The translations under genes and the position numbers were made by a program. Shown here piece after piece: positions 1 through 64,000 of a stretch of 64,000 nt of DNA. The stretch is from Hypomesus transpacificus (Eukaryota > Chordata > Actinopteri > Osmeriformes > Osmeridae). Positions within the stretch are counted from its first letter, which is position 1; each line of letters opens with the position of its first letter. Where the stretch lies: contig NC_061066.1 of the NCBI RefSeq assembly GCF_021917145.1, positions 4,316,782 to 4,380,781 on the forward strand, read 5' to 3'. Below the pieces are notes generated by a model that did no database searches, was not told where the DNA came from, and saw nothing but the letters and a program-made list of their open reading frames with translations.

Positions 1-1979
1 TTGAAGATGCTAAACTCCCCCGCCGCCCCCGCCGCCCCGCCGCAGCCTTCCGAGAGCCGCTCTGTGTTCTCTGGCCTCCCCAGAGGTGACGGCTGTCTTC
101 ACAAAACCTCCTCTGTTTCCTCTCACTGTGGGTCACAGCCACGGCGCGCTGACAATGCGCTCGGGGCCATTCTGCGCCCGCTTGCCTCCCATCAAACGCT
201 TCCTGACAGTAAACCAGACCGAAGAAGGAGGAGGAGGAAGAGGAGGAGCAGGAGGAACTGAAGGAGAACGAAGGGGAGGAGGAGAAGGAGGAGGAGGAGA
301 AGGAGGGGGTGAAGGAGGACAAAGGGGAAAGAGGAGAAGGAGGAGGTGAAGGAGGAGGAAGGGTGTTACCACACATAGCTTCCTTCCCCTCCGCTTCCAA
401 TCCCTTCCCCCTTCTCTCATCTCCCTCGTTCTTTCTCTTTGGCCAAGCCATCAGCGAAGCCGCTTAGACGTAAACGATATTGATGGGAAATGGAAATGAC
501 CTTTATGGGGACGTGGGAGGCAAAATCACCACGTTTAACGACCCTAAATGATTTATGCCTCCGAATACGGACAGGCTGCTGGGGATGAATACATAACCAC
601 CGCATGACAACTTCAGATGCAGTCACTTATTAATTGGACGTGGCATTTCAGGCCGTTAGTTAACACCGATCCCTTAGTGTACATCATCACATTCGATACA
701 CAGTCGATACATCACACGTCGATACAAAGCATGTGAGCAAAGGTTGATCAAAATCATTACCGAGCGCCGTCGTTTGGAAAAATCGAATGAAATGAGTTTG
801 GGCTCGCTCTATATACTTAATAACGTATATCCATAACACCATAATGTAGGCCTAGTCTGAACTGATACCATGCCCCTTTGGTTTTCAAAGAAGCGCTTTG
901 CCTGTGTCGCCTGATAGCTCGGCAACACCCTGGCCCCAACAGAGCACTGGAGATCACAGGTTCGAGTGGGTAGATCTGTTTTGCAACCCCAACCCTGACA
1001 GTGACGCCGCTAAAGTGCTGGAGACAGCTTGGGCTCCCGTCCTGAACATGACAGGGCGGTGGAGCCCGCCGCGGGCTCCTGAAGCCTCCTCACATCAGAG
1101 ACAAGGAGGTCTAAACAGAGATGGTTCCAACCTGTCATCCAAACCAGATGAGATGTGCTCTCAAGCCTCAGCCAGATTTAGCTTCCGCCTCCTCCTACTC
1201 CCAGCTTTTAGATCAAGCTCAACTACAGAAGGTTCCTCGGCTGCATCAAATGCCAATTTTTTTCCAGGCTTCGAAAGAGATATGACGTTTGAACTTTTAC
1301 AGAATAGCACGGAGATGCTGAGCTTGTCCTGTGACAAAAACAAAGAGTTATTTTAATACCACGCCAACCAAAGTATTATGCAGTAATAGGTTAACAGTTA
1401 CAGCATGGATATTAACACGCAATGGCTGCCCATTTTCCCCATTAAGCTTTCCTTCATGGAATCATGAAAAAAACTACATGTTGAGATAAGCCGTCTTCCT
1501 CAACAGAGCTCAGTCTTTCATGAGTAACGCTTGGTTTCCAGCTTTCTTGGGGCTGAATCTAATTATCGTCTCTCTGCAGGAAGCGCCCCTTACCCCACCC
1601 CTTTTCCCCCACACCTCACTCCTCAAGCTGAAACCCCCCCCGCCCTGCCTAAAGGTCATTATTCCTGCCCTCTCCACTTGCTCCTCCCACTGCCTCCTGG
1701 ATAAATGGCAATATTTACGCTTATTTATTCTGAGATCTAGAACTTTACGGGGAGAACATCTTCTTCTCTTGCGATTGCTCTGCCCTGTGGGCCAGATCCC
1801 CATGGTAACGTTGTGCTACTTAAGGGCGGTAATGTAAGCTCCTGCCAGCTCTGTGCAAACTCAGACTTGGCTTTTGGCAACAACAACAACAAATCCAGGA
1901 AAATAAATTCTCTACATGTCACTGCAAAGACTATGGTGTCCAGAGCAGTCCTCGGTCAGGACACAGAAAAGATACAGTT
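1..1979. other. Intergenic, GC- and purine-rich start
   Basis: No gene is supported here. The first 200 bases are GC-rich. Bases 222-357 form an almost uninterrupted GGA/GAA purine tract. Several reading frames are open only because of this composition, and a 152-codon frame at 898-1356 has no recognisable domain or splice context. Confidence 0.5.
222..357 (+). repeat. Polypurine (GGA)n-type tract
   Basis: About 135 bases made almost only of G and A on the plus strand, built from GAG, GGA and GAA triplets. Tracts like this can form triplex DNA. It explains the glutamate/glycine/arginine-rich open frames that overlap it. Confidence 0.85.
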
Positions 1980-2052
1980 CACCCAGACAGGGACTTGAAC
2001 CCCAGACCTACAGACTGAAAGCCCAGTGCTCTACTGACTGAGCTACCCAGAC
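1980..2052 (-). pseudogene. tRNA-like sequence (probable tRNA pseudogene)
   Basis: Read on the minus strand it has a normal D arm (TAGCTCAGTCAGTAGAGCA, an A box) and a T arm with GGTTCAAGTCC (a B box). The anticodon loop is CTTTCAG, reading TTC. A TTTT run follows about 10 bases downstream, as for a pol III terminator. The anticodon stem (CTGGG/TCTGT) has one mismatch and mostly G-U pairs, and the acceptor stem is also mostly G-U, so a functional tRNA is unlikely. The body resembles tRNA-Lys more than tRNA-Glu. It could also be the head of an old SINE. Confidence 0.5.
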
Positions 2053-4539
2053 ACTTTGCTACAATGCTACTTTCTCTATTATCTTCTTTGTCTTCTTCTG
2101 ATATGCTGAAGTCTACTAGGGAGGCCATCACTGGCAGTCGTGTCCGATGAGATAAGCCAGTCTTTCATTAACTGAAGCAGTGGGGGGGTGGGGGGTGGGG
2201 GAGGGCTGATACACAGGCACCCTCCTACAGGGGGGGGGGTGGGTATTGGGGGAAGAGGGGGGCATGACAACATGTGAGGCTGAGAAGCATGTGTTCGCCA
2301 TCCTTTAAAGAGACAGTTCCAGTGCCGACCCATGGTCAACAGTTTGCCTAAAAAAACAGGCGCTGTGTTGTCGGTACAGTGGGCTGTCCTCCTTGGTCAA
2401 GAAAAAGTCAATCACTTTACATGACGGTTACACTCACTACCATGTCACTGCATAGCAACACTGGTAGTCAAAAGATTATAGGTAAATAGGATTTGCTATG
2501 TCAATAAATGGTGTTGCGTGTAAGCGCGGTCTGGGTTATTTATGAAGTTTACGAAGGCACAGAATGGGGGAGAGGCGTGAGGGGTAAATGGATGCCGTAG
2601 AGGGGCAGTTGAAGGTTGCGTTACTAAAACAAGATCAATGTTAACATCCACTTACCCCTTGGGAAACCCAACCTCCACCATACCAAGTTTCACAAGTGTA
2701 ATAACTTGCACCGCTAAACCGTAATGAAGTGTAACTACATTGCAGATTCTATGTAGCCTAACTAAACTACTGCTATGATAAGAATTGCTATTACAGGTTG
2801 TTCTGGTAACCTTAATCTAAAGTGTGGCTCACCAAAAGAGAAAATTATAAATACAAAATATCATTACCCTTCATTTATGTCAACATGACTCTGATTTGCA
2901 CTCCTGACATCTAAGCTGCTATTTCTAACCCACGTTTCCAAGCTTAGCATGGTATAAGAAGCCAATCAGGTACGATAGGTCTAATTACCAAAGACGCTGG
3001 ATTTCATTATCCTTATCAGCACTGCTCCCACCACACAGGTCACCTCAACCTCACTCTCACTGAACACTTCATCGATACATGTTGGGGGAAAAAAACACTT
3101 TCCTTAAGTTATATATTATTTACCACTGTGGTAACACCTAATGAAAATCTGTTTAATTATTGAGGCAGGACCAGCAGGGCGGCAGAGAGGAAATTGACAT
3201 TTAAGGTCAAAAAACATCAAAGGACAAATACGGTGAGCCGTGTGACCCTTTTACACGGCACTAAAGGCAGACGTGACCGAACATGCAGGATCCAGATCAT
3301 CTTCTCCAACAGTCCACGTCCTTCTCTCCACCCCTAGAACCCCACGGAACCCAGCGTCAGTGATTCAAAGGGGGGAGACCGGTGCAGAGAACACGGCCTC
3401 CCTCCATCTTCTAAATAGACCCACACGGATTCGGGGATCCCTGAATGGATGTATACCATGGTTGTCAGCTATCTGAAGATCTCTTGGTTTCCTGCCAAAC
3501 CCCTCTCCCCTCTTTGACTGACTCAGTCCCTGCCAATAAAAGTGATAACTCAATCGATAAACGTCAGTCTCTGAACTGCCTGCCTTTCTTCCTTCTCTCT
3601 GTGGGCCCCTGGCACCGGTACCTAGCTCTACATCTTTGTGTGGGTGTATGTGTGTGCACCTGTGTGTGTGTATTTGACAGAGAGTGTGGGCTTGTGTGGA
3701 TTTGTGGGAGTGTATTTTTAAGAATGTTCATGTGTATGCTTGTGTGTGTGTGTGTATGTGTGTATGAAAGCAAGTTTATGTGTGAGTGCCTGTGTAAGTG
3801 CTTGCATGTGTGTGTGTGTGTGTGTTCATCCAAGCGTTTCATCTCTAATGGGAGCCCACCTTTCCGGGGACGCGGCCCTCTCCGCGAGGTGAGAGACCAG
3901 GGTGGCTGAGCAAGCATCTGCTAGCTGCCAGGGGACTCTTTGAAGATCACAAAGTGCTGGAATTGATTTCTGTTTTATGTCGGACCTGCTAACCAGAAGT
4001 CTCTCAGACGAGTGTAATTTTACTGGTTGGGACAGAAACCTGATATTAGTGTTCGAGCAGTCCCTCGAAGGTGTTTATTCAATCATTACGTCATCGATTA
4101 AGGCCTACGTCTCACGTCTTTGAGATTGCTTGTCTGTGTAACCTTATGACAGGTGAGGCAGGAAGCTTCGTTACAGATACAAAGCTTGGCTGGGGTCCTA
4201 CAAGCCTACTGTGCTACTCTCATTTCAAATTAAGGTTGTGAAGATGAACGCTCATCGTTAGGATTCATTCATCTCGCATGCGGGGTTGTAAACGTCTAGC
4301 AGATTTTGACGACAATTCTGTACGTCCAAAACCACACATACATAAAATATATATATATTTTTTATGTCCTTCTTTTGAAATGCTTAGCTCAGCCTTCGTG
4401 CAGGAGAAGTGTCCCTTATAGAAGACTGTATAGAATAGTGTCCTTTACAAATCCATTGACCATGGCTGTCACTGTGTCACATGACAACTGTTCATTATGA
4501 AAACACAGAGGTGAAGGGGCAGGCAGGTGGGAGTGCACT

Positions 4540-4574
<35 letters not shown>

Positions 4575-6055
4575 TCACTACTCCCGCACAATCACAACAC
4601 ACATATACTCACGACACACACGCACACTCACGACACACATGTACAGAGGACAAAAGCAAAGAAGAATGTTTATATAGATTAAGATGCCTTTGTTCAGATA
4701 GCTTGTCCATTAGAAGGATACCGCCACTCAATGCGAGTCCTGTGTGGATGATAAGTGAAGCACCCAATCAGAGGCAGTCGTGGGTGGATGGGTAATACTG
4801 TGTGCAATCAAGGACGTTGTACAATCGCTTTAAGGATTTCCAAACGAGACTCACTGCCTACGACTGCTTCTGCTGTGAATTCATAACAGGAATGGGATTG
4901 CATACGCTTTCTCTGTTGAAGTACGCATCACTGTATCAAGTGATGTGTTCAATGTGTTCAGTGTGTTCAGTGTGTTTCATGTCAACAGCACAAACTGGAT
5001 ATCAGCTTTCTCTAAGTCCACCATAAGCCCTTTGTTACGTTATGTCATACTAAATGCCAACTCACTTGTCATCTCACACTAGTCCTGTTAGCTGGCTTCC
5101 CTGCCGACTTCTATTTTTCTTTTCCCTTTAATGACACAATAAATCTTCCCAGGCATTGAAAAGCTACACTAAAACCTTGAATAGCTTGAAAACCCTGAAG
5201 TGACAAAAAACTAGCAAAAAATGCTTGTCAGCAGAATAAGTGCTTGGTCGTAAAGCCCAAATGTGACACCAGCGTGGTGGAAAACTGGTACAAAAAACAG
5301 TGGTAGAGGAAGGCTGGGGACTTGAATTACTTGCAGTGAGTCACAATCTCATGCGTTCCCTAATCCCTGTTGGCTTGCTTGTCTTTCCCAAATCATCGTG
5401 TCACCGCACAGCGCATCTGGAGTGACCTTCTGGGATAGGAAGGTCCCACCGGCAGATTAGCGCTGGTGGGAAGACCTCAGGACAAACCCACCACACAGAT
5501 TACCAATCTGGGTCAAAATCCCAGGCCTCTGCTTTTGGATTATTTCACGGGACGCTCAGCAGGAAAAAAAAAAAGAGCCAAATATGGCAGGAAACAACAG
5601 CGGCTTGGAATGACCCAACGACCATTTCTGTGCGATTGCACTTACACAACCTTCTTGCCCATCAACGTATTAGGAGGGTTGCGTCGCCGTGTGCTTTTCG
5701 ATATGGGCCACTGAGGTACTTTAATAGAACAGACAAATCCTATAAAAGCTTTTAAACAGTCCTAATGTGCAGGGCAGGAATTCACAAGCCCCTTGATTCC
5801 GCAAGCGTTCCCAACTCGAATCCCGAATCCCTACATCAACACTTCTCCCACACAGCGAGACGCGCCGAGTCTAGAACTGTAACTTGACAAGCTTGGCCCC
5901 AATTGGTGGGAATCTCCTCAGGAGGCCCGTGTTCAAGGACAGCACGGCTTTTTACTCAGCTCGCAGGCGACCGGCGCTCCAAGTGGGTTTGCTGCCTGTG
6001 ACGTGATTCTCCTCTCCGGGAAAAGTGAGACCACCCTGTCAATTTACCAATTACC
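2053..6055. other. Intergenic, no gene seen
   Basis: Non-coding sequence with G-rich runs (2180-2265), a GT-rich stretch at 3640-3830 and an (AC)n run at 4541-4570. No exon-like frame with splice sites was found on either strand. Confidence 0.45.
4541..4570 (+). repeat. (AC)n microsatellite
   Basis: An uninterrupted AC dinucleotide run followed by imperfect ACACTCACGAC-type repeats to about 4640. Confidence 0.9.
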
Positions 6056-6060
6056 TCCTA

Positions 6061-6330
6061 CGCCCTCCCCCCCCCCCTCCCCCCTACACACACACACACA
6101 CCCCACCCTCCCTCCCTCCTGAGCAATTTCATTTCTGCCAATAAACACGCGGCCGCTGCTGACGCCGCAGGCTGTCTCTCCCCCCGCCGCCGCCGCCGCC
6201 GCCGCCGCCTCACTTCATTTCCTCCTCGTCTCCGCTTCCTCTCCCCCCGGCTGGCGGACTCGCTACTCAGGACCTGAGCTCTCCAAATACCACAGCGCTG
6301 TAATTAAGCCGGAGTGGCGGGCCAGGCATT
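6061..6330. other. GC-rich block with (CCG)n
   Basis: A C-rich run (6066-6085) is followed by (CCG)n around 6185-6210 and then balanced, unique-looking sequence with TAATTAAG at 6301. The CpG density is high for this neighbourhood. It could be a CpG island or a conserved regulatory element. No transcript can be assigned from sequence alone. Confidence 0.4.
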
Positions 6331-7067
6331 TAGAAAGGCCAATCGAGTCCTTCACGAGGGCGCTTCTCTATCAACATTCATTTCACAAAGCCTCCCATGT
6401 GTGTGAGTGTAAGTGTGTGCGTGTGTGTAAGGGTGTGTGTCTTTGTAAGGGTGTGTGTGTGTGAGAACCCACACGAGATGGAGGAAAGATCAATTGCTCT
6501 CCAACTAAATTGGGTAAGTACAAGTATCGAGATGATAGCCATCAACAGGAGACTAAAAGCTTGTATCCTGTCCAAACGAACAGATGTTTATACAACAATA
6601 TACGTCGACCGATTGAGCTTTTATTATATTTAAAGAAGAAGAAACGACATGAGACTTTGCGACAAGAAGGGTACAGTAAAGTTTGGTCGAATAACTAAAG
6701 ACACTGGACTATAGAAGCCCTGAGGCTTATATTTACAGACAGTTCGATATAAGCAGGCAGACAGGTTTGTGGGCAAAACAACAGGGGAACTAGAGATTTG
6801 ACCAATGGCCTTGGCACAGTCCACCACAGACCCCTTGAAAGGTTGGTAGCGCCCTTATGGAGATGATGGGTGTGCGTTTGCGATGCCTGATCAATCAATG
6901 TGTGGAGCTCTTTGGCTCCCAGACTCAGACGGAAAGTCTCTTACGACCTGGAAGTAGTGCGGTTTCTGCTGACAGACCAGCAACTTTGATATATCGGGAC
7001 CAAAGCTTCACTCCGGTGCAGGAAAAGACGAGCCATTGATCACTGTCAGGCAGAGCCTGTCTGGCTG

Positions 7068-7330
7068 CCACTGAAACGACTGTAGCATGCTCAGACACAC
7101 ACACACACACTGAAATGGCTGTAGCATGCAAAGACACCCGCACACACACTGAAATGGCTGTAGCATGCACAGACACACACACGCACAGACACACACACGC
7201 ACACACACAAACACACACTGAAATGGCTGTAGCATGCACACACACACACACACACACTGAAATGGCTGTAGCATGCACAGACACACACACAAACACACAC
7301 ACACACACTGAAATGGCTGTAGCATGTACA

Positions 7331-7371
<41 letters not shown>

Positions 7372-7372
7372 A
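7068..7372 (+). repeat. Compound minisatellite: 18-bp unit plus (AC)n
   Basis: Six copies of TGAAATGGCTGTAGCATG (the first with two substitutions) are separated by AC-rich spacers of varying length, ending in a long (AC)n run. The cysteine/valine-rich open frames here are repeat artefacts. Confidence 0.85.
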
Positions 7373-7779
7373 CTGATAAGCCAACACGCACACACAAACA
7401 CAGACGCGGCCACACAACCGCTTTTGACCTAATCCATCAGTCTCCTCGTCTATTCATCAGTCCACAAGACGGGCTCTGTCCCACGGGCCGATGTGATTCT
7501 AGAGATGTAACAGAGCCAAGCGGCACTCAATCACAAGCTGAATCCCGCCAGGATCACTGGGAGAATCCTGTAAATATGGGTCAAACGTAGGGAAAATAAG
7601 ATTAGCATGACCTCCCAGAGGGGAGCTCTCTCTCTCCACCCCCCCACCCCCTCACCCCCCCCCCCCCTCTCGTTCCCTCCCTCCTCCTCCCAGTTATCAT
7701 CTGACAGGAAACCAGGAGGTTCCCTCACCGAGGATCTCGCCCTGCGCTGAATGTGTTCTTTCTCTCATCTTTCGCCGTG

Positions 7780-10700
7780 TCGATGGCGAAGCCACCAGTC
7801 AGATGAACTGGAGACGTTCACTGCTCCTCGGGGACGCCCGCCGAGTACAAATAAACGTTGACGGAAGAAGCGAGACAAAGCTACTATTATGCTCACTCGT
7901 CTGTTGTGTGAGGACGAAAGAGAGGGCTTGACTCCGGTAGGGCTGTGCGGAGCATGTGAGAATCGTTTCTTCCTTGTGCGGAAGCACCCCAGGCTGAACG
8001 GAGCCTACCTTGAACCCCCATCTGGTCTGTCACATCTAGTCCTCCTCTAGTCAACCCACACTGCAAACACTACAAGTCGGGTTATGTCACAATATTTTTT
8101 CGTTGGGGACTCTTGTGAGGTTGGGCCCCAAGCTCTGACTAGGCTGGAGGAGTCGATACACCCTGAACACCAACTCGGAAACAACTTCCCTCTTACAACG
8201 AATGGCGCCATTGAATTATGCCGAACATGGACAGCGGAGCCACAACTGTTATGGCTCGGGCTGATTCATTGGGCATTCTTGGAAAGTCGTAGACCCTCGT
8301 CTCGGCACCGCCTGCATCAGAACGACAGAGAGGAGAGCCTGAGAGAACAAGCCCAGCATTTATGCATATTCTTGTTTTAATTGCAGAGGTGGGAGTTGAC
8401 ATAAATATTCAAAATGCCCGAAAGACAAACGGGTTGAGAGACGGCACCTTCAGGGAATCTTTGTCTGGACTTCCTGTTGGTTTACCCGGTTCCTTCTCAA
8501 AAAAGGTTATAAGGCCCGAACACAATACCGCATTGAAATTCAGTTACGATTTTTATATTCAATCCAATGCCCTTTCGTAAGAAAGGGATGCATTCACATT
8601 CACAATATGTTTAACTCCCACGACCATGGAAAACCACGGAGATGAAAGGAGTTTAGAAAAGGTCAAATATGCATCTTCCCATATCAGTTAATTAGGGCTT
8701 TGGAAACTCCACCAAGCAAAAGGTATTATATTTGCACTATTCCTGTTCATGAGCATTTTGTGCCGCAATACTGTTCTCATACTGTATCTCTTTCATGCGA
8801 GATACAATTAAAAGTCATTTGAGACATAAAACCTTTTGAGGACATATATTCTACCGTCCATTACTAGCACGAAACAGAAATGCACAGTTGTTCTGCGTCC
8901 TTGGGACAGACCAATCACTGACTCGTACGCCATTCAGTCTGTATGTTTAAGCTCGTTCCGCCTCTTGTCACGCTGCGTCTTGGGATCCGCGTCTGGTGCG
9001 GACGTTACACACACATGTTCTGGACCTCATGTTGCAGTGCGCCCCCAATTCTTTGCTTCCTTCTGCGACGAGTGAGCCAAAAGCGTCCAATTTTGCAGCA
9101 CATTACCCCCCCCACGAGAGCAACGACTCGAAGCGACAGAAGGGCCTCCGGGCGTTATCGTAGCAGCTCACTCGGGAGCGAATGTCTCACTCCTGCAGTG
9201 GAAGTCACACGATTGTTGCATAGGTGTGTGGCTATGTTGAAGGACCAAATTGAATGTGTGACCACCGCCTTGACTTTCCTGCGACAAGTGAATTTGACAG
9301 GACTTCCGAAGACCAGAGTCCTCGACAGAAAGAAAAATAAATAAAAAATACAACAAAAACATTGCCAAGAGCAACAGACGCAATCCTTCAGCCAAAAGAA
9401 CCTTTAGTAACGTTAAAAGCGAAAGCGTGTCTGACAACAGAGATCTCCAAGGTGATGCCTCCTTTTCCAGGACACAAGTGACACTCACAGTTTGTGAAGA
9501 TCAATAAAGCAGTGGAGGAGGTGGTACTGATGCCATGGAGCATGGCGAATCCCTGTGACCTTGAGATACAACCTCCCATGCATGCACACACGCACACACA
9601 CACACCAAACACCAAACCTAATCTGACAGTCGTGTCAGAAACATAAGCAGATGAAGACCCGACAGAAACAGTCATCTATGGGGTCACACACACGCCCACA
9701 CACAAGATTCTCGGAGAAATCCTGTGTCAGCGTCGGGGAAATAAGAGCAGGCACCAGGACGTTGGCTCAATCGTCCGTGATTGGTCGGGATTCGACGGAG
9801 CGCTTCGGTGGACGCTCAGCAGCACATGCCAACGTTGGATGGGACGTTCTGTTGTCATGACGAAGGGCCCGGGCATAGGCCGAGCCACGCTCTCTCTATA
9901 CCATCTCTACCTCAAAACACATCCCTGTGCAACCCCCGTTCAGCTCACACAGAAATCCACACACATACAGACACAATCCTTCACGGTGAAGGGGTGAATG
10001 AATAAAGCCAGAGCTTGACCCCCAGTAGAAGGAAAGAAGGCGGGGAGGGGGAGGATGGGGGGGGCGTCGCACTCCAGAGCAGCTGCAAATGTTTGCATGC
10101 AAAACCTGGGCGGGGGGGAGGGGGGCAGGGGGGCAGGGGTAGGTGGGGCGGGGAGGGGCGGGGGCTCTCTGTTCCGAGCCGGCGTTCTGCATGGGGAGTG
10201 GGAGGGGGCTGGTGTAGCAGAGGGAGCCCCATAGAGGAGCCCCAGCTCGCTAGCATGGGGATTGTCAAGACTCCATTAGTCTGCGTGAATTAGTACACTC
10301 CAACACTGCCCAGTGTTGGAGTCTGCACTAAATCTCCCGTCCTCTCTCTCCGCTTGACATGTTCCCTTAAAAACATGTTCTTCTTATTTGACACAGAGCG
10401 TGGCCAGATTACATGGCGCACTAAATAAATCTTTGCATTTTTCAATAAATGTCTTGCGGGAAAAAGACACATAAATCCAGAGAAGGCTACAGGACAAATA
10501 ATCTCAGGGATGTGGAGATATGAGTGCATCGTAACTTTCATAAATATGAATACCCTTTACAGTGAAATGTGGATTATCATGGTTGGGTTAATCCCAAAAA
10601 GTGCACTAATAATCTGTGTTTGCAAACAAGTTTGCCAAAGCTGCCCGCTAACAAACCCCGCCCGAGACAGATTGGACCAATTTTGAGGTCTCTGATTACT

Positions 10701-13700
10701 GACACTTGGTTCAGTAGATACAAGCATAGGACTCAATGATTAATCAGTCTGAATTAAGAGTTGGGGAGGAAAACCATCTTTTGTTCTTTGTGTTTCATAG
10801 TGCAGCCTGGGCGCAACACACACACACACACACACATGCACGCTCTCCTACTCTCTCTCAGACACTCACACAAACACACAATCTCTCTGACTCTCTTTTC
10901 CCGACACACACACACACAAACACACACGAGGCTTAGTCTTTTTCTCAGGAGGCAAGCGGACCATTTCAAATGCAGAGCAGAAACACTGAAATAGGCTAAG
11001 GCAGCGGTCTAGGCTTCAGCCCTGAACAGCTTTTCTCTCCTCTGACTACCAGGCAAACCCCTCGGGCACTGTATCACTTCTGTCCCATTGAAATGATTTC
11101 TTTGCCGGTCGTGTTGAATGCATCTCCATGGTTCCTGCATAATTATCTATTTCTGAGCTCCCGGTTGGTCCACGGGCACCAGTGAACTGGAGAGAAATAG
11201 CCCAGTGTGAACCGAGATGCAGCAAATCACTTCTCACATCGCAATTTCGACTTTAGCCTATGTGGATGGATGCATGAGGGCACAGGGAAATAGCAGAGGA
11301 TAATGAATCGAGCGGGTGGCGTTCTCGAAGATGCTGGGAGGAACAGGGAGACAGGGTCTGTGCTGCCGGTTTGTCGACGGCCGCCATTTGTCGCAAGACA
11401 GCCCGCCGCTGTGGACAACAAACACGGCCTCACAAACGCGGCCCTCGTTAAAAGGAAAGAGAAGGGGAAAAAGGAGTCGCCGCTGAAGTCATTAAAGAGA
11501 GAAGGCTCCAGTGAGTGGTGCCTCCGATGAGAGGCCGTGTACTTTAATTGAAGGCACCGGCGCCTCTGCAAGGTTGCGCCCCCCCCCCCCCCCCCCTTTT
11601 TTTGTGCCAAAACAAAGAGGAATGTGAGGCGTTCTGTGGCTCTGTGATGACAGGAGCCCCCCCCCCTCACCTCCTCCACACTCCCCCAACCACCCCTCCC
11701 TCTGAAAACAATCAGTCTTCACCAAGGGTGCCCGCCCGCTCACTGCCCAAACTCAATGGCTGCCACCACAATAGCTCCTTATACAAACTCCCCCAAAATT
11801 CAATTAGGCACCCAACAGTGCGGGGAGTCGTCCTGTAAACTCCTCTGTTTTGGCTTCCTGTGCTCTACTTCCTCTGGCCAATGGCTCACCAACTGGGCAA
11901 GATCAATGAGCTCGCCCCTAATTGACGACAGGCTGCGTCAGCGTTTCTCTTCTTCTCTTGTCCTGAGCGCCCCCCCGCCCCCTCCCACGGTGCCCTGGGT
12001 ACTCGGGATCGGGGGGGATGTGACACTCCTGAGGGTGGGTGTCGCTGCCACCCTGAGAGAGGCCTCCACAGTTTCAGATAGAGCCTCTTCTCTCCTACTC
12101 CAACCCCCCTACCTCCCCCCCTCCCTACTGCAGCAAGCAGATATTTGACTCCCCTGGATGCCTGTGTTAATCCTCTGGGGAAAGGGGGGGGGGGGCGTGG
12201 TTGGCTAAAGCATGTTTTAGATGGGTTGTGACTCTGCAGGGACAGATCGATGCGTTCCAACGGACGACGGAAGTCTTACCTGACACAGATTGTGCAGTTG
12301 GGGTAATATGACAGCGACACACGTATACACTATTGAGCTGCTGCAATGGAGCCAGCATTGTTGATGAACCTTTGACTCAAATGACACGCCCAGGCAAGGG
12401 GGACACAGGGTCGAAGAGAGCCGGTGAGTGGATGCCAACGTCTCCGTCCGCGCAGTTGGACTGAGACCAAGCTTGCCCCCCCCCCCCCACCTCTCCCCCA
12501 CCCACCTCGCCTCCCCAACTCCCGCCTCCCTCCCGCGGGGGGGGGGGGGGGCAGAGATAATGAGCCCGGGATGCCCAGTGTGAATTAGGCAAACGAGAGG
12601 GCATTCAACGTCCTCTGTGAAAGGAAGAAAGGGGGCCAAAGGAAGGATCTGGAAGGCTGCAGTATTGTTTCCTTGAAGAACGCTTTCCCTTGCAACAGTT
12701 CAAGGGGAAAACGTGAGGAGTAGGATAGGTCTTCCGACGGCAAAAACGAGAGTCGGCAGATTCGTTGTCAAGTTCTCATGTGACCCATGGTATGACGCGT
12801 ATCTCTAGTTAAGGTTAACTTGCCGCGCTGTTACTCCTACAGAAACATACATATCTGCTGTATGGGCATGACCAGGCTTCTCTGTTCAGCGAATCTACCA
12901 AATGAAGTCGATAAATGCAAATCAAAGCTCATCCACTAAGATATGTGATGTGTTATTCATGACAGCAGAGCATCGCTCTCAGTGAGCTCCACTGGAACTG
13001 CCTGGTAGACTCCACGAATCATCATCTCCGAAGTCGGATTCCCAACATCTCGTTCCCCACGATGGCGTCACGTCCCCCATTCCACCTCCTAACATGCACG
13101 CTCCTCTTGGCCGCTTGTTGGGTTCAAAGGGATCGAGGGAGGAGAAGCAGCAGATTGAATCCCAGGTGGCTGGTCTTGATTGGTTTTTCATCTGCTGTAA
13201 AGCGAGGGTTCAGGTTGAAGGAGGCTGCTATCATTACCTAATGAGCACATCGTGGGCTTGTAATCAGATCATGAATCACAGAGCCAAAGCTACCCATATG
13301 GAATATGGTGGGGATTAAGTCTGTTGCTTTGACCCAACAGTTACTCGTCATTTTGAGCGCAATGCACTGCCTTTTAAAAAACAGAAGCAGTCTAATACAA
13401 CCTACTTAAGCTTGTAATCTACTCAGTCAGTAATTTTTTTTTGTGTGTTTTTTTTTGGGGGGGGGGACATAATATGGAAATTGTTCTTTGGGAAGAGAGA
13501 AAACATAGTCTCAAAGATGGGTCCGGAGCATCTTCCGTGAGTGGAGAAAGATGTCTTCTGCATCCTGCTGCTGGATGGCCATTAACGTAACAGGGGCCAA
13601 TATGGGCCATCCAAATATAGGAGGCCTGTTCATTACACAACGAGCAATGAGATGGAGAGGAGCATTTGGCCAAAAGGAGGAGCGCAGCAACAAAAGTCTC

Positions 13701-13808
13701 CGCTTTTAAGGTCGATTTGGAAGAATTCATCAAGGAGACAGGAGACAAGTGTCATATTTTAAGCCGCACGAAATCCGTCCCCTCGCTTTCACCACCAATC
13801 TCAATCAA
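7780..13808. other. Intergenic, possible conserved non-coding DNA
   Basis: No gene is supported. Several stretches are free of simple repeats and carry homeodomain- or octamer-like words: 8340-8420, 8640-8720 (with TTAATTAG), 10330-10560, 11090-11220 and 11810-11960. Their look suggests conserved non-coding elements, but only an alignment could show it. A strongly G-rich block lies at 10030-10175. Confidence 0.3.
10030..10175 (+). other. G-rich block, G-quadruplex candidate
   Basis: Many runs of three or more G lie within a short distance on the plus strand, especially at 10107-10172, with one- to four-base loops. This satisfies the G3+N1-7 quadruplex pattern several times over. Confidence 0.6.
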
Positions 13809-14008
13809 ACATTTACATTTACATTTAGTCATTTAGCAGACACTCTTATCCAGAGTGACTTACAGTAAGTACAGGGACATTCTCCCCGAGGCAAGTAGGG
13901 TGAAGTGCCTTGCCCAAGGACACAACGTCATGTGCACCGGCCGGGAATCGAACTGGCAACCTTCAGATTACTAACCCGATGCTCTACCCGCTCAGCCATC
14001 TGACTCCC
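13809..14008 (-). mobile_element. tRNA-derived SINE with L2-type tail
   Basis: Read on the minus strand it starts with a tRNA-like head (GGCTGAGCGGGTAGAGCA as A box, GTTCGATTCCC as B box). A conserved middle follows (CCTTGGGCAAGGCACTTCACC), then the tail GGATAAGAGTGTCTGCTAAA and ATGTAAATGT repeats. This is close to full length and the best copy in the window. At least three related copies occur at 28,432, 30,265 and 61,051. Confidence 0.85.
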
Positions 14009-14739
14009 AAACATGGCAGAGAAAGCGAGGTAATCCATGCAGAAAGGGGACCCTGGATAGCAGAGCTTTTATTTCTCCTTCAGGAAACGATGGGAAGGGG
14101 GAAGCCACGGCTTGCTCGGACCAGAACACAATGGGGGGGGGGGGGGGGGGTTGAAGGACTCGTGTCTCTGTCTCTCGTCTCCATAAAGCATGCGCGGCGA
14201 CCAGCTTTTAGCCATCAGCCGCTAGACAGGAAGGCTTCAACGTAGACAACAACAAGTACTGTTAAAGGAGTCATTATTAAGATTAAATCAGCCCTCATAG
14301 GAAGAAACACAGGCAACTTAAGGCAATGCTGGTGAGTCAATGTGTGTGAGTGTAACCGTCCTAAATATGGATTCAACTTAGTCATGGTTGCCTGCTGTCT
14401 CCAATGTGAATCTTCCAAGCCTGTGACTCTGTTTACAGACAACCCTGATGACCCATGGTTTGCATTATGTAAGCAGGAAAGTAATCCACAGCAATAGCAA
14501 TATCCACTGGTTTTTATCCTCGATGACAATCTCCATTGTTCTATATTTGGTCCAGAAAGGGGCTTTTCACTGACACCAGAGCTAAAACACTTCAAATCCC
14601 ATCCTCCCAATCCCAAACTGTGGACACTGTGTTATTATACCCTAGTAACTAAGTTAGTTGAAGCAACAGTCATACAGCCAAAATTGACAACACTTTTCCT
14701 TTTGGATCCGTGATCTTGTCACAATATACACATGCCTTT

Positions 14740-14773
14740 CATTACATTTACATTTAGTCATTTAGCAGACACT
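14740..14773 (-). mobile_element. SINE tail fragment
   Basis: This contains only the terminal words seen in the full SINEs (TTACATTTACATTTAGTC followed by ATTTAGCAGACACT). It is a truncated copy or a short L2-family 3' end. Confidence 0.6.
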
Positions 14774-17700
14774 TACATGTAACGGTTTCTGACTCTGTGT
14801 GTGTTTCTGCTGATTGGGAGATAAGGGTTGTGTACAGAAACAGACCAGGCAAGCTTTTTAGGGTGACACTTTCAGAGGCATGGCTGGACAAACCCATTAA
14901 GACACCATTCCTCCAACAACATGGCAGTCTTTGAGGACGCTGGTAAGCATTCGACTGAATGACAGACCGACCGACCGACCGACCTGGCAACACCTTTAAT
15001 GACTCATTCGGCTGTTTTTATCGCCATGGTTACGGGGCTCAGGTGCCAGCGCTGAGGCGTAAATAATGATGTCATCCCTGGAATTGTAGACAGAGAACAG
15101 GTTGGCGATGGAGGCTCGAAAATCCATAACGCCCACCATCCAATCTATTGGCATTTGAGGAAGTGTTACTACAGCTCATGAAACGTAGCACCACTATGAC
15201 ACATGAAATTAACAGGAAATTGAAAAATCACAATTCTACTTCAGATAAGAAGTTATTGGGACATTTTGATCTTTCTATAACAAGGTGTGATATTTTAGAT
15301 CTTTTAAAAATCATGAACAATGTGTTAGTATATTGACCACTATTTATAGTGTGTGTGTGTGTGGGGGGGGGGGGGGTACCATGGCCTTTTTGAAAAGAAG
15401 GTAGCATTGGAGTGGAGGGTTCAGTAAAGATCTCAATATCAACTGATATTGCAACTATATCAAATCATTCCTTTCAGCTTTGGCGTCAGTGAAGGATCAT
15501 ATTAAGCTCATGTTCAATGAGGATTAAGGCCTGGTCTGGGTGTGATGGAATCTGTTACACCGACAGGTGGGATACAGCCAGATGACCGTCTTTGTTTCAA
15601 TGGGCATTCATTTCAGGTTTTGTATCCTGCCATAATGTGCAAGGGCATATTTATTTTACTCTTCTCGGGCCAGCAAGCCATGACTTCATTGAGATGCTGA
15701 GCTGACGTGCAGCGGAATCACGGCAAACAGTTCTTGCACAGCCGAATGACCCAATTTTGCCTGAAGAAATATCACAGAAGCCTACTTCGCGTGCCATGCC
15801 GCGTTGTATCCAGACCTGGACCATATTTTACATGATAATATGAATCATGTAAGATTTAAAGAACTTTTAGATTGTTTTTTTTTTTTTTTTACAGAAATAG
15901 TCACATTTACAGACAACAGACAATGTTCCACGAAAGACGGTAGCCTACATGCTTCGCTCAACATCCCAGACATGCGGAGCGTTTTGGCTCCATCACAACT
16001 GATAGACAAAATTGTTGTATGGGCCATAAATGTGTTCCCTTACCTGAATACAGCATAGAAGATATATCGGATAAAGCAGCGCTGAGAGCATGGTAGCTTT
16101 CAATTTAAGGGGTTCAGACAAGTCTTTTATTCTCAGCTTTGGCCAGCGACTTGCTCATCCAAACAATGGCGAATTTTCTGCAGCATCAGACCGATAGCGC
16201 TATCACCCGACCCCGGGCTCACAATAGTCACCACTCACACAGCTGGTTCACCGAACCGACGTCTGACTGTGGACAGTTCTAGGATAGCATAATGTTTTGG
16301 TATCAAAGAACGTCGATACGAATCATTTCCAAAACATATGAGTCGACGCATCAATTGCCGTTAATATCCTCGGCGCGTTGGCGAAATGGATGGAGAGACC
16401 GCGGCATTGGCCATCATTTGGGGACGAAACGTTCACACACTGTAAGACAGAGACTGCATTCACCCTCTCTCTTTCCTCCTACGCCCCGCCCTATTCTCTT
16501 GTAGAGACTGGGGCACAAGAACCAGGATCTATGGGGAGCTGTGTATGAATCCATGGTTGGGGGAGGATACCCTGCAAAAGTAGGCCTTAAATAATGGGGA
16601 TCCATGATGGGCTCATCTTAAGTGTAGCCTGCGTTTTAAGTGTAGCCTAAAGCTAAATACCCTGAAATTGTTGCCTCGTGTTGATTTCTACTTTATCTTA
16701 AAATAATTCAGGGAGACTAAACAATCTGTTACGGTCGCATATTGTAGCCTATTGTCAAAGGTAGTGGTCCCCATGTACTTGTTAGTAACAAACTGTACTT
16801 AATTTCATGGGAAAAATACATATTTTTAATTAAGTTGTTTTTTAGTTGCCAAGTTAGAAAAGGGATGGGTGTTACTTTGGATGAGATCCTTTGTATTCAG
16901 CAAATTACAAGAGTTTATAATAAAATGACTTGACTCAAAGACAAAACTGTTGATTTGATTGGTGTTATACAGACATTGGTAGCTGGACCATGAGCTAAAC
17001 TCTACATAGGCTTACTCCACATTGGGAATAGGCAAGAGTTATTCACATACAGCTCTGTTTATAATTGAGGTTCAGTCTTAATCTATTTCCAGTAAACCAT
17101 CCTTCTCAAAAGGGATGTTTGTGTCAACACTATAGTTGTGAACCTTTTTTTCCTCCTAACAGAGCGTGAGACCTATTTGTTTCTTGCTTATTCAACCCAG
17201 TCATTATCCTTTCTTCCCAAAGCCTAAAACGTTTCTTGAACCATATTGTTTTCAAAACACAGCCAGTAACCTACACTGTCAGCACAAACACATTTTAGAG
17301 GGAAGGAAAAGCAAAAGGATATTCGTTTTGATAATGAAAGGCTGCAGGTGACCTTCCCTCCAGCTATGACACATTTGAATGAGAGTACAGGGAGGGAAAA
17401 CACTTCTTACCCTGAGTTCTGTTAAGTGACTATTTTTACATTTCCTTCAACAAAGTGAATTCCTGAATGTAAAAGTATATTTTCCTTTGTGCTCATATTT
17501 GACAACAAAGGTCACAAATACAAGATTGGTCATCCCAATGAGAGAGTACCAATGATCAGTGACAGACTTCAAACTGACCATAATGATAGTTGGTGTTCAG
17601 CAGAGCTTGATCCAAGAAAACCATCAGATCTGAGATATTTAGCTGCCTTCTTAAGACTAAAGCTGTAGTGACATTGGAGGACAACGCTGTTCTGCATCGC

Positions 17701-20700
17701 TGGTTTAGAGGAATTCGGACAAAGGGGTCGTCTTGTTTTCAGTCTGAGTCAACTGACAATCACTTGTCAAAGACATGGGATCCCTGTGTGTGTGTGATGT
17801 GTGTGTGTGATGTGTGAGTGTGTGTGAGTGAGGAGGGATTTGGTCAATGTTAGGGATTTTGTTGAACAAAAACTGATGTCCAGTCTTTCAAAGTAAATAG
17901 TTTTGAATAAATCCGAATATTGCAATTGTGTGTGTATGTATGTGTGTATATATATGTATCAGAACAGATGTTTGCATGGAAGGGATCTTGCTCAATGAAG
18001 ACTGCCCCATGGAATTCTAAGTAGAAAATATAAATACCCTTTTCTACATCTAGGAATACAAACCATGTTTGCTAGTTTTTGTTCAGAATTCACTCAGAAT
18101 TCAATATTCTGCCAATATAACAACAATATGCATTACCTATATAAACAATAATTAGTTTGATCAGGGTGCAGGCGTCTAAGAGCGTGCACTATTGTATTAT
18201 TTTGGTTTAGTGGTTTCCTCCAGCATCGAAATAAAACTGATCATTGGCGTGACGTCATACCATGCAGCGTGTGTAGTTTGTGTCGGCATGGAGCAAATAA
18301 ATAAATAAATAAACAAAGTGTCGGCATACAGCTTAATTGGTGCATACTGCCACCCTGTGGTATTAGATACGAAGTGCTTTTTATATGTTTTCTTCGAGAT
18401 GCAATACCATGGCAAGCGAAGACATGGGTTCAGGTGCTAGAATCAGAGGCATCTCTAGACCCTTTTTAGTTGGGCACGTGCCCTAGTATAAATCTGCGGT
18501 GTCCCAGTAAAATCTGAAGTTTGAATTTGAACAATTTACTTTAATAGTCAGTACATTCATTTAGATTGATGATCCCAGAAAAATATAAACGCAGTATCCC
18601 AATCAACGCTCGTAAAATCAACGCAGTTTAACCGGAAACACAAAGTGATGCGTGCCAAGGAATTCCATGTCCGCGCGCTCTTCTGTCCTTGCTATAATAG
18701 CCACTGCAGCGGCACACAGACGTCCTGGGGTAGGCATGCAAATCAGAATTGAGGTAGACTAAGAAAACATTACAAACCGTTAAAACATTTAAAAAATACA
18801 GTTTCGTAATAGTATAGTAGGTAATAGTAGGTATGGATCACAGATTGATGGTGCAGCAGTTAGGCTATATATCAAACAGAAGATGGCGCTGTAACATCAT
18901 AAAACGACTGGACATAGTGGCTTCTTTTCTAGGCTACAACTGTCTCATGTTAAAATCGAATTTAACCTCAACACTACTAAATATGAACCACGATCAACCA
19001 CGGTAGCCTAATGTAGGCTAGGCTACATAAGCTTGAATGTCTGACCACAAGCTAGTCTCTGAGCCATTTATCATCCTCATAATATAAACATTGAAACAAT
19101 GACATGCAACATCATACATCTTCTTTCCTCTACTCTCTTCCTCTACCCATCCACCTATCCTCAGAGGAATGCAGTCCCCATAGCAACTGCAATGACCGCA
19201 TTCCAGGACGCCCCCTTCGTGGAAAGATCAATAGATAGTCTGCTGCATCTAGAAGCTCCAAGGACAGACTTCTGAGAACCTATAGGCTACATCCAGCTAG
19301 TGAGCTTCTGTGAAGACACTGACCAGCAGAGCCTTGTGAAGAAAGTGCTTAGGCTACCAGCAGCATTATATTCTGAGTTATGCGGTGTAGCCTACAGATA
19401 AATATATATATAACCTGCTGCAGGCTCGCTTCCAAATAGATGGACTGCATTGAAACAATGCCAAATGAAATACCCAATCCAGTATCACATACAGTACTTT
19501 AGTGAAATAGTCACGAAAAAGAATCGAATATTTTGTGACATGCAATACCTGATAGGCTTTAGGAGTGTGAGTGTTTTCGTTTTTTTGTTTAATTCACTGT
19601 TTTTTGGAAGATATGCATGTTAATGGGGTAGCCTATCTCTCAAACTGAACTGGAAAGTTTCTACCTAAGACAGCTGATTTCAAGGCTACTACTATTCAGG
19701 TCTAGGCCTCCATCATATAGAAATCCACTTATAGGCTTAGGCTACAGTAGGCTATTGTCCCCAATAAAACACAGCAAGGCATTGTATAAACGGTCTGCGA
19801 TAGCTGATTAAGTAGACACCCTGACCTCGAATTTGCTACAGCCTGTAGTTAAAACGTTAGTTTTTTCAACCAATCTGGCAGTTCATGGAAAGCCCAGACA
19901 TGGGGTGTAATCAGGAGTCCGCTATCCCTGGAGCACCACTGTGGAAGTCCATATGCTCATTACTAAACGGGTTCAGGGAACTCGGCCTGACGTATCTTAC
20001 TGGGGAGAGGACTTTCACGGCCGTGGTTGACAGCGGGGATGGCCTGGGTCCAGAGAAAATGTATCACCGCTGAGCAGGGCAGCTGCTTTCAATAACCTCC
20101 AAATCTGACCTCTAATTTCCCCACGCTGGGTCCACTGACGGAAGGCTTCTGAGAAACAGCCCCCCGCTGCTCCCTTTCGGGTTCCGCAGTTATTCTCACT
20201 TGCAACTGTAATAATTGAACATGAGAAATCCAATTTTACCTTAATCTAAATCGCGTGACCACATCCTAAGAAACGTAACGTAGGCTTTCAGTGTGGTTCT
20301 GCAACCTTGTTTTCCTAAACCGATGCTCAAGTTTAACATGAGTAGCCTACATCATGCATGTTTCAGTGAGCGTTTGTGTGAAGCAGTTGTCCGAATGTGC
20401 ACTGCTCCACCCCTCTGAAGAAGCTATGATAAATCTGCAATTGCATCAATGCCCAAATATATCTTTGAATCTTTGTGTGGGGGCGCGCGCACGTGTGTGT
20501 GTGTGTTTGTGTGCGTGTGGAAGAGAGAACGAACATGTATCTTTTTCCAGTAAGATAATTGTTATTTGTGTCTATAAGAGCAGTGTGTGCGTGTATTTTG
20601 TGTGAGGTCACGTGGAAATGTGCGTATGTGAAAAACACTTGGCTCTCCTTGGGGTGTGTGTTTTTGAACTCTCTGAGTTTACTAAGTAAACATACCCCCC

Positions 20701-22975
20701 TCTCTTGACTGTCACGCAAATGCAATTTTATTTACTTCACTGCTCCCCAAGACGTTTCTACCAACACATTTGTCTGACTGGATGATACCAAGGAGAGAGC
20801 CTATGAAGTACCGATACCCTGCACAAACTATCAAATTGTGATGATGATGATGACGAACATTGTTATGACCGCCAGATAATTATGACATCAATAACGTTTG
20901 AACAAAAAAATCCACCAAATTGAAAAATGAAGAGTAAAAACATAACTAATGTAGGCCTAGTTAACAACTTTGTGGAAGTATGCACGTTGCATATGAGACA
21001 ATAAATCACTTCAGAGCAGTTATAACACCTCTCGTTGGTCGGTCAACAATTTGGGTTCAGAGATTAGAGGGATTATATTGGTCGGATTATTGCTAAAACG
21101 TAAACATTTAATTAAAAATGAGACGGATAAAGGATGATTACATATGGGCCCAACCACACACAGCCTGACACCAGCCAGATAAGGAATTTAGGCCAAAGAG
21201 GGGGAAAAAGTATCAATTAAAATAAGAATAAGCTTAGAAGCAAACAAATGGTTTTATACAACATGAAATTAAATCTCAATAAATCTCAGTCATAAATCAC
21301 GGGTTCCTGACCATAATTCCCTTTCTCTCTCACACACACACACACGCACACAATCATTGAGTTTGAAATAATGCCACTGTGTGTGACTGGTGACACAAGA
21401 TCACAGAATTTGAATTAATTTCATAAAACTCTGAGGGGAAATTCTAACATTACTATCTAATGTCCTACATTAGAACTACCAAGGCAATTCTGAAATTATT
21501 TGGTGTGTGTGAGGGTTTATTATCATTATTATGGTTGTATGAATGTGTAAGAGAGTAATCTATCTCTCTCTCTCTCTCTCTCTGCATGTGTTTAATACAG
21601 ATGCTGCACAGCCAGCAGATCCCTGCTCTCTGGCCTTTTGCCACTTCCTTCTAATCAGGTTTCTGGGAAAGTCATTTTCATTTGCAAGTTCTTTCTGGGG
21701 AACTGGCTGTGGCTAGGTAATCCTGCAGAAAATTCCTCCCTTCATCTTTGAACCTCCTTCAGCAGAGTAAGAAGACACCCTGTCCTAGGCTAATCAACAA
21801 GGCAACCCATTGTGGGGTGTGTTTGTGCGTGTGTGTGCGCTCACACGCACGGGCGTGCGCGAGCTCGAGGGAACTCGGAAGGTGCCCGGTGGCTTGGCGC
21901 ATGATGTCATTATGGCGACCAGTGCATGCGCACGTGTGTTTACGCGTGGGCTCTGAGCATGTTTGCCACTTGATGACTGTTTTCATGTGAGCGTTTGTGT
22001 TTGAGGTCAAGTGTGTGTATGTGCGCCTGAATATGTAACAGAGGCACGCACAGAGTGGTACTGAGAAGGCAGATGCTCTTCTGGGAAACGAGGCTCACAG
22101 CGCTGTGGGAGCAGAACACAAGCTTTGAAGGCTAAAGAGGAATTCATTTACATCCACTCTGCACTGGGACATATAAAGCAGTCTCCCTCGCCAATGATAC
22201 ACACTTTGTCTCCACGTGACAGTCACCCATAGGCTGCGCCTTCAGGTTACATAAACAGATTTGGAACCCAAAAACATAACACAGGCTTGAACGTTAAACA
22301 GCCTGTCTAAAGTCATATGAATCTATCATATTAGTCACCTCAATTTGATTGTGTGTGTGGTGTGTCTGTGCGAGCACTTATTTAGTGCTCACGCCAAACA
22401 CTTAAGGAGATTTTAAGATGTATTACAAACTATTTCTGCAAACTGCTCCACCCCTCCTCTCCCAATTCCAAGAATTCAGCCCTGCTCCGTGTGGCTCCTT
22501 GTGTTCAAGATGTAAAAATAGCCCACTGCATTGGGCAGATTAGAATGAATATCAGTACTTGGGGCCCACTGACAATCTATTGCTACAGTAAACTGCATCA
22601 ATTCCAGGAAACACTTTTTGAATTAGTTTTTTTTTTTTTTTTAACCACCATGGATAAACAAACAGAGACAAGAGGTTGTGGGGGGGGGGGGCATGCATTA
22701 TGAAAGTATTATAATCAAACCAACAACAGAACCGCAGCTGAATAGATTATAACATGGCTCAGGGCTTAAATCCTGTCGAGCGAGCATGATTTAGTGTATG
22801 ATTTGTAGAAGGAATCACAGTGGGAGCAGCATGATAAGGGCATGATATACTTGACGTACTAAAGTGGGAATAACACAGGCTGATCGAGGGTCACTGAAGG
22901 CCACGTGGATCCATGGAGAATGCGTGTGGTTTAGAAGCTATAGTACTCCTGGGGAGGAGCTGCAGGAGGGTGTGC

Positions 22976-23159
22976 AGGGAACACCACAGACACACTACTT
23001 AAAGAGGAAGACTCGCAGGGTAGGGAACACCACAGACACACTACTTAAAGAGGAAGACTCGCAGGGTAGGGAACACCACAGACACACTACTTAAAGAGGA
23101 AGACTCGCAGGGTAGGGAACACCACAGACACACTACTTAAAGAGGAAGACTCGCAGGGT
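22976..23159 (+). repeat. 46-bp minisatellite, four copies
   Basis: Four nearly identical head-to-tail copies of a 46-base unit that begins AGGGAACACCACAGACACAC and ends GACTCGCAGGGT. The near identity points to recent expansion. Confidence 0.9.
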
Positions 23160-24638
23160 GACAGCATTTGGGTGTGTGATGCAAAGTGGGCAGTTGTCAC
23201 CGTAATGATAGGGTTTGGCTCTTCTACCTTAACACACAAACAACCCCCCCCCCCCCCCCCCCCGCCCCCTCCCCCAAAAAAAGAAAAAAAGAGAAGAGCA
23301 ATTTTATGGAACCGACCGAAGATGGCTTCAACGGTTGTCATGGGATCTCGTTCTCTCCGCGAGTGTCTCTCCCACGCGGGCCGCACACGCTCCCTGCAGC
23401 CCCTCTTACCCCCGCCCCTACCCTCTCTTTCTCCCTCAGCATGGGTCTCGTGTTCCGTTTGTCTAGCTGTTGTGTTCCCCCCGGTCACAACTGTGTTGGT
23501 GTGAAAAACAAACGTGCGCGACAGTCTACTGTTCCCCCCAGCGGGATCAACTGGGTGGGGTCGTGTCGGATCTTCCACCGAATGTGTCCTGAAACCGCAC
23601 AAGCGTTATGACATTTGACTCCATTCGGGGTATTTCCCCGAATGACCTACACCGCAGGTCAGGTATCACCGTGGCCTTGGCATCAGAAGACCACAAAAGG
23701 GCTTACACCCCAGGTGTGTGAGCTAAATGGCAAGCACGGCTTTCCAAGGGCTTACGTAATGGAGTTAAGGACAAGTGCTGATAGATTTAACCTCACTTCA
23801 CTCCCAAACAGGCAGAGAGTGTGAGTGAGTGTGTGAGAGAGAAAGAGGGGTAAATGAGTGAAAGGAAACCACTAACATGGTCTTCCTAAGCCAGCTTGCT
23901 TTGGGGTGACATGGAAGTGTTTTACGAAGAAAAAGACAAATAGGCTATGCCAAACACAGGGGAAGTATGGTTCACCGTTCCAGCTTCTCCCTACTTTCCA
24001 GCTTTTGTGTGTTTTTAGGCCAACTCTATGAGGTGATGAAAACTAGAGATCCTTCCCCTGTGGCAGTTTGTGCGAATGTGCCCTGTTGTGTGTGTGTGTT
24101 GATGACACAATACTGATATAATATTCTCAGAACGGCCTTGAAGTCTAGGAAATGCATTGTGATTGAACATCAAAGCTTTCCAGGAATTCGTATAGGGTTG
24201 GAATATGACACCTATTGTGAATCTACCAGCTGTATGACTCAAGATACACTGCAGAAGTACAAACTTAAGTCAAAGTACAAAGTACTTTGTGAAGTTTCCA
24301 AAAGTTTTATTGGAATCATCAAAGTGTCAAACTCTCAAAATATAGGCATCACTTAAGATAAAAAAAATATGAAAGAAAGATGAGTTAGTTCTCAGGTAAA
24401 GCAAGCAACTGTGCTCAATTTTTGAAGCCACAATGAAAGCTTCAGGTGTGGTGTTTGAAAAAATTACAAACGTACTCGGATTCCGTGACTGACCACCTTA
24501 AAAGTGTTTGCCGTCAGAGACGTAGTGACAGCCAGACAAAAAAACAAGGGGATTTTACCCAGCAGCACAGGTATGTTGGAATGCCCCAGAGAGACAGAAA
24601 AAAAGGACACCACACAAATAAACTGCCTATCACACACA

Positions 24639-24644
24639 TTTATT
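24639..24644 (-). terminator. cradd: Probable cradd polyadenylation signal
   Basis: AATAAA on the minus strand, about 440 bases past the cradd stop codon, in the right orientation. No closer AATAAA was noticed. Confidence 0.5.
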
Positions 24645-25080
24645 GAACATATCATGTTCTCACTTTTTGTCTTTTTTTTTTACATTACAAACACGTGGTT
24701 TCCAAAAAAGCACCTTTCCATCAGGCCTTCTCAGTCTGTACAAAAATAATTATCAGAAATTCACACCTATTGACCTAGTGCAAATACCTGCATGGTCTGG
24801 TTGTAATCTCCTTAGCCCCTGCTGCCACTGTGGGGAACTCTGTCTCTGCAGCAAGCAGGGTGGGGGCACCAAGACCTTACCGGCTCAGGGCAGGTTCGGA
24901 TGGCTGCAGTCTAGAAAGGGGAAAATAGAACAGACCCAATTTCTCCATGGGTGGGGAGAGGGGGAAACGTGACCCTCTGGTATCTTACAAGCAGGAGAAG
25001 GCCCCTAGTTATCCAGTGGTATATCAGGCAAAGGTTGGAGGGTGAGGGTAGGGAATGGGAACCCTATGACCTGCTGCTCC

Positions 25081-28000
25081 TCACTGGAACACCTCTTCCA
25101 GTGCAGAGGGGTGGATGTCCGCTGCCCGAAGGCTCTGGAGCAGCCGGGCCACGGTGGCGCTCCGGCCCTGGGACTGTCTCCACTGGACCAGACCCGACAG
25201 GACCTGCCCCTGCACGCTCAAGGGGTGGTCGGCACGGCAACGGTACAGGGCTCCCGCAGAAAGGCCCAGGTCCAGGAGGACAGACTCCCACTGCGGACCA
25301 AGCCGAGACGCCAGGCGGGACAGCTGTCTGTCGGATGGAACGTTCCGGAGAACCTCCTCGGGTAAGGTCCAGTCAGCTGGAGGAGGAGGATGAAGGTGTC
25401 AAGAAGGAATACAAAACAAAAAATAACAGAAAGACAGACAAAGGGAGGGCGGTGAGGGAATGTTTACAAACAACATTCCATGCTGAGACATTCGTCCGTT
25501 TTGTGTAACATTGTGAAATTGAGACAAAAAAAATAACACTCAAAAAAACACTCCCAGTTGTTGTCAACAGAGTAGGATGTCGCAATCCCTCTGTGATGAC
25601 GTCACAGTTTGTTTACTTTTAGGTCTATGTGATATTGAGAGAATCTGTGTGTGTCAGTGAGAGAGAGAAGATACGCATCTGTGTAGGAGTCTGTTTATGA
25701 GCGTCAAACAAAAGCTGAAGGTCCGCGTGTGACCCTGAAATCTGTCAATCTTCCCCAGTTTGGCCTGTGTGTCCGTTTGCATGACCATGAAATGGAGTGT
25801 GGTGGGTTGTTAGTGTTGTTTTTTGTTGTTGTTTTGCTTCTACCTTACAGTTCCCCACTTAGGCCTGGATGTATAACTGCAGCCGGCCAAGGACACTCCT
25901 CACCTCTGTTCCGGGAAGTCATCTATATAATAAAGCGCAAACGACTCAATTATATCACATCCCCTTAATCGAGCACGAGTCAGGAGATGGAGGGCAGCCC
26001 TTTTCTGCGAAAAATGAAAGTAGGCCAACGGACTTGAATGTACACTGCTTTCGAGTGCAAGTGTTCCATTTCAGCGGCAGACCCCGTAACGGGTCATCGG
26101 TGTGGCCTTCAGGAGGACTGGGTCAGGAGGAGAACAAATGACCAGGTTTGTGCTGCTGTGACATGCGGTGTTTGAAAATGTCTGTTTGGGGACAGTCAGT
26201 AGTATGCTGTGTGTGTGTGTGTGTGTGTATAGTGGAGGGGTGATGGGGTGGGGGGACAAAGTCCAGCTCTGTGCCTGTGTTGAGCTGGCGTGGAGGACCC
26301 AAGGGATCGTTGAGGTTGTTATGATCAGAGCGAATGGGGGAGGTCAGGGGGTTTAAGGCGTCATGGAGGCTGGGTGGGCAGAGGATGTGTGTGTGTGTGT
26401 GTGTGTGTGTGGGGGGGGGTTACTAGCACTGACATTTCCTCTGGCCTAACACCCCCCCCCCCCCCCACAGAACTGGCACGCTTGCGAGTCAATCTGCCAA
26501 TTCACCCTGACAATAAATTTGGATATATCCGGTTTGCTGAAAATCTGTAGCCAAAGTCAATCGATAAAAAAACATCCTAAAATGTACTCTGAATAAACAC
26601 AATTGTGAAATGTTGTTTGAAGTGGAGTGGATTGAACAAGAGTGGTTTCAAGAGTGTTTTCCGCTCAGAGTTGAATCCAGTTTCAAATCTCTTAATACAA
26701 TTACTGCCCCCTGACTCAATTGTACAATAAAAAATTGTCAATGTTTAATCGGCTTTGTGAATACTAAAGCATGTATGAAATCAAAACAAGTAACCGTGGA
26801 AACAAACAGAAGGTGAGGGATGTTATTGTCTAATTAAAAACATTGGCCTGTTATTTACTATTTAATTATCTGCACCTACTCTAACCCACTAATCCTTCTC
26901 TTAATACCACCCCACGATTCTCATCACTTCCCCAGCCTCCAAGGACCGTTCCTCTCCCACTATCCTGATCCTCTAGACCAGAGCAGATTACAGGGTCAAA
27001 GCTGGATAGAAAGGTTCAGGGTGTTTTAACTCGACTGTACCTCAAAATGTGTTTTGTTATTGTTGCGTTTTAACACCCTGGTGACGAACAAACACACGCC
27101 ATGTGAGGGAGAAGGTGACATGCATTGTTAAATCAGTCACAACCCAAGCTGAATCTTTTCCATGAAGGCTTAAAAGGGAAAATAAGAGATAACCTTAATT
27201 ATCGCCTAAACACTTGGACACTGGGGCAAGAAGGTCATGTGAGGTCAATGTCTGAGTTGAGATTGTCCCAAACAAACAAGCAGAATCTTGTCGCAGGGAA
27301 CTCATACAGCAGCTTGGTCCTGGATGTGTATTGTGTATCAGGAGGTTAGGTCTGGGTACAGCCGCCATTCTAAAGAACAGACCATTATTATTCTCTCTCA
27401 TTACTGCCACTTCATTTATTACTTCATTTAAACTCTTCCTGGTACTGACAGGCATGCAACCAAGTACAGGAGTTTCATTGTCACAAAACTAACAGAGACC
27501 GAGGCAGAGGTCACAGAGTACTCTACAGTAGGACCATGCCAGATAATTTTTTTTTTATAACTTTTTGAACAGAAATCAAGAAATGGGTGTGGGCTGGGTC
27601 TGGTCTCTGGTTCTCAAAGAGGAATGGCAACGACAACAAAAATGAGCTTTTAGATTTAGTAAAAGGATGCATGTCTAACTACCATTGCATTCCCTTGGAA
27701 AATTTGCATTAGTGCCAGTTAACATTTTGTGCCTTGCTAGGGTACAAAACACCCCCACGCAAATGTCATATTCAAAAGAGTTTACTTTAATTCTGTAGTC
27801 TTTGTACTGTATTAACCGTTAAAATCCCCCGTTCAATTTATTTATTGATTGAAAAAAAATCCATCCTAAGATGGAGCTAAAACAAGCACATCAAATCATT
27901 TAACACATATGCTTGGCAGGAAAATCTGAAGCTTGTGTATTTAGAAAAACCGTTTGGTGTGGTAGCTCAGATGAGTTTTGGGGGATGGTTATGCTATGCT

Positions 28001-29349
28001 ATCTCTTACTTTGATTTTCCAATGTGGCTGGAGAGAAATATCTGCAGAAACTAGCTACATGTTGGAAACCCCCCCCTCCCCGCAAAAGTACCTTCCCAAC
28101 TATAGGGACTTTGACCTTTGGCAGCCATTTTAACAAGAAGACACTCCTCCTGCCAAGCTTCCTGGAAAGCACTAAACGGCAGTGAGAGTAAGGAGGGGGC
28201 CACCCTTTGGCAACGGCCGCCAAGGAAAACAAGCACAAAGTCCTGTCTGCTCCTGTATAAATTTATGACAGATAATTGGCAGGGCACACCTCTTCTCCTG
28301 GCTGTGGCAGCAGCTGAAAGCCACAGGCCAGGGTCCAGTCAAGACGCAAGCTTTCAACTCTGCGATAAGAGACAGACGCCGGTCACATGCTCTCCTGACT
28401 CGGGTCTTCCACAGAGGAGATAAAAAGCCATCTTACATTTCACTTACATTTAGTCATTTCGCCGACGCTCTTGTCCAGAGCGACTTACAGTAAGTACAGG
28501 AACATTCCCCCCGAGGCAAGTAGGGTGACGTGCCTTGCCCAAAGACACAACGTCATTTGGCACGGCGGGGAATCGATCCAGCAACCTTCTGATTACTAGC
28601 CCGACTCCCTCACCACTCAGCAATCCGACTCCCTTAAAAAGATATGGCTGCTGATGATCATTAGGTCTATGTCACCATAGAAACAAGGTTTTTTATTTTT
28701 TACATGAGAACCATGGCTTAGGCTTATCGGTATAGCCTGGCTGTATGGTACAGCTCAACTACTTTCTGTTAGTTGCTAGCCAGTTGCCAGCAAAGCCAAG
28801 AGGCCAGTGACCTTTGTGCTAAGGGCAGTAGGATTCAAGCTAATCACTTAACCCACAGACGCTTGGTGGGAAAGAACTTATGGAGAAAAGAAAGAAAGAA
28901 TGAAAGAGTGAGGTCCATCATTGTTGCCAAGACAACGTGTCCTCTTTTGCCATCATGGTATCATGAGGGATACAAGAAAGACACAGACACACATAATAGA
29001 ATTTGCCTAATTATTCTAAGATGTTTTATGAAAGGCTTTCCTTCACAGGCTAAATTATACTTTTAAGTGAATCAGTCTTTTATGTCTCCAATCCAACTTC
29101 CTTCATTCTAGGACATTTGAATGAGCCTTTTCTTTGCTTCTTTTCTGCCAAAAATCTCTGGGGAACGAGCCAGCAAATGGTTTTCATTACATTTTTCCTA
29201 GAAAGGAGGATGTTGTGAGTACGTGTCTGACCTCGGTGCCTGTATCGAGAATGGATGCTAGTTTAATGGTAAGTGGGTCTGAAACACAGTCTCTGTCTCT
29301 CTCTCAGTCTCTCTCTCAGTCTCTCTCTCAGTCTCTCTGTCTGTCTCTG

Positions 29350-29380
<31 letters not shown>

Positions 29381-31542
29381 CTGTCTGTCTGTCTCTCTGT
29401 GTCTGTCTCTCTCTCTCTGTCTGTATCTTTCTGTCCGTCTCTGTCCGTCTCTCTTTTGCACGCACGCACACACAGTATATGTTGTGAGCTGTAACCCGCA
29501 GTTTTTGTTCAGTTCCATTGTCTTGAAGAAACGTGTTAAAGCGGTCATTGTATAGGGTATTTCACACTGTTCCTTAAAGGAGTCATTGACTGCAAAACCA
29601 AGTTTTTCGTAGAATAACGATAGTTTGGTGGGTAAAATGGACATACAGTGAACCTCCAAGTCCCATTGACACCTCTTTCCTCTACAAATCTCACAATAAA
29701 AAATGTAGCTGTTAAACGGTCTGTTTCCAGAAAGGCTCCACCTTTTTGGCTCTGGTCTGTACCTTTGTCACGCCGCAAAATTTAGATCTCAGACACTAGT
29801 TTAGCTGCGCGCTGCTCTGTGTACTTCCACGGGAATTACAAAGAAAGTTTGGAAGTTGAAAAGAAGGATTTTAACACAAGCCGCTGTTACTGAAAAGAGG
29901 TGCTGTTCCGACCGTATGCTTATCACAAACGCAAGTTGCAAGTATGCACCCTGTGAAATAGCACTAGTATAAAACAAGAGATGTTCTCCCTTTTATAGTA
30001 TGCTCATGAATATATAGATGAGCTGCGAGCTGATTGGTTGTTTTACAACAAGTGAAGCTGCGGAGCAAAGACGCAACATAGCCAAACATGCATTGTGAAT
30101 TGTAGATTTACATGACAACACAGATTATTTATTAGAATTAAACAGTCAGGAAAATGAAATAACGTTCGCCCCATTGCCAATAAACTAAATCATCACACAT
30201 TCTACCTATGCTAGAGATACAGGAGATGTTAGCATTGCTAATAACTGTTCAAAAATCATAGCCTACATACATTTACATTTAGTCATTTAGCAGACGCTCT
30301 TATCCAGAGCGACTTAAACAAAGTAAAAGAACATTCTCCCTGAGGCAAGTGGGTGAAATGCCTTGCCCAATGACATAACGTCATTTTTCACAGCCAGGAA
30401 TCAAACCGGCAACCTTCAGATTACTAGCCCGATTCCCTAACTCAGCCACCTGACTATAATTTTAGGGTTGTGATGAGCATACAGTCGTAACAGCACCTTT
30501 CTTTAGCAACAGCAGATTAGCAAATCCTGCTTTAAATTGTCCAAGGTTTTCAAAACTGTCTTTGGTGAAAAGGTTCGAGCAAATTAATAATTGAGTTTCG
30601 AACTTCGCAGCGATCTTCTTATAGACAAACATCAGCCATGCCCGTTGAGTGTTTGGTTCCTTGGGAAGACTATGAAAAGTGTCAGCATTCCCTGTACAGC
30701 CTGGAACACTGCATTTACGATTGTGGTTCATTTTCAATATCCTTGAAAAACTTCCAAACTTTCTTCTTTGTAATTCCTGTGGAAGTACACAGAGCAGCGT
30801 GCAGCTAAACTAGTGTCTGAGATCTCAATTTTGGGGCGTGACAAAGATACAGACCAGAGCCAAAAAAGGTGGCGGCACCAAACTGACGTCAGTTCGGTGG
30901 CTTTTTCAAAACTGACCGTTTTACAGCTAAATCTTTTGAATTGTGAGATTTGTATAGGAAAGAGGTGTCAATGGACTTTGAGGTTCACTTTTTACAGCTA
31001 AATCTTTTGAATTGTGAGATTTGTATAGGAAAGAGGTGTAAATGGACTTTGAGGTTCACTGTATGTCCATTTTACCCACTGAACTGTCGTTATTCAACTT
31101 TGACAAGGTAAACTCGGTTTTGCAGTTAATGACCCCTTTAAACATATTAACTGAAATACCCAGGGTGATTAGACTGTCAGGCAATGCCCTGTTGCATGCA
31201 CACGAATACATTGACTAAAGAATATGCCTCACTTGTTAAACTTATCTCATGTGCATTTGTGTCCAGATCTTGGAGTAGTTTGTCTTTAATCCAGATGAAC
31301 TCCTCCTCCAGAGACTGCAAAAAAGTGTCAAAAGCTTGCGGGCCTCGGGTGGGGAGGATATCCAGCAGCCTCAGTGTCTTCTTCTTGTTTGTTATTTGGG
31401 CCTGTATCTCTTCTACGTGATTCTCTGTTAAAATATTTTCTTGATAAAGAAAATGGACGATAGTGTCGCCAATTAAAAGCTGATTCGACAAGTCTAGGCG
31501 ATGTTTTCTCAGCACTTCTTTATGTGTCTGGTCCATGTTCAT
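25081..31542 (-). CDS. cradd: CRADD/RAIDD, CARD plus death-domain adaptor
   Basis: An adaptor linking PIDD1 (through its death domain) to caspase-2 (through its CARD) in the PIDDosome. There are two coding exons. Exon 1 (31,233-31,542) holds the CARD, with ILTENHVEEI and LLDILPTRGPQAFDTFL. Exon 2 (25,081-25,376) holds the death domain, with VPSDRQLSRLASRLGPQWE, YRCRADHP and LVQWRQ. The donor GTGAGG lies at 31,232 and the acceptor CTCCTCCAG ends at 25,377. Both junctions are phase 1, so the frame joins cleanly. Two in-frame ATGs exist; the second (31,536) has the better Kozak context and gives 199 aa, the length I recall for human CRADD. The 5.86 kb intron contains a Kolobok-like element and SINEs. 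It lies next to socs2 in the same orientation, as in mammals. Confidence 0.93.
28432..28634 (-). mobile_element. tRNA-derived SINE (cradd intron)
   Basis: The same family as the copy at 13,809, with the tRNA-like head at the high-coordinate end and the TTTACAT-type tail at the low end. It carries scattered substitutions, for example CATTTCGCCGACGCTC in the tail. It is near full length. Confidence 0.8.
29287..29458 (+). repeat. (CTCTGT)n / (CTGT)n microsatellite
   Basis: An imperfect pyrimidine-rich CTCT/CTGT repeat in the cradd intron. It produces the serine/leucine-rich and arginine/glutamate-rich open frames that overlap it. Confidence 0.85.
30265..30455 (-). mobile_element. tRNA-derived SINE inside the Kolobok-like element
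   Basis: The same SINE family. Its tail words (ACATTTACATTTAGTC) are at the low-coordinate end and a degraded tRNA-like head is near 30,450. It lies between the two inverted arms, so it was inserted after the DNA transposon. Confidence 0.75.
30462..30731 (-). pseudogene. THAP-domain remnant of a transposase
   Basis: An 89-residue minus-strand frame starting at an ATG. It shows KCSVPGC, then FHSLPKEP, RAWLMFV and a CSNLFTKDSFEN segment. This is the order of the THAP zinc finger (C-x4-C, the proline/FHSLPK stretch, the tryptophan, then CSxHF). The histidine of the last motif is leucine here, so zinc binding should be lost. The rest of the transposase is missing. Confidence 0.65.
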
Positions 31543-34500
31543 GAAGCGAGACCTCGAAATACTGATGGTGTAAGATATCGAAAGAACAGCTTACTTTTCA
31601 ATAGCCTTTTATTTTTGTTCTTGACCTTAGGACGTGGACTATTAGCCAAAGCATTACACAATATGTAGTGTGTAAGCTGTCACCTATCATTCTTCGGTAC
31701 TTGTTTAAGTAGTAGTAAAGTCGCTGGGAATCGTTCTTGAGTTTGTTTGCCGACAGTAACCTACGATCCTTTCTACATTTCGTAAAGGGTCTGCTCAAGC
31801 AATGTTCGTCGAGAAACGTTACTCCCCGGAACCATTATTTGCTGAATTTATTAAGTATTTATTAAGTATTTTAAAGGTCGTCACGAAAAATGTACATGCA
31901 TATATTAATGCAAATGATTGAAAAGATATTTAAGGAAACGAGTGCGACAGCAAATTGAGTTTTTAACACACACAAAAATCCTGTCTGCAAACACTTTTTT
32001 TCTTCGACATTAACAAAATGTTGTCGATTTTAACTTTAGTTTTTTATTGTTGTATTTACAGAAAAAAATATTTGTTTGGTTTCTATAGATAAAACTGAGC
32101 GGTAGGCTCGCAGAAAAGTGTTCAGTTGGAGTTGGAAAAGTTGACCTGCATGTGATAAGCTTACAGTCTAGCGAAATTAAAATGAGAGTTAACCTTCCAA
32201 CAGACCTGTATTCTATCCGATCTACTACTTTGTGTGTCCCCTTAGCTCAATACACAGGAAAAGATGATGTAAAGCCGATAGGTCTACCTAAAACTCTAAA
32301 GTTTGTAGGCTACTTTAACATGAAAGTTTATTGATAGTTGATCCCAACGATGAAACAAAGCCAAAGGATGTGACCATGCCTAGGGTCACTCCCATGTATG
32401 CATCATCCCACAATATTCAGAGTGTCTGAAAGATTAGATAAAATCACGATAACTCTGACTGGCGCAACCGTCCTTTTGTCCAGGATGGCAGTTATCAGGG
32501 AAGTTCTTTTCATAAAAGCCTACAGTGTTAGGATACTGTATTTGACTCTCAAATGGGGATGAGGGGAAAGTAAACCAGTTGGACAGGACACGGGAAAGGT
32601 TGGAAATGACCCCATGGTACCTTAAAGCCTCTTACAATACAACACAGACAAACACTTTACTGTGGAAGTATGTGATGATATAACTTTTGCACTCAACACT
32701 GATCTCCATTGGAAAAAAGGAATCAGTGCAGACATACACTTTATTGCCAAAAGTATTCACTCGGCTATCCAAATCATGGAATTCAGGTGCACAAAGCAAG
32801 GACCATAAAAACATGGATGAGCGAGGTTGGTGTGGAAGAACTGGCCTGCACAGAGTCCTGACATCAACCCGATAGAACACCTTTGGGATGAATTAGAGCG
32901 GAGACCGCAAGCCAGGCCTTCCCGTCCAACATCTGTCTGACCTCACAAATGTACACTCCTAAACCTTGTGGAAAGCCTTCCTAGAAGAGTTGAAGCTGTT
33001 ATAGCTGCAAAGGGTGGCCCAACATCATATTAAATCCTATGGTTTCACTCACGTTCATATTCGTGTAGGCAGACAAGCGTATACTTTTGGCAATATAGTG
33101 TATCTTGTTGCCAGTAATTGTTAAATAACATGTACAAGCTTGTAATGGCTTTGAAATAGTTTAAACTCAACAAGCAAATGTTACCTCAATGTTACTTCTC
33201 TACAGACAGTATCAGATTACTGTCTAGAAACTTCCATTAAGCACCGCATGCTTCACCCTGTGAGTAATATGGCATGGCTATCAGCCTAATGCATCATGAA
33301 GCATAATAGTGTAGTAAAATGCATTGTTTCTTAATTTTGAGGCCTGATTAGGAGGAGATTATGGATCAGTTTTAGAAAAAGACTGGATACTAGTTCAGCT
33401 TTCTTAACCCAAGACATGTACATAATAAAAATCCCTATGTAGTTCCTATGTAGTAGAATGTTCACTGGACAGAAATTACTTGTAGTTGTCTAACTTTAGT
33501 TGATTGTGTCCTAATATGTGAAAAAGGGTGATATTTCATATGCTTTTAATGATGACATCAGACGTTGTGTCCCAACTCGATTTCTATATAGCAATTTAAG
33601 ATAGCTAGCATTCCTATCTTTTGACAGCCAATATTAGAATGTTGTCATTTTCAGTGTCTGCATGTGGACATCAATCTCTATTGACTGATGATCGTGGTGA
33701 TTCTCCTTCTAAAGTCTAGAATGTTTGGTATCACTGTGTTGTTCAGACTTCCTGGTATCAGCTCCTGTTGTCCCATCTCCACCAGAGCATGGGTCTGTAG
33801 AGCAGCCATACAGTCACAGAGAAATATATTCAGCAGTCAGACAGTAAAGTAAATGAGTAGGTGATGGGCAGTAGATCTCCTCAACAAAACAGTTGATTGA
33901 GGTGCAAACAAGATGTACATACCCTATCTGTTTGAATCGTAAATGGTTTGGTGATTTAGCATGTCATGTACATATCAATTTAACTGAAGTATAGACCACG
34001 TACAATGACGATGAGAAGTACCACATCAAGGCGTGACTGGGCAGCTGTATTGTTTGGAACTTAAAACAGCCTTTCGGAAGCCCATCCAAAACGGGTTCTT
34101 ATCAAAACCTATAATTAGCGGAAGTGGGATTCTCAGAAGAAGAGCCTGTAAACAGAGAGCTGCAGTAAAGCATCACTGTAGTCAAAATGTCCATTCTGAG
34201 GCCTGGCCAGAACAGTCTGTTGGAATGGTATGTGAAAAATGGTCCCCATCAACATGACCTGGGGGGCTGGGATCCATTCTCCACTGTTTTATATAATTCC
34301 ATGTAACGTGTATTGCACAAATCCACTCCAATATAAGACGGACTGTTTCCGTCTTGGTACTGCTTCACCATACCCTTTAGTAAGTAGAAAACTAAATGAA
34401 CAGAGAGATTTTGAGTACAGTCTGATCCAAACTAATAGGATTTATTTTGTTACTTTTTTTTTGTCATCCGCAGAGTAAAAATACACTTGGGATTAAGCAC

Positions 34501-34905
34501 CATCTGAAGGATTTAATAGCACAATAAGTTTGTTTGTTTGTTGTTGAAACTGTTAGCAAACACTGGGGCTTACTGGCAGCGTGTACAAATGAGAAACAAT
34601 TTGCAGCAGGGACAACAAAGAATTATATTCAATTAATCACCTGCCTGAGTAAATAGGAGACTGGGCAATTAGGGTCTTTCATGCTTTTGAATATGTGTTT
34701 TCTGAAGGAAACACCATAGGATACAATCATACAATCATCATTAAAATACCCACATTCAACTAGGCTTAAATTGAATTCACAAATCTCAAATGTGTCCTGT
34801 TTTATCACAGCCATAAGGCAGCTGGCGAGGACAAGTTTGACAAACCAAGTGTAAAAAACAAGTCTAGGTATACTGTACTGTACATGCATGTTCTGTTGAT
34901 CAAAT
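31543..34905. other. cradd-socs2 intergenic region
   Basis: This holds the cradd 5' flank, a short mariner remnant at 32,737-33,100, and AT-rich sequence to the 3' end of socs2. I see no other gene. Confidence 0.45.
32737..33100 (+). mobile_element. Internally deleted Tc1/mariner element
   Basis: The ends are short inverted repeats: CACTTTATTGCCAAAAGTAT on the left, and CACTATATTGCCAAAAGTAT as the reverse complement of the right end. Both are flanked by TA. Near the middle one plus-strand frame reads WPAQSPDINPIEHLWDELER, the region of the third catalytic residue in Tc1/mariner transposases. The rest of the gene is deleted or scrambled. Confidence 0.8.
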
Positions 34906-34914
34906 TATCTTTTT

Positions 34915-34926
34915 TTTATTTTTATT
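34915..34926 (-). terminator. socs2: Probable socs2 polyadenylation signals
   Basis: Two adjacent AATAAA hexamers on the minus strand about 640 bases past the socs2 stop codon, which would give a 3' UTR of roughly 650-670 bases. Confidence 0.45.
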
Positions 34927-35564
34927 ATTGACAAGAGTGTGACAGAAAAATCTATACATTGCTTGCACTTTGTCATCACCATAAATGGGGAAAAATAAAA
35001 ACATTTTTTTATGATTAAAGTACAAAAGAAATGACATAATATAGATTTTGACAAATTCACAACCAATGTAGACAGACACACAGACAGTCAGCCAGACACC
35101 CATGTCTCAGACATTAAAAGGCAGAGTCTGTATGACTGAAACCGAACTCAAGAAACTCAACCCAGGTTTCCAAGTGAAATACTGCAGGGAAAACACTTCG
35201 GCTTCAAAACATTTGCTCCCCTTTCGGAGATGACAAACACGACCCCTGACCCCGAACCCTCGTACGACAGTCCCAGCTCTTACACCCTTATTTACTTACC
35301 CTCTCTTATATCTGTAGCAAACAAGAGGTAGGATATAATATGAGAGAACACCTAAAACAGCATTACTGACCACCCCCCCCCCCCCCTGCTTGTACTGTGC
35401 ATTCTACCACAAGATCCATTTACACCTAGGCTGAATTTAAAGGATTGGGGCTGGAGATTGGAGTTAAGTCCTTTGGGTACCATGCACGCCACGTTGCTGA
35501 ACTCCACTCTGGTCCACTCAGTTAGTTGAGTGTAGTCGGTAGACTGGTCCTATCTTTAGCAGTC

Positions 35565-37530
35565 TCATACATTGTAAGAGTAATCTGTCAGGTAGTCTTT
35601 GAGCCTGTTGGGCAACGGCAGCCCCTGCACTTGCCTGGTGGCCTTGTTGATGGCGACCCTACAGAGGTGCTGTAGCGATGGTGTGGCGGTGTACACCGGC
35701 TTGGTAAGGAGCAGCTGGACTGTGCCGTTGACCGGTGCCAGGGGCTGCGACAAGCCCTTGTTGCTAGTCCTGGACAAGTGCACATAGTGCTCCACTAGAT
35801 GGACAACGCTGTCAAACTGCTTGAGCTTTGGTTTAATCAGAACCACAGAGTCCAGTTTGAACTTGCCCTTCTTGAACACAATGCGCAGGTTGGTGGGTCC
35901 GGCGGAGGTCATGGCTGAGATGGTGAACAGGTAGTCCCTCTGGGAACTGTCCCGCACCAGGAACGTGCCCTCTGTAGCGTCCTGGAGGATCTCTTTGGCT
36001 TCGTTGGCGGTTAAGCTTCCCCAGTACCAGCCTGAATAAGGCAAATACACACACACACTGCATCAGCCTCATTTACTAGCCACCTCTGCTGGTTTGAAGT
36101 CCCCACACACGATTTCCATTCATCAAGGGAGATTATTTTTGCAGCCTTTTATTTATGAAACCAGCGTTGCCTTTGCCGTCCAACCCCTGTATTTTGGTTA
36201 GAGCGCCAGAACTACGGTGCTAGTTAGGGAAAATACTGTGATAAGGTAGGAATAGAAACTATTATTTTGCTTTCTTTGTTTAGGTCGTGCCCAGACCCTT
36301 TTTCCCTGCACGTTTATTTGAACAGTTAATAAAGTGTTAAACGAGTTGGCCTTACTTCCCTTGTTTTGCACCGCGACTCCATATCTCACTCATCCGGTCC
36401 TAAGGTTCTTACGCACAGTGGGGATTTGCGTTCTCTCTTTCGGGAGGCGTGCGTAAAAGTACATATCCTTTGGAACGCAAGCCAGTAAAACAATGAGTGG
36501 TAAATTGAAATGTGTGAGAGTGCTGGCTGCAGTTCTACTGCAGCAGCTGTGGTCTGGTCCTCTTTCTCCCTTCTCCCTCACACTGGCCCCTTCACACCCT
36601 CACCCCAAAATGGACGACGCTCAGACGTCTCCACCTTTAACAGGAGAGCAAAAGTAAATCCTAACCCTATATAGATGTAGTGGGGTGTAGACTCATCTCG
36701 AAGGACACAAACGTTTTAGAGTATTATCAATGAGAATGAAGGAAATACAGCAATGCCATGTAATTAATGAAGATGAAAGTCAGATCTTTAGAAACTAATT
36801 AAGACACATTTTGCAACATGGTTGCTAGCTGAATTAGTGCTTCTGATAGCCTAATTCGGTCACCTTAAATTCCGCACATGCAAATTCTACACCTCCACAT
36901 ACATGGGGTCTGATTCTGCATACTGACATTCAGCTTCAGAATATAAAGAAACTTACATTCATTTGCACTGTTACTGAGAAACACATTTCACCTCTGGTAT
37001 AAAATGTCATGTAATTTGTCAAATTGATGGAATAAAAAAAAGAATCTCAATGCATGTTGAAAAAAATGCGTGTAGCCTACATGATTAATATGCATCTTCA
37101 ATCAATTTAGGCTCAACGGCCTGCGTACAACAACTCAATAGTCAACATGGTATGCTAGATTGCACGCATTATTCTAATTCTCAGTCTCAAACTTACAACA
37201 CCGTTGGTTAAGCATTTATACTACTTTGTTAAGACTTTAACTTCCTTCTCCGTTATTAATTTAATGCATGGCAACTTTAATATCTCATTAGATGACCATT
37301 CTTGTTCCAGTTTACGTAGGCCTACAGCCTTTTTTGTGTCACATATTGCTTTCACATGCTGTGAAAGTGAAAATAATAAGTTAACAATAAATAACATCCA
37401 TACCTGTGTTTCTAAGATCTTTCATAGCTGAAGCAATTCGACTCTCGTCAGATTCTACAACTCCAGACTCATTGTCGGATCGTCTCTCATTTTCGAGGGT
37501 TTCCGTTGATTCTGATGACTGGCAGGTCAT
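35565..37530 (-). CDS. socs2: Suppressor of cytokine signaling 2
   Basis: A feedback inhibitor of growth-hormone/JAK-STAT5 signalling and substrate receptor of an Elongin BC-Cul5 ubiquitin ligase. Coding exons are 37,404-37,530 and 35,565-36,031. The donor GTATGG follows the first and TTATTCAG precedes the second, both phase 1, giving 197 aa (198 in human, from memory). The SH2 domain runs from about residue 44 (GWYWGSLTANEAKE), with the phosphotyrosine-binding arginine in GTFLVRDSS (Arg69). The C-terminal SOCS box has SLQHLCRVAI (BC box) and LPLPNRLKDYL (Cul5 box). NLRIVFKKGKFKLDSV and the ending DYSYNV favour SOCS2 over CISH. The chosen start, MTCQSSES, aligns with the human start. The frame stays open 38 codons further upstream without an ATG. 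Confidence 0.94.
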
Positions 37531-37541
37531 TGGAGAACCGC

Positions 37542-37662
37542 CTAGCTTAACGCCAAATACATCCGACAAAGGTTGATTAAAGTCCTCGAAGGACAGACAC
37601 AGCTGCTCCAGTTTTTCACTGCAATGGCCAGTTTCGGCCCCCGTTCACATTAAGTAACTGAC
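37542..37662 (-). other. socs2: socs2 5' UTR segment with two short uORFs
   Basis: An acceptor (TATTACAG) ends at 37,663, so the first coding exon starts in the leader. It contains a minimal start-stop ATGTGA at 37,645-37,650 and a six-codon uORF (37,562-37,542) that ends 11 bases before the main ATG. Confidence 0.55.
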
Positions 37663-38099
37663 CTGTAATATAAAAATATTAAAAATATTAAAAAAACGTA
37701 ATAGCCTATGTTTTTCGTTATCATGGTTGACACTTATATTGACATGTATAGTAACCGATTAATATGATACACAGATGATGTAAGCTAATGTAGCCTAATT
37801 ATGGAAGGTTATTAGACTCTTTATTCAAATGTAAATGCATTTTTTTAAATGGCAATTCAATGTGCAAAGGACCAATGCAATCTGCAATTCCAATGGTTAA
37901 ATATTTGTCAAATTTTGCTTGAAATTAAAAATCACACAAACGGCTCTGGCCGTTCCCCAGCTCTCTCAATACCGTGATGTGTTTCTCTCACTTTTTTATT
38001 GACTGGGGCAAAAAAGGCTGCAATGTCCCTTCCTCATTTCATGATGACTACTTGAAGAAGAAAAACAATGTAAAATAAATAAATATATATATTATTCAG

Positions 38100-38186
38100 T
38101 CAGCTCGGGGGCCATAGGGGGGGCCAGGGAAATTTTTCCAGGGGCACTGGCCCCTGTAGGCCCCCGTGTATAATCGCCCCTGCTTT
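38100..38186 (-). mobile_element. hAT-like terminal fragment
   Basis: Read on the minus strand it begins CAGGGGCGATTATAC and contains complementary GGGGCC-rich segments. CAGGGGCG ends are common in fish hAT elements. A related word (CAGGGGCGATTCTAGG) lies near 62,684. No transposase is present. Confidence 0.35.
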
Positions 38187-39278
38187 TGCATTAGAACTTG
38201 CACGAATCAGTGCACTGAAGTTGGTCATTTTATGTCTTGAGCTATGTTAAATTCTCTATATCTGCAGATTGATAATACTAAGTAAACGTCCGTTAGTGAA
38301 GAGGCGGACTAAACACTTAATTAAACAATAGTATTGCAGTATGTCAATAAAGGCAAATATTGAATTCAATTGTAGCCTGCTGTTGGGTTTGGATTTGAGC
38401 ACTAGCGAAATCCTTGACGAGTCACTGACATTGCATTTCCATTTTCTTTTTGCTCCAAAAAGAGCGTGCTGAGAAGTAAATGATAATGCAATAGACGGGG
38501 GCGCTGTTTCGCTGCCCCACATTGAATTCCCTTTTGACAAATGCTTTGTCATTTAAATAAAGAGTCGAAAAAACCTTGTCAATATAAAATGTAATGTAAT
38601 AAGCATTCATTCATTCAAAAAAAAATAATAATAATTAAAACAGAATTGAGCATTGCATTGTCATTTTCATATTGAATTAGCATTTGACAACTGCTTTTTC
38701 ATTTGAATTGCAGATTGCATTGCCACTTTGCACATTGAAGTACTAGGCTATTTGAAAAATGCAATGCCATTTGAATATAGAGTCTAATAAAGATTTTAAT
38801 AAACTTCCATAGGCTAACATGCACTATATGTAACTGTTTTGATCGTCAACTAGGGCAAGGATGTGAGCGCAAAACTCGAGCGCACCGGAGCGGTGCGTAT
38901 GCCGTTCTGTATGCATAGTAAGACGCCATTACACAAGAATGGTATAGCCTATATATTCTTGCATATTGAACACGATGGCAAAATATAGTTTGTTCGTTAA
39001 TTAGCAAAAAAAAAGAAATCTACACAATCTAAATATACCATGACATTAGTATTTATTTTGTATTATCCGCCAATAGATCTGAACGTTCTCAATTTGGGAC
39101 TTGTTGTATCATAGAATACAGAATAGACTGCACGGCTAAAAATGACAGCTACCATAATAACCACGTGTGTACGTAGTTGGATTCTCATTGTCACACAGCT
39201 TAAAATGTTATCAAATAAATAGGCTACTCTATCTTTAAAAAAGAAATTGTAGAGTGAAAAGTAAATTGTTTTTCTTAC

Positions 39279-39360
39279 CCCGTAAATGGAACGACGGCCA
39301 AGCAACTGCTCCGGTTTGCGCTTCCCTGACACCGATTTCAATGTAAACTAGCTTAAATTA
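39279..39360 (-). other. socs2: Probable socs2 5' UTR exon 1 (3' part)
   Basis: A strong donor, GGGGTAAG, occurs on the minus strand at 39,278. It follows GC-richer sequence (CCGGAGCAGTTGCTTGGCCG) and pairs with the acceptor at 37,663. The transcription start is not determined; the upper boundary given is approximate. Confidence 0.45.
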
Positions 39361-41962
39361 ACCCTTTCGTAAAACCACCAAATGAGTGATGGCACAGACA
39401 TAATAACAACTTTCCCAGCAACAGCTATAACACTCGCTAGACTGTCTAGATGCATCGACGCAAGTTAGACAGGGCTTTCCTACGGCTTGTAAACTAATCC
39501 ACAGGGTAAACAGCGTCCTTGAGCTGACATGTGCAATAGTTAGCTAAACGTCAGCTAGCTAATTAGATGGACTCCTTCCAAAGACACGTTCGTTTGTTGT
39601 AGTGTGTAAGACGATAACAAAATCAGTGGTAGGACTATACAAATCCATTTAATTCCGATAGATATCTACCTACTTTGGCGTCATTAGCAATGCCTAGCTG
39701 GTTATAAAAGGGCAAAACAACATTGACATAACGACTAAGAAAGACCACGATCCATGAAAGTCACATATCACTGAGTAGCCTAACATCACACAACCTGTTA
39801 CAAGTCCGATGACGATTTGTTTTTCTTGGAGACTTGTATACACTGATTCTGTATGTGTTCCTGTTAGCCCCATATACTTCACTATCAATACTTCACTATC
39901 AATGCCATAAACACACATCTCAACACAAAAGGCCGATTTCCAAGAACTTTCCAGGAATTGTATCACGTGGTGTGGAAGCCATTTAAGGTGGCACTAACTA
40001 CATGAGACATAGGTCTATTCCGCTTTCCGTCTCTCCCTCCCCTGTCACACACACTTGGGTACATTGTTTCCTCTTTGTGTGTGTCATAAATGATTTAATA
40101 GCCTACTTGTGATAAGCACACACAAAGCCGATGACATTAGATGTAAGCTATTTGTTATTTTATAGCTGCGAATAGTGAGCATTCAATAGGCTTACTTTTG
40201 TGTTAACAAAATAGTTTTACACATCCACATCTAAAACAAAGAGCAATGAACAGTTTGAACTCAGTTTAGTTAGACCTAAATAATGTTAACATTAGACTTA
40301 CAATGCGTTTGCCATAAAGGATGATGGAAATCATTTTCTCAGAAATGTATCAGAACAGAAGGGGGTAGGCTACAGCGAAACGTGCCGTTGCGTGTGCGCT
40401 TACAGAGCAGAAAGCAGATAACCAACGATGCAGCATCGATTCAACAGTGCCAAATGTATCAGAAGCAACCCAGTGATATATTGTCTATTCCAACGATTAA
40501 ACTTCCATGCAATATAATTTGTAGGCTATGTGAAGATACAAACCTGGCCCATTATTACATCCAATAGCCTAAATAATCATTTGGTTATCATTAGGATACT
40601 ATATGGACGCTTCATCGGTATTCTAGTCTCATTGAGAAATTTGCTAGAATTGCCTGTTGCCTACCATTTTTAGACCGCTCAGTTCTCGACTCATGTGGGC
40701 AGGGTCGGTCGGTAGTGGGCCGGTCTGTGTTTCAAAGTCCCACTGCAGTCTAGACCTGCATGTGGGTATGGTCTTGACATTAATTTCAGGGTATTCGCTG
40801 TATAAATATAGGCTACACCTCTAATTCGCTCGTCAGCTTTTAATACAATTTATTTTGGGAGCAACGGGCCTTTATTCAGAACACCCAATTACCGTGTATA
40901 AATCCAATAGCCTATAGGCTGCTGGATTTGAGACAGGCTTCTGATTAAAGGGTTACGATTGTTTCGGCCGTTAGATAATCTAAACTAGTGAAGTAAAACA
41001 CTTGACCTTTATCATTATTGGTGATTGATATTATTGATATTATTGGTTTTGATATCTGCAGAACGCTATATTGCAAAATGTTGTTGCACTGTGCCTTGTT
41101 AAATACAATTCCGTACTTTGACACGAATCCAATGCCTACTGTTGGAACTGCACAAGACCTCAAGCTGCAACATCACACCTCCTGTTAAAACTAAATAGAT
41201 GAGAGGCACACAGGTCTGTTTCTTTCAGTCTACCCCTCTCCATAGACACACGCAAACACATTCGCGCCACACACATTCACACGTCTGTAATTAAAAGTCA
41301 GTCACCAGTCCTAACAAGTTGACGGGCTCCATCATGCGATCAAATAGCAGAAGTGCATTGAGGGAGGACTTGAGGAGCTCTCCAACAGATGGCAGTAAAG
41401 TGTACAGCGAATTCCTACACTGCCTAGTCAAACAGGAAAAACGTCAAGGAAGAAGACCCAAGCGCGAAAACAAAACAGTGTTTAAGCGCGCTGCTTTTGA
41501 ACGGACACTATCCGTGACCAATCTCATGAGCTCCGACTGCTTACATTTAGTAAAACTATTGTATACAGTTCCATGAACCTTGTTTTTTTTTATTTTTTAT
41601 TTAAAGAAAACACACATGGTAGGTGTTTCTCTGTTTTCGCATGCAACTTGAACTCTCAGGGTTTTCAATGTCTGAATCATCCCGACCTACTCAGCTAGCT
41701 ACAGTAACTGTCTATGCTACTAGTTAACTAAGTTCTTGCTGGAGTACTGTACGTTGTGCTTAACAGTCAGTACTAGACTTGACAGCTTATTCAGCTAGTC
41801 TATTTTGCTTTCTAGCGAGTTAGTTTTGAATCCTATTTTCATCCATACTCACAAACGTTGTGCAAGCTATTAGGCTGTCCGTGTAACCTTTGGTGATGTT
41901 ACCAACAAGTATGCTAACAAAGTCTTACTGCATTATTTTCAAACATCGTTTGGAAGACAACT
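39361..41962. other. socs2-ncaph2 intergenic region
   Basis: The shared 5' flanks of two divergently transcribed genes. It contains three TTCNNNGAA sites (39,938, 39,949, 40,336) and a CTCF-like word at 41,382. No additional gene is seen; an 85-codon frame at 41,319 lacks recognisable features. Confidence 0.45.
39938..39957. promoter_or_regulatory. socs2: Tandem STAT (GAS) sites upstream of socs2
   Basis: TTCCAAGAA (39,938-39,946) and TTCCAGGAA (39,949-39,957) both match the STAT consensus TTCNNNGAA, with centres 11 bases apart. They lie about 660 bases upstream of the probable exon 1 donor of socs2. A third match, TTCTCAGAA, is at 40,336-40,344. SOCS2 is an established STAT5 target, and paired sites favour STAT5 tetramers. 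Binding here is inferred. Confidence 0.6.
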
Positions 41963-44900
41963 ATGGACTCAGCGGAGACTCGATTCGCTCACCTTTTGCA
42001 ACCCATCCGGGAGCTCACAAAGAACTGGGATGTTGACGTTGCTTCGGAGTTGGCTGATTATTTGGAAGAGGTAACGTGGATGGCTGGATACTATTTAGGT
42101 TTCGTTGTTATCGCGATATGGGCATATTCTGGAGGTACACGATGTTATCATGTTTGTATCATCACTTCCTGGTTATTTCAGTTGGACGAGATGTGCATCA
42201 CTTTCGACGGAGGCAAAACCACGCTTAATTTTGCAGAGGCAGCTCTTTTGATACAAGGGTCAACGTGTATCTACAGCAAGAAGGTAATTCAGTTGACTCG
42301 AGTCGGTCATTCGAGTCATTCAAGTCATCAACTTTCATACATCCAGAGCAAGTCTCCATTATGTGGCATCATGGTGGCGAGCGATGTTCTGGTGCTAACC
42401 ATATCTCACGTGCCAGGTGGAGCACCTGTATAACCTGGTGTATCAAACTCTGGACTACATTTCTGCCAGGAACAAAAAGTGAGTGATGGCCCAGTCACAG
42501 AACACTGCTCAGCCTGTCTCTGCAACGCCCCCCCCGCCCCCCATTTTGCATGTCCTCATTTCATCTGGCGCTTCTTGCAGGAGAGAAAAGCAGGCAGCGG
42601 GCGGGGAGGAGGGCGGAGAAACTGGGGGAGCAGATGGCAAAGACATGGACAATGCTGGGGTAAGCATAGGGGTGTGTGTGTGTGCCCATCTAAAACTTCC
42701 AGTTTCCTACCCAATCGATGTCCCAAGTCACTTGAAACAGGGAACTAGCATTGAAAGTGAAGTTGTCACATTCTATAGAAGTTGTTACACGCCAAAAGTA
42801 TCATCATCCTTGTACTGGCCCCCCGAGGCTGGGAGAGGGATGTTGTTTGGAGCGTAAGCAACAATCGTTTGGAGACGCTCTCCATGTCTTCCAGATGGAG
42901 TCTTTGGATCAGATCTCCTCCGAGACGTCTCAGAATGTAGAACTGAGGAACGAGTCAAATGCGGTGAGCAGCGTTTCAGAAAGACATCTTTTTCGTGCCA
43001 CCACAGTTGCCTCTCCAGTCTAGTAGCAGTAGCTGCTGTTACCAATCTGCTCATTTTTTGGCCTAGCTTGTGTGTGTGTGTGTGTGTGTCTGGAACACAT
43101 GTAATAGCTCTTCTGTGTGTGTGTGTGTGTGTGTTTGTGTCGTCAGAGTGCGGCCGTGGTGCCCCTCCCCCCCGACTCTCTGATTCCTCCTGAACCTTTT
43201 GAGAAGCAGAAGCTGCCGCTCATCAGGTAGGTGCTGAACACCCCAGAGCCCAGCCGGCCTCCTTCACCTGTCGAGGGCCGTCATGGAACTGTGTGTGCGT
43301 GTGTTCCAGTCTGAAAGGCGAGGTGATGGGCAGCTGCAAAGACTTCCGCATGAACACGTTTACTCCTGACGCCCTGGGCATCATCCGCCTCATCCTGGAC
43401 ACCGCCCGCTCCAACTTCCTGGGGGAAGCCCTTCTGGATGCCCCCATGGTTCCCATCAGCCTGTTCCACCACCAGGGTAGGGGGTGGAGGGAGGGCACCC
43501 AAAATCCGGACATCCATATTAAGACACATGACCAACGCTCATCCTAACACTACCTTTGTGGTGAATTCACATGACTGAAAAAGACCTGAAGCTATTGTGT
43601 GAAATCTAGACTCTTCAGCTCTTGACTACCCCTTTTATACGTGAGGGATACTTGTGTTGTGTTGTGTGTGTGTGTTTACTGTAATGAGTGCAGGGAATAC
43701 TGAATGTGTCGCTGGCCTTTCCAGATGATGCGGGACAGATGAGCGAGGATGCAGGGATGGGCGTCGCCGGGGGCGACCATGAAGACGGAGGAGAGCCGTT
43801 CCTTCCGTTAGAAGACGGGGCAGGGATGGAGCAGGAGCCAGAGGAGCACATCGAAAGACACCAGGTAAGACCTCCCTACTACCACCCCCACCCACCACCA
43901 CCAACCATCCCCCACTACCACCACCAACCATCCCCCACTACCACCACCAACCATCCCCCACTACCACCACCAACCATCCCCCACTACCACCACCAACCAT
44001 CCCCCACTACCACCACCAACCATCCCCCACTGCCACCACCAACCATCCCCCACTGCCACCACCAACCATCCCCCACTACCACCACCAACCATCCCCCACT
44101 ACCACCACCAACCATCCCCCACTACCACCACCAACCATCCCCCACTACCACCACCAACCATCCCCCACTACCACCACCAACCATCCCCCACTACCACCAC
44201 CAACCATCCCCCACTACCACCACCAACCATCCCCCACTGCCACCACCAACCATCCCCCACTACCACCACCAACCATCCCCCACTGCCACCACCAACCATC
44301 CACCACCCACCCACCACCCCAGTGTGTCTCCATCACGCAACACAGTATTGTGCAAAAGTCTTAGGCAGAAGAAGAAAAAATGCTTTATGAAATAATGAAA
44401 TGAATAGATATAGATATATACACACACACACAAGACCATTTGAATGTAAAAACATCTTAGGTGCCTAAGACTTCTGCACAGGACTGTACAAGGTCGCACA
44501 TGCATTCTTAAAACCACGACTCATGGATCCTGTGTGTGTTTTGTCTGTCCCAGGCCCTCGGCGAGGGCAGGGTGCTGAGGGCGAGGCGGGGCGTCCAGTC
44601 TGCAGAGGAGGAGGAGCAGAGTGACAAGAGGATGGAGGAGCAGAGAGCCCAGGCGGTACGCTCCACCCAGACAGACAGCCAGGCAGACAGCCAGGCAGAC
44701 AGCCAGACAGCCAGACAGACAGACAGACACACACAGACAGACACCCAGACAGACACACCCAGCCAGACAGACAGACACCCAGCCAGACAGCCCAGACAGA
44801 CAGACACCCAGCCAGACAGACACCCAGCCAGACAGACACCCAGCCAGACAGACACCCAGCCAGACAGACACCCAGCCAGACAGACACCCAGCCAGACAGA

Positions 44901-45269
44901 CACAGACAGACCCCCGTACGGGACAGAACCCTCTCAATAGAGAATCTCTGATAGTAGTCATTTGTTTTTTCCCCAGGCCAATGCATGGAGGTTACATGAT
45001 CCGTACACGCCGTTCGGGGAGGACAAGCCCCTGAAAACAGGTGAGGGAACGTGGCTAGGCTGGTGTTCATACCAGAGTCGCACATGGGTCAGCCTGTGGC
45101 TCATTTCATTTGGCTCATTTCTGTGTGTTTGTGTGTGTGTTTTTCTCCGTCTCCTCTCAGGGAAGTGTTACAAGGTGCCTGCAGGCCTGGATGATTCCGG
45201 AAAGAGGAAAAGAAAGGGGCCCTCGGGGCTGCAGGACTTCTTGAGCTGGTACACTGGCACATGTAAGCT

Positions 45270-45309
<40 letters not shown>

Positions 45310-47025
45310 GGCAGTGTGTGTTATGGCAGTGTGTGTTATGGCAGTGTGTGTCTATATAAAGCCTTGCCTTTGAATTCAGTAGTCATGACTCATGACAGCA
45401 AAACTGTCTCTCTCTCGCAGACAATCCCCCTGAACCCAAACTAAAGAATGGACCTGCGTTCACAGGTAATGGCTCTTAGAAGCGACTGCCGATTCCCCCG
45501 AATCAAATGAAAAGGATGTTGTTGTGATGGGAGCGATTGTCCCTCTGTTCCAGACCTGAACTACATTTATCTCAGTCGAATGAAAGATAAGCTGAAGACC
45601 AAGAGAAGAATCCTGAGGAAAACGGTATGTACACGTGTGTGTGTGTGTGCCTGCCTGTGTGTGTGTGTGTGCGTCCGTGCTCAGCGGTCCTGTCTCCAGG
45701 GTGTGTTGGTGTGCGAGGAGGAGCTGAGGAGGACCTACCTGGAGCCCGAGGAGAGGAGGGCCACGGACGAGGAGGAGGGACGGCTGGAGGGACTCCGACA
45801 CCCCGACCTGCAGGGTGAGTGACCTTTCACCCCTGACCCCCCCACCGAACTCTCCTCTCACTGGCTCCTCCCTCCATCATCCTGCATGTGAAAGGAACCT
45901 GGGGGAACCCAGACTAGGTCCTCCAGTTGGATTGTCTGTCCTCATCCTTCCGTATTTCCACCAGATGACGACCTCTCGGACAACGACCACGAGCCCCTGG
46001 CTGACGACCCCGCCGACCCCTTTGGGGGCGAACCCGACTTCATCGCGCCAGGTGACGCCGATGAGTCCGTTTGGACTCGACACGTTTGATAAAGTTGCCG
46101 GCAGGAGACAATGGGGAGGGACTGACTCAGATGTGCTTTCCTTTTCCCCGCCAGAGCCCATGATAGACGGGATGAGCTACGAAGACCTGGTCAAGAAGAG
46201 CGTGGTACGTTCCGCGTGCAGGCGGGCTGCTCTGGCTGTCGCATCCGATCTGACCTCACTGTCCTGTCCGGCTGGCTCATGGTCTCTTCTCCCCTGCCCT
46301 CCTCCAGGAGCAGTTCCTGGTGAACTCCCAGGGCTACGCCCAGGAAACAGCCCTGTCCAGGAGGGTCAAGGACTGGGAAGACAAGATTAACCCGGAGCTC
46401 CTGCTCCAGGTAATGGAGCTCGGGCCATCTCGGACCTCGTCTGGTCTCGGGCGAAACCGTTTTGGGCCTTTTTTAATTCTCTGAATAAGTAGGAAAACAA
46501 CGTGTGCGTTATGAAAGGTTTGATAAAGAATGACATCTAACACGGTTTAGGATGTTGTCTAATGTTTAGGATGTTGTCAGCTGTGTTTCAGTCTTTCCTA
46601 CTAATCCACCAATCCCCTCTCCCTCCAGGAGGAACGTCCGACCTTTGACATCCGGGACTACGGCGACCGGATCGTGTCCGCCCTGGCGGGCGTGGGCCAC
46701 AGGAGGTCCTTGGCCTCCATCGTCCACGGCACGGACAACTTCGAGGCCTGCAAGTACCTGCTGGCCTCCCTCCAGCTGGTCAGTGTGCTCCCAGGAGAGC
46801 CCAAAGCCCTCGCCTGCATCTCCTCACGGGTGTTTCCCCTAAAGCCCCCTCTCTCTCTCTCCTCTCCGTCTCCCCCCCGTCCTGCAGGCCAACGACTACA
46901 CGGTGGAGATCGACTGCAGCGAGGGGCTGGAGGAGAGCGTCGACTCCATGGGGCTGACCCTGCTGAGCGAGCGCAGGGCCCACGAGCGCTTCGACAAGGC
47001 GCCCGCGGCCACGCACCCCATTTGA
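41963..47025 (+). CDS. ncaph2: Condensin-2 complex subunit H2
   Basis: The kleisin subunit of condensin II, which bridges the SMC2/SMC4 heads in the nucleus. Nineteen exons, all with GT/AG borders and matching phases: 41963-42070, 42182-42283, 42417-42478, 42581-42659, 42895-42963, 43147-43226, 43310-43476, 43725-43864, 44554-44655, 44977-45040, 45161-45262, 45421-45465, 45554-45624, 45700-45814, 45965-46051, 46155-46204, 46308-46409, 46629-46778, 46888-47025. The sum is 1,833 nt, 610 aa (about 605 in human, from memory). Family landmarks are the N-terminal [16 protein letters not shown] and [16 protein letters not shown], the middle [11 protein letters not shown], and the C-terminal [17 protein letters not shown] and [15 protein letters not shown]. 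Introns 8 and 9 contain minisatellites through which the reading frame stays open. Confidence 0.95.
43069..43138 (+). repeat. (GT)n microsatellites in ncaph2 intron 5
   Basis: Two GT runs separated by a short unique stretch, just before the exon 6 acceptor (GTCGTCAG). Their length could affect splicing of exon 6; that is only a guess. Confidence 0.8.
43891..44303 (+). repeat. 23-bp minisatellite in ncaph2 intron 8
   Basis: About 18 copies of a 23-base unit (CCACCACCAACCATCCCCCA then CTA) with occasional A-to-G changes (CTACC to CTGCC). The unit length is not a multiple of three, yet no stop codon arises. The frame of exon 8 therefore runs through the whole array as a Pro/His/Thr-rich stretch. 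Confidence 0.9.
44664..44913 (+). repeat. 16-bp minisatellite in ncaph2 intron 9
   Basis: Variable copies of CAGACAGACACCCAGC and shorter CAGACAGC forms begin right after the exon 9 donor (GTACGC at 44,656). The frame of exon 9 stays open to 44,940, encoding a Gln/Thr/Asp/Arg-rich stretch. Confidence 0.88.
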
Positions 47026-47770
47026 CCGTGTGCGCGGGCGGGAGCGAGTGCCACGCTGTCATGCGCTTGGTGGACGAACCCGGCTGAAACAACGAGGGCT
47101 TTGTGGTCGGCTCGCTTTGGACGCTTGTTTACTGTCAGGGTTTGGTCTGCCTGTTGCTGTCCCCTGTCCTGTTTGGTGCTACCAGATATGAGTGAGGATG
47201 GGTTAAGTGGAATGCAGTATGTGTTTCAGGAGCAGCACATTGTATTCGACCTGGATGATTCATGTAGAAAATGCTATTTTTCTGTTTCAGCTCTTTTGAA
47301 TAGAAGCCAATGAAACTATTAGGATTAAGACTTTCATGGCCGTGGCTATCTCGCAATTAGCCACAGATGTGCTTTATAAACCCAAACAAATATCAATATA
47401 AAATCTATAAAATGTATCTTAAGTAAAGAGACCACGTGCATTTTCGGAACATTTATACAGATGTATGAAGTGTACAGAGGCATTTAGCAATGACAACAAT
47501 GAGTCATTGGCGGTAAAAAGACAAGAAGTCTGACGGACTGCTCTCCATTCTATCAGACATACAGCAATTCTGTATCCACACATGAATCCACACTGCAATC
47601 AAATCATTCACCGCGGTCTTCTTCCTGTAACCATATGATGCCCAGGCTGGCACTCCATCCAAAGGTGTCACTATTGAGTGTCAAAAGCCCAGGTCTTAAA
47701 TAGGAGGTGCAGAATCGAGATCGTCCAGGAATCCCCAGCTATTCAGTCCCGACCTTGAGCAGCCGACCAT
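47026..47770. other. ncaph2-sco2 tail-to-tail interval
   Basis: The two stop codons face each other across 745 bases. The interval must hold both 3' UTRs. I found no canonical AATAAA on either strand that I would assign with confidence. Confidence 0.5.
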
Positions 47771-48742
47771 TCACTCAGGCAGTAACTTCACATACGCTTT
47801 CATGTGCTTCCTGATGCTGTCGGCGATCTGGCCGTCGCTCTTCATCCGGTTGTAGTAGTCCAGGAACAGGCCGTCGGGGTCCACCAGGTAGATGAGAATG
47901 GTGTGGTCCACGATGTAGTCCCCGTCCTCGTCCTTGGGCCCCAGGCTGGCGTACACGCGGTAGTCCCTCCCCGCCTGCCTCACCTCCTCCGTGGTGCCCG
48001 TCAGGCCGATCACGCGCGGGTGGAAGTCCCCGACGTACCGAGCCAGCGCCGCCACGTCGTCCCTCTCGGGGTCCACGGTGACAAAGAGGGGCTGGACGGG
48101 CGGCAGGGCGGGGTCCTGGTCCAGGGCCGTGACCACGGCGCTCAGCTTGTCCAGCTCCTCGGGGCAGATGTCCGGGCAGTGGGTGAAGCCAAAGTACAGC
48201 AGCACCCAGCTCCCCAGGAAGTCTTTCTTGGTCCTCCGCTGCCCCCTGTGGTCCAGGAGGTGGAAGTCCCCGTGGCCCAGAGCCACCTGCCTCAGCTGCT
48301 CCATGCGTTGCGTCCGCCGTCTCTGCTCCTTCTCCGAGTGGGCGTACCACCAGGTTCCCAGCAGCCCGCCGCCAAACAGCAGGGTCACCAGCAGACGGGT
48401 CCGCAGCTTGATGTTGGCGGCAGACTCGGAGGGGTTGGGTTTGGGGGAGGGGGCCTGGGAGAGGAGGACCCTGTGGGTCAGGAGTGGGAGGGTTGGGGGG
48501 CGGTGATGGGGACCGGCTTGTGTGGGCTGTGCGTGGATCCCATACAACCCTGCTGCTCTCTGGTCAAGGGAATGACAAGGGAGACGTCCACTGGGCTGAG
48601 GCTGTGACGAAAGCCATGCCCTTTGGAGAAGGAAGGAGTTAAAGGTGTGATGGGAATCAGGCTTCAAGGTGTACTTCAATAGCTTTCCAGTATGGAGCTC
48701 ACAGGTTGCTAGCCCGAGTACCCTCCTCTCCAAGTAAAGCAT
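47771..48742 (-). CDS. sco2: SCO2 copper chaperone, mitochondrial
   Basis: Delivers copper to the CuA site of cytochrome c oxidase subunit 2; anchored in the mitochondrial inner membrane. A single coding exon of 323 aa from ATG to stop. An Arg-containing N-terminus could serve as a targeting sequence. A membrane segment lies at about 113-133 ([19 protein letters not shown]). The thioredoxin-like domain follows with [14 protein letters not shown], giving the copper-binding Cys189 and Cys193. VDPERDD and the conserved His280 ([14 protein letters not shown]) come later. The N-terminus is longer than in human SCO2 (266 aa, from memory), so a later start is possible. An acceptor, TTTACAG, 17 bases before the ATG suggests a 5' UTR intron. 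SCO1 is the main alternative; the ncaph2 neighbour and single coding exon favour SCO2. Confidence 0.9.
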
Positions 48743-49464
48743 CCTTCCAATTCAGAATCTGTAAATGGTATAAACCGGTGAATAAGTATATAATAATATG
48801 CTGTGTCAATTCCTAATCAAATGACGAGTATCCATAGCTGTAAAACAAGCACCGAAAGTCCAACTGTTACAGTACACCAGCTGCACTCTGGTAGCTAGAT
48901 AGCTATGCTAATATGTTTTCAATCTAAAAGCATAAATGACGATCCTTAAGTGAAGCAAACCCAAGCGTTACAGATAACACGTATTCAACTTTGCAAAGAT
49001 ATCACGAGACAGTATAAATCTATTTTTTTCTAGAAATATTCATCAACTTGCCGGCAAATCGACCTTCCAATGCAACCTACTCATGGAATCATGTGGTTTC
49101 GTTTTGCAACCGAAGAAACAGGACAGAGGTTTCAAAGTCGCGAATTCGACATTTACACCTAAATTGTACACACAGGTTCAAATAGTAGAAACTCCCATTT
49201 CATAAAACTATATCCGTATTTAGGTTGTATGATTTTATTGAATTTCTTGTAGGGTATACATTAGATTTTATATTACCATTACATTCATGGGACTGCAATC
49301 AGCAGATTCGTGTGGAAACAGGTGAGTGCCATAGCAAAGAAGTACCACTAGATGGTGCTGATATATCTGACACTGATATAAAATGACAATTGACATCGTC
49401 AGAGTTCTAGGGTCTTTACATCCTTTAAGCTACAATGGATACCGCCAGGTATCCACAAACCCTT
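48743..49464. other. sco2 upstream region / GT92 gene 3' flank
   Basis: AT-rich sequence containing an AATAAA on the minus strand (49,234-49,239) that could serve the upstream GT92 gene, and a CTCF-like word at 49,345. The sco2 transcription start is not determined. Confidence 0.4.
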
Positions 49465-51100
49465 TCACTTCAGGAGCCCTGCCCTCCTTAGGGCCTTGTC
49501 CACGTTGGGGATCAGTTGTCTGTGGTAGTCCCATAATCTGGTATCCTGATGTAGTTCATTCTTTGTCAGTGCTTTTTGCAGGGCAACTCGGACATGGATG
49601 ATCCGACACACGTCTGGGGGAACCTTCACCACATCCTTGAAGCTGTGCAGTACGCTGTGCACTGATGTCTGCACCAACCCTCTGGTGACACACAAGAAGG
49701 TGTAAGCACATCGATAGTGAATGAGTGATTATTAATGACTGCTATAGTCCGCAGAGAATTTTTTTTATTACACATTGGAAGTCAGACACCAGGAAGTTTG
49801 CTTTGCAGATTGGATGAACATTCTTGTATGATTTCATCCAATGTGTACCTAAAATTACACTGGCCCCAAAACCTGCCTTGGCTGGACTACCATCTTGAAT
49901 GGGTGTGATGTTTTCCAGTTTGGCTCCTCTGTAGATGTGCTCCAAAATGTTGACACCGGGCACCCCTCCCAGTAGGGTACATGGTACCTTCCACTCGGAT
50001 CAAACTGGGTTTTCGGGAATATATGGTTCTGGATCATAAAAACTCCTGCCTATGCAAAGGAATGGATGGAGACCGTTTACAGAAAAAAAGAAAGAAAAAA
50101 AAGACATTCCCACAAGCATTTTTACATACACTCCCCTGTGGGTACTGTCTTTGCAGCATGTCGAAAGCAGACGTGAGGTTGGTGTGTTGATACGGTACTA
50201 TGATCTCGTCTATATCGTTAAGTAAGACGTAACGCGAGCGATACATGTATCTGTACACACAATCGTTGAGTGTTGCCAGCTGGCCGTAGTAATGTAATTC
50301 ACCTCCACATTCTGGTTTCCAGCCAGGGGATGGAGTGAGGTAAAGGTCAATGGGCCAGGGCAGCACCTCCACAAAGCCCTCCTGACTGTAGCTCTTCAGC
50401 AGCCTGTCGAGCTCTGGTCCACAGCTAGTGTTATACACCACCACCCTGCCAACACCCAGTAATCTGGGAGACAAAGAGCATGGAGGTCCTGTATTGAGTG
50501 TGCATTATGCTACCGGACACTTAAGACACACAGTGCTTCCATCAACAGTGTAGACACTCACCTGTACATCTCTAGGCTCTGGGTAAATTGAAGCACATTG
50601 TTGTAGTTCCCAAAGAGGTTGGAGATGCAGACGGTGAAGTTAAACTGGTAGTCCTCCTCCTCTTTCTTCTTTCCACTCAGCAGGTTTTTGACGGGGAGGA
50701 AGGGCTGCTTCAGTGTACTATTGACATTGGCATGTGGCGTCAACGTGACATATGGCACAATGCTGCAGTAAGCAGGAATCTTACAGAGGATGTCGGCGGT
50801 AGCAAAGGGGAAGCCAAAGCGATCAGAGTGCATCAGCACCTGAGCGGGCGAGGTGGACACATTATCAACGCAGCAGAACACACAGAAGAGATCCTGGACT
50901 GAGTCTCTCTTGAACACACTGATAATTCGCACCATGTTCTCCTCCAACCTGCGCTCCAAGTAGGCGGACACCAGTAGATGTCTGGTGCCAGTTAGAGGGG
51001 TGAGGGTCTCATTTGACACGTGAAGTGAAAGACAAAGATCTTCTGATTTGGTTGGATCAGCATAGAACTTCATACGAGTTATGAATCCAAATATGACCAT
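49465..51100 (-). CDS. Glycosyltransferase family 92 protein, possibly frameshifted
   Basis: Resembles GT92 (DUF23) proteins, type II Golgi galactosyltransferases. Exons seen are A 50,562-51,100 (start uncertain), B 50,130-50,463, C 49,873-50,049 and D 49,465-49,681. A hydrophobic stretch (YAVACMVIFGFI) precedes exon A's luminal part. Exon B has the DxD-like motif LLNDIDEIIVPY. Exon C has NHIFPKTQFDPSGRYHVPYW, and exon D has QTSVHSVL. Within exon C the conserved VPGVNILEHIYR is found in the minus-one frame, between family residues in frame zero. This implies one lost G near 49,963 and one extra G near 49,929. The C/D junction phase also does not fit simply. It is either a decaying gene or assembly errors. 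The first exon may lie further upstream. Confidence 0.7.
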
Positions 51101-53738
51101 ACATGCAACTGCATACAGTTTAAGCTTGTTTCGAATTTACAAGAACTCACCTAATCACTGAATTATTCTTAAAATTGTCTCTGTTTTACATTAAGTTGAA
51201 TATCAGTGTAAGGGATTTCCAAATCATTTAATTCGAAATGCATTTTGAGTTTAGTTGTGTTTAAGACAACAACTCATCTATTTATCTAACTTTAAATCAT
51301 TACGACCACTGCAGTTGGTCGCCTCGATATAAGTACACAACAAACTGTCAAACCGATTACATTAAGATGTGTTTTATGGCAGAAAATACCATAATTTATA
51401 TACCTGTATGTAATGCCCAGTACACCCAGGTTCCCCCCCATTAAAGATGCACTGAGAATTAATACAAAAATATAGAATTTATTATAAGGCTCAGTAGGCC
51501 TAGTAGATCGGGTATTTAACCAAAGCGTTTAACCGAAATGTAAATGTAAATGTTTATTTTGAAATCAGCCAAGGCAACAACACAGCACATAACAACCATA
51601 CCTAATTAATAGTTAAAATCACTATAAGCACACACATAGCCTACCCAAAACACAGAAAGCCAATTAGATCACACAATCAGCTTTCCCGACACTCGCTGTA
51701 ATCAGCACCGGCTACAAACAAACCCACGCACCAGTATTCAACATTTACTCGTGCAGTCTTGCATTTGATGACTGACATTCAAACATTCTTAAGACACGTT
51801 AAAAAGACTCAAACTTACATGACAAACAATGCTGCCAGCGTGCACCCCAGGTACGGATGTGACCCTACAAGCTCACATCCAGTTATATTGGCACAAGCAG
51901 GTGTGGCCTTAACCGTCAGCATCCTCTGCAGCCACACCCATATCACAGTCACCCCCCTCTTAAGTTATCATCGTCCCGATGATAAGACCAAAGACAGAAA
52001 TTGCAACACACAACAAAACTCCTATTCTATAGTTAAACCTGACACTATCTCCTTTAATGCTATCAAGCAAACACGGTTAGTATGCGCAATACCCCTAGTC
52101 CTCCTTGCTTCACTCCTCCCACAGTTTCTATGAGTTTTGGAAGTGAACATGTAGATGTTATGATCCTGCCCACCTGGGGACACTTGTGTTCAGGGACGAT
52201 GTACTCAAACGTTGGACTCACTGGGGACTCACAGTGTTTTAGGTTCACACTAGTTTTGTTCAAGTCTGAAATGCTCTGAAAAGCATAAACTCTGCAATCT
52301 TTCACAGCTTCACTCAGTGTGTTTAAGGTAATCCACATAACATTACAAAACACACTCAACAGGTCAGTCAACTACACATTCACTCATGATCAACAGAGTC
52401 AGCTATACACTCCCTCTCTCTCTCATATTAGAGATACACACTCTGAAAAGACTCTACATGTTTCACAAGATTCTGCATAAACAAATAGATTTCACAAATA
52501 ATTTGATGACAAAGGTGTTCTAGAATCACCAGAACATCAACCTTGAACTCATACAAACACACACCCACATAGTTCACAGATTATCTTTATTATTAGCTTT
52601 GACATCCTCCTCAACTGTCTTCATAGTTAAGCCTCATTATCTGTGAACATGGACAAATAGTTAAGTTGTGTGTGTGTGTGTGTGTGCGTGTGTGTGTATA
52701 TAGTGCATTATTATTGTGACACCATCTACTACAGCAAGACTAACAGGAGACAAAGCTAAGACAGAGGACAGTTGAGATATGATGTGTGATGTGAGGTGTT
52801 AACAGGTGCTGAGCACCATCCTACACTGTACACACATGCACATATAGCTAAAAGATATTCCCACCTATTCTCATGTGTTATTTTACTATTGGTAATTACA
52901 GATGGTCTCATATGTTACTCATAACTCAATTGGTAACTTGTCCTGGGGGTTTCAGATTTCACTCACACTTTAGCTTTGATGCCTTTGACCTTGTTTGTGT
53001 TTGGAGATGTACATTTTGAGGCTGGGATACAAAGATCAGTGTTTGTCTTAAAACAGGACCTGTAGCCCACAATACATTGATACTCGCCTTCATGCTGCTT
53101 ATACAATGAGGCTCATTGTACATCATCCCTAGTTGGGCCTAGTGCTGACCTTGTGCAGGCAACTACAGATAAGATTTTGGGCGTAGGGCCAAAAAACAGT
53201 GCATCTTGACTTGTAGCTCAGGCCTTTGCCTGTGAAGGAAGATGCCTGCCTCCAGGTGGCCTTCTCCCTCACTCCTCAGCCTCTGTCACCCACATCTCAC
53301 ACTCAGGCTCAATATCCTCTATCATTTACTGGTAATAATAATCAGTCAACAGCTTAACACATAGTTTCCAGTAATATAGAACAATATTAAAAGGGGTGAT
53401 TCGAGTGTTTCATTTTCAATCAGATTAATCAATAATCATAACCCATCCTCATCAATCATAATCAATCTTCATCAATCATAACCCATCTTCATCATTTCAA
53501 CAGAATGGTGTCAATGTTCACGTCACTGGTCTCTTTGAAGCTGCGTCAGTCAGAGTTAAAGGGCTGCCAAACAGATTAGAGGAGACAAAAAAGCCCCAAT
53601 CACAAATCTGTAGAGAGATTTTAGATGAGACGTTTAACTAATAATCCCTCTTCCTCAGAAAACTTGAGCCTTGTGTCTTTTATAGATGTGTATGCTCCAC
53701 TGAACTCCAGACCATGTACCGCCTGTATATGAACTACA
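51101..53738. other. Intergenic, with a diverged duplicate segment
   Basis: No coding gene is supported. Bases 52,190-52,440 resemble 59,013-59,215 (see findings). A (GT)n run lies at 52,667-52,698. The remainder is AT-rich unique sequence. Confidence 0.4.
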
Positions 53739-53740
53739 TA

Positions 53741-55401
53741 CAGTGCCCTCCAAAAGTATTGGAACAGTGAGGCGAATTCCTTTATTTTTGCTGTAGACTG
53801 AAAACATTTGGGCTTGACATCAAATAATGAACGTGAGACCAGAGATCAACGTTTCAGCTTTTATTTCCAGGTATTTACATCAGGATCTGATGCACAACTA
53901 AGAAAATATCACATTTTGTTTGAATCCACCCATTTGTCATGTGAGCAAAAGTATTGGAACAGATATACTTAAAACATATTTAAGTGAATAAGACTTAATA
54001 TTTAGTTGCAAATCCTTTGCTTTCAATAACTGCAGCAAGTCTGTGACCCATTGACGTCACCAAACTTTTGCATTCTTCCTTTTTGATGCTTTCCCAGGCT
54101 TTCACTGCAGCCTCTTTCAGTTGTTGTTTGTTTTGTGGGGTTCCTCCCTTCAGTCTCCTCTTAAGCAGGTAAAATGCATGCTCTATAGGGTTTAAGTCTG
54201 GAGATTGACTTGGCCAGTCTAATACCTTCCATTTCTTGCCCCTGATGAACTCCTTTGTTGTTTTGGCAGTGTGTTTTGGGTCGTTATCTTGCTGCATGAT
54301 GAAGGCTCTGCCAATCAGTTTGGTTGCATCTTTCCTTAAATTGGCAGACAAAATGTTTCTGTAGACTTCCGAGTTCATTTTGCTGCTGCCATCATGTGTT
54401 ACATCCTCAATGAAGATTAATGAGCCCGTCCCAGAAGAAGCCATGCAAGCCCAAGCCATGACATTACCTCCACCGTGTTTCACAGATGAGCTTGTGTGTT
54501 TGGGATCATGAGCAGTTCCTTTCTTTCTCCAAACTTTAGCCTTTCCATCACTTTGGTAAAAGTTAATCTTTGTCTCATCAGTCCATAAAACTTTGTCCCA
54601 GAATTTTTGAGGTTCATCTCTGTACTTTTTGGCAAATTCCAGCCTGGCCTTCCTATTCTTCTTGCTAATGAGTGGTTTGCATCTTCTGGTGTAGCCCTTG
54701 TACTTTTGTTCATGAAGTCTTCTGCGAACAGTAGATAGTGATACCTTCACTCCTGCCATCTGGAGGTTGTTGCTGATCTCACTAACAGTTGTTTTAGGGT
54801 CTTTCTTTACAGCTCTCACAATGTCTCTGTCATCAACTGCTGATGTTTTCCTTGGTCTACCTGTTCGACGTCTGTTACTTAGTACACCAGTAGTTTTCTT
54901 CTTCTTCAGGACATTCCAAATGGTTGTACTGGCTATGGCCAATGTTTCTGCAATGGCTCTGATTGATTTTCCATCTTCTCTAAGACTCACAATTGCTTGT
55001 TTTTCACCCAAAGACAGCGCTCTGGTTTTCATGTTGTTTTCACCTCTGAATACAGTCTGCATAGACAAAACCTATCTTACCCAATCTGAACCTGAGTGTA
55101 GACATTCAGTGGTATTTATTGATTGAATAATGTATGTAATAGGACACACCTGGGCAACAAAACACACCTGTCAGTCACATGTTCCAATACTTTTGCTCAC
55201 GTGACAAATGGGTGGGTTCGAACAAAAAGGTGATATTTTCTAATTTGTGCATCAGATCCTGATGTAAATACCTGGAAATAAAAGCTGAAACGTTGATCTC
55301 TGGTTTCACATTCATCGTTTGATGTCAAGCCCAAATGTTTTCAGTCTACAGCAAAAATAAAGGAATTGGCCTCACTGTTCCAATACTTTTGGAGGGCACT
55401 G
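53741..55401 (-). mobile_element. Tc1-like transposon, complete
   Basis: Flanked by TA on both sides (53,739-53,740 and 55,402-55,403). Inverted repeats of about 220 bases begin CAGTGCCCTCCAAAAGTATT. Each arm carries the word CAAAAGTATTGGAACAG twice, once at the outer edge and once about 200 bases inwards. This is the IR/DR arrangement of Sleeping Beauty-type Tc1 elements. It contains an uninterrupted transposase gene and sits a few bases before the start codon of another Tc1-like element. Confidence 0.92.
53995..55032 (-). CDS. Tc1-like transposase, intact
   Basis: A DDE transposase of 345 aa from the ATG that fits the family (MKTRALSLGEKQAIV); an ATG at 55,062 would add ten residues. The N-terminal paired-type helix-turn-helix region (SIRAIAETLAIASTTIWNVL) is followed by the GRPR-type minor-groove motif (RRTGRPRK) and a second helix-turn-helix. 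The catalytic residues are present in order: [18 protein letters not shown] and SPDLNPIE. It ends in the family signature GFATKY. No stop or frameshift was seen, which suggests recent activity. Confidence 0.9.
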   Translation of the reverse strand: MKTRALSLGEKQAIVSLREDGKSIRAIAETLAIASTTIWNVLKKKKTTGVLSNRRRTGRPRKTSAVDDRDIVRAVKKDPKTTVSEISNNLQMAGVKVSLSTVRRRLHEQKYKGYTRRCKPLISKKNRKARLEFAKKYRDEPQKFWDKVLWTDETKINFYQSDGKAKVWRKKGTAHDPKHTSSSVKHGGGNVMAWACMASSGTGSLIFIEDVTHDGSSKMNSEVYRNILSANLRKDATKLIGRAFIMQQDNDPKHTAKTTKEFIRGKKWKVLDWPSQSPDLNPIEHAFYLLKRRLKGGTPQNKQQLKEAAVKAWESIKKEECKSLVTSMGHRLAAVIESKGFATKY

Positions 55402-56650
55402 TATCTACTATGGCCAAGACCAAAGAGCTGTCAAAGGACACCAGGAACAAAATTGTAGACCTGCACCAGGCTGGGAAGACTGAATCTGCAATAGGTAAGC
55501 AGCTTGGTGTGAAGAAAACAACTGTGGGAGCAATTATTAGAAAATGGAAGACACACAAGACCACTGATAGTCTCCCTCGATCTGGTGCTCCACGCAAGAT
55601 CTCATCCCGTGGGGTCAAAATGATCACAAGAACGATGAAGAAAAATCCCAGAACCACACAGGGGGACCTAGTGAATGACCTTCAGAGAGCTGGGACCAAC
55701 GTAACAAAGGCTACCATCAGTAACACACTACACCACCAGGGACTCAAATCCTGCAGTGCCAGATGTGTCCCCCTGCTTAAGCCAGTACATGTCCCGGCCC
55801 GTCTGAAGTTTGCTAGAGAGCATTTGGATGATCCAGAAGAGGATTGGGAGAATGTCACATGGTCAGATGAAACCAAAATAGAACTTTTTGGTAAAAACTC
55901 AACTCGTCGTGTTTGGAGGAGAAAGAATGCCGAATTGCAGCCAAAGAACACCATACCTACTGTGAAGCATGGGGGTGGAAACATCATGCTTTGGGGCTGT
56001 TTTTCTGCAAGGGGACCAGGACGACTGATCCGTGTAAAGGAAAGAATGAATGGGGCCGTGTATCTTGAGATTTTGAGTGAAAACCTCCTTCCATCAGCAA
56101 GGGCATTGAAGATGAAACGTGGTTGGGTCTTTCAGCATGACAATGATCCCAAACACACCGCCCGGGCAATGAAGGAGTGGTTTCGTAAGAAGCATTTCAA
56201 GGTCCTGGAGTGGCCCAGCCAGTCTCCAGATCTCAACCCCATAGAAAATCTGTGGAGGGAGTTGAAAGTCCGTGTTGCACATCGACAGCCCCAAAACATC
56301 ACTGCTCTAGAGAAGATCTGCATGGAGGAATGGGCCAAAATACCAGCAACAGTGTATGAAAAGCCTAACAGAAAGACTAACAGAAAACGTTTGACCTCTG
56401 TCATTGCCAACAAAGGGTATATAACAAAGTATTGAGATGAACTTTTGTTATCGACCAAATACTTATCTTCCATCATAATTTGCAAATAAATTCTTTAAAA
56501 ATCAGACAATGTGAGTTTCTGGATTTTTTTTGCCTCATTTTGTCTTTCATCAGAGGTATACCTATGATGAAAATTACAGGCCTCTCTCATCTTTTTAAGT
56601 GGGAGAACCTGCACAATTGGTGGCTGACTAAATACTTTTTTGCCCCACTG
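55402..56650 (+). mobile_element. Second Tc1-like transposon, 5' end lost or displaced
   Basis: The right end reads, outwards, CTGACTAAATACTTTTTTGC then CCCACTG at 56,650. This is the end sequence of a very common fish Tc1 family (its reverse complement begins CAGTGGGGCAAAAAAG). The left inverted repeat is not found either next to the start codon or left of the first element at 53,741. The first element interrupts this one just before its ATG. The flank after the right end is AA, not TA. Confidence 0.8.
55410..56435 (+). CDS. Tc1-like transposase, open frame
   Basis: 341 aa from ATG ([20 protein letters not shown]) to stop. It has paired-like helix-turn-helix segments ([20 protein letters not shown]), a GAPRK motif, and the catalytic triad in [22 protein letters not shown] and [11 protein letters not shown]. 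It ends NKGYITKY. The sequence is close to the remembered fish consensus, apart from an altered stretch near the C-terminus ([14 protein letters not shown]). It lies opposite in orientation to the transposase at 53,995. Confidence 0.88.
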
Positions 56651-57455
56651 AATGTGTGTGTGAGAGTGTGTGTTTGTGTGTCCACACCCACAGTGCCCCA
56701 GGCTCAAAACAGGTTCAACTACAGAAACCAGGAAGGATGAAATCATTGAAAAAGTGAGGTTGAAGGCTGAAACAAAAGGTGAGAAAATACAATTAATGTA
56801 ACCATAAAGTATTGAGTTCTACTGTAAGTAAACAGTCCTCTTCCTTGATGCCAATCAGCCAGGTAAACATGCGTTGAACAGATACTCTGTTGAGCTGAGA
56901 AAAACTCACTTTTCTATTCTTATCACTCGGTCTCTCTTGTACAGGATATTGTGCTCACTGATCACCCACACTCATACATTCAGGTATTTACTGGTAATCT
57001 ATCTAGTCAGTAAAATGTACAAAGTTCTTCTAATAGCAGTTCTAGGTAGGAGGAGCATTGTTACCTCAACTTACTGAAGTGCAACTGAAGTGGACAGACT
57101 TACGGTACCACGGCACTGAACAGACGCACATAACAAGAATCTGTTTCTAAAAGTATCCACCAGTTAGACAGAACATCAAGACAAAGACACACAGGTGAGA
57201 TGTCTATATGACAGGATCGATGAATTTGATGTACTCATAATATTGTCAAGTGTTTTTTTCTTTATTTCTTAAAAGTATGTTTATGTTGGTGAATACAATA
57301 TAGTAATGTGAATCTTAAGTATGGCCAAAATCAACATGACTGTATTTATCAGTGTCTTGAAGAATTCAAAATCTCAAACTGTCATGGTACAAATGATTCT
57401 GTGACTCAGATCAGCTTTCATGGTTTCACTTTTGATCTCTCTCTCCAGTGTAGAA
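56651..57455. other. Interval before the TRIM pseudogene
   Basis: A short GT-rich patch (56,655-56,680), then unique sequence. The last bases (CTCTCTCTCCAG at 57,438-57,449) look like a splice acceptor just before the TRIM start codon, so an upstream 5' UTR exon may lie here. It was not identified. Confidence 0.35.
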
Positions 57456-58477
57456 ATGGCTTCCTGCAGCAGTCTCCTGTTACGGATCAGTTCCAGTGTT
57501 CTATCTGTCTGGATGTGTTCACTGATCCTGTCTCTACTCCATGTGGACACAACATCTGCAAGGCCTGTATCACCAAGTACTGGGACAACAACGATCTGTG
57601 TCAATGTCCCATATGTAAAAGGACTTTTGATAAGAGACCAGGTCTCTATGTCAACACGTTCATCTCTGAGATGGCTGCTCAGTTCAGGAAGTCAGAGCCA
57701 CTGAAAGCTACCATCAGTCCAGACCTGCGTCCTACTAAACCTGAAGTGTCATGTGACTACTGTACAGGTACCAAGCTCAAGGCCCTGAAGTCCTGTCTGG
57801 TGTGTCTGACCTCTTACTGTGAGACTCACCTGGAGCCTCATCAGAGAGTTGCAGCCTTGAAGAAACACAAGCTGATCGACCCTGTGAAGAACCTGGAGTA
57901 CAGGATGTGTCAGAAGCATGAGAGACCCCTGGAGCTGTTCTGTAGGACTGACCAGATGTTGGTGTGTCGGCTCTACACTGATAAAGACCACAAGAACCAT
58001 GACACTGTTCCTCCAGAGGAGGAGTGTGAAGAGAAGAAGACTCAAATTAAGAAGACAGAGGGAGACATTCAGCAGATGATCCAGGAGAGACTGGAGAAGG
58101 TTCAGGAGATCAAACTCTCAGTACAGACCAGCAAGAGAGATGCAGAGAGGGATATATCAGACAGTGTTCAGGTCTTCACTGCTCTGGTGCGCTCCATTGA
58201 GAGAAGCCAGGCTGAGCTCATTGAGGTGATTGAGGAGAAGCAGAAAGCAGCAGAGAAACAGGCTGAAGGGTTGATTTTGTGAAGGTGGGGGTGTTTGTGG
58301 ACTATGAGGAGGGTCTGGTCTCTTTTTATGATGTCGAGGCCAGGTCTCATATCTACTTTTTCCACTGACTGCACCTTCACTGAGAAACTATACCCATATT
58401 TCAATCCCTGTGTGAATGATGGAGGTAAAAACTTTGCCCCTCTGATCCATCACTCCTGTCACACACTGAAAAACTAA
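57456..58477 (+). pseudogene. TRIM-family gene remnant (RING, B-boxes, coiled coil, partial SPRY)
   Basis: The remnant of a fish TRIM E3 ligase. The ATG (MASCSSLL) is followed within about ten codons by a one-base deletion relative to the family. The RING ([26 protein letters not shown]) is therefore in another frame. That frame runs through B-box-like segments and a coiled coil ([18 protein letters not shown]) to a stop at 58,280-58,282. There the coiled coil is joined directly to the distal SPRY region (VGVFVDYEEGLVSFYDVEAR), so the rest of the coiled coil and most of SPRY are deleted. A further single-base insertion follows near 58,367. In B-box 2 the second cysteine of CxxC is tyrosine (CRLY). 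Coding function is unlikely. Confidence 0.82.
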
Positions 58478-58604
58478 GATGTGGAAATGCTGGACTTCAA
58501 AAGAAAATGTTATTACAAAATATTGATCTGAACAACAGTTGTGGGTTTGTTCAAGACAGTAATTTAGATTTTCGAACAGTTTAAAAAAAATCTGTGAACA
58601 GGTA

Positions 58605-58685
58605 GTGCTCCCCTGGTGGCTAACTGGGTAGTGTGTCTCAGACTAAGGTCTGAGTCATGGACTGGGGTTTGAGTCTAGCCTGGAC
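58605..58685 (+). mobile_element. Possible tRNA-derived SINE head
   Basis: Contains an A-box-like TGGCTAACTGGGTAG and a B-box-like GGGTTTGAGTCTAG about 40 bases apart. This is a tRNA-like arrangement of a different family from the other SINEs. No tail was recognised. Confidence 0.3.
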
Positions 58686-59012
58686 TTTTTCCTGCTTTTC
58701 TCTTTCTTACTACCTTTCCTCTCACTTTTTCACTGTACCAAATAAAAGCAAAAATCTGGTCAATAATCTTAAACAAGGAAATATTGTCCAGAATCTAGTA
58801 ATAGGTTTTATGAAATATGGCAATGATATGATCAGCTAAATGTGAGAATTGAAGTACAATTACATAAAATGCAATAAACGAATATAAAACCAAATTTAAT
58901 CCTTTAATTTTGTACAATACCACTCAGTGAACAGCACAAATCACCTACAACTATGAGAATGTTTGTTTAGTGTAGAAAACGTCCAACACAAGAAATTACG
59001 ATGGTTTTTTAT

Positions 59013-59215
59013 TCAGGGACGATGTACAAACACTTACGTTTCAGGTTCAACTTAGGTCTGGTCAAGTTGGAAATGCTCTGAAGAGCACAAACTCTTGCTT
59101 TCTCTCACTGCTTCAGTCAGTGGGTTCAAGTTTTTTGGGGGATAATCCATGTATTTAACATTACAAACACAACAGGCCAATCAACTAGACATCCCTCTCT
59201 CATATACACACAAAA
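59013..59215. repeat. Diverged duplicate of 52,190-52,440
   Basis: Shares ordered words with the segment near 52.2 kb: TCAGGGACGATGTAC, GAAATGCTCTGAA, the TCACTGCTTCAGTCAGTG-like stretch, AACATTACAAA and CAACAGG. Many substitutions and indels separate them. It lies just downstream of the TRIM remnant. Confidence 0.6.
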
Positions 59216-59332
59216 GCTTTTAATAGACATCAAATTTGACATGTGAGGTTTACACCCAAATCTGAAGGCACATCTAAACAGAGGACAAACAAATAATTTT
59301 CATGAGGCAAAATGTCAAGTGACTCAAAATAC

Positions 59333-59338
59333 TTTATT
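59333..59338 (-). terminator. Polyadenylation signal of the snoRNA host
   Basis: AATAAA on the minus strand (in TTTTTAATAAAGTATTTT), about 80 bases into the last exon. This supports a pol II polyadenylated transcript. Confidence 0.75.
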
Positions 59339-59506
59339 AAAAATATCCAACCACACAGATGCCAATCATTGAATGGGATTTGCGGCAGGACATGTTGGCT
59401 GGAATAGTTCCCCAAACACCTGTAGATATGATACATTTGCATGAGTAAGGAATAACCAAAAAGGTTCAGTAGCCAAGAGTTTGCATAAATGTGAGGAACT
59501 GCATAA

Positions 59507-59635
59507 GCTTGTTGCCCCTTGAAACAGCAAGCCAGTCATTGAGGACCAGCTTAACATCCAGGGGCAGTGCTGTGGGATCACTGCGTAAAGGGCCAGCAGC
59601 AGAACAGCCTGACTGGCCCCCTTTGAATGGGATCC
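59507..59635 (-). ncRNA. H/ACA box snoRNA (host intron 8)
   Basis: 129 nt. The 5' hairpin closes with GGATC/GATCC. The hinge H box is ACAGCA, matching ANANNA. The 3' hairpin closes with TGCCCCT/AGGGGCA, and ACA lies exactly three nucleotides from the predicted end (ACAAGC). H/ACA RNAs guide pseudouridylation with dyskerin, NOP10, NHP2 and GAR1. The target was not determined. Confidence 0.8.
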
Positions 59636-59703
59636 ACATTTTCAATAGCAACAAGGGGCCCGCTCACCTTTCTAAAGTTGCCCCCAGTCTGCATGCGCAC
59701 CAC

Positions 59704-59949
59704 CTGAAAAGAGAAAGTTTACATTTAACACAAGTACTTGGAAAGCTTTTGCTTGTAGCAGAGGGGTAACTTGGAAAAATGTTCCCAGGAGATCACCTAA
59801 GCATGGCTGCTGAGGAGACCAACTGGGATGAGATTCACTTTATGGTCAATTCCACAGCAAGTCAGGAACTGAGTCTCCTAAAAGCCTTGGTATATGACCA
59901 AATTAGCACTGACAAACACCCAAGGGGGAAAACAGCTGGACCATCTTAC
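59704..59949 (-). other. Host intron 7: weak sixth H/ACA candidate
   Basis: A possible 3' hairpin closes with CCCAG/CTGGG followed by AACATTT, which would place ACA three bases from an end. A partner ATGGTC/GACCAT stem lies upstream. No ANANNA hinge was found between them, so I do not call it a snoRNA. Confidence 0.25.
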
Positions 59950-60200
59950 CATGGGTGGGGCTTCAGTTCCTCTTTAAACCGCTCTTGGTACAACAACTTC
60001 CGTTACGGGCATACCTGCAAGAGGAGAACAATGGAAGAAAAAAATCTTTAACAGACATGTAGCAGAGCCCTGTGACATCACAAGCTCTGCACATGGCTTA
60101 AAGGGTTGGGTATGCTGAACACTTCAACTCTGGGGCAACCCTAGTCCACAAATGGCAACTATATAAAGAGCCGTTCACTGTTAAGCAGATATGAGAATAG

Positions 60201-60355
60201 TAATGTCTCTGCATAAATACCAGGGATCCAGCCACAAGATGGCACAGATCCCAACGATGCCAGATACAGAGTTGCTATTGCACCGTTTAATGAACAGAGC
60301 AGCCTGTGGCGAGGGCTGACTGCAGATACCATACAGTGCGTCACAATTGGGTGCA
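60201..60355 (-). ncRNA. H/ACA box snoRNA (host intron 6)
   Basis: 155 nt. The 5' hairpin closes with TGCACC/GGTGCA. The H box ATAGCA follows. The 3' hairpin has CTCTG/CAGAG at its base and GGGATC/GATCCC inside. ACATTA gives an ACA box three nucleotides from the end. Its 5' hairpin shares GGTATCTGCAG and CTGTTCAT with the RNA at 60,490, showing duplication. Confidence 0.82.
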
Positions 60356-60489
60356 TTTTTGATCACTTGGCACTTACTTGGCATCAGGCAGCATCACATC
60401 CTATGCAGGTCTATGGTCTTTGGATGCAAAGGGAGATTCAGATGTTGGAATTTTGACAAGGTAAAAAAGAATAATACATGACAGAAATA

Positions 60490-60622
60490 ATATATATGAC
60501 AAATATACCAGGACTCCAAGCACAGCACATGGAGACCAACGATGCGGGATGTCAAAATTGATCTTGCACCAAGTTATGAACAGACCAGAGGGAGAAGCCG
60601 CTGGCTGCAGATACCTTAATGC
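60490..60622 (-). ncRNA. H/ACA box snoRNA (host intron 5), paralogue
   Basis: 133 nt. The 5' hairpin closes with GCATTAAG/CTTGGTGC (with G-U pairs). The H box is AGATCA. The 3' hairpin closes with TGACA/TGTCA. The terminal box is ATA rather than ACA, a variant known in some H/ACA RNAs. It is a paralogue of the RNA at 60,201; the shared words include GCATCGTTGG and TCCTGGTAT in the 3' hairpin. Confidence 0.7.
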
Positions 60623-60827
60623 TACTTTCAAAGGGACATCACAACCCTAATTTCATCTAGCATCAAGGAGGATTACTCAAATATTGTGAACGCTTTGCTC
60701 ACCATCAGGTAGACTGTGCTGGAGCGCCATCTGGTGCTCATTTACAGACCTACACCAGGGCAAAGAAAAGGGCTATATGAAACAAGTGAGACGGGCCACA
60801 ATAACAGCTGTTATGGGAGCATTTTGA

Positions 60828-60958
60828 ACTTGTTCTGCAGTAATATCCCACACAGCTAATGGCAGTAGCCTTGAGGGTAAAGCGAAACCACAGGTATATT
60901 CTATGAGGCATTTCCAACGACAAGGCCCAACCGAGAAAGGTCTGTCGGGATAGGCCTC
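60828..60958 (-). ncRNA. H/ACA box snoRNA (host intron 4)
   Basis: 131 nt. The 5' hairpin closes with GAGGC/GCCTC. The H box is ATAGAA (or AGAATA). The 3' hairpin closes with CTGTGG/CTGCAG (with G-U pairs), followed by AACAAGT, placing ACA three nucleotides from the end. The same intron also contains a SINE upstream of it. Confidence 0.8.
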
Positions 60959-61050
60959 AAAACACTAGACCGTTGATGATGTCAAGATTGACTCGAGTTT
61001 ATCAATTTACAACATGCAACAAACCGTAGCATGTGAACTCAAGTGTGCCC

Positions 61051-61217
61051 ATCATTTATATTTAGTCTGTTAGCAGGTGCTCTTATCCAGGGCGACTTAC
61101 AGTAAGTACAGGGACATTCTTCCTGAGAAAAGTAGTGTGAAATGCCTTGCCCAAGGACACAACATCACTTGGTACGGCCAAGAATCGAAGCCCGACTCAG
61201 TCATCTAACCCCATCAG
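61051..61217 (-). mobile_element. tRNA-derived SINE in snoRNA-host intron 4
   Basis: The same family as the SINE at 13,809, more diverged and with a damaged tRNA head. The tail (GGATAAGAGCACCTGCTAAC) and middle (CCTTGGGCAAGGCATTTCAC) are clear on the minus strand. Confidence 0.75.
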
Positions 61218-61490
61218 CCAAACATATCTGTAATAGGAAAATTTGTATCACACACAATTCATTTGGGATAAAACATATCTGCAAGCTCTGTGTTCAGAAA
61301 GGCACGTATCATTCACAGCTCAGAGCAGTTGAACATTTTAGCCAATCATCATTACACGAGTATTTTTTTAAAACATTTTTTAAGTTGCTTACCTGGCTGT
61401 GTTTTGCCACATCCGCACCCATTGTCAGCCTTGAAACAGAAATATAAAATGGTCAACCACTTGAGGCCGTTGACATGTAACAGTCCTAGT

Positions 61491-61620
61491 GCATGTTCAG
61501 TCTCATAAGTAACACTGCTGCTGAAAGCACAGCAGTGGGTTGCAAGAGAATGGATTGCTCTGAGCACTGCTCCAGCACTCTGGTCCACTATTAGTCAAGA
61601 CCGGCGCTGGCGCTGTGCTT
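61491..61620 (-). ncRNA. H/ACA box snoRNA (host intron 3)
   Basis: 130 nt. The 5' hairpin has AGCAC/GTGCT at its base and GGTC/GACC near its loop. The H box is AGAGCA. The 3' hairpin has TCTC/GAGA at its base and an inner CACTGCTG/CAGCAGTG stem. AACATGC gives ACA three nucleotides from the end. Confidence 0.82.
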
Positions 61621-62323
61621 ACAAAAGCTACTTAAAAAAGCCAACGCTTAGCATTTAGTTAATCCATGTGGATTCACATTCGCCACGACGTTTGTAAATA
61701 TAAATTAGACACAGTAGGCAAATAGCTCAAATTGAAATAGCCTTAAAAAAATTGGAGGCGCAACAGCCAACCACGAGTCATATATCCTATTTGCTTACCT
61801 CATGGCTAAGTGTCATGGTTTCCTGTTGACTAGTGCATGGGTATACGCTGCAAGTCATGAGGCCCTCCTGCAATTGCCTGCAAAGTTAAGACAGTTCAAA
61901 TTAAGACCGCTGACATAGGCGCAACCGAAGAAGACAGGAAGAAACCATTCGTTAAAACAAATTACAAATAGCTGGCATTTAGCAAAACATGTAATTTGAG
62001 TTTATTTTTGCTAACAAGCGTTGCAATTTTAGCATGCAGCCAACAATGGCTGTTTAAGTTCTAGCAGAAACGTGTAATATGTTTCGGGCCTCATTGTCAT
62101 CCAACTGCAACTAACCATGCAGAGATGAAAGCAAAACCCGAGCGTCATTTCGCCATGTCACTTACAGAATTTGCCCAGTAGTTCTAGCAAACTCAACTCG
62201 TGGTGGATGGCTAGGGCTGAATAGCTTCTTGCAGTACTGTGCTAGTTACATACAATTGCTTGCTAACATACCACGTGGCTAACACTTTCTGCCTTGACAG
62301 TGCTTTCACAAAAATAGCAGACG

Positions 62324-62358
62324 ATTTATATTCGTGGTTTTAAACCACGAATATAAAT
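62324..62358. repeat. Perfect inverted repeat, 17-bp arms
   Basis: ATTTATATTCGTGGTTT, one T, then its exact reverse complement. It lies in intron 1 of the snoRNA host, about 30 bases from the exon 1 donor, so the transcript could form a 17-bp hairpin there. Confidence 0.9.
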
Positions 62359-62486
62359 ACGTAAATATAAATGACGGCGCTTACACAATGTTTCATCAAG
62401 TTTTACCGCTACCGGCTAGGTGCTATGCTTGACAACCCTCGCTCTGGATCTTCTGGAAAATAGGCTGATCTAACACTGGCTGGGCG

Positions 62487-62539
62487 TTTATATATCTCAC
62501 GCGAAAGAAAACGCTTTACGGCATATCGATCTATCCAAT
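62487..62539 (-). promoter_or_regulatory. TATA and CCAAT boxes of the snoRNA host
   Basis: TATATAAA on the minus strand (62,494-62,487), with CCAAT at 62,535-62,539 about 45 bases further upstream. Transcription would begin near 62,460-62,465, consistent with the exon 1 donor at 62,384. Confidence 0.6.
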
Positions 62540-63646
62540 CACAGTGCGATATATTTTACCACCAAAATTGATTAAAATTAAGGACATATTTTAAATGGCT
62601 AAATCATTAAACGTCTTAAAATCTGGTACACTCATGTATTGTTTACACACTAGCAAAACATGCAAAAATAAAATACGGAAAGACAGGGGCGATTCTAGGA
62701 TCAGACCTTGAATACAGACATGAATTCAGTGCCTTTCAAAAGTGCTAAACCCCCTTGTTAATGTAAATCCCTAATTTCACTGGTTAACAATCAATACATT
62801 TATGTATTTTTATGCAAAATATTGAATGAATGAAAAAACGGATGTCCCTTTCTTCATTAATTACCAGCATCACATGATGATAATAAAACAAATTACATTT
62901 TACTATTATTATTTTTATGGGTGCTGAGATGCGCTTAGATGGAAAGCAGCATTGTTGGGCTGAAGCTCAAAATCGTGCCTTTGAACGATCCTTGGCGATG
63001 GAGGAGCTGGATTTTTCTGTATCGCTTCAAAGCTTTTCTACAACCCTTTTCAAATGTGTTGGCATGTTCAGTTCTTGCACATTTTTCAAGGAACAAAAAT
63101 GTAGTTTCTTTATCAACACAGGCATATTATCCGGACAACTATGGTCCGCATCCAATCAGAGCTCATATACATGACACCTTCATAAAATCCAGTAATCGTG
63201 TACCCCGATATTTTAAGCGAGTCAAGTAGCAAGAAAAGTACACAAGTGCATTTTGGTGAGCCCCGAGAATGTCTAATAGGGGTTAGTGTTAGGAGGCTTC
63301 TGGGACTAGCGCTAGATCCAGAGCAGGAGGTTGGGACCAGGACTGGATGCAGATCAGGTGAAAGAGCAAGCCCCCCCCTCCCCCCATATCTAAGAGCTGA
63401 CACTCCCCAATTTATGCGGGAATGTGGACAATCTGGATGGCGACACTAACTGGGTAATAGCTTGTAAACTGGTATTGAATACAATACTGTTTTCACTACT
63501 AGACACATTTATAATGAAGCATTGGTATTTCTTTGTGCAAGAGGTAATGTTATTATAGGTGACAGTGACAGTTTTTGCCATTCCTATTGTTTGATCATTC
63601 ATTATCATTCCACAAATTAATCTTAATATTAATCTCAAACTCTCAG
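62540..63646. other. Interval with transposon fragments
   Basis: Holds a CAGGGGCG hAT-like end near 62,684, a Tc1-like terminal fragment from about 62,727 (CAGTGCCTTTCAAAAGTGCT, then ACCCCCTTG), and AT-rich unique sequence. Open frames at 62,917-63,450 have no recognisable domain. Confidence 0.4.
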
Positions 63647-63745
63647 GTTGGCTGTGACAGGTGCCTCAGATGGTTCCATCAGGGTTGTGCTCGGATCCAA
63701 CTGACAGAGGAATACATATGTGCTGCCTGCCGTAAACAGCCCTGA
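63647..63745 (+). CDS. Last exon encoding the C-terminal half of a PHD finger (partial)
   Basis: An acceptor (AAACTCTCAG) is followed by 32 codons and a stop: VGCDRCLRWFHQGCARI, then EEYICAACRKQP. The spacing C-x2-C, W-F-H-x2-C, then C-x2-C is the second half of a C4HC3 PHD finger, a zinc-binding module that often reads histone H3 tails. The first two cysteines and the rest of the protein would lie in upstream exons that I could not find. AATAAA occurs about 60 bases downstream. It may be a chromatin gene's terminal exon or a transposon-derived PHD fragment. Confidence 0.5.
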   Translation, partial: VGCDRCLRWFHQGCARIQLTEEYICAACRKQP

Positions 63746-64000
63746 CCTGTTTTCCTGATCAAGCCTCAAACTTGTTAAAACTCTTATTTAAATGATAAAA
63801 AAAATAAAAAAAATATTTTATTATAGTTTTTTGTTTAAAACAAGTTTGATGGAAGCAATCCAAATGTCATCATTTATTAGATGTTTTTCACTAGCCAGTC
63901 ACAAAGGGAAGGTCCAGGCTTGGCTTAATCGCTACTAGAACCAAGCACTGTACTTGCAAGTGAGAAGATACTAACAAGGCTGTGAGAAGCAGGATCTATG
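63746..64000. other. Terminal 255 bases
   Basis: A/T-rich sequence including an AAATAAAA-rich run that could carry the polyadenylation signal of the PHD exon, then unique sequence with no coding signal. Confidence 0.35.

Follow-up and report, generated by a model that had tools for sequence, protein, structure and literature searches.

A short, apparently non-coding spliced gene carrying a probable fish member of the TAF1D snoRNA cluster

Introduction

The closest described system is the snoRNA set of human TAF1D (JOSD3). PMC2653536 (2009) reports eight members (SNORA40, SNORA18, SNORA8, SNORA1, SNORA32, SNORA25, SNORD5, and SNORD6) in this gene and in one chicken gene, and two neighbour pairs of the human cluster also appear in PMC4234469. 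In chicken, introns 5-12 hold the set, and the gene has further exons upstream of them. The chicken order was unlike that of human and other vertebrates, and a possible lineage-specific translocation was suggested (PMC2653536). SNORD6 is linked by name to snoZ40 in PMC3050891. Among the open-access titles and abstracts listed there was no description of a fish version of the cluster, which is not proof of its absence.

Here we analysed a 64-kb stretch of fish DNA, referred to as the window. The locus at 59.3-62.5 kb is a real multi-snoRNA host gene of the ordinary kind and a probable fish member of the TAF1D cluster. What is of most interest is how the small RNAs are ordered and what host surrounds them.

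Materials and Methods

Rfam was searched at gathering scores over the window, with an E-value limit of 5 over 58800-63200 (4.4 kb), and with a limit of 2 over all 64 kb. Splice sites in 59000-64000 were scored with approximate matrices. In the crude H/ACA structural scan, 5378 ACA/ATA sites were examined, counting both strands of the 64 kb. Gene order was compared for the seven shared elements (21 pairs, 5040 permutations); the human order was taken from the listing and the chicken order from the intron numbers in PMC2653536.

Results

Guide RNA elements

Rfam matches on the minus strand of 59.3-62.5 kb revealed eight snoRNA-like elements, seven H/ACA and one box C/D, in the 5' to 3' order SNORA1, SNORA40, snoZ40 (= SNORD6), SNORA18, a second SNORA8-like copy, SNORA8, SNORA32, and SNORA25 (Table 1). 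An earlier sequence-only reading had counted five H/ACA elements, reported no C/D box RNA, and recognised no named set. These three statements did not hold: there are eight elements (in eight introns, provided that the exon starting at 61227 exists), snoZ40 exceeds its gathering score, and the families match those of human TAF1D/JOSD3 and of the chicken host described in PMC2653536.

Table 1. Predicted features of the host gene and its snoRNA-like elements, 5' to 3' along the minus strand
Feature	Coordinates	Strand	Observations
Core promoter candidates	62487..62539	(-)	Inverted CCAAT 62539-62535 and TATATAAA 62494-62487; consensus reading only; predicted start near 62464
Exon 1	62407..62465	(-)	Donor uncertain: 62407 or 62385 (3.9 and 4.0, weak)
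SNORA1-like H/ACA	62077..62212	(-)	Intron 1; RF00408, 47.1 bits, E 4.3e-6, below gathering (70); fold z -2.76
Exon 2	61799..61877	(-)	Acceptor 9.5, donor 10.6
SNORA40-like H/ACA	61491..61619	(-)	Intron 2; Rfam match 61492-61619; RF00561, 32.3 bits, E 0.0069, below gathering (51); fold z -3.17
Exon 3	61393..61429	(-)	Acceptor 6.2, donor 11.6
snoZ40 / SNORD6 (mgh28S-2411) box C/D	61288..61359	(-)	Intron 3; RF00342, 53.8 bits, E 7e-10, above gathering (50); C/D box scan
Exon 4, putative	61101..61227	(-)	SINE-interrupted; acceptor 9.9 at 61227; donor 61101 (6.3) within SINE, uncertain
SNORA18 H/ACA	60828..60961	(-)	Intron 4; RF00425, 101.9 bits, E 3.7e-18, above gathering
Exon 5	60703..60749	(-)	Acceptor 7.2, donor 9.1
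Second SNORA8-like H/ACA, AUA box	60488..60623	(-)	Intron 5; RF00393, 31.0 bits, E 0.0086, below gathering (38)
Exon 6	60378..60430	(-)	Donor 8.9 at 60378; 5' end guessed
SNORA8 H/ACA	60201..60340	(-)	Intron 6; RF00393, 45.1 bits, E 5.4e-6, above gathering
Exon 7	59950..60014	(-)	Acceptor 13.2, donor 8.2
SNORA32-like H/ACA	59777..59900	(-)	Intron 7; RF00421, 52.4 bits, E 1.2e-6, below gathering (60); fold z -3.62
Exon 8	59668..59703	(-)	Acceptor 13.0, donor 11.3
SNORA25-like H/ACA	59507..59635	(-)	Intron 8; RF00402, 32.9 bits, E 0.0058, below gathering (85); fold z -2.16
Exon 9	59312..59419	(-)	Acceptor 7.1; AATAAA at 59338-59333

The Rfam comparison, which the sequence-only reading had proposed for the H/ACA models, placed a TAF1D-set family at all eight positions, in each case as the top listed family of 4227. 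The gathering score was reached by three of the eight elements (SNORA18, snoZ40, and SNORA8); the calls for the other five, which were weaker, lean on E-value, fold, position, and context. Counted against the eight-member TAF1D set, seven families were matched, three of them above gathering. For SNORA40, SNORA25, and the second SNORA8, E-values were 0.006-0.009 when 4.4 kb was searched and rose to about 0.1 over the 64 kb, and the two SNORA8 copies were identical in 99 of 146 alignment columns.

Outside the gene, the 64 kb search returned four weak snoRNA-type matches (SCARNA7 twice, SCARNA2, and sno_ZL1; E 0.2 to 0.83), none of them from the TAF1D set. Weak Rfam matches of mir-557 and TB8Cs3H1 over SNORA18, of SNORA30 over SNORA40, of sR17, SNORD110, and sR12 over snoZ40, and of Hrs13 at 60038-60114 were set aside as overlap or chance. 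A SNORA18 pattern gave no match in the viral contig collection, and an exact 28S pattern gave none there or in the genome contig collection.

snoZ40 showed C and D boxes, a terminal stem, and the Rfam family match, and its D' antisense appears to fit the published C/G spacing for 28S G2411. SNORD5 was not found in the 64 kb by antisense core searches or by the C/D box scan. The shared antisense core TTCAACTGC occurred without mismatch twice in the 64 kb (1.14 expected by chance), in snoZ40 itself and at 2605; a looser 16-base core with at least 13 matching positions gave two sites, snoZ40 and 61446 on the opposite strand. Scanning both strands of the window for C/D boxes with a terminal stem yielded 11 candidates. 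Two of them had both internal boxes or lay past 58.5 kb, namely snoZ40 and an AT-rich plus-strand candidate at 62874-62927 that has no D' box.

H/ACA folds and box motifs

Folding of the elements, also suggested by the sequence-only reading, gave two hairpins in the minimum free energy (MFE) structure of all seven H/ACA elements. With one extra 3' base, the MFE structure of SNORA40 additionally paired the hinge with the tail. The motifs claimed earlier (two hairpins, an ANANNA hinge, and ACA, or ATA once, three bases from the end) stood for the most part: six of the seven carried an ACA box, the second SNORA8 copy had ATA, and ANANNA was present in the hinge of every element except SNORA32, where the nearest sequence was ATAAAG. 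Fold z-scores against dinucleotide shuffles ranged from -0.80 to -3.62 for the H/ACA elements. SNORA18 had the best Rfam match yet a z-score of only -0.80, a value also obtained for snoZ40.

In the crude scan 50 sites passed, 22 of them at MFE -30 kcal/mol or lower. Seven of these 22 (five distinct elements) were on the host strand within the host, which makes up about 2.5% of the DNA searched; SNORA40 and SNORA32 were not picked up. Because the remaining 15 sites also passed, six of them on the opposite strand of the host region, fold alone is weak and not decisive evidence, and the identification is carried by Rfam. Fold energy as sole proof was ruled out by these 15 sites and by the z-score of SNORA18, the surest element.

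Structure of the host gene

Provided that exon 4 exists, the splice sites permit eight introns, each containing a single snoRNA. All elements lay on one strand in a single host, one per intron, with the intron 3/4 boundary formed by the putative SINE-interrupted exon and intron 5 ending at a guessed acceptor. The donors of exons 2, 3, 5, 6, 7, and 8 were six of the seven best among 324 GTs, and the acceptors of exons 7, 8, 4, and 2 were the four best among 283 AGs. The acceptors of exons 5, 9, and 3 scored below several unused sites, such as 63979 (9.2), 61122 (8.9), and 59077 (8.7), and none of the 34 best scored acceptors could serve exon 6. The spliced snoRNA host of the sequence-only reading was thus borne out in its minus strand, its short exons, and good signals at most junctions, while the exon 1 donor, the exon 6 acceptor, and the exon 4 donor are weak or guessed. 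The distance from snoRNA to 3' splice site was 60-87 nt in six of eight introns (60 nt for snoZ40 and acceptor 61227), and 199 nt for SNORA1 and 186 nt for SNORA8. Intron 1 also contains a perfect inverted repeat at 62324-62358 (17 bp, 1-nt gap).

Between snoZ40 and SNORA18 we observed a SINE with a UnaL2-type 3' tail at 61040-61240 (-), with TGATGGG on both flanks. Three relatives (80-84%) occur in the window near 13.9, 28.5, and 30.3 kb. The SINE probably interrupts an old exon.

The TATA/CCAAT and AATAAA signals named by the sequence-only reading were confirmed by reading the sequence (Table 1). The candidate start region, GCCTATTTTCC, is pyrimidine-rich and broken by A, so an uninterrupted 5'TOP start was not evident in it. 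Spliced ORFs reached at most 56 codons over four exon choices, and at most 38 codons over the three that omit the SINE exon. Pfam analysis of the minus strand of 58501-64000 in three frames gave no TAF1D domain; its sole listed match was VanZ (E 0.38, sub-threshold). Pfam presumably includes a TAF1D model.

Other features of the window

Ten ORFs across the window were compared with Pfam. Eight matched, with SOCS-box/SH2, CARD, THAP, condensin CAP-H2, SCO1/SenC, glycosyltransferase 92, TRIM, and Tc1-like transposase types, and the two from the host region gave no match. We take the domain matches to indicate SOCS2, CRADD, NCAPH2, and SCO2. These gene types, together with the SINE and the UnaL2-type elements, point to a fish as the source. 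The SOCS-box/SH2 gene lies near 36 kb and the CARD gene near 31 kb. The CAP-H2-type frame at 41918-42430 (+) lies near the SCO1/SenC-type frame at 47774-48751 (-), a proximity that recalls the human NCAPH2-SCO2 neighbours. Adjacent long frames of Tc1-like transposase type occur at 53998-55071 (-), with a Pfam transposase match, and at 55323-56435 (+), as an ORF only. A 23-bp tandem repeat (18.5 copies, 97% matching) at 43881-44306 lies inside long open frames of all three plus-strand frames, and a degenerate 16-bp/CAGA tandem array was seen at 44663-44911. A tRNA-Glu (TTC) is located at 1979-2053 (-).

Gene order

The fish order differed from the chicken order by one inversion of 21 (7 of 5040 permutations are as good) and from the human order by five (343 of 5040). 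Chicken and human differed by four inversions (174 of 5040).

Discussion

The sequence features of this locus give good support to a spliced host of several snoRNAs in which every intron carries a single guide RNA. Judged by the Rfam matches, the families of the eight elements almost certainly form the TAF1D set, and the host gene with its guides is very likely what corresponds in fish to the TAF1D (JOSD3) cluster of vertebrates. That the elements are inverted repeats arisen by chance, in a region rich in introns, is extremely improbable: the crude fold rule does admit another 15 sites at or below MFE -30, but Rfam stands strongly against it, with E-values of 3.7e-18 for SNORA18 and 7e-10 for snoZ40, as do the joint presence and the order of the members of one known set. 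It is also improbable, to a lesser degree, that the SNORA40-like, SNORA25-like, and second SNORA8 elements only look like members of these families, whether as decayed copies or as H/ACA RNAs with no relation to them. Their scores are sub-threshold, and the second SNORA8 has AUA for ACA and differs from the other copy in about a third of the alignment. Table 2 of PMC2832892 (Ensembl 50) counts no SNORA25 locus outside mammals, with 0 for zebrafish, medaka, Xenopus, and chicken; as ACA25 is reported in chicken by PMC2653536, this count may be too low. Against decay or mere resemblance, SNORA25 occupies the place it has in chicken and SNORA40 is at most one place off, the three fold z-scores lie between -2.16 and -3.17, and each top listed family belongs to the TAF1D set.

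We describe the host as a short spliced gene that is apparently non-coding, and consider it probable, with some reserve, that it has no protein product. The locus could instead be the 3' end of a normal fish TAF1D gene, with the 'promoter' and exon 1 as internal sequence and the coding exons past the window edge at 64000, 1.5 kb upstream of the host. The chicken set does sit behind upstream exons (PMC2653536), an acceptor-like site (62452, 6.6) falls inside the supposed exon 1, and in the visible 1.5 kb upstream there is a strong acceptor-like site (63979) as well as a donor-like one (63747, 8.0). However, CCAAT and TATA stand at normal spacing directly upstream of exon 1, no long spliced ORF was obtained, and the three-frame Pfam analysis gave nothing beyond the VanZ match; we therefore regard the TAF1D reading as the less likely of the two and keep to the short, apparently non-coding host.

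A route of transcription, splicing, and trimming is established for snoRNA host genes. We infer that RNA polymerase II would transcribe this host from the TATA/CCAAT promoter, and that every splicing event would free one intron, whose debranching and exonuclease trimming would leave the assembled snoRNP. The H/ACA RNAs, in dyskerin complexes, would guide rRNA pseudouridylation, and the sole C/D RNA, in a fibrillarin complex, is predicted to guide 2'-O-methylation of the 28S G equivalent to human G2411.

The fish order is nearly that of chicken and unlike that of human, so rearrangement may have taken place on the human side. The chicken-like order may thus be older, though one window is the whole basis for this, and A1 and A40, the two swapped relative to chicken, are among the weaker family assignments. 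A more speculative and doubtful scenario is that the cluster began in a stand-alone non-coding host, which this fish would still have, with the chicken-kept block SNORD6-A18-A8-A32-A25, and that TAF1D and the human order arose by later fusion and reshuffling. If true, this would reverse the published view of the chicken order as lineage-specific. The locus serves as an outgroup for the order of a conserved rRNA-guide cluster, and it raises the question of whether guide RNA clusters hold their order while the host gene changes.

Non-coding hosts of the GAS5, UHG, and U17HG type share short exons, the lack of a long ORF, and intronic snoRNAs with the fish host. The fish host differs from them in its snoRNA set, and its candidate start region shows no clear unbroken 5'TOP. 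This comparison of host genes draws in part on PMC2653536 and PMC6954239. Human TAF1D (JOSD3) likewise carries SNORA40, SNORA18, SNORA8, SNORA1, SNORD6, SNORA32, and SNORA25, all intronic (PMC2653536), whereas in the fish locus the order differs, SNORA8 is doubled, no SNORD5 was found, and no TAF1D domain was matched in the visible part, with short exons and a TATA/CCAAT of its own. In chicken cluster 15 (host ENSGALESTG00000033205), for which PMC2653536 lists one ACA8 copy and an annotation as a novel protein-coding gene, ACA1 and ACA40 are swapped relative to fish, and its mgh28S-2409 was not found here. Chicken and fish nevertheless have the shared set with one snoRNA per intron, in an order that, by that listing, is identical from mgh28S-2411 onward.
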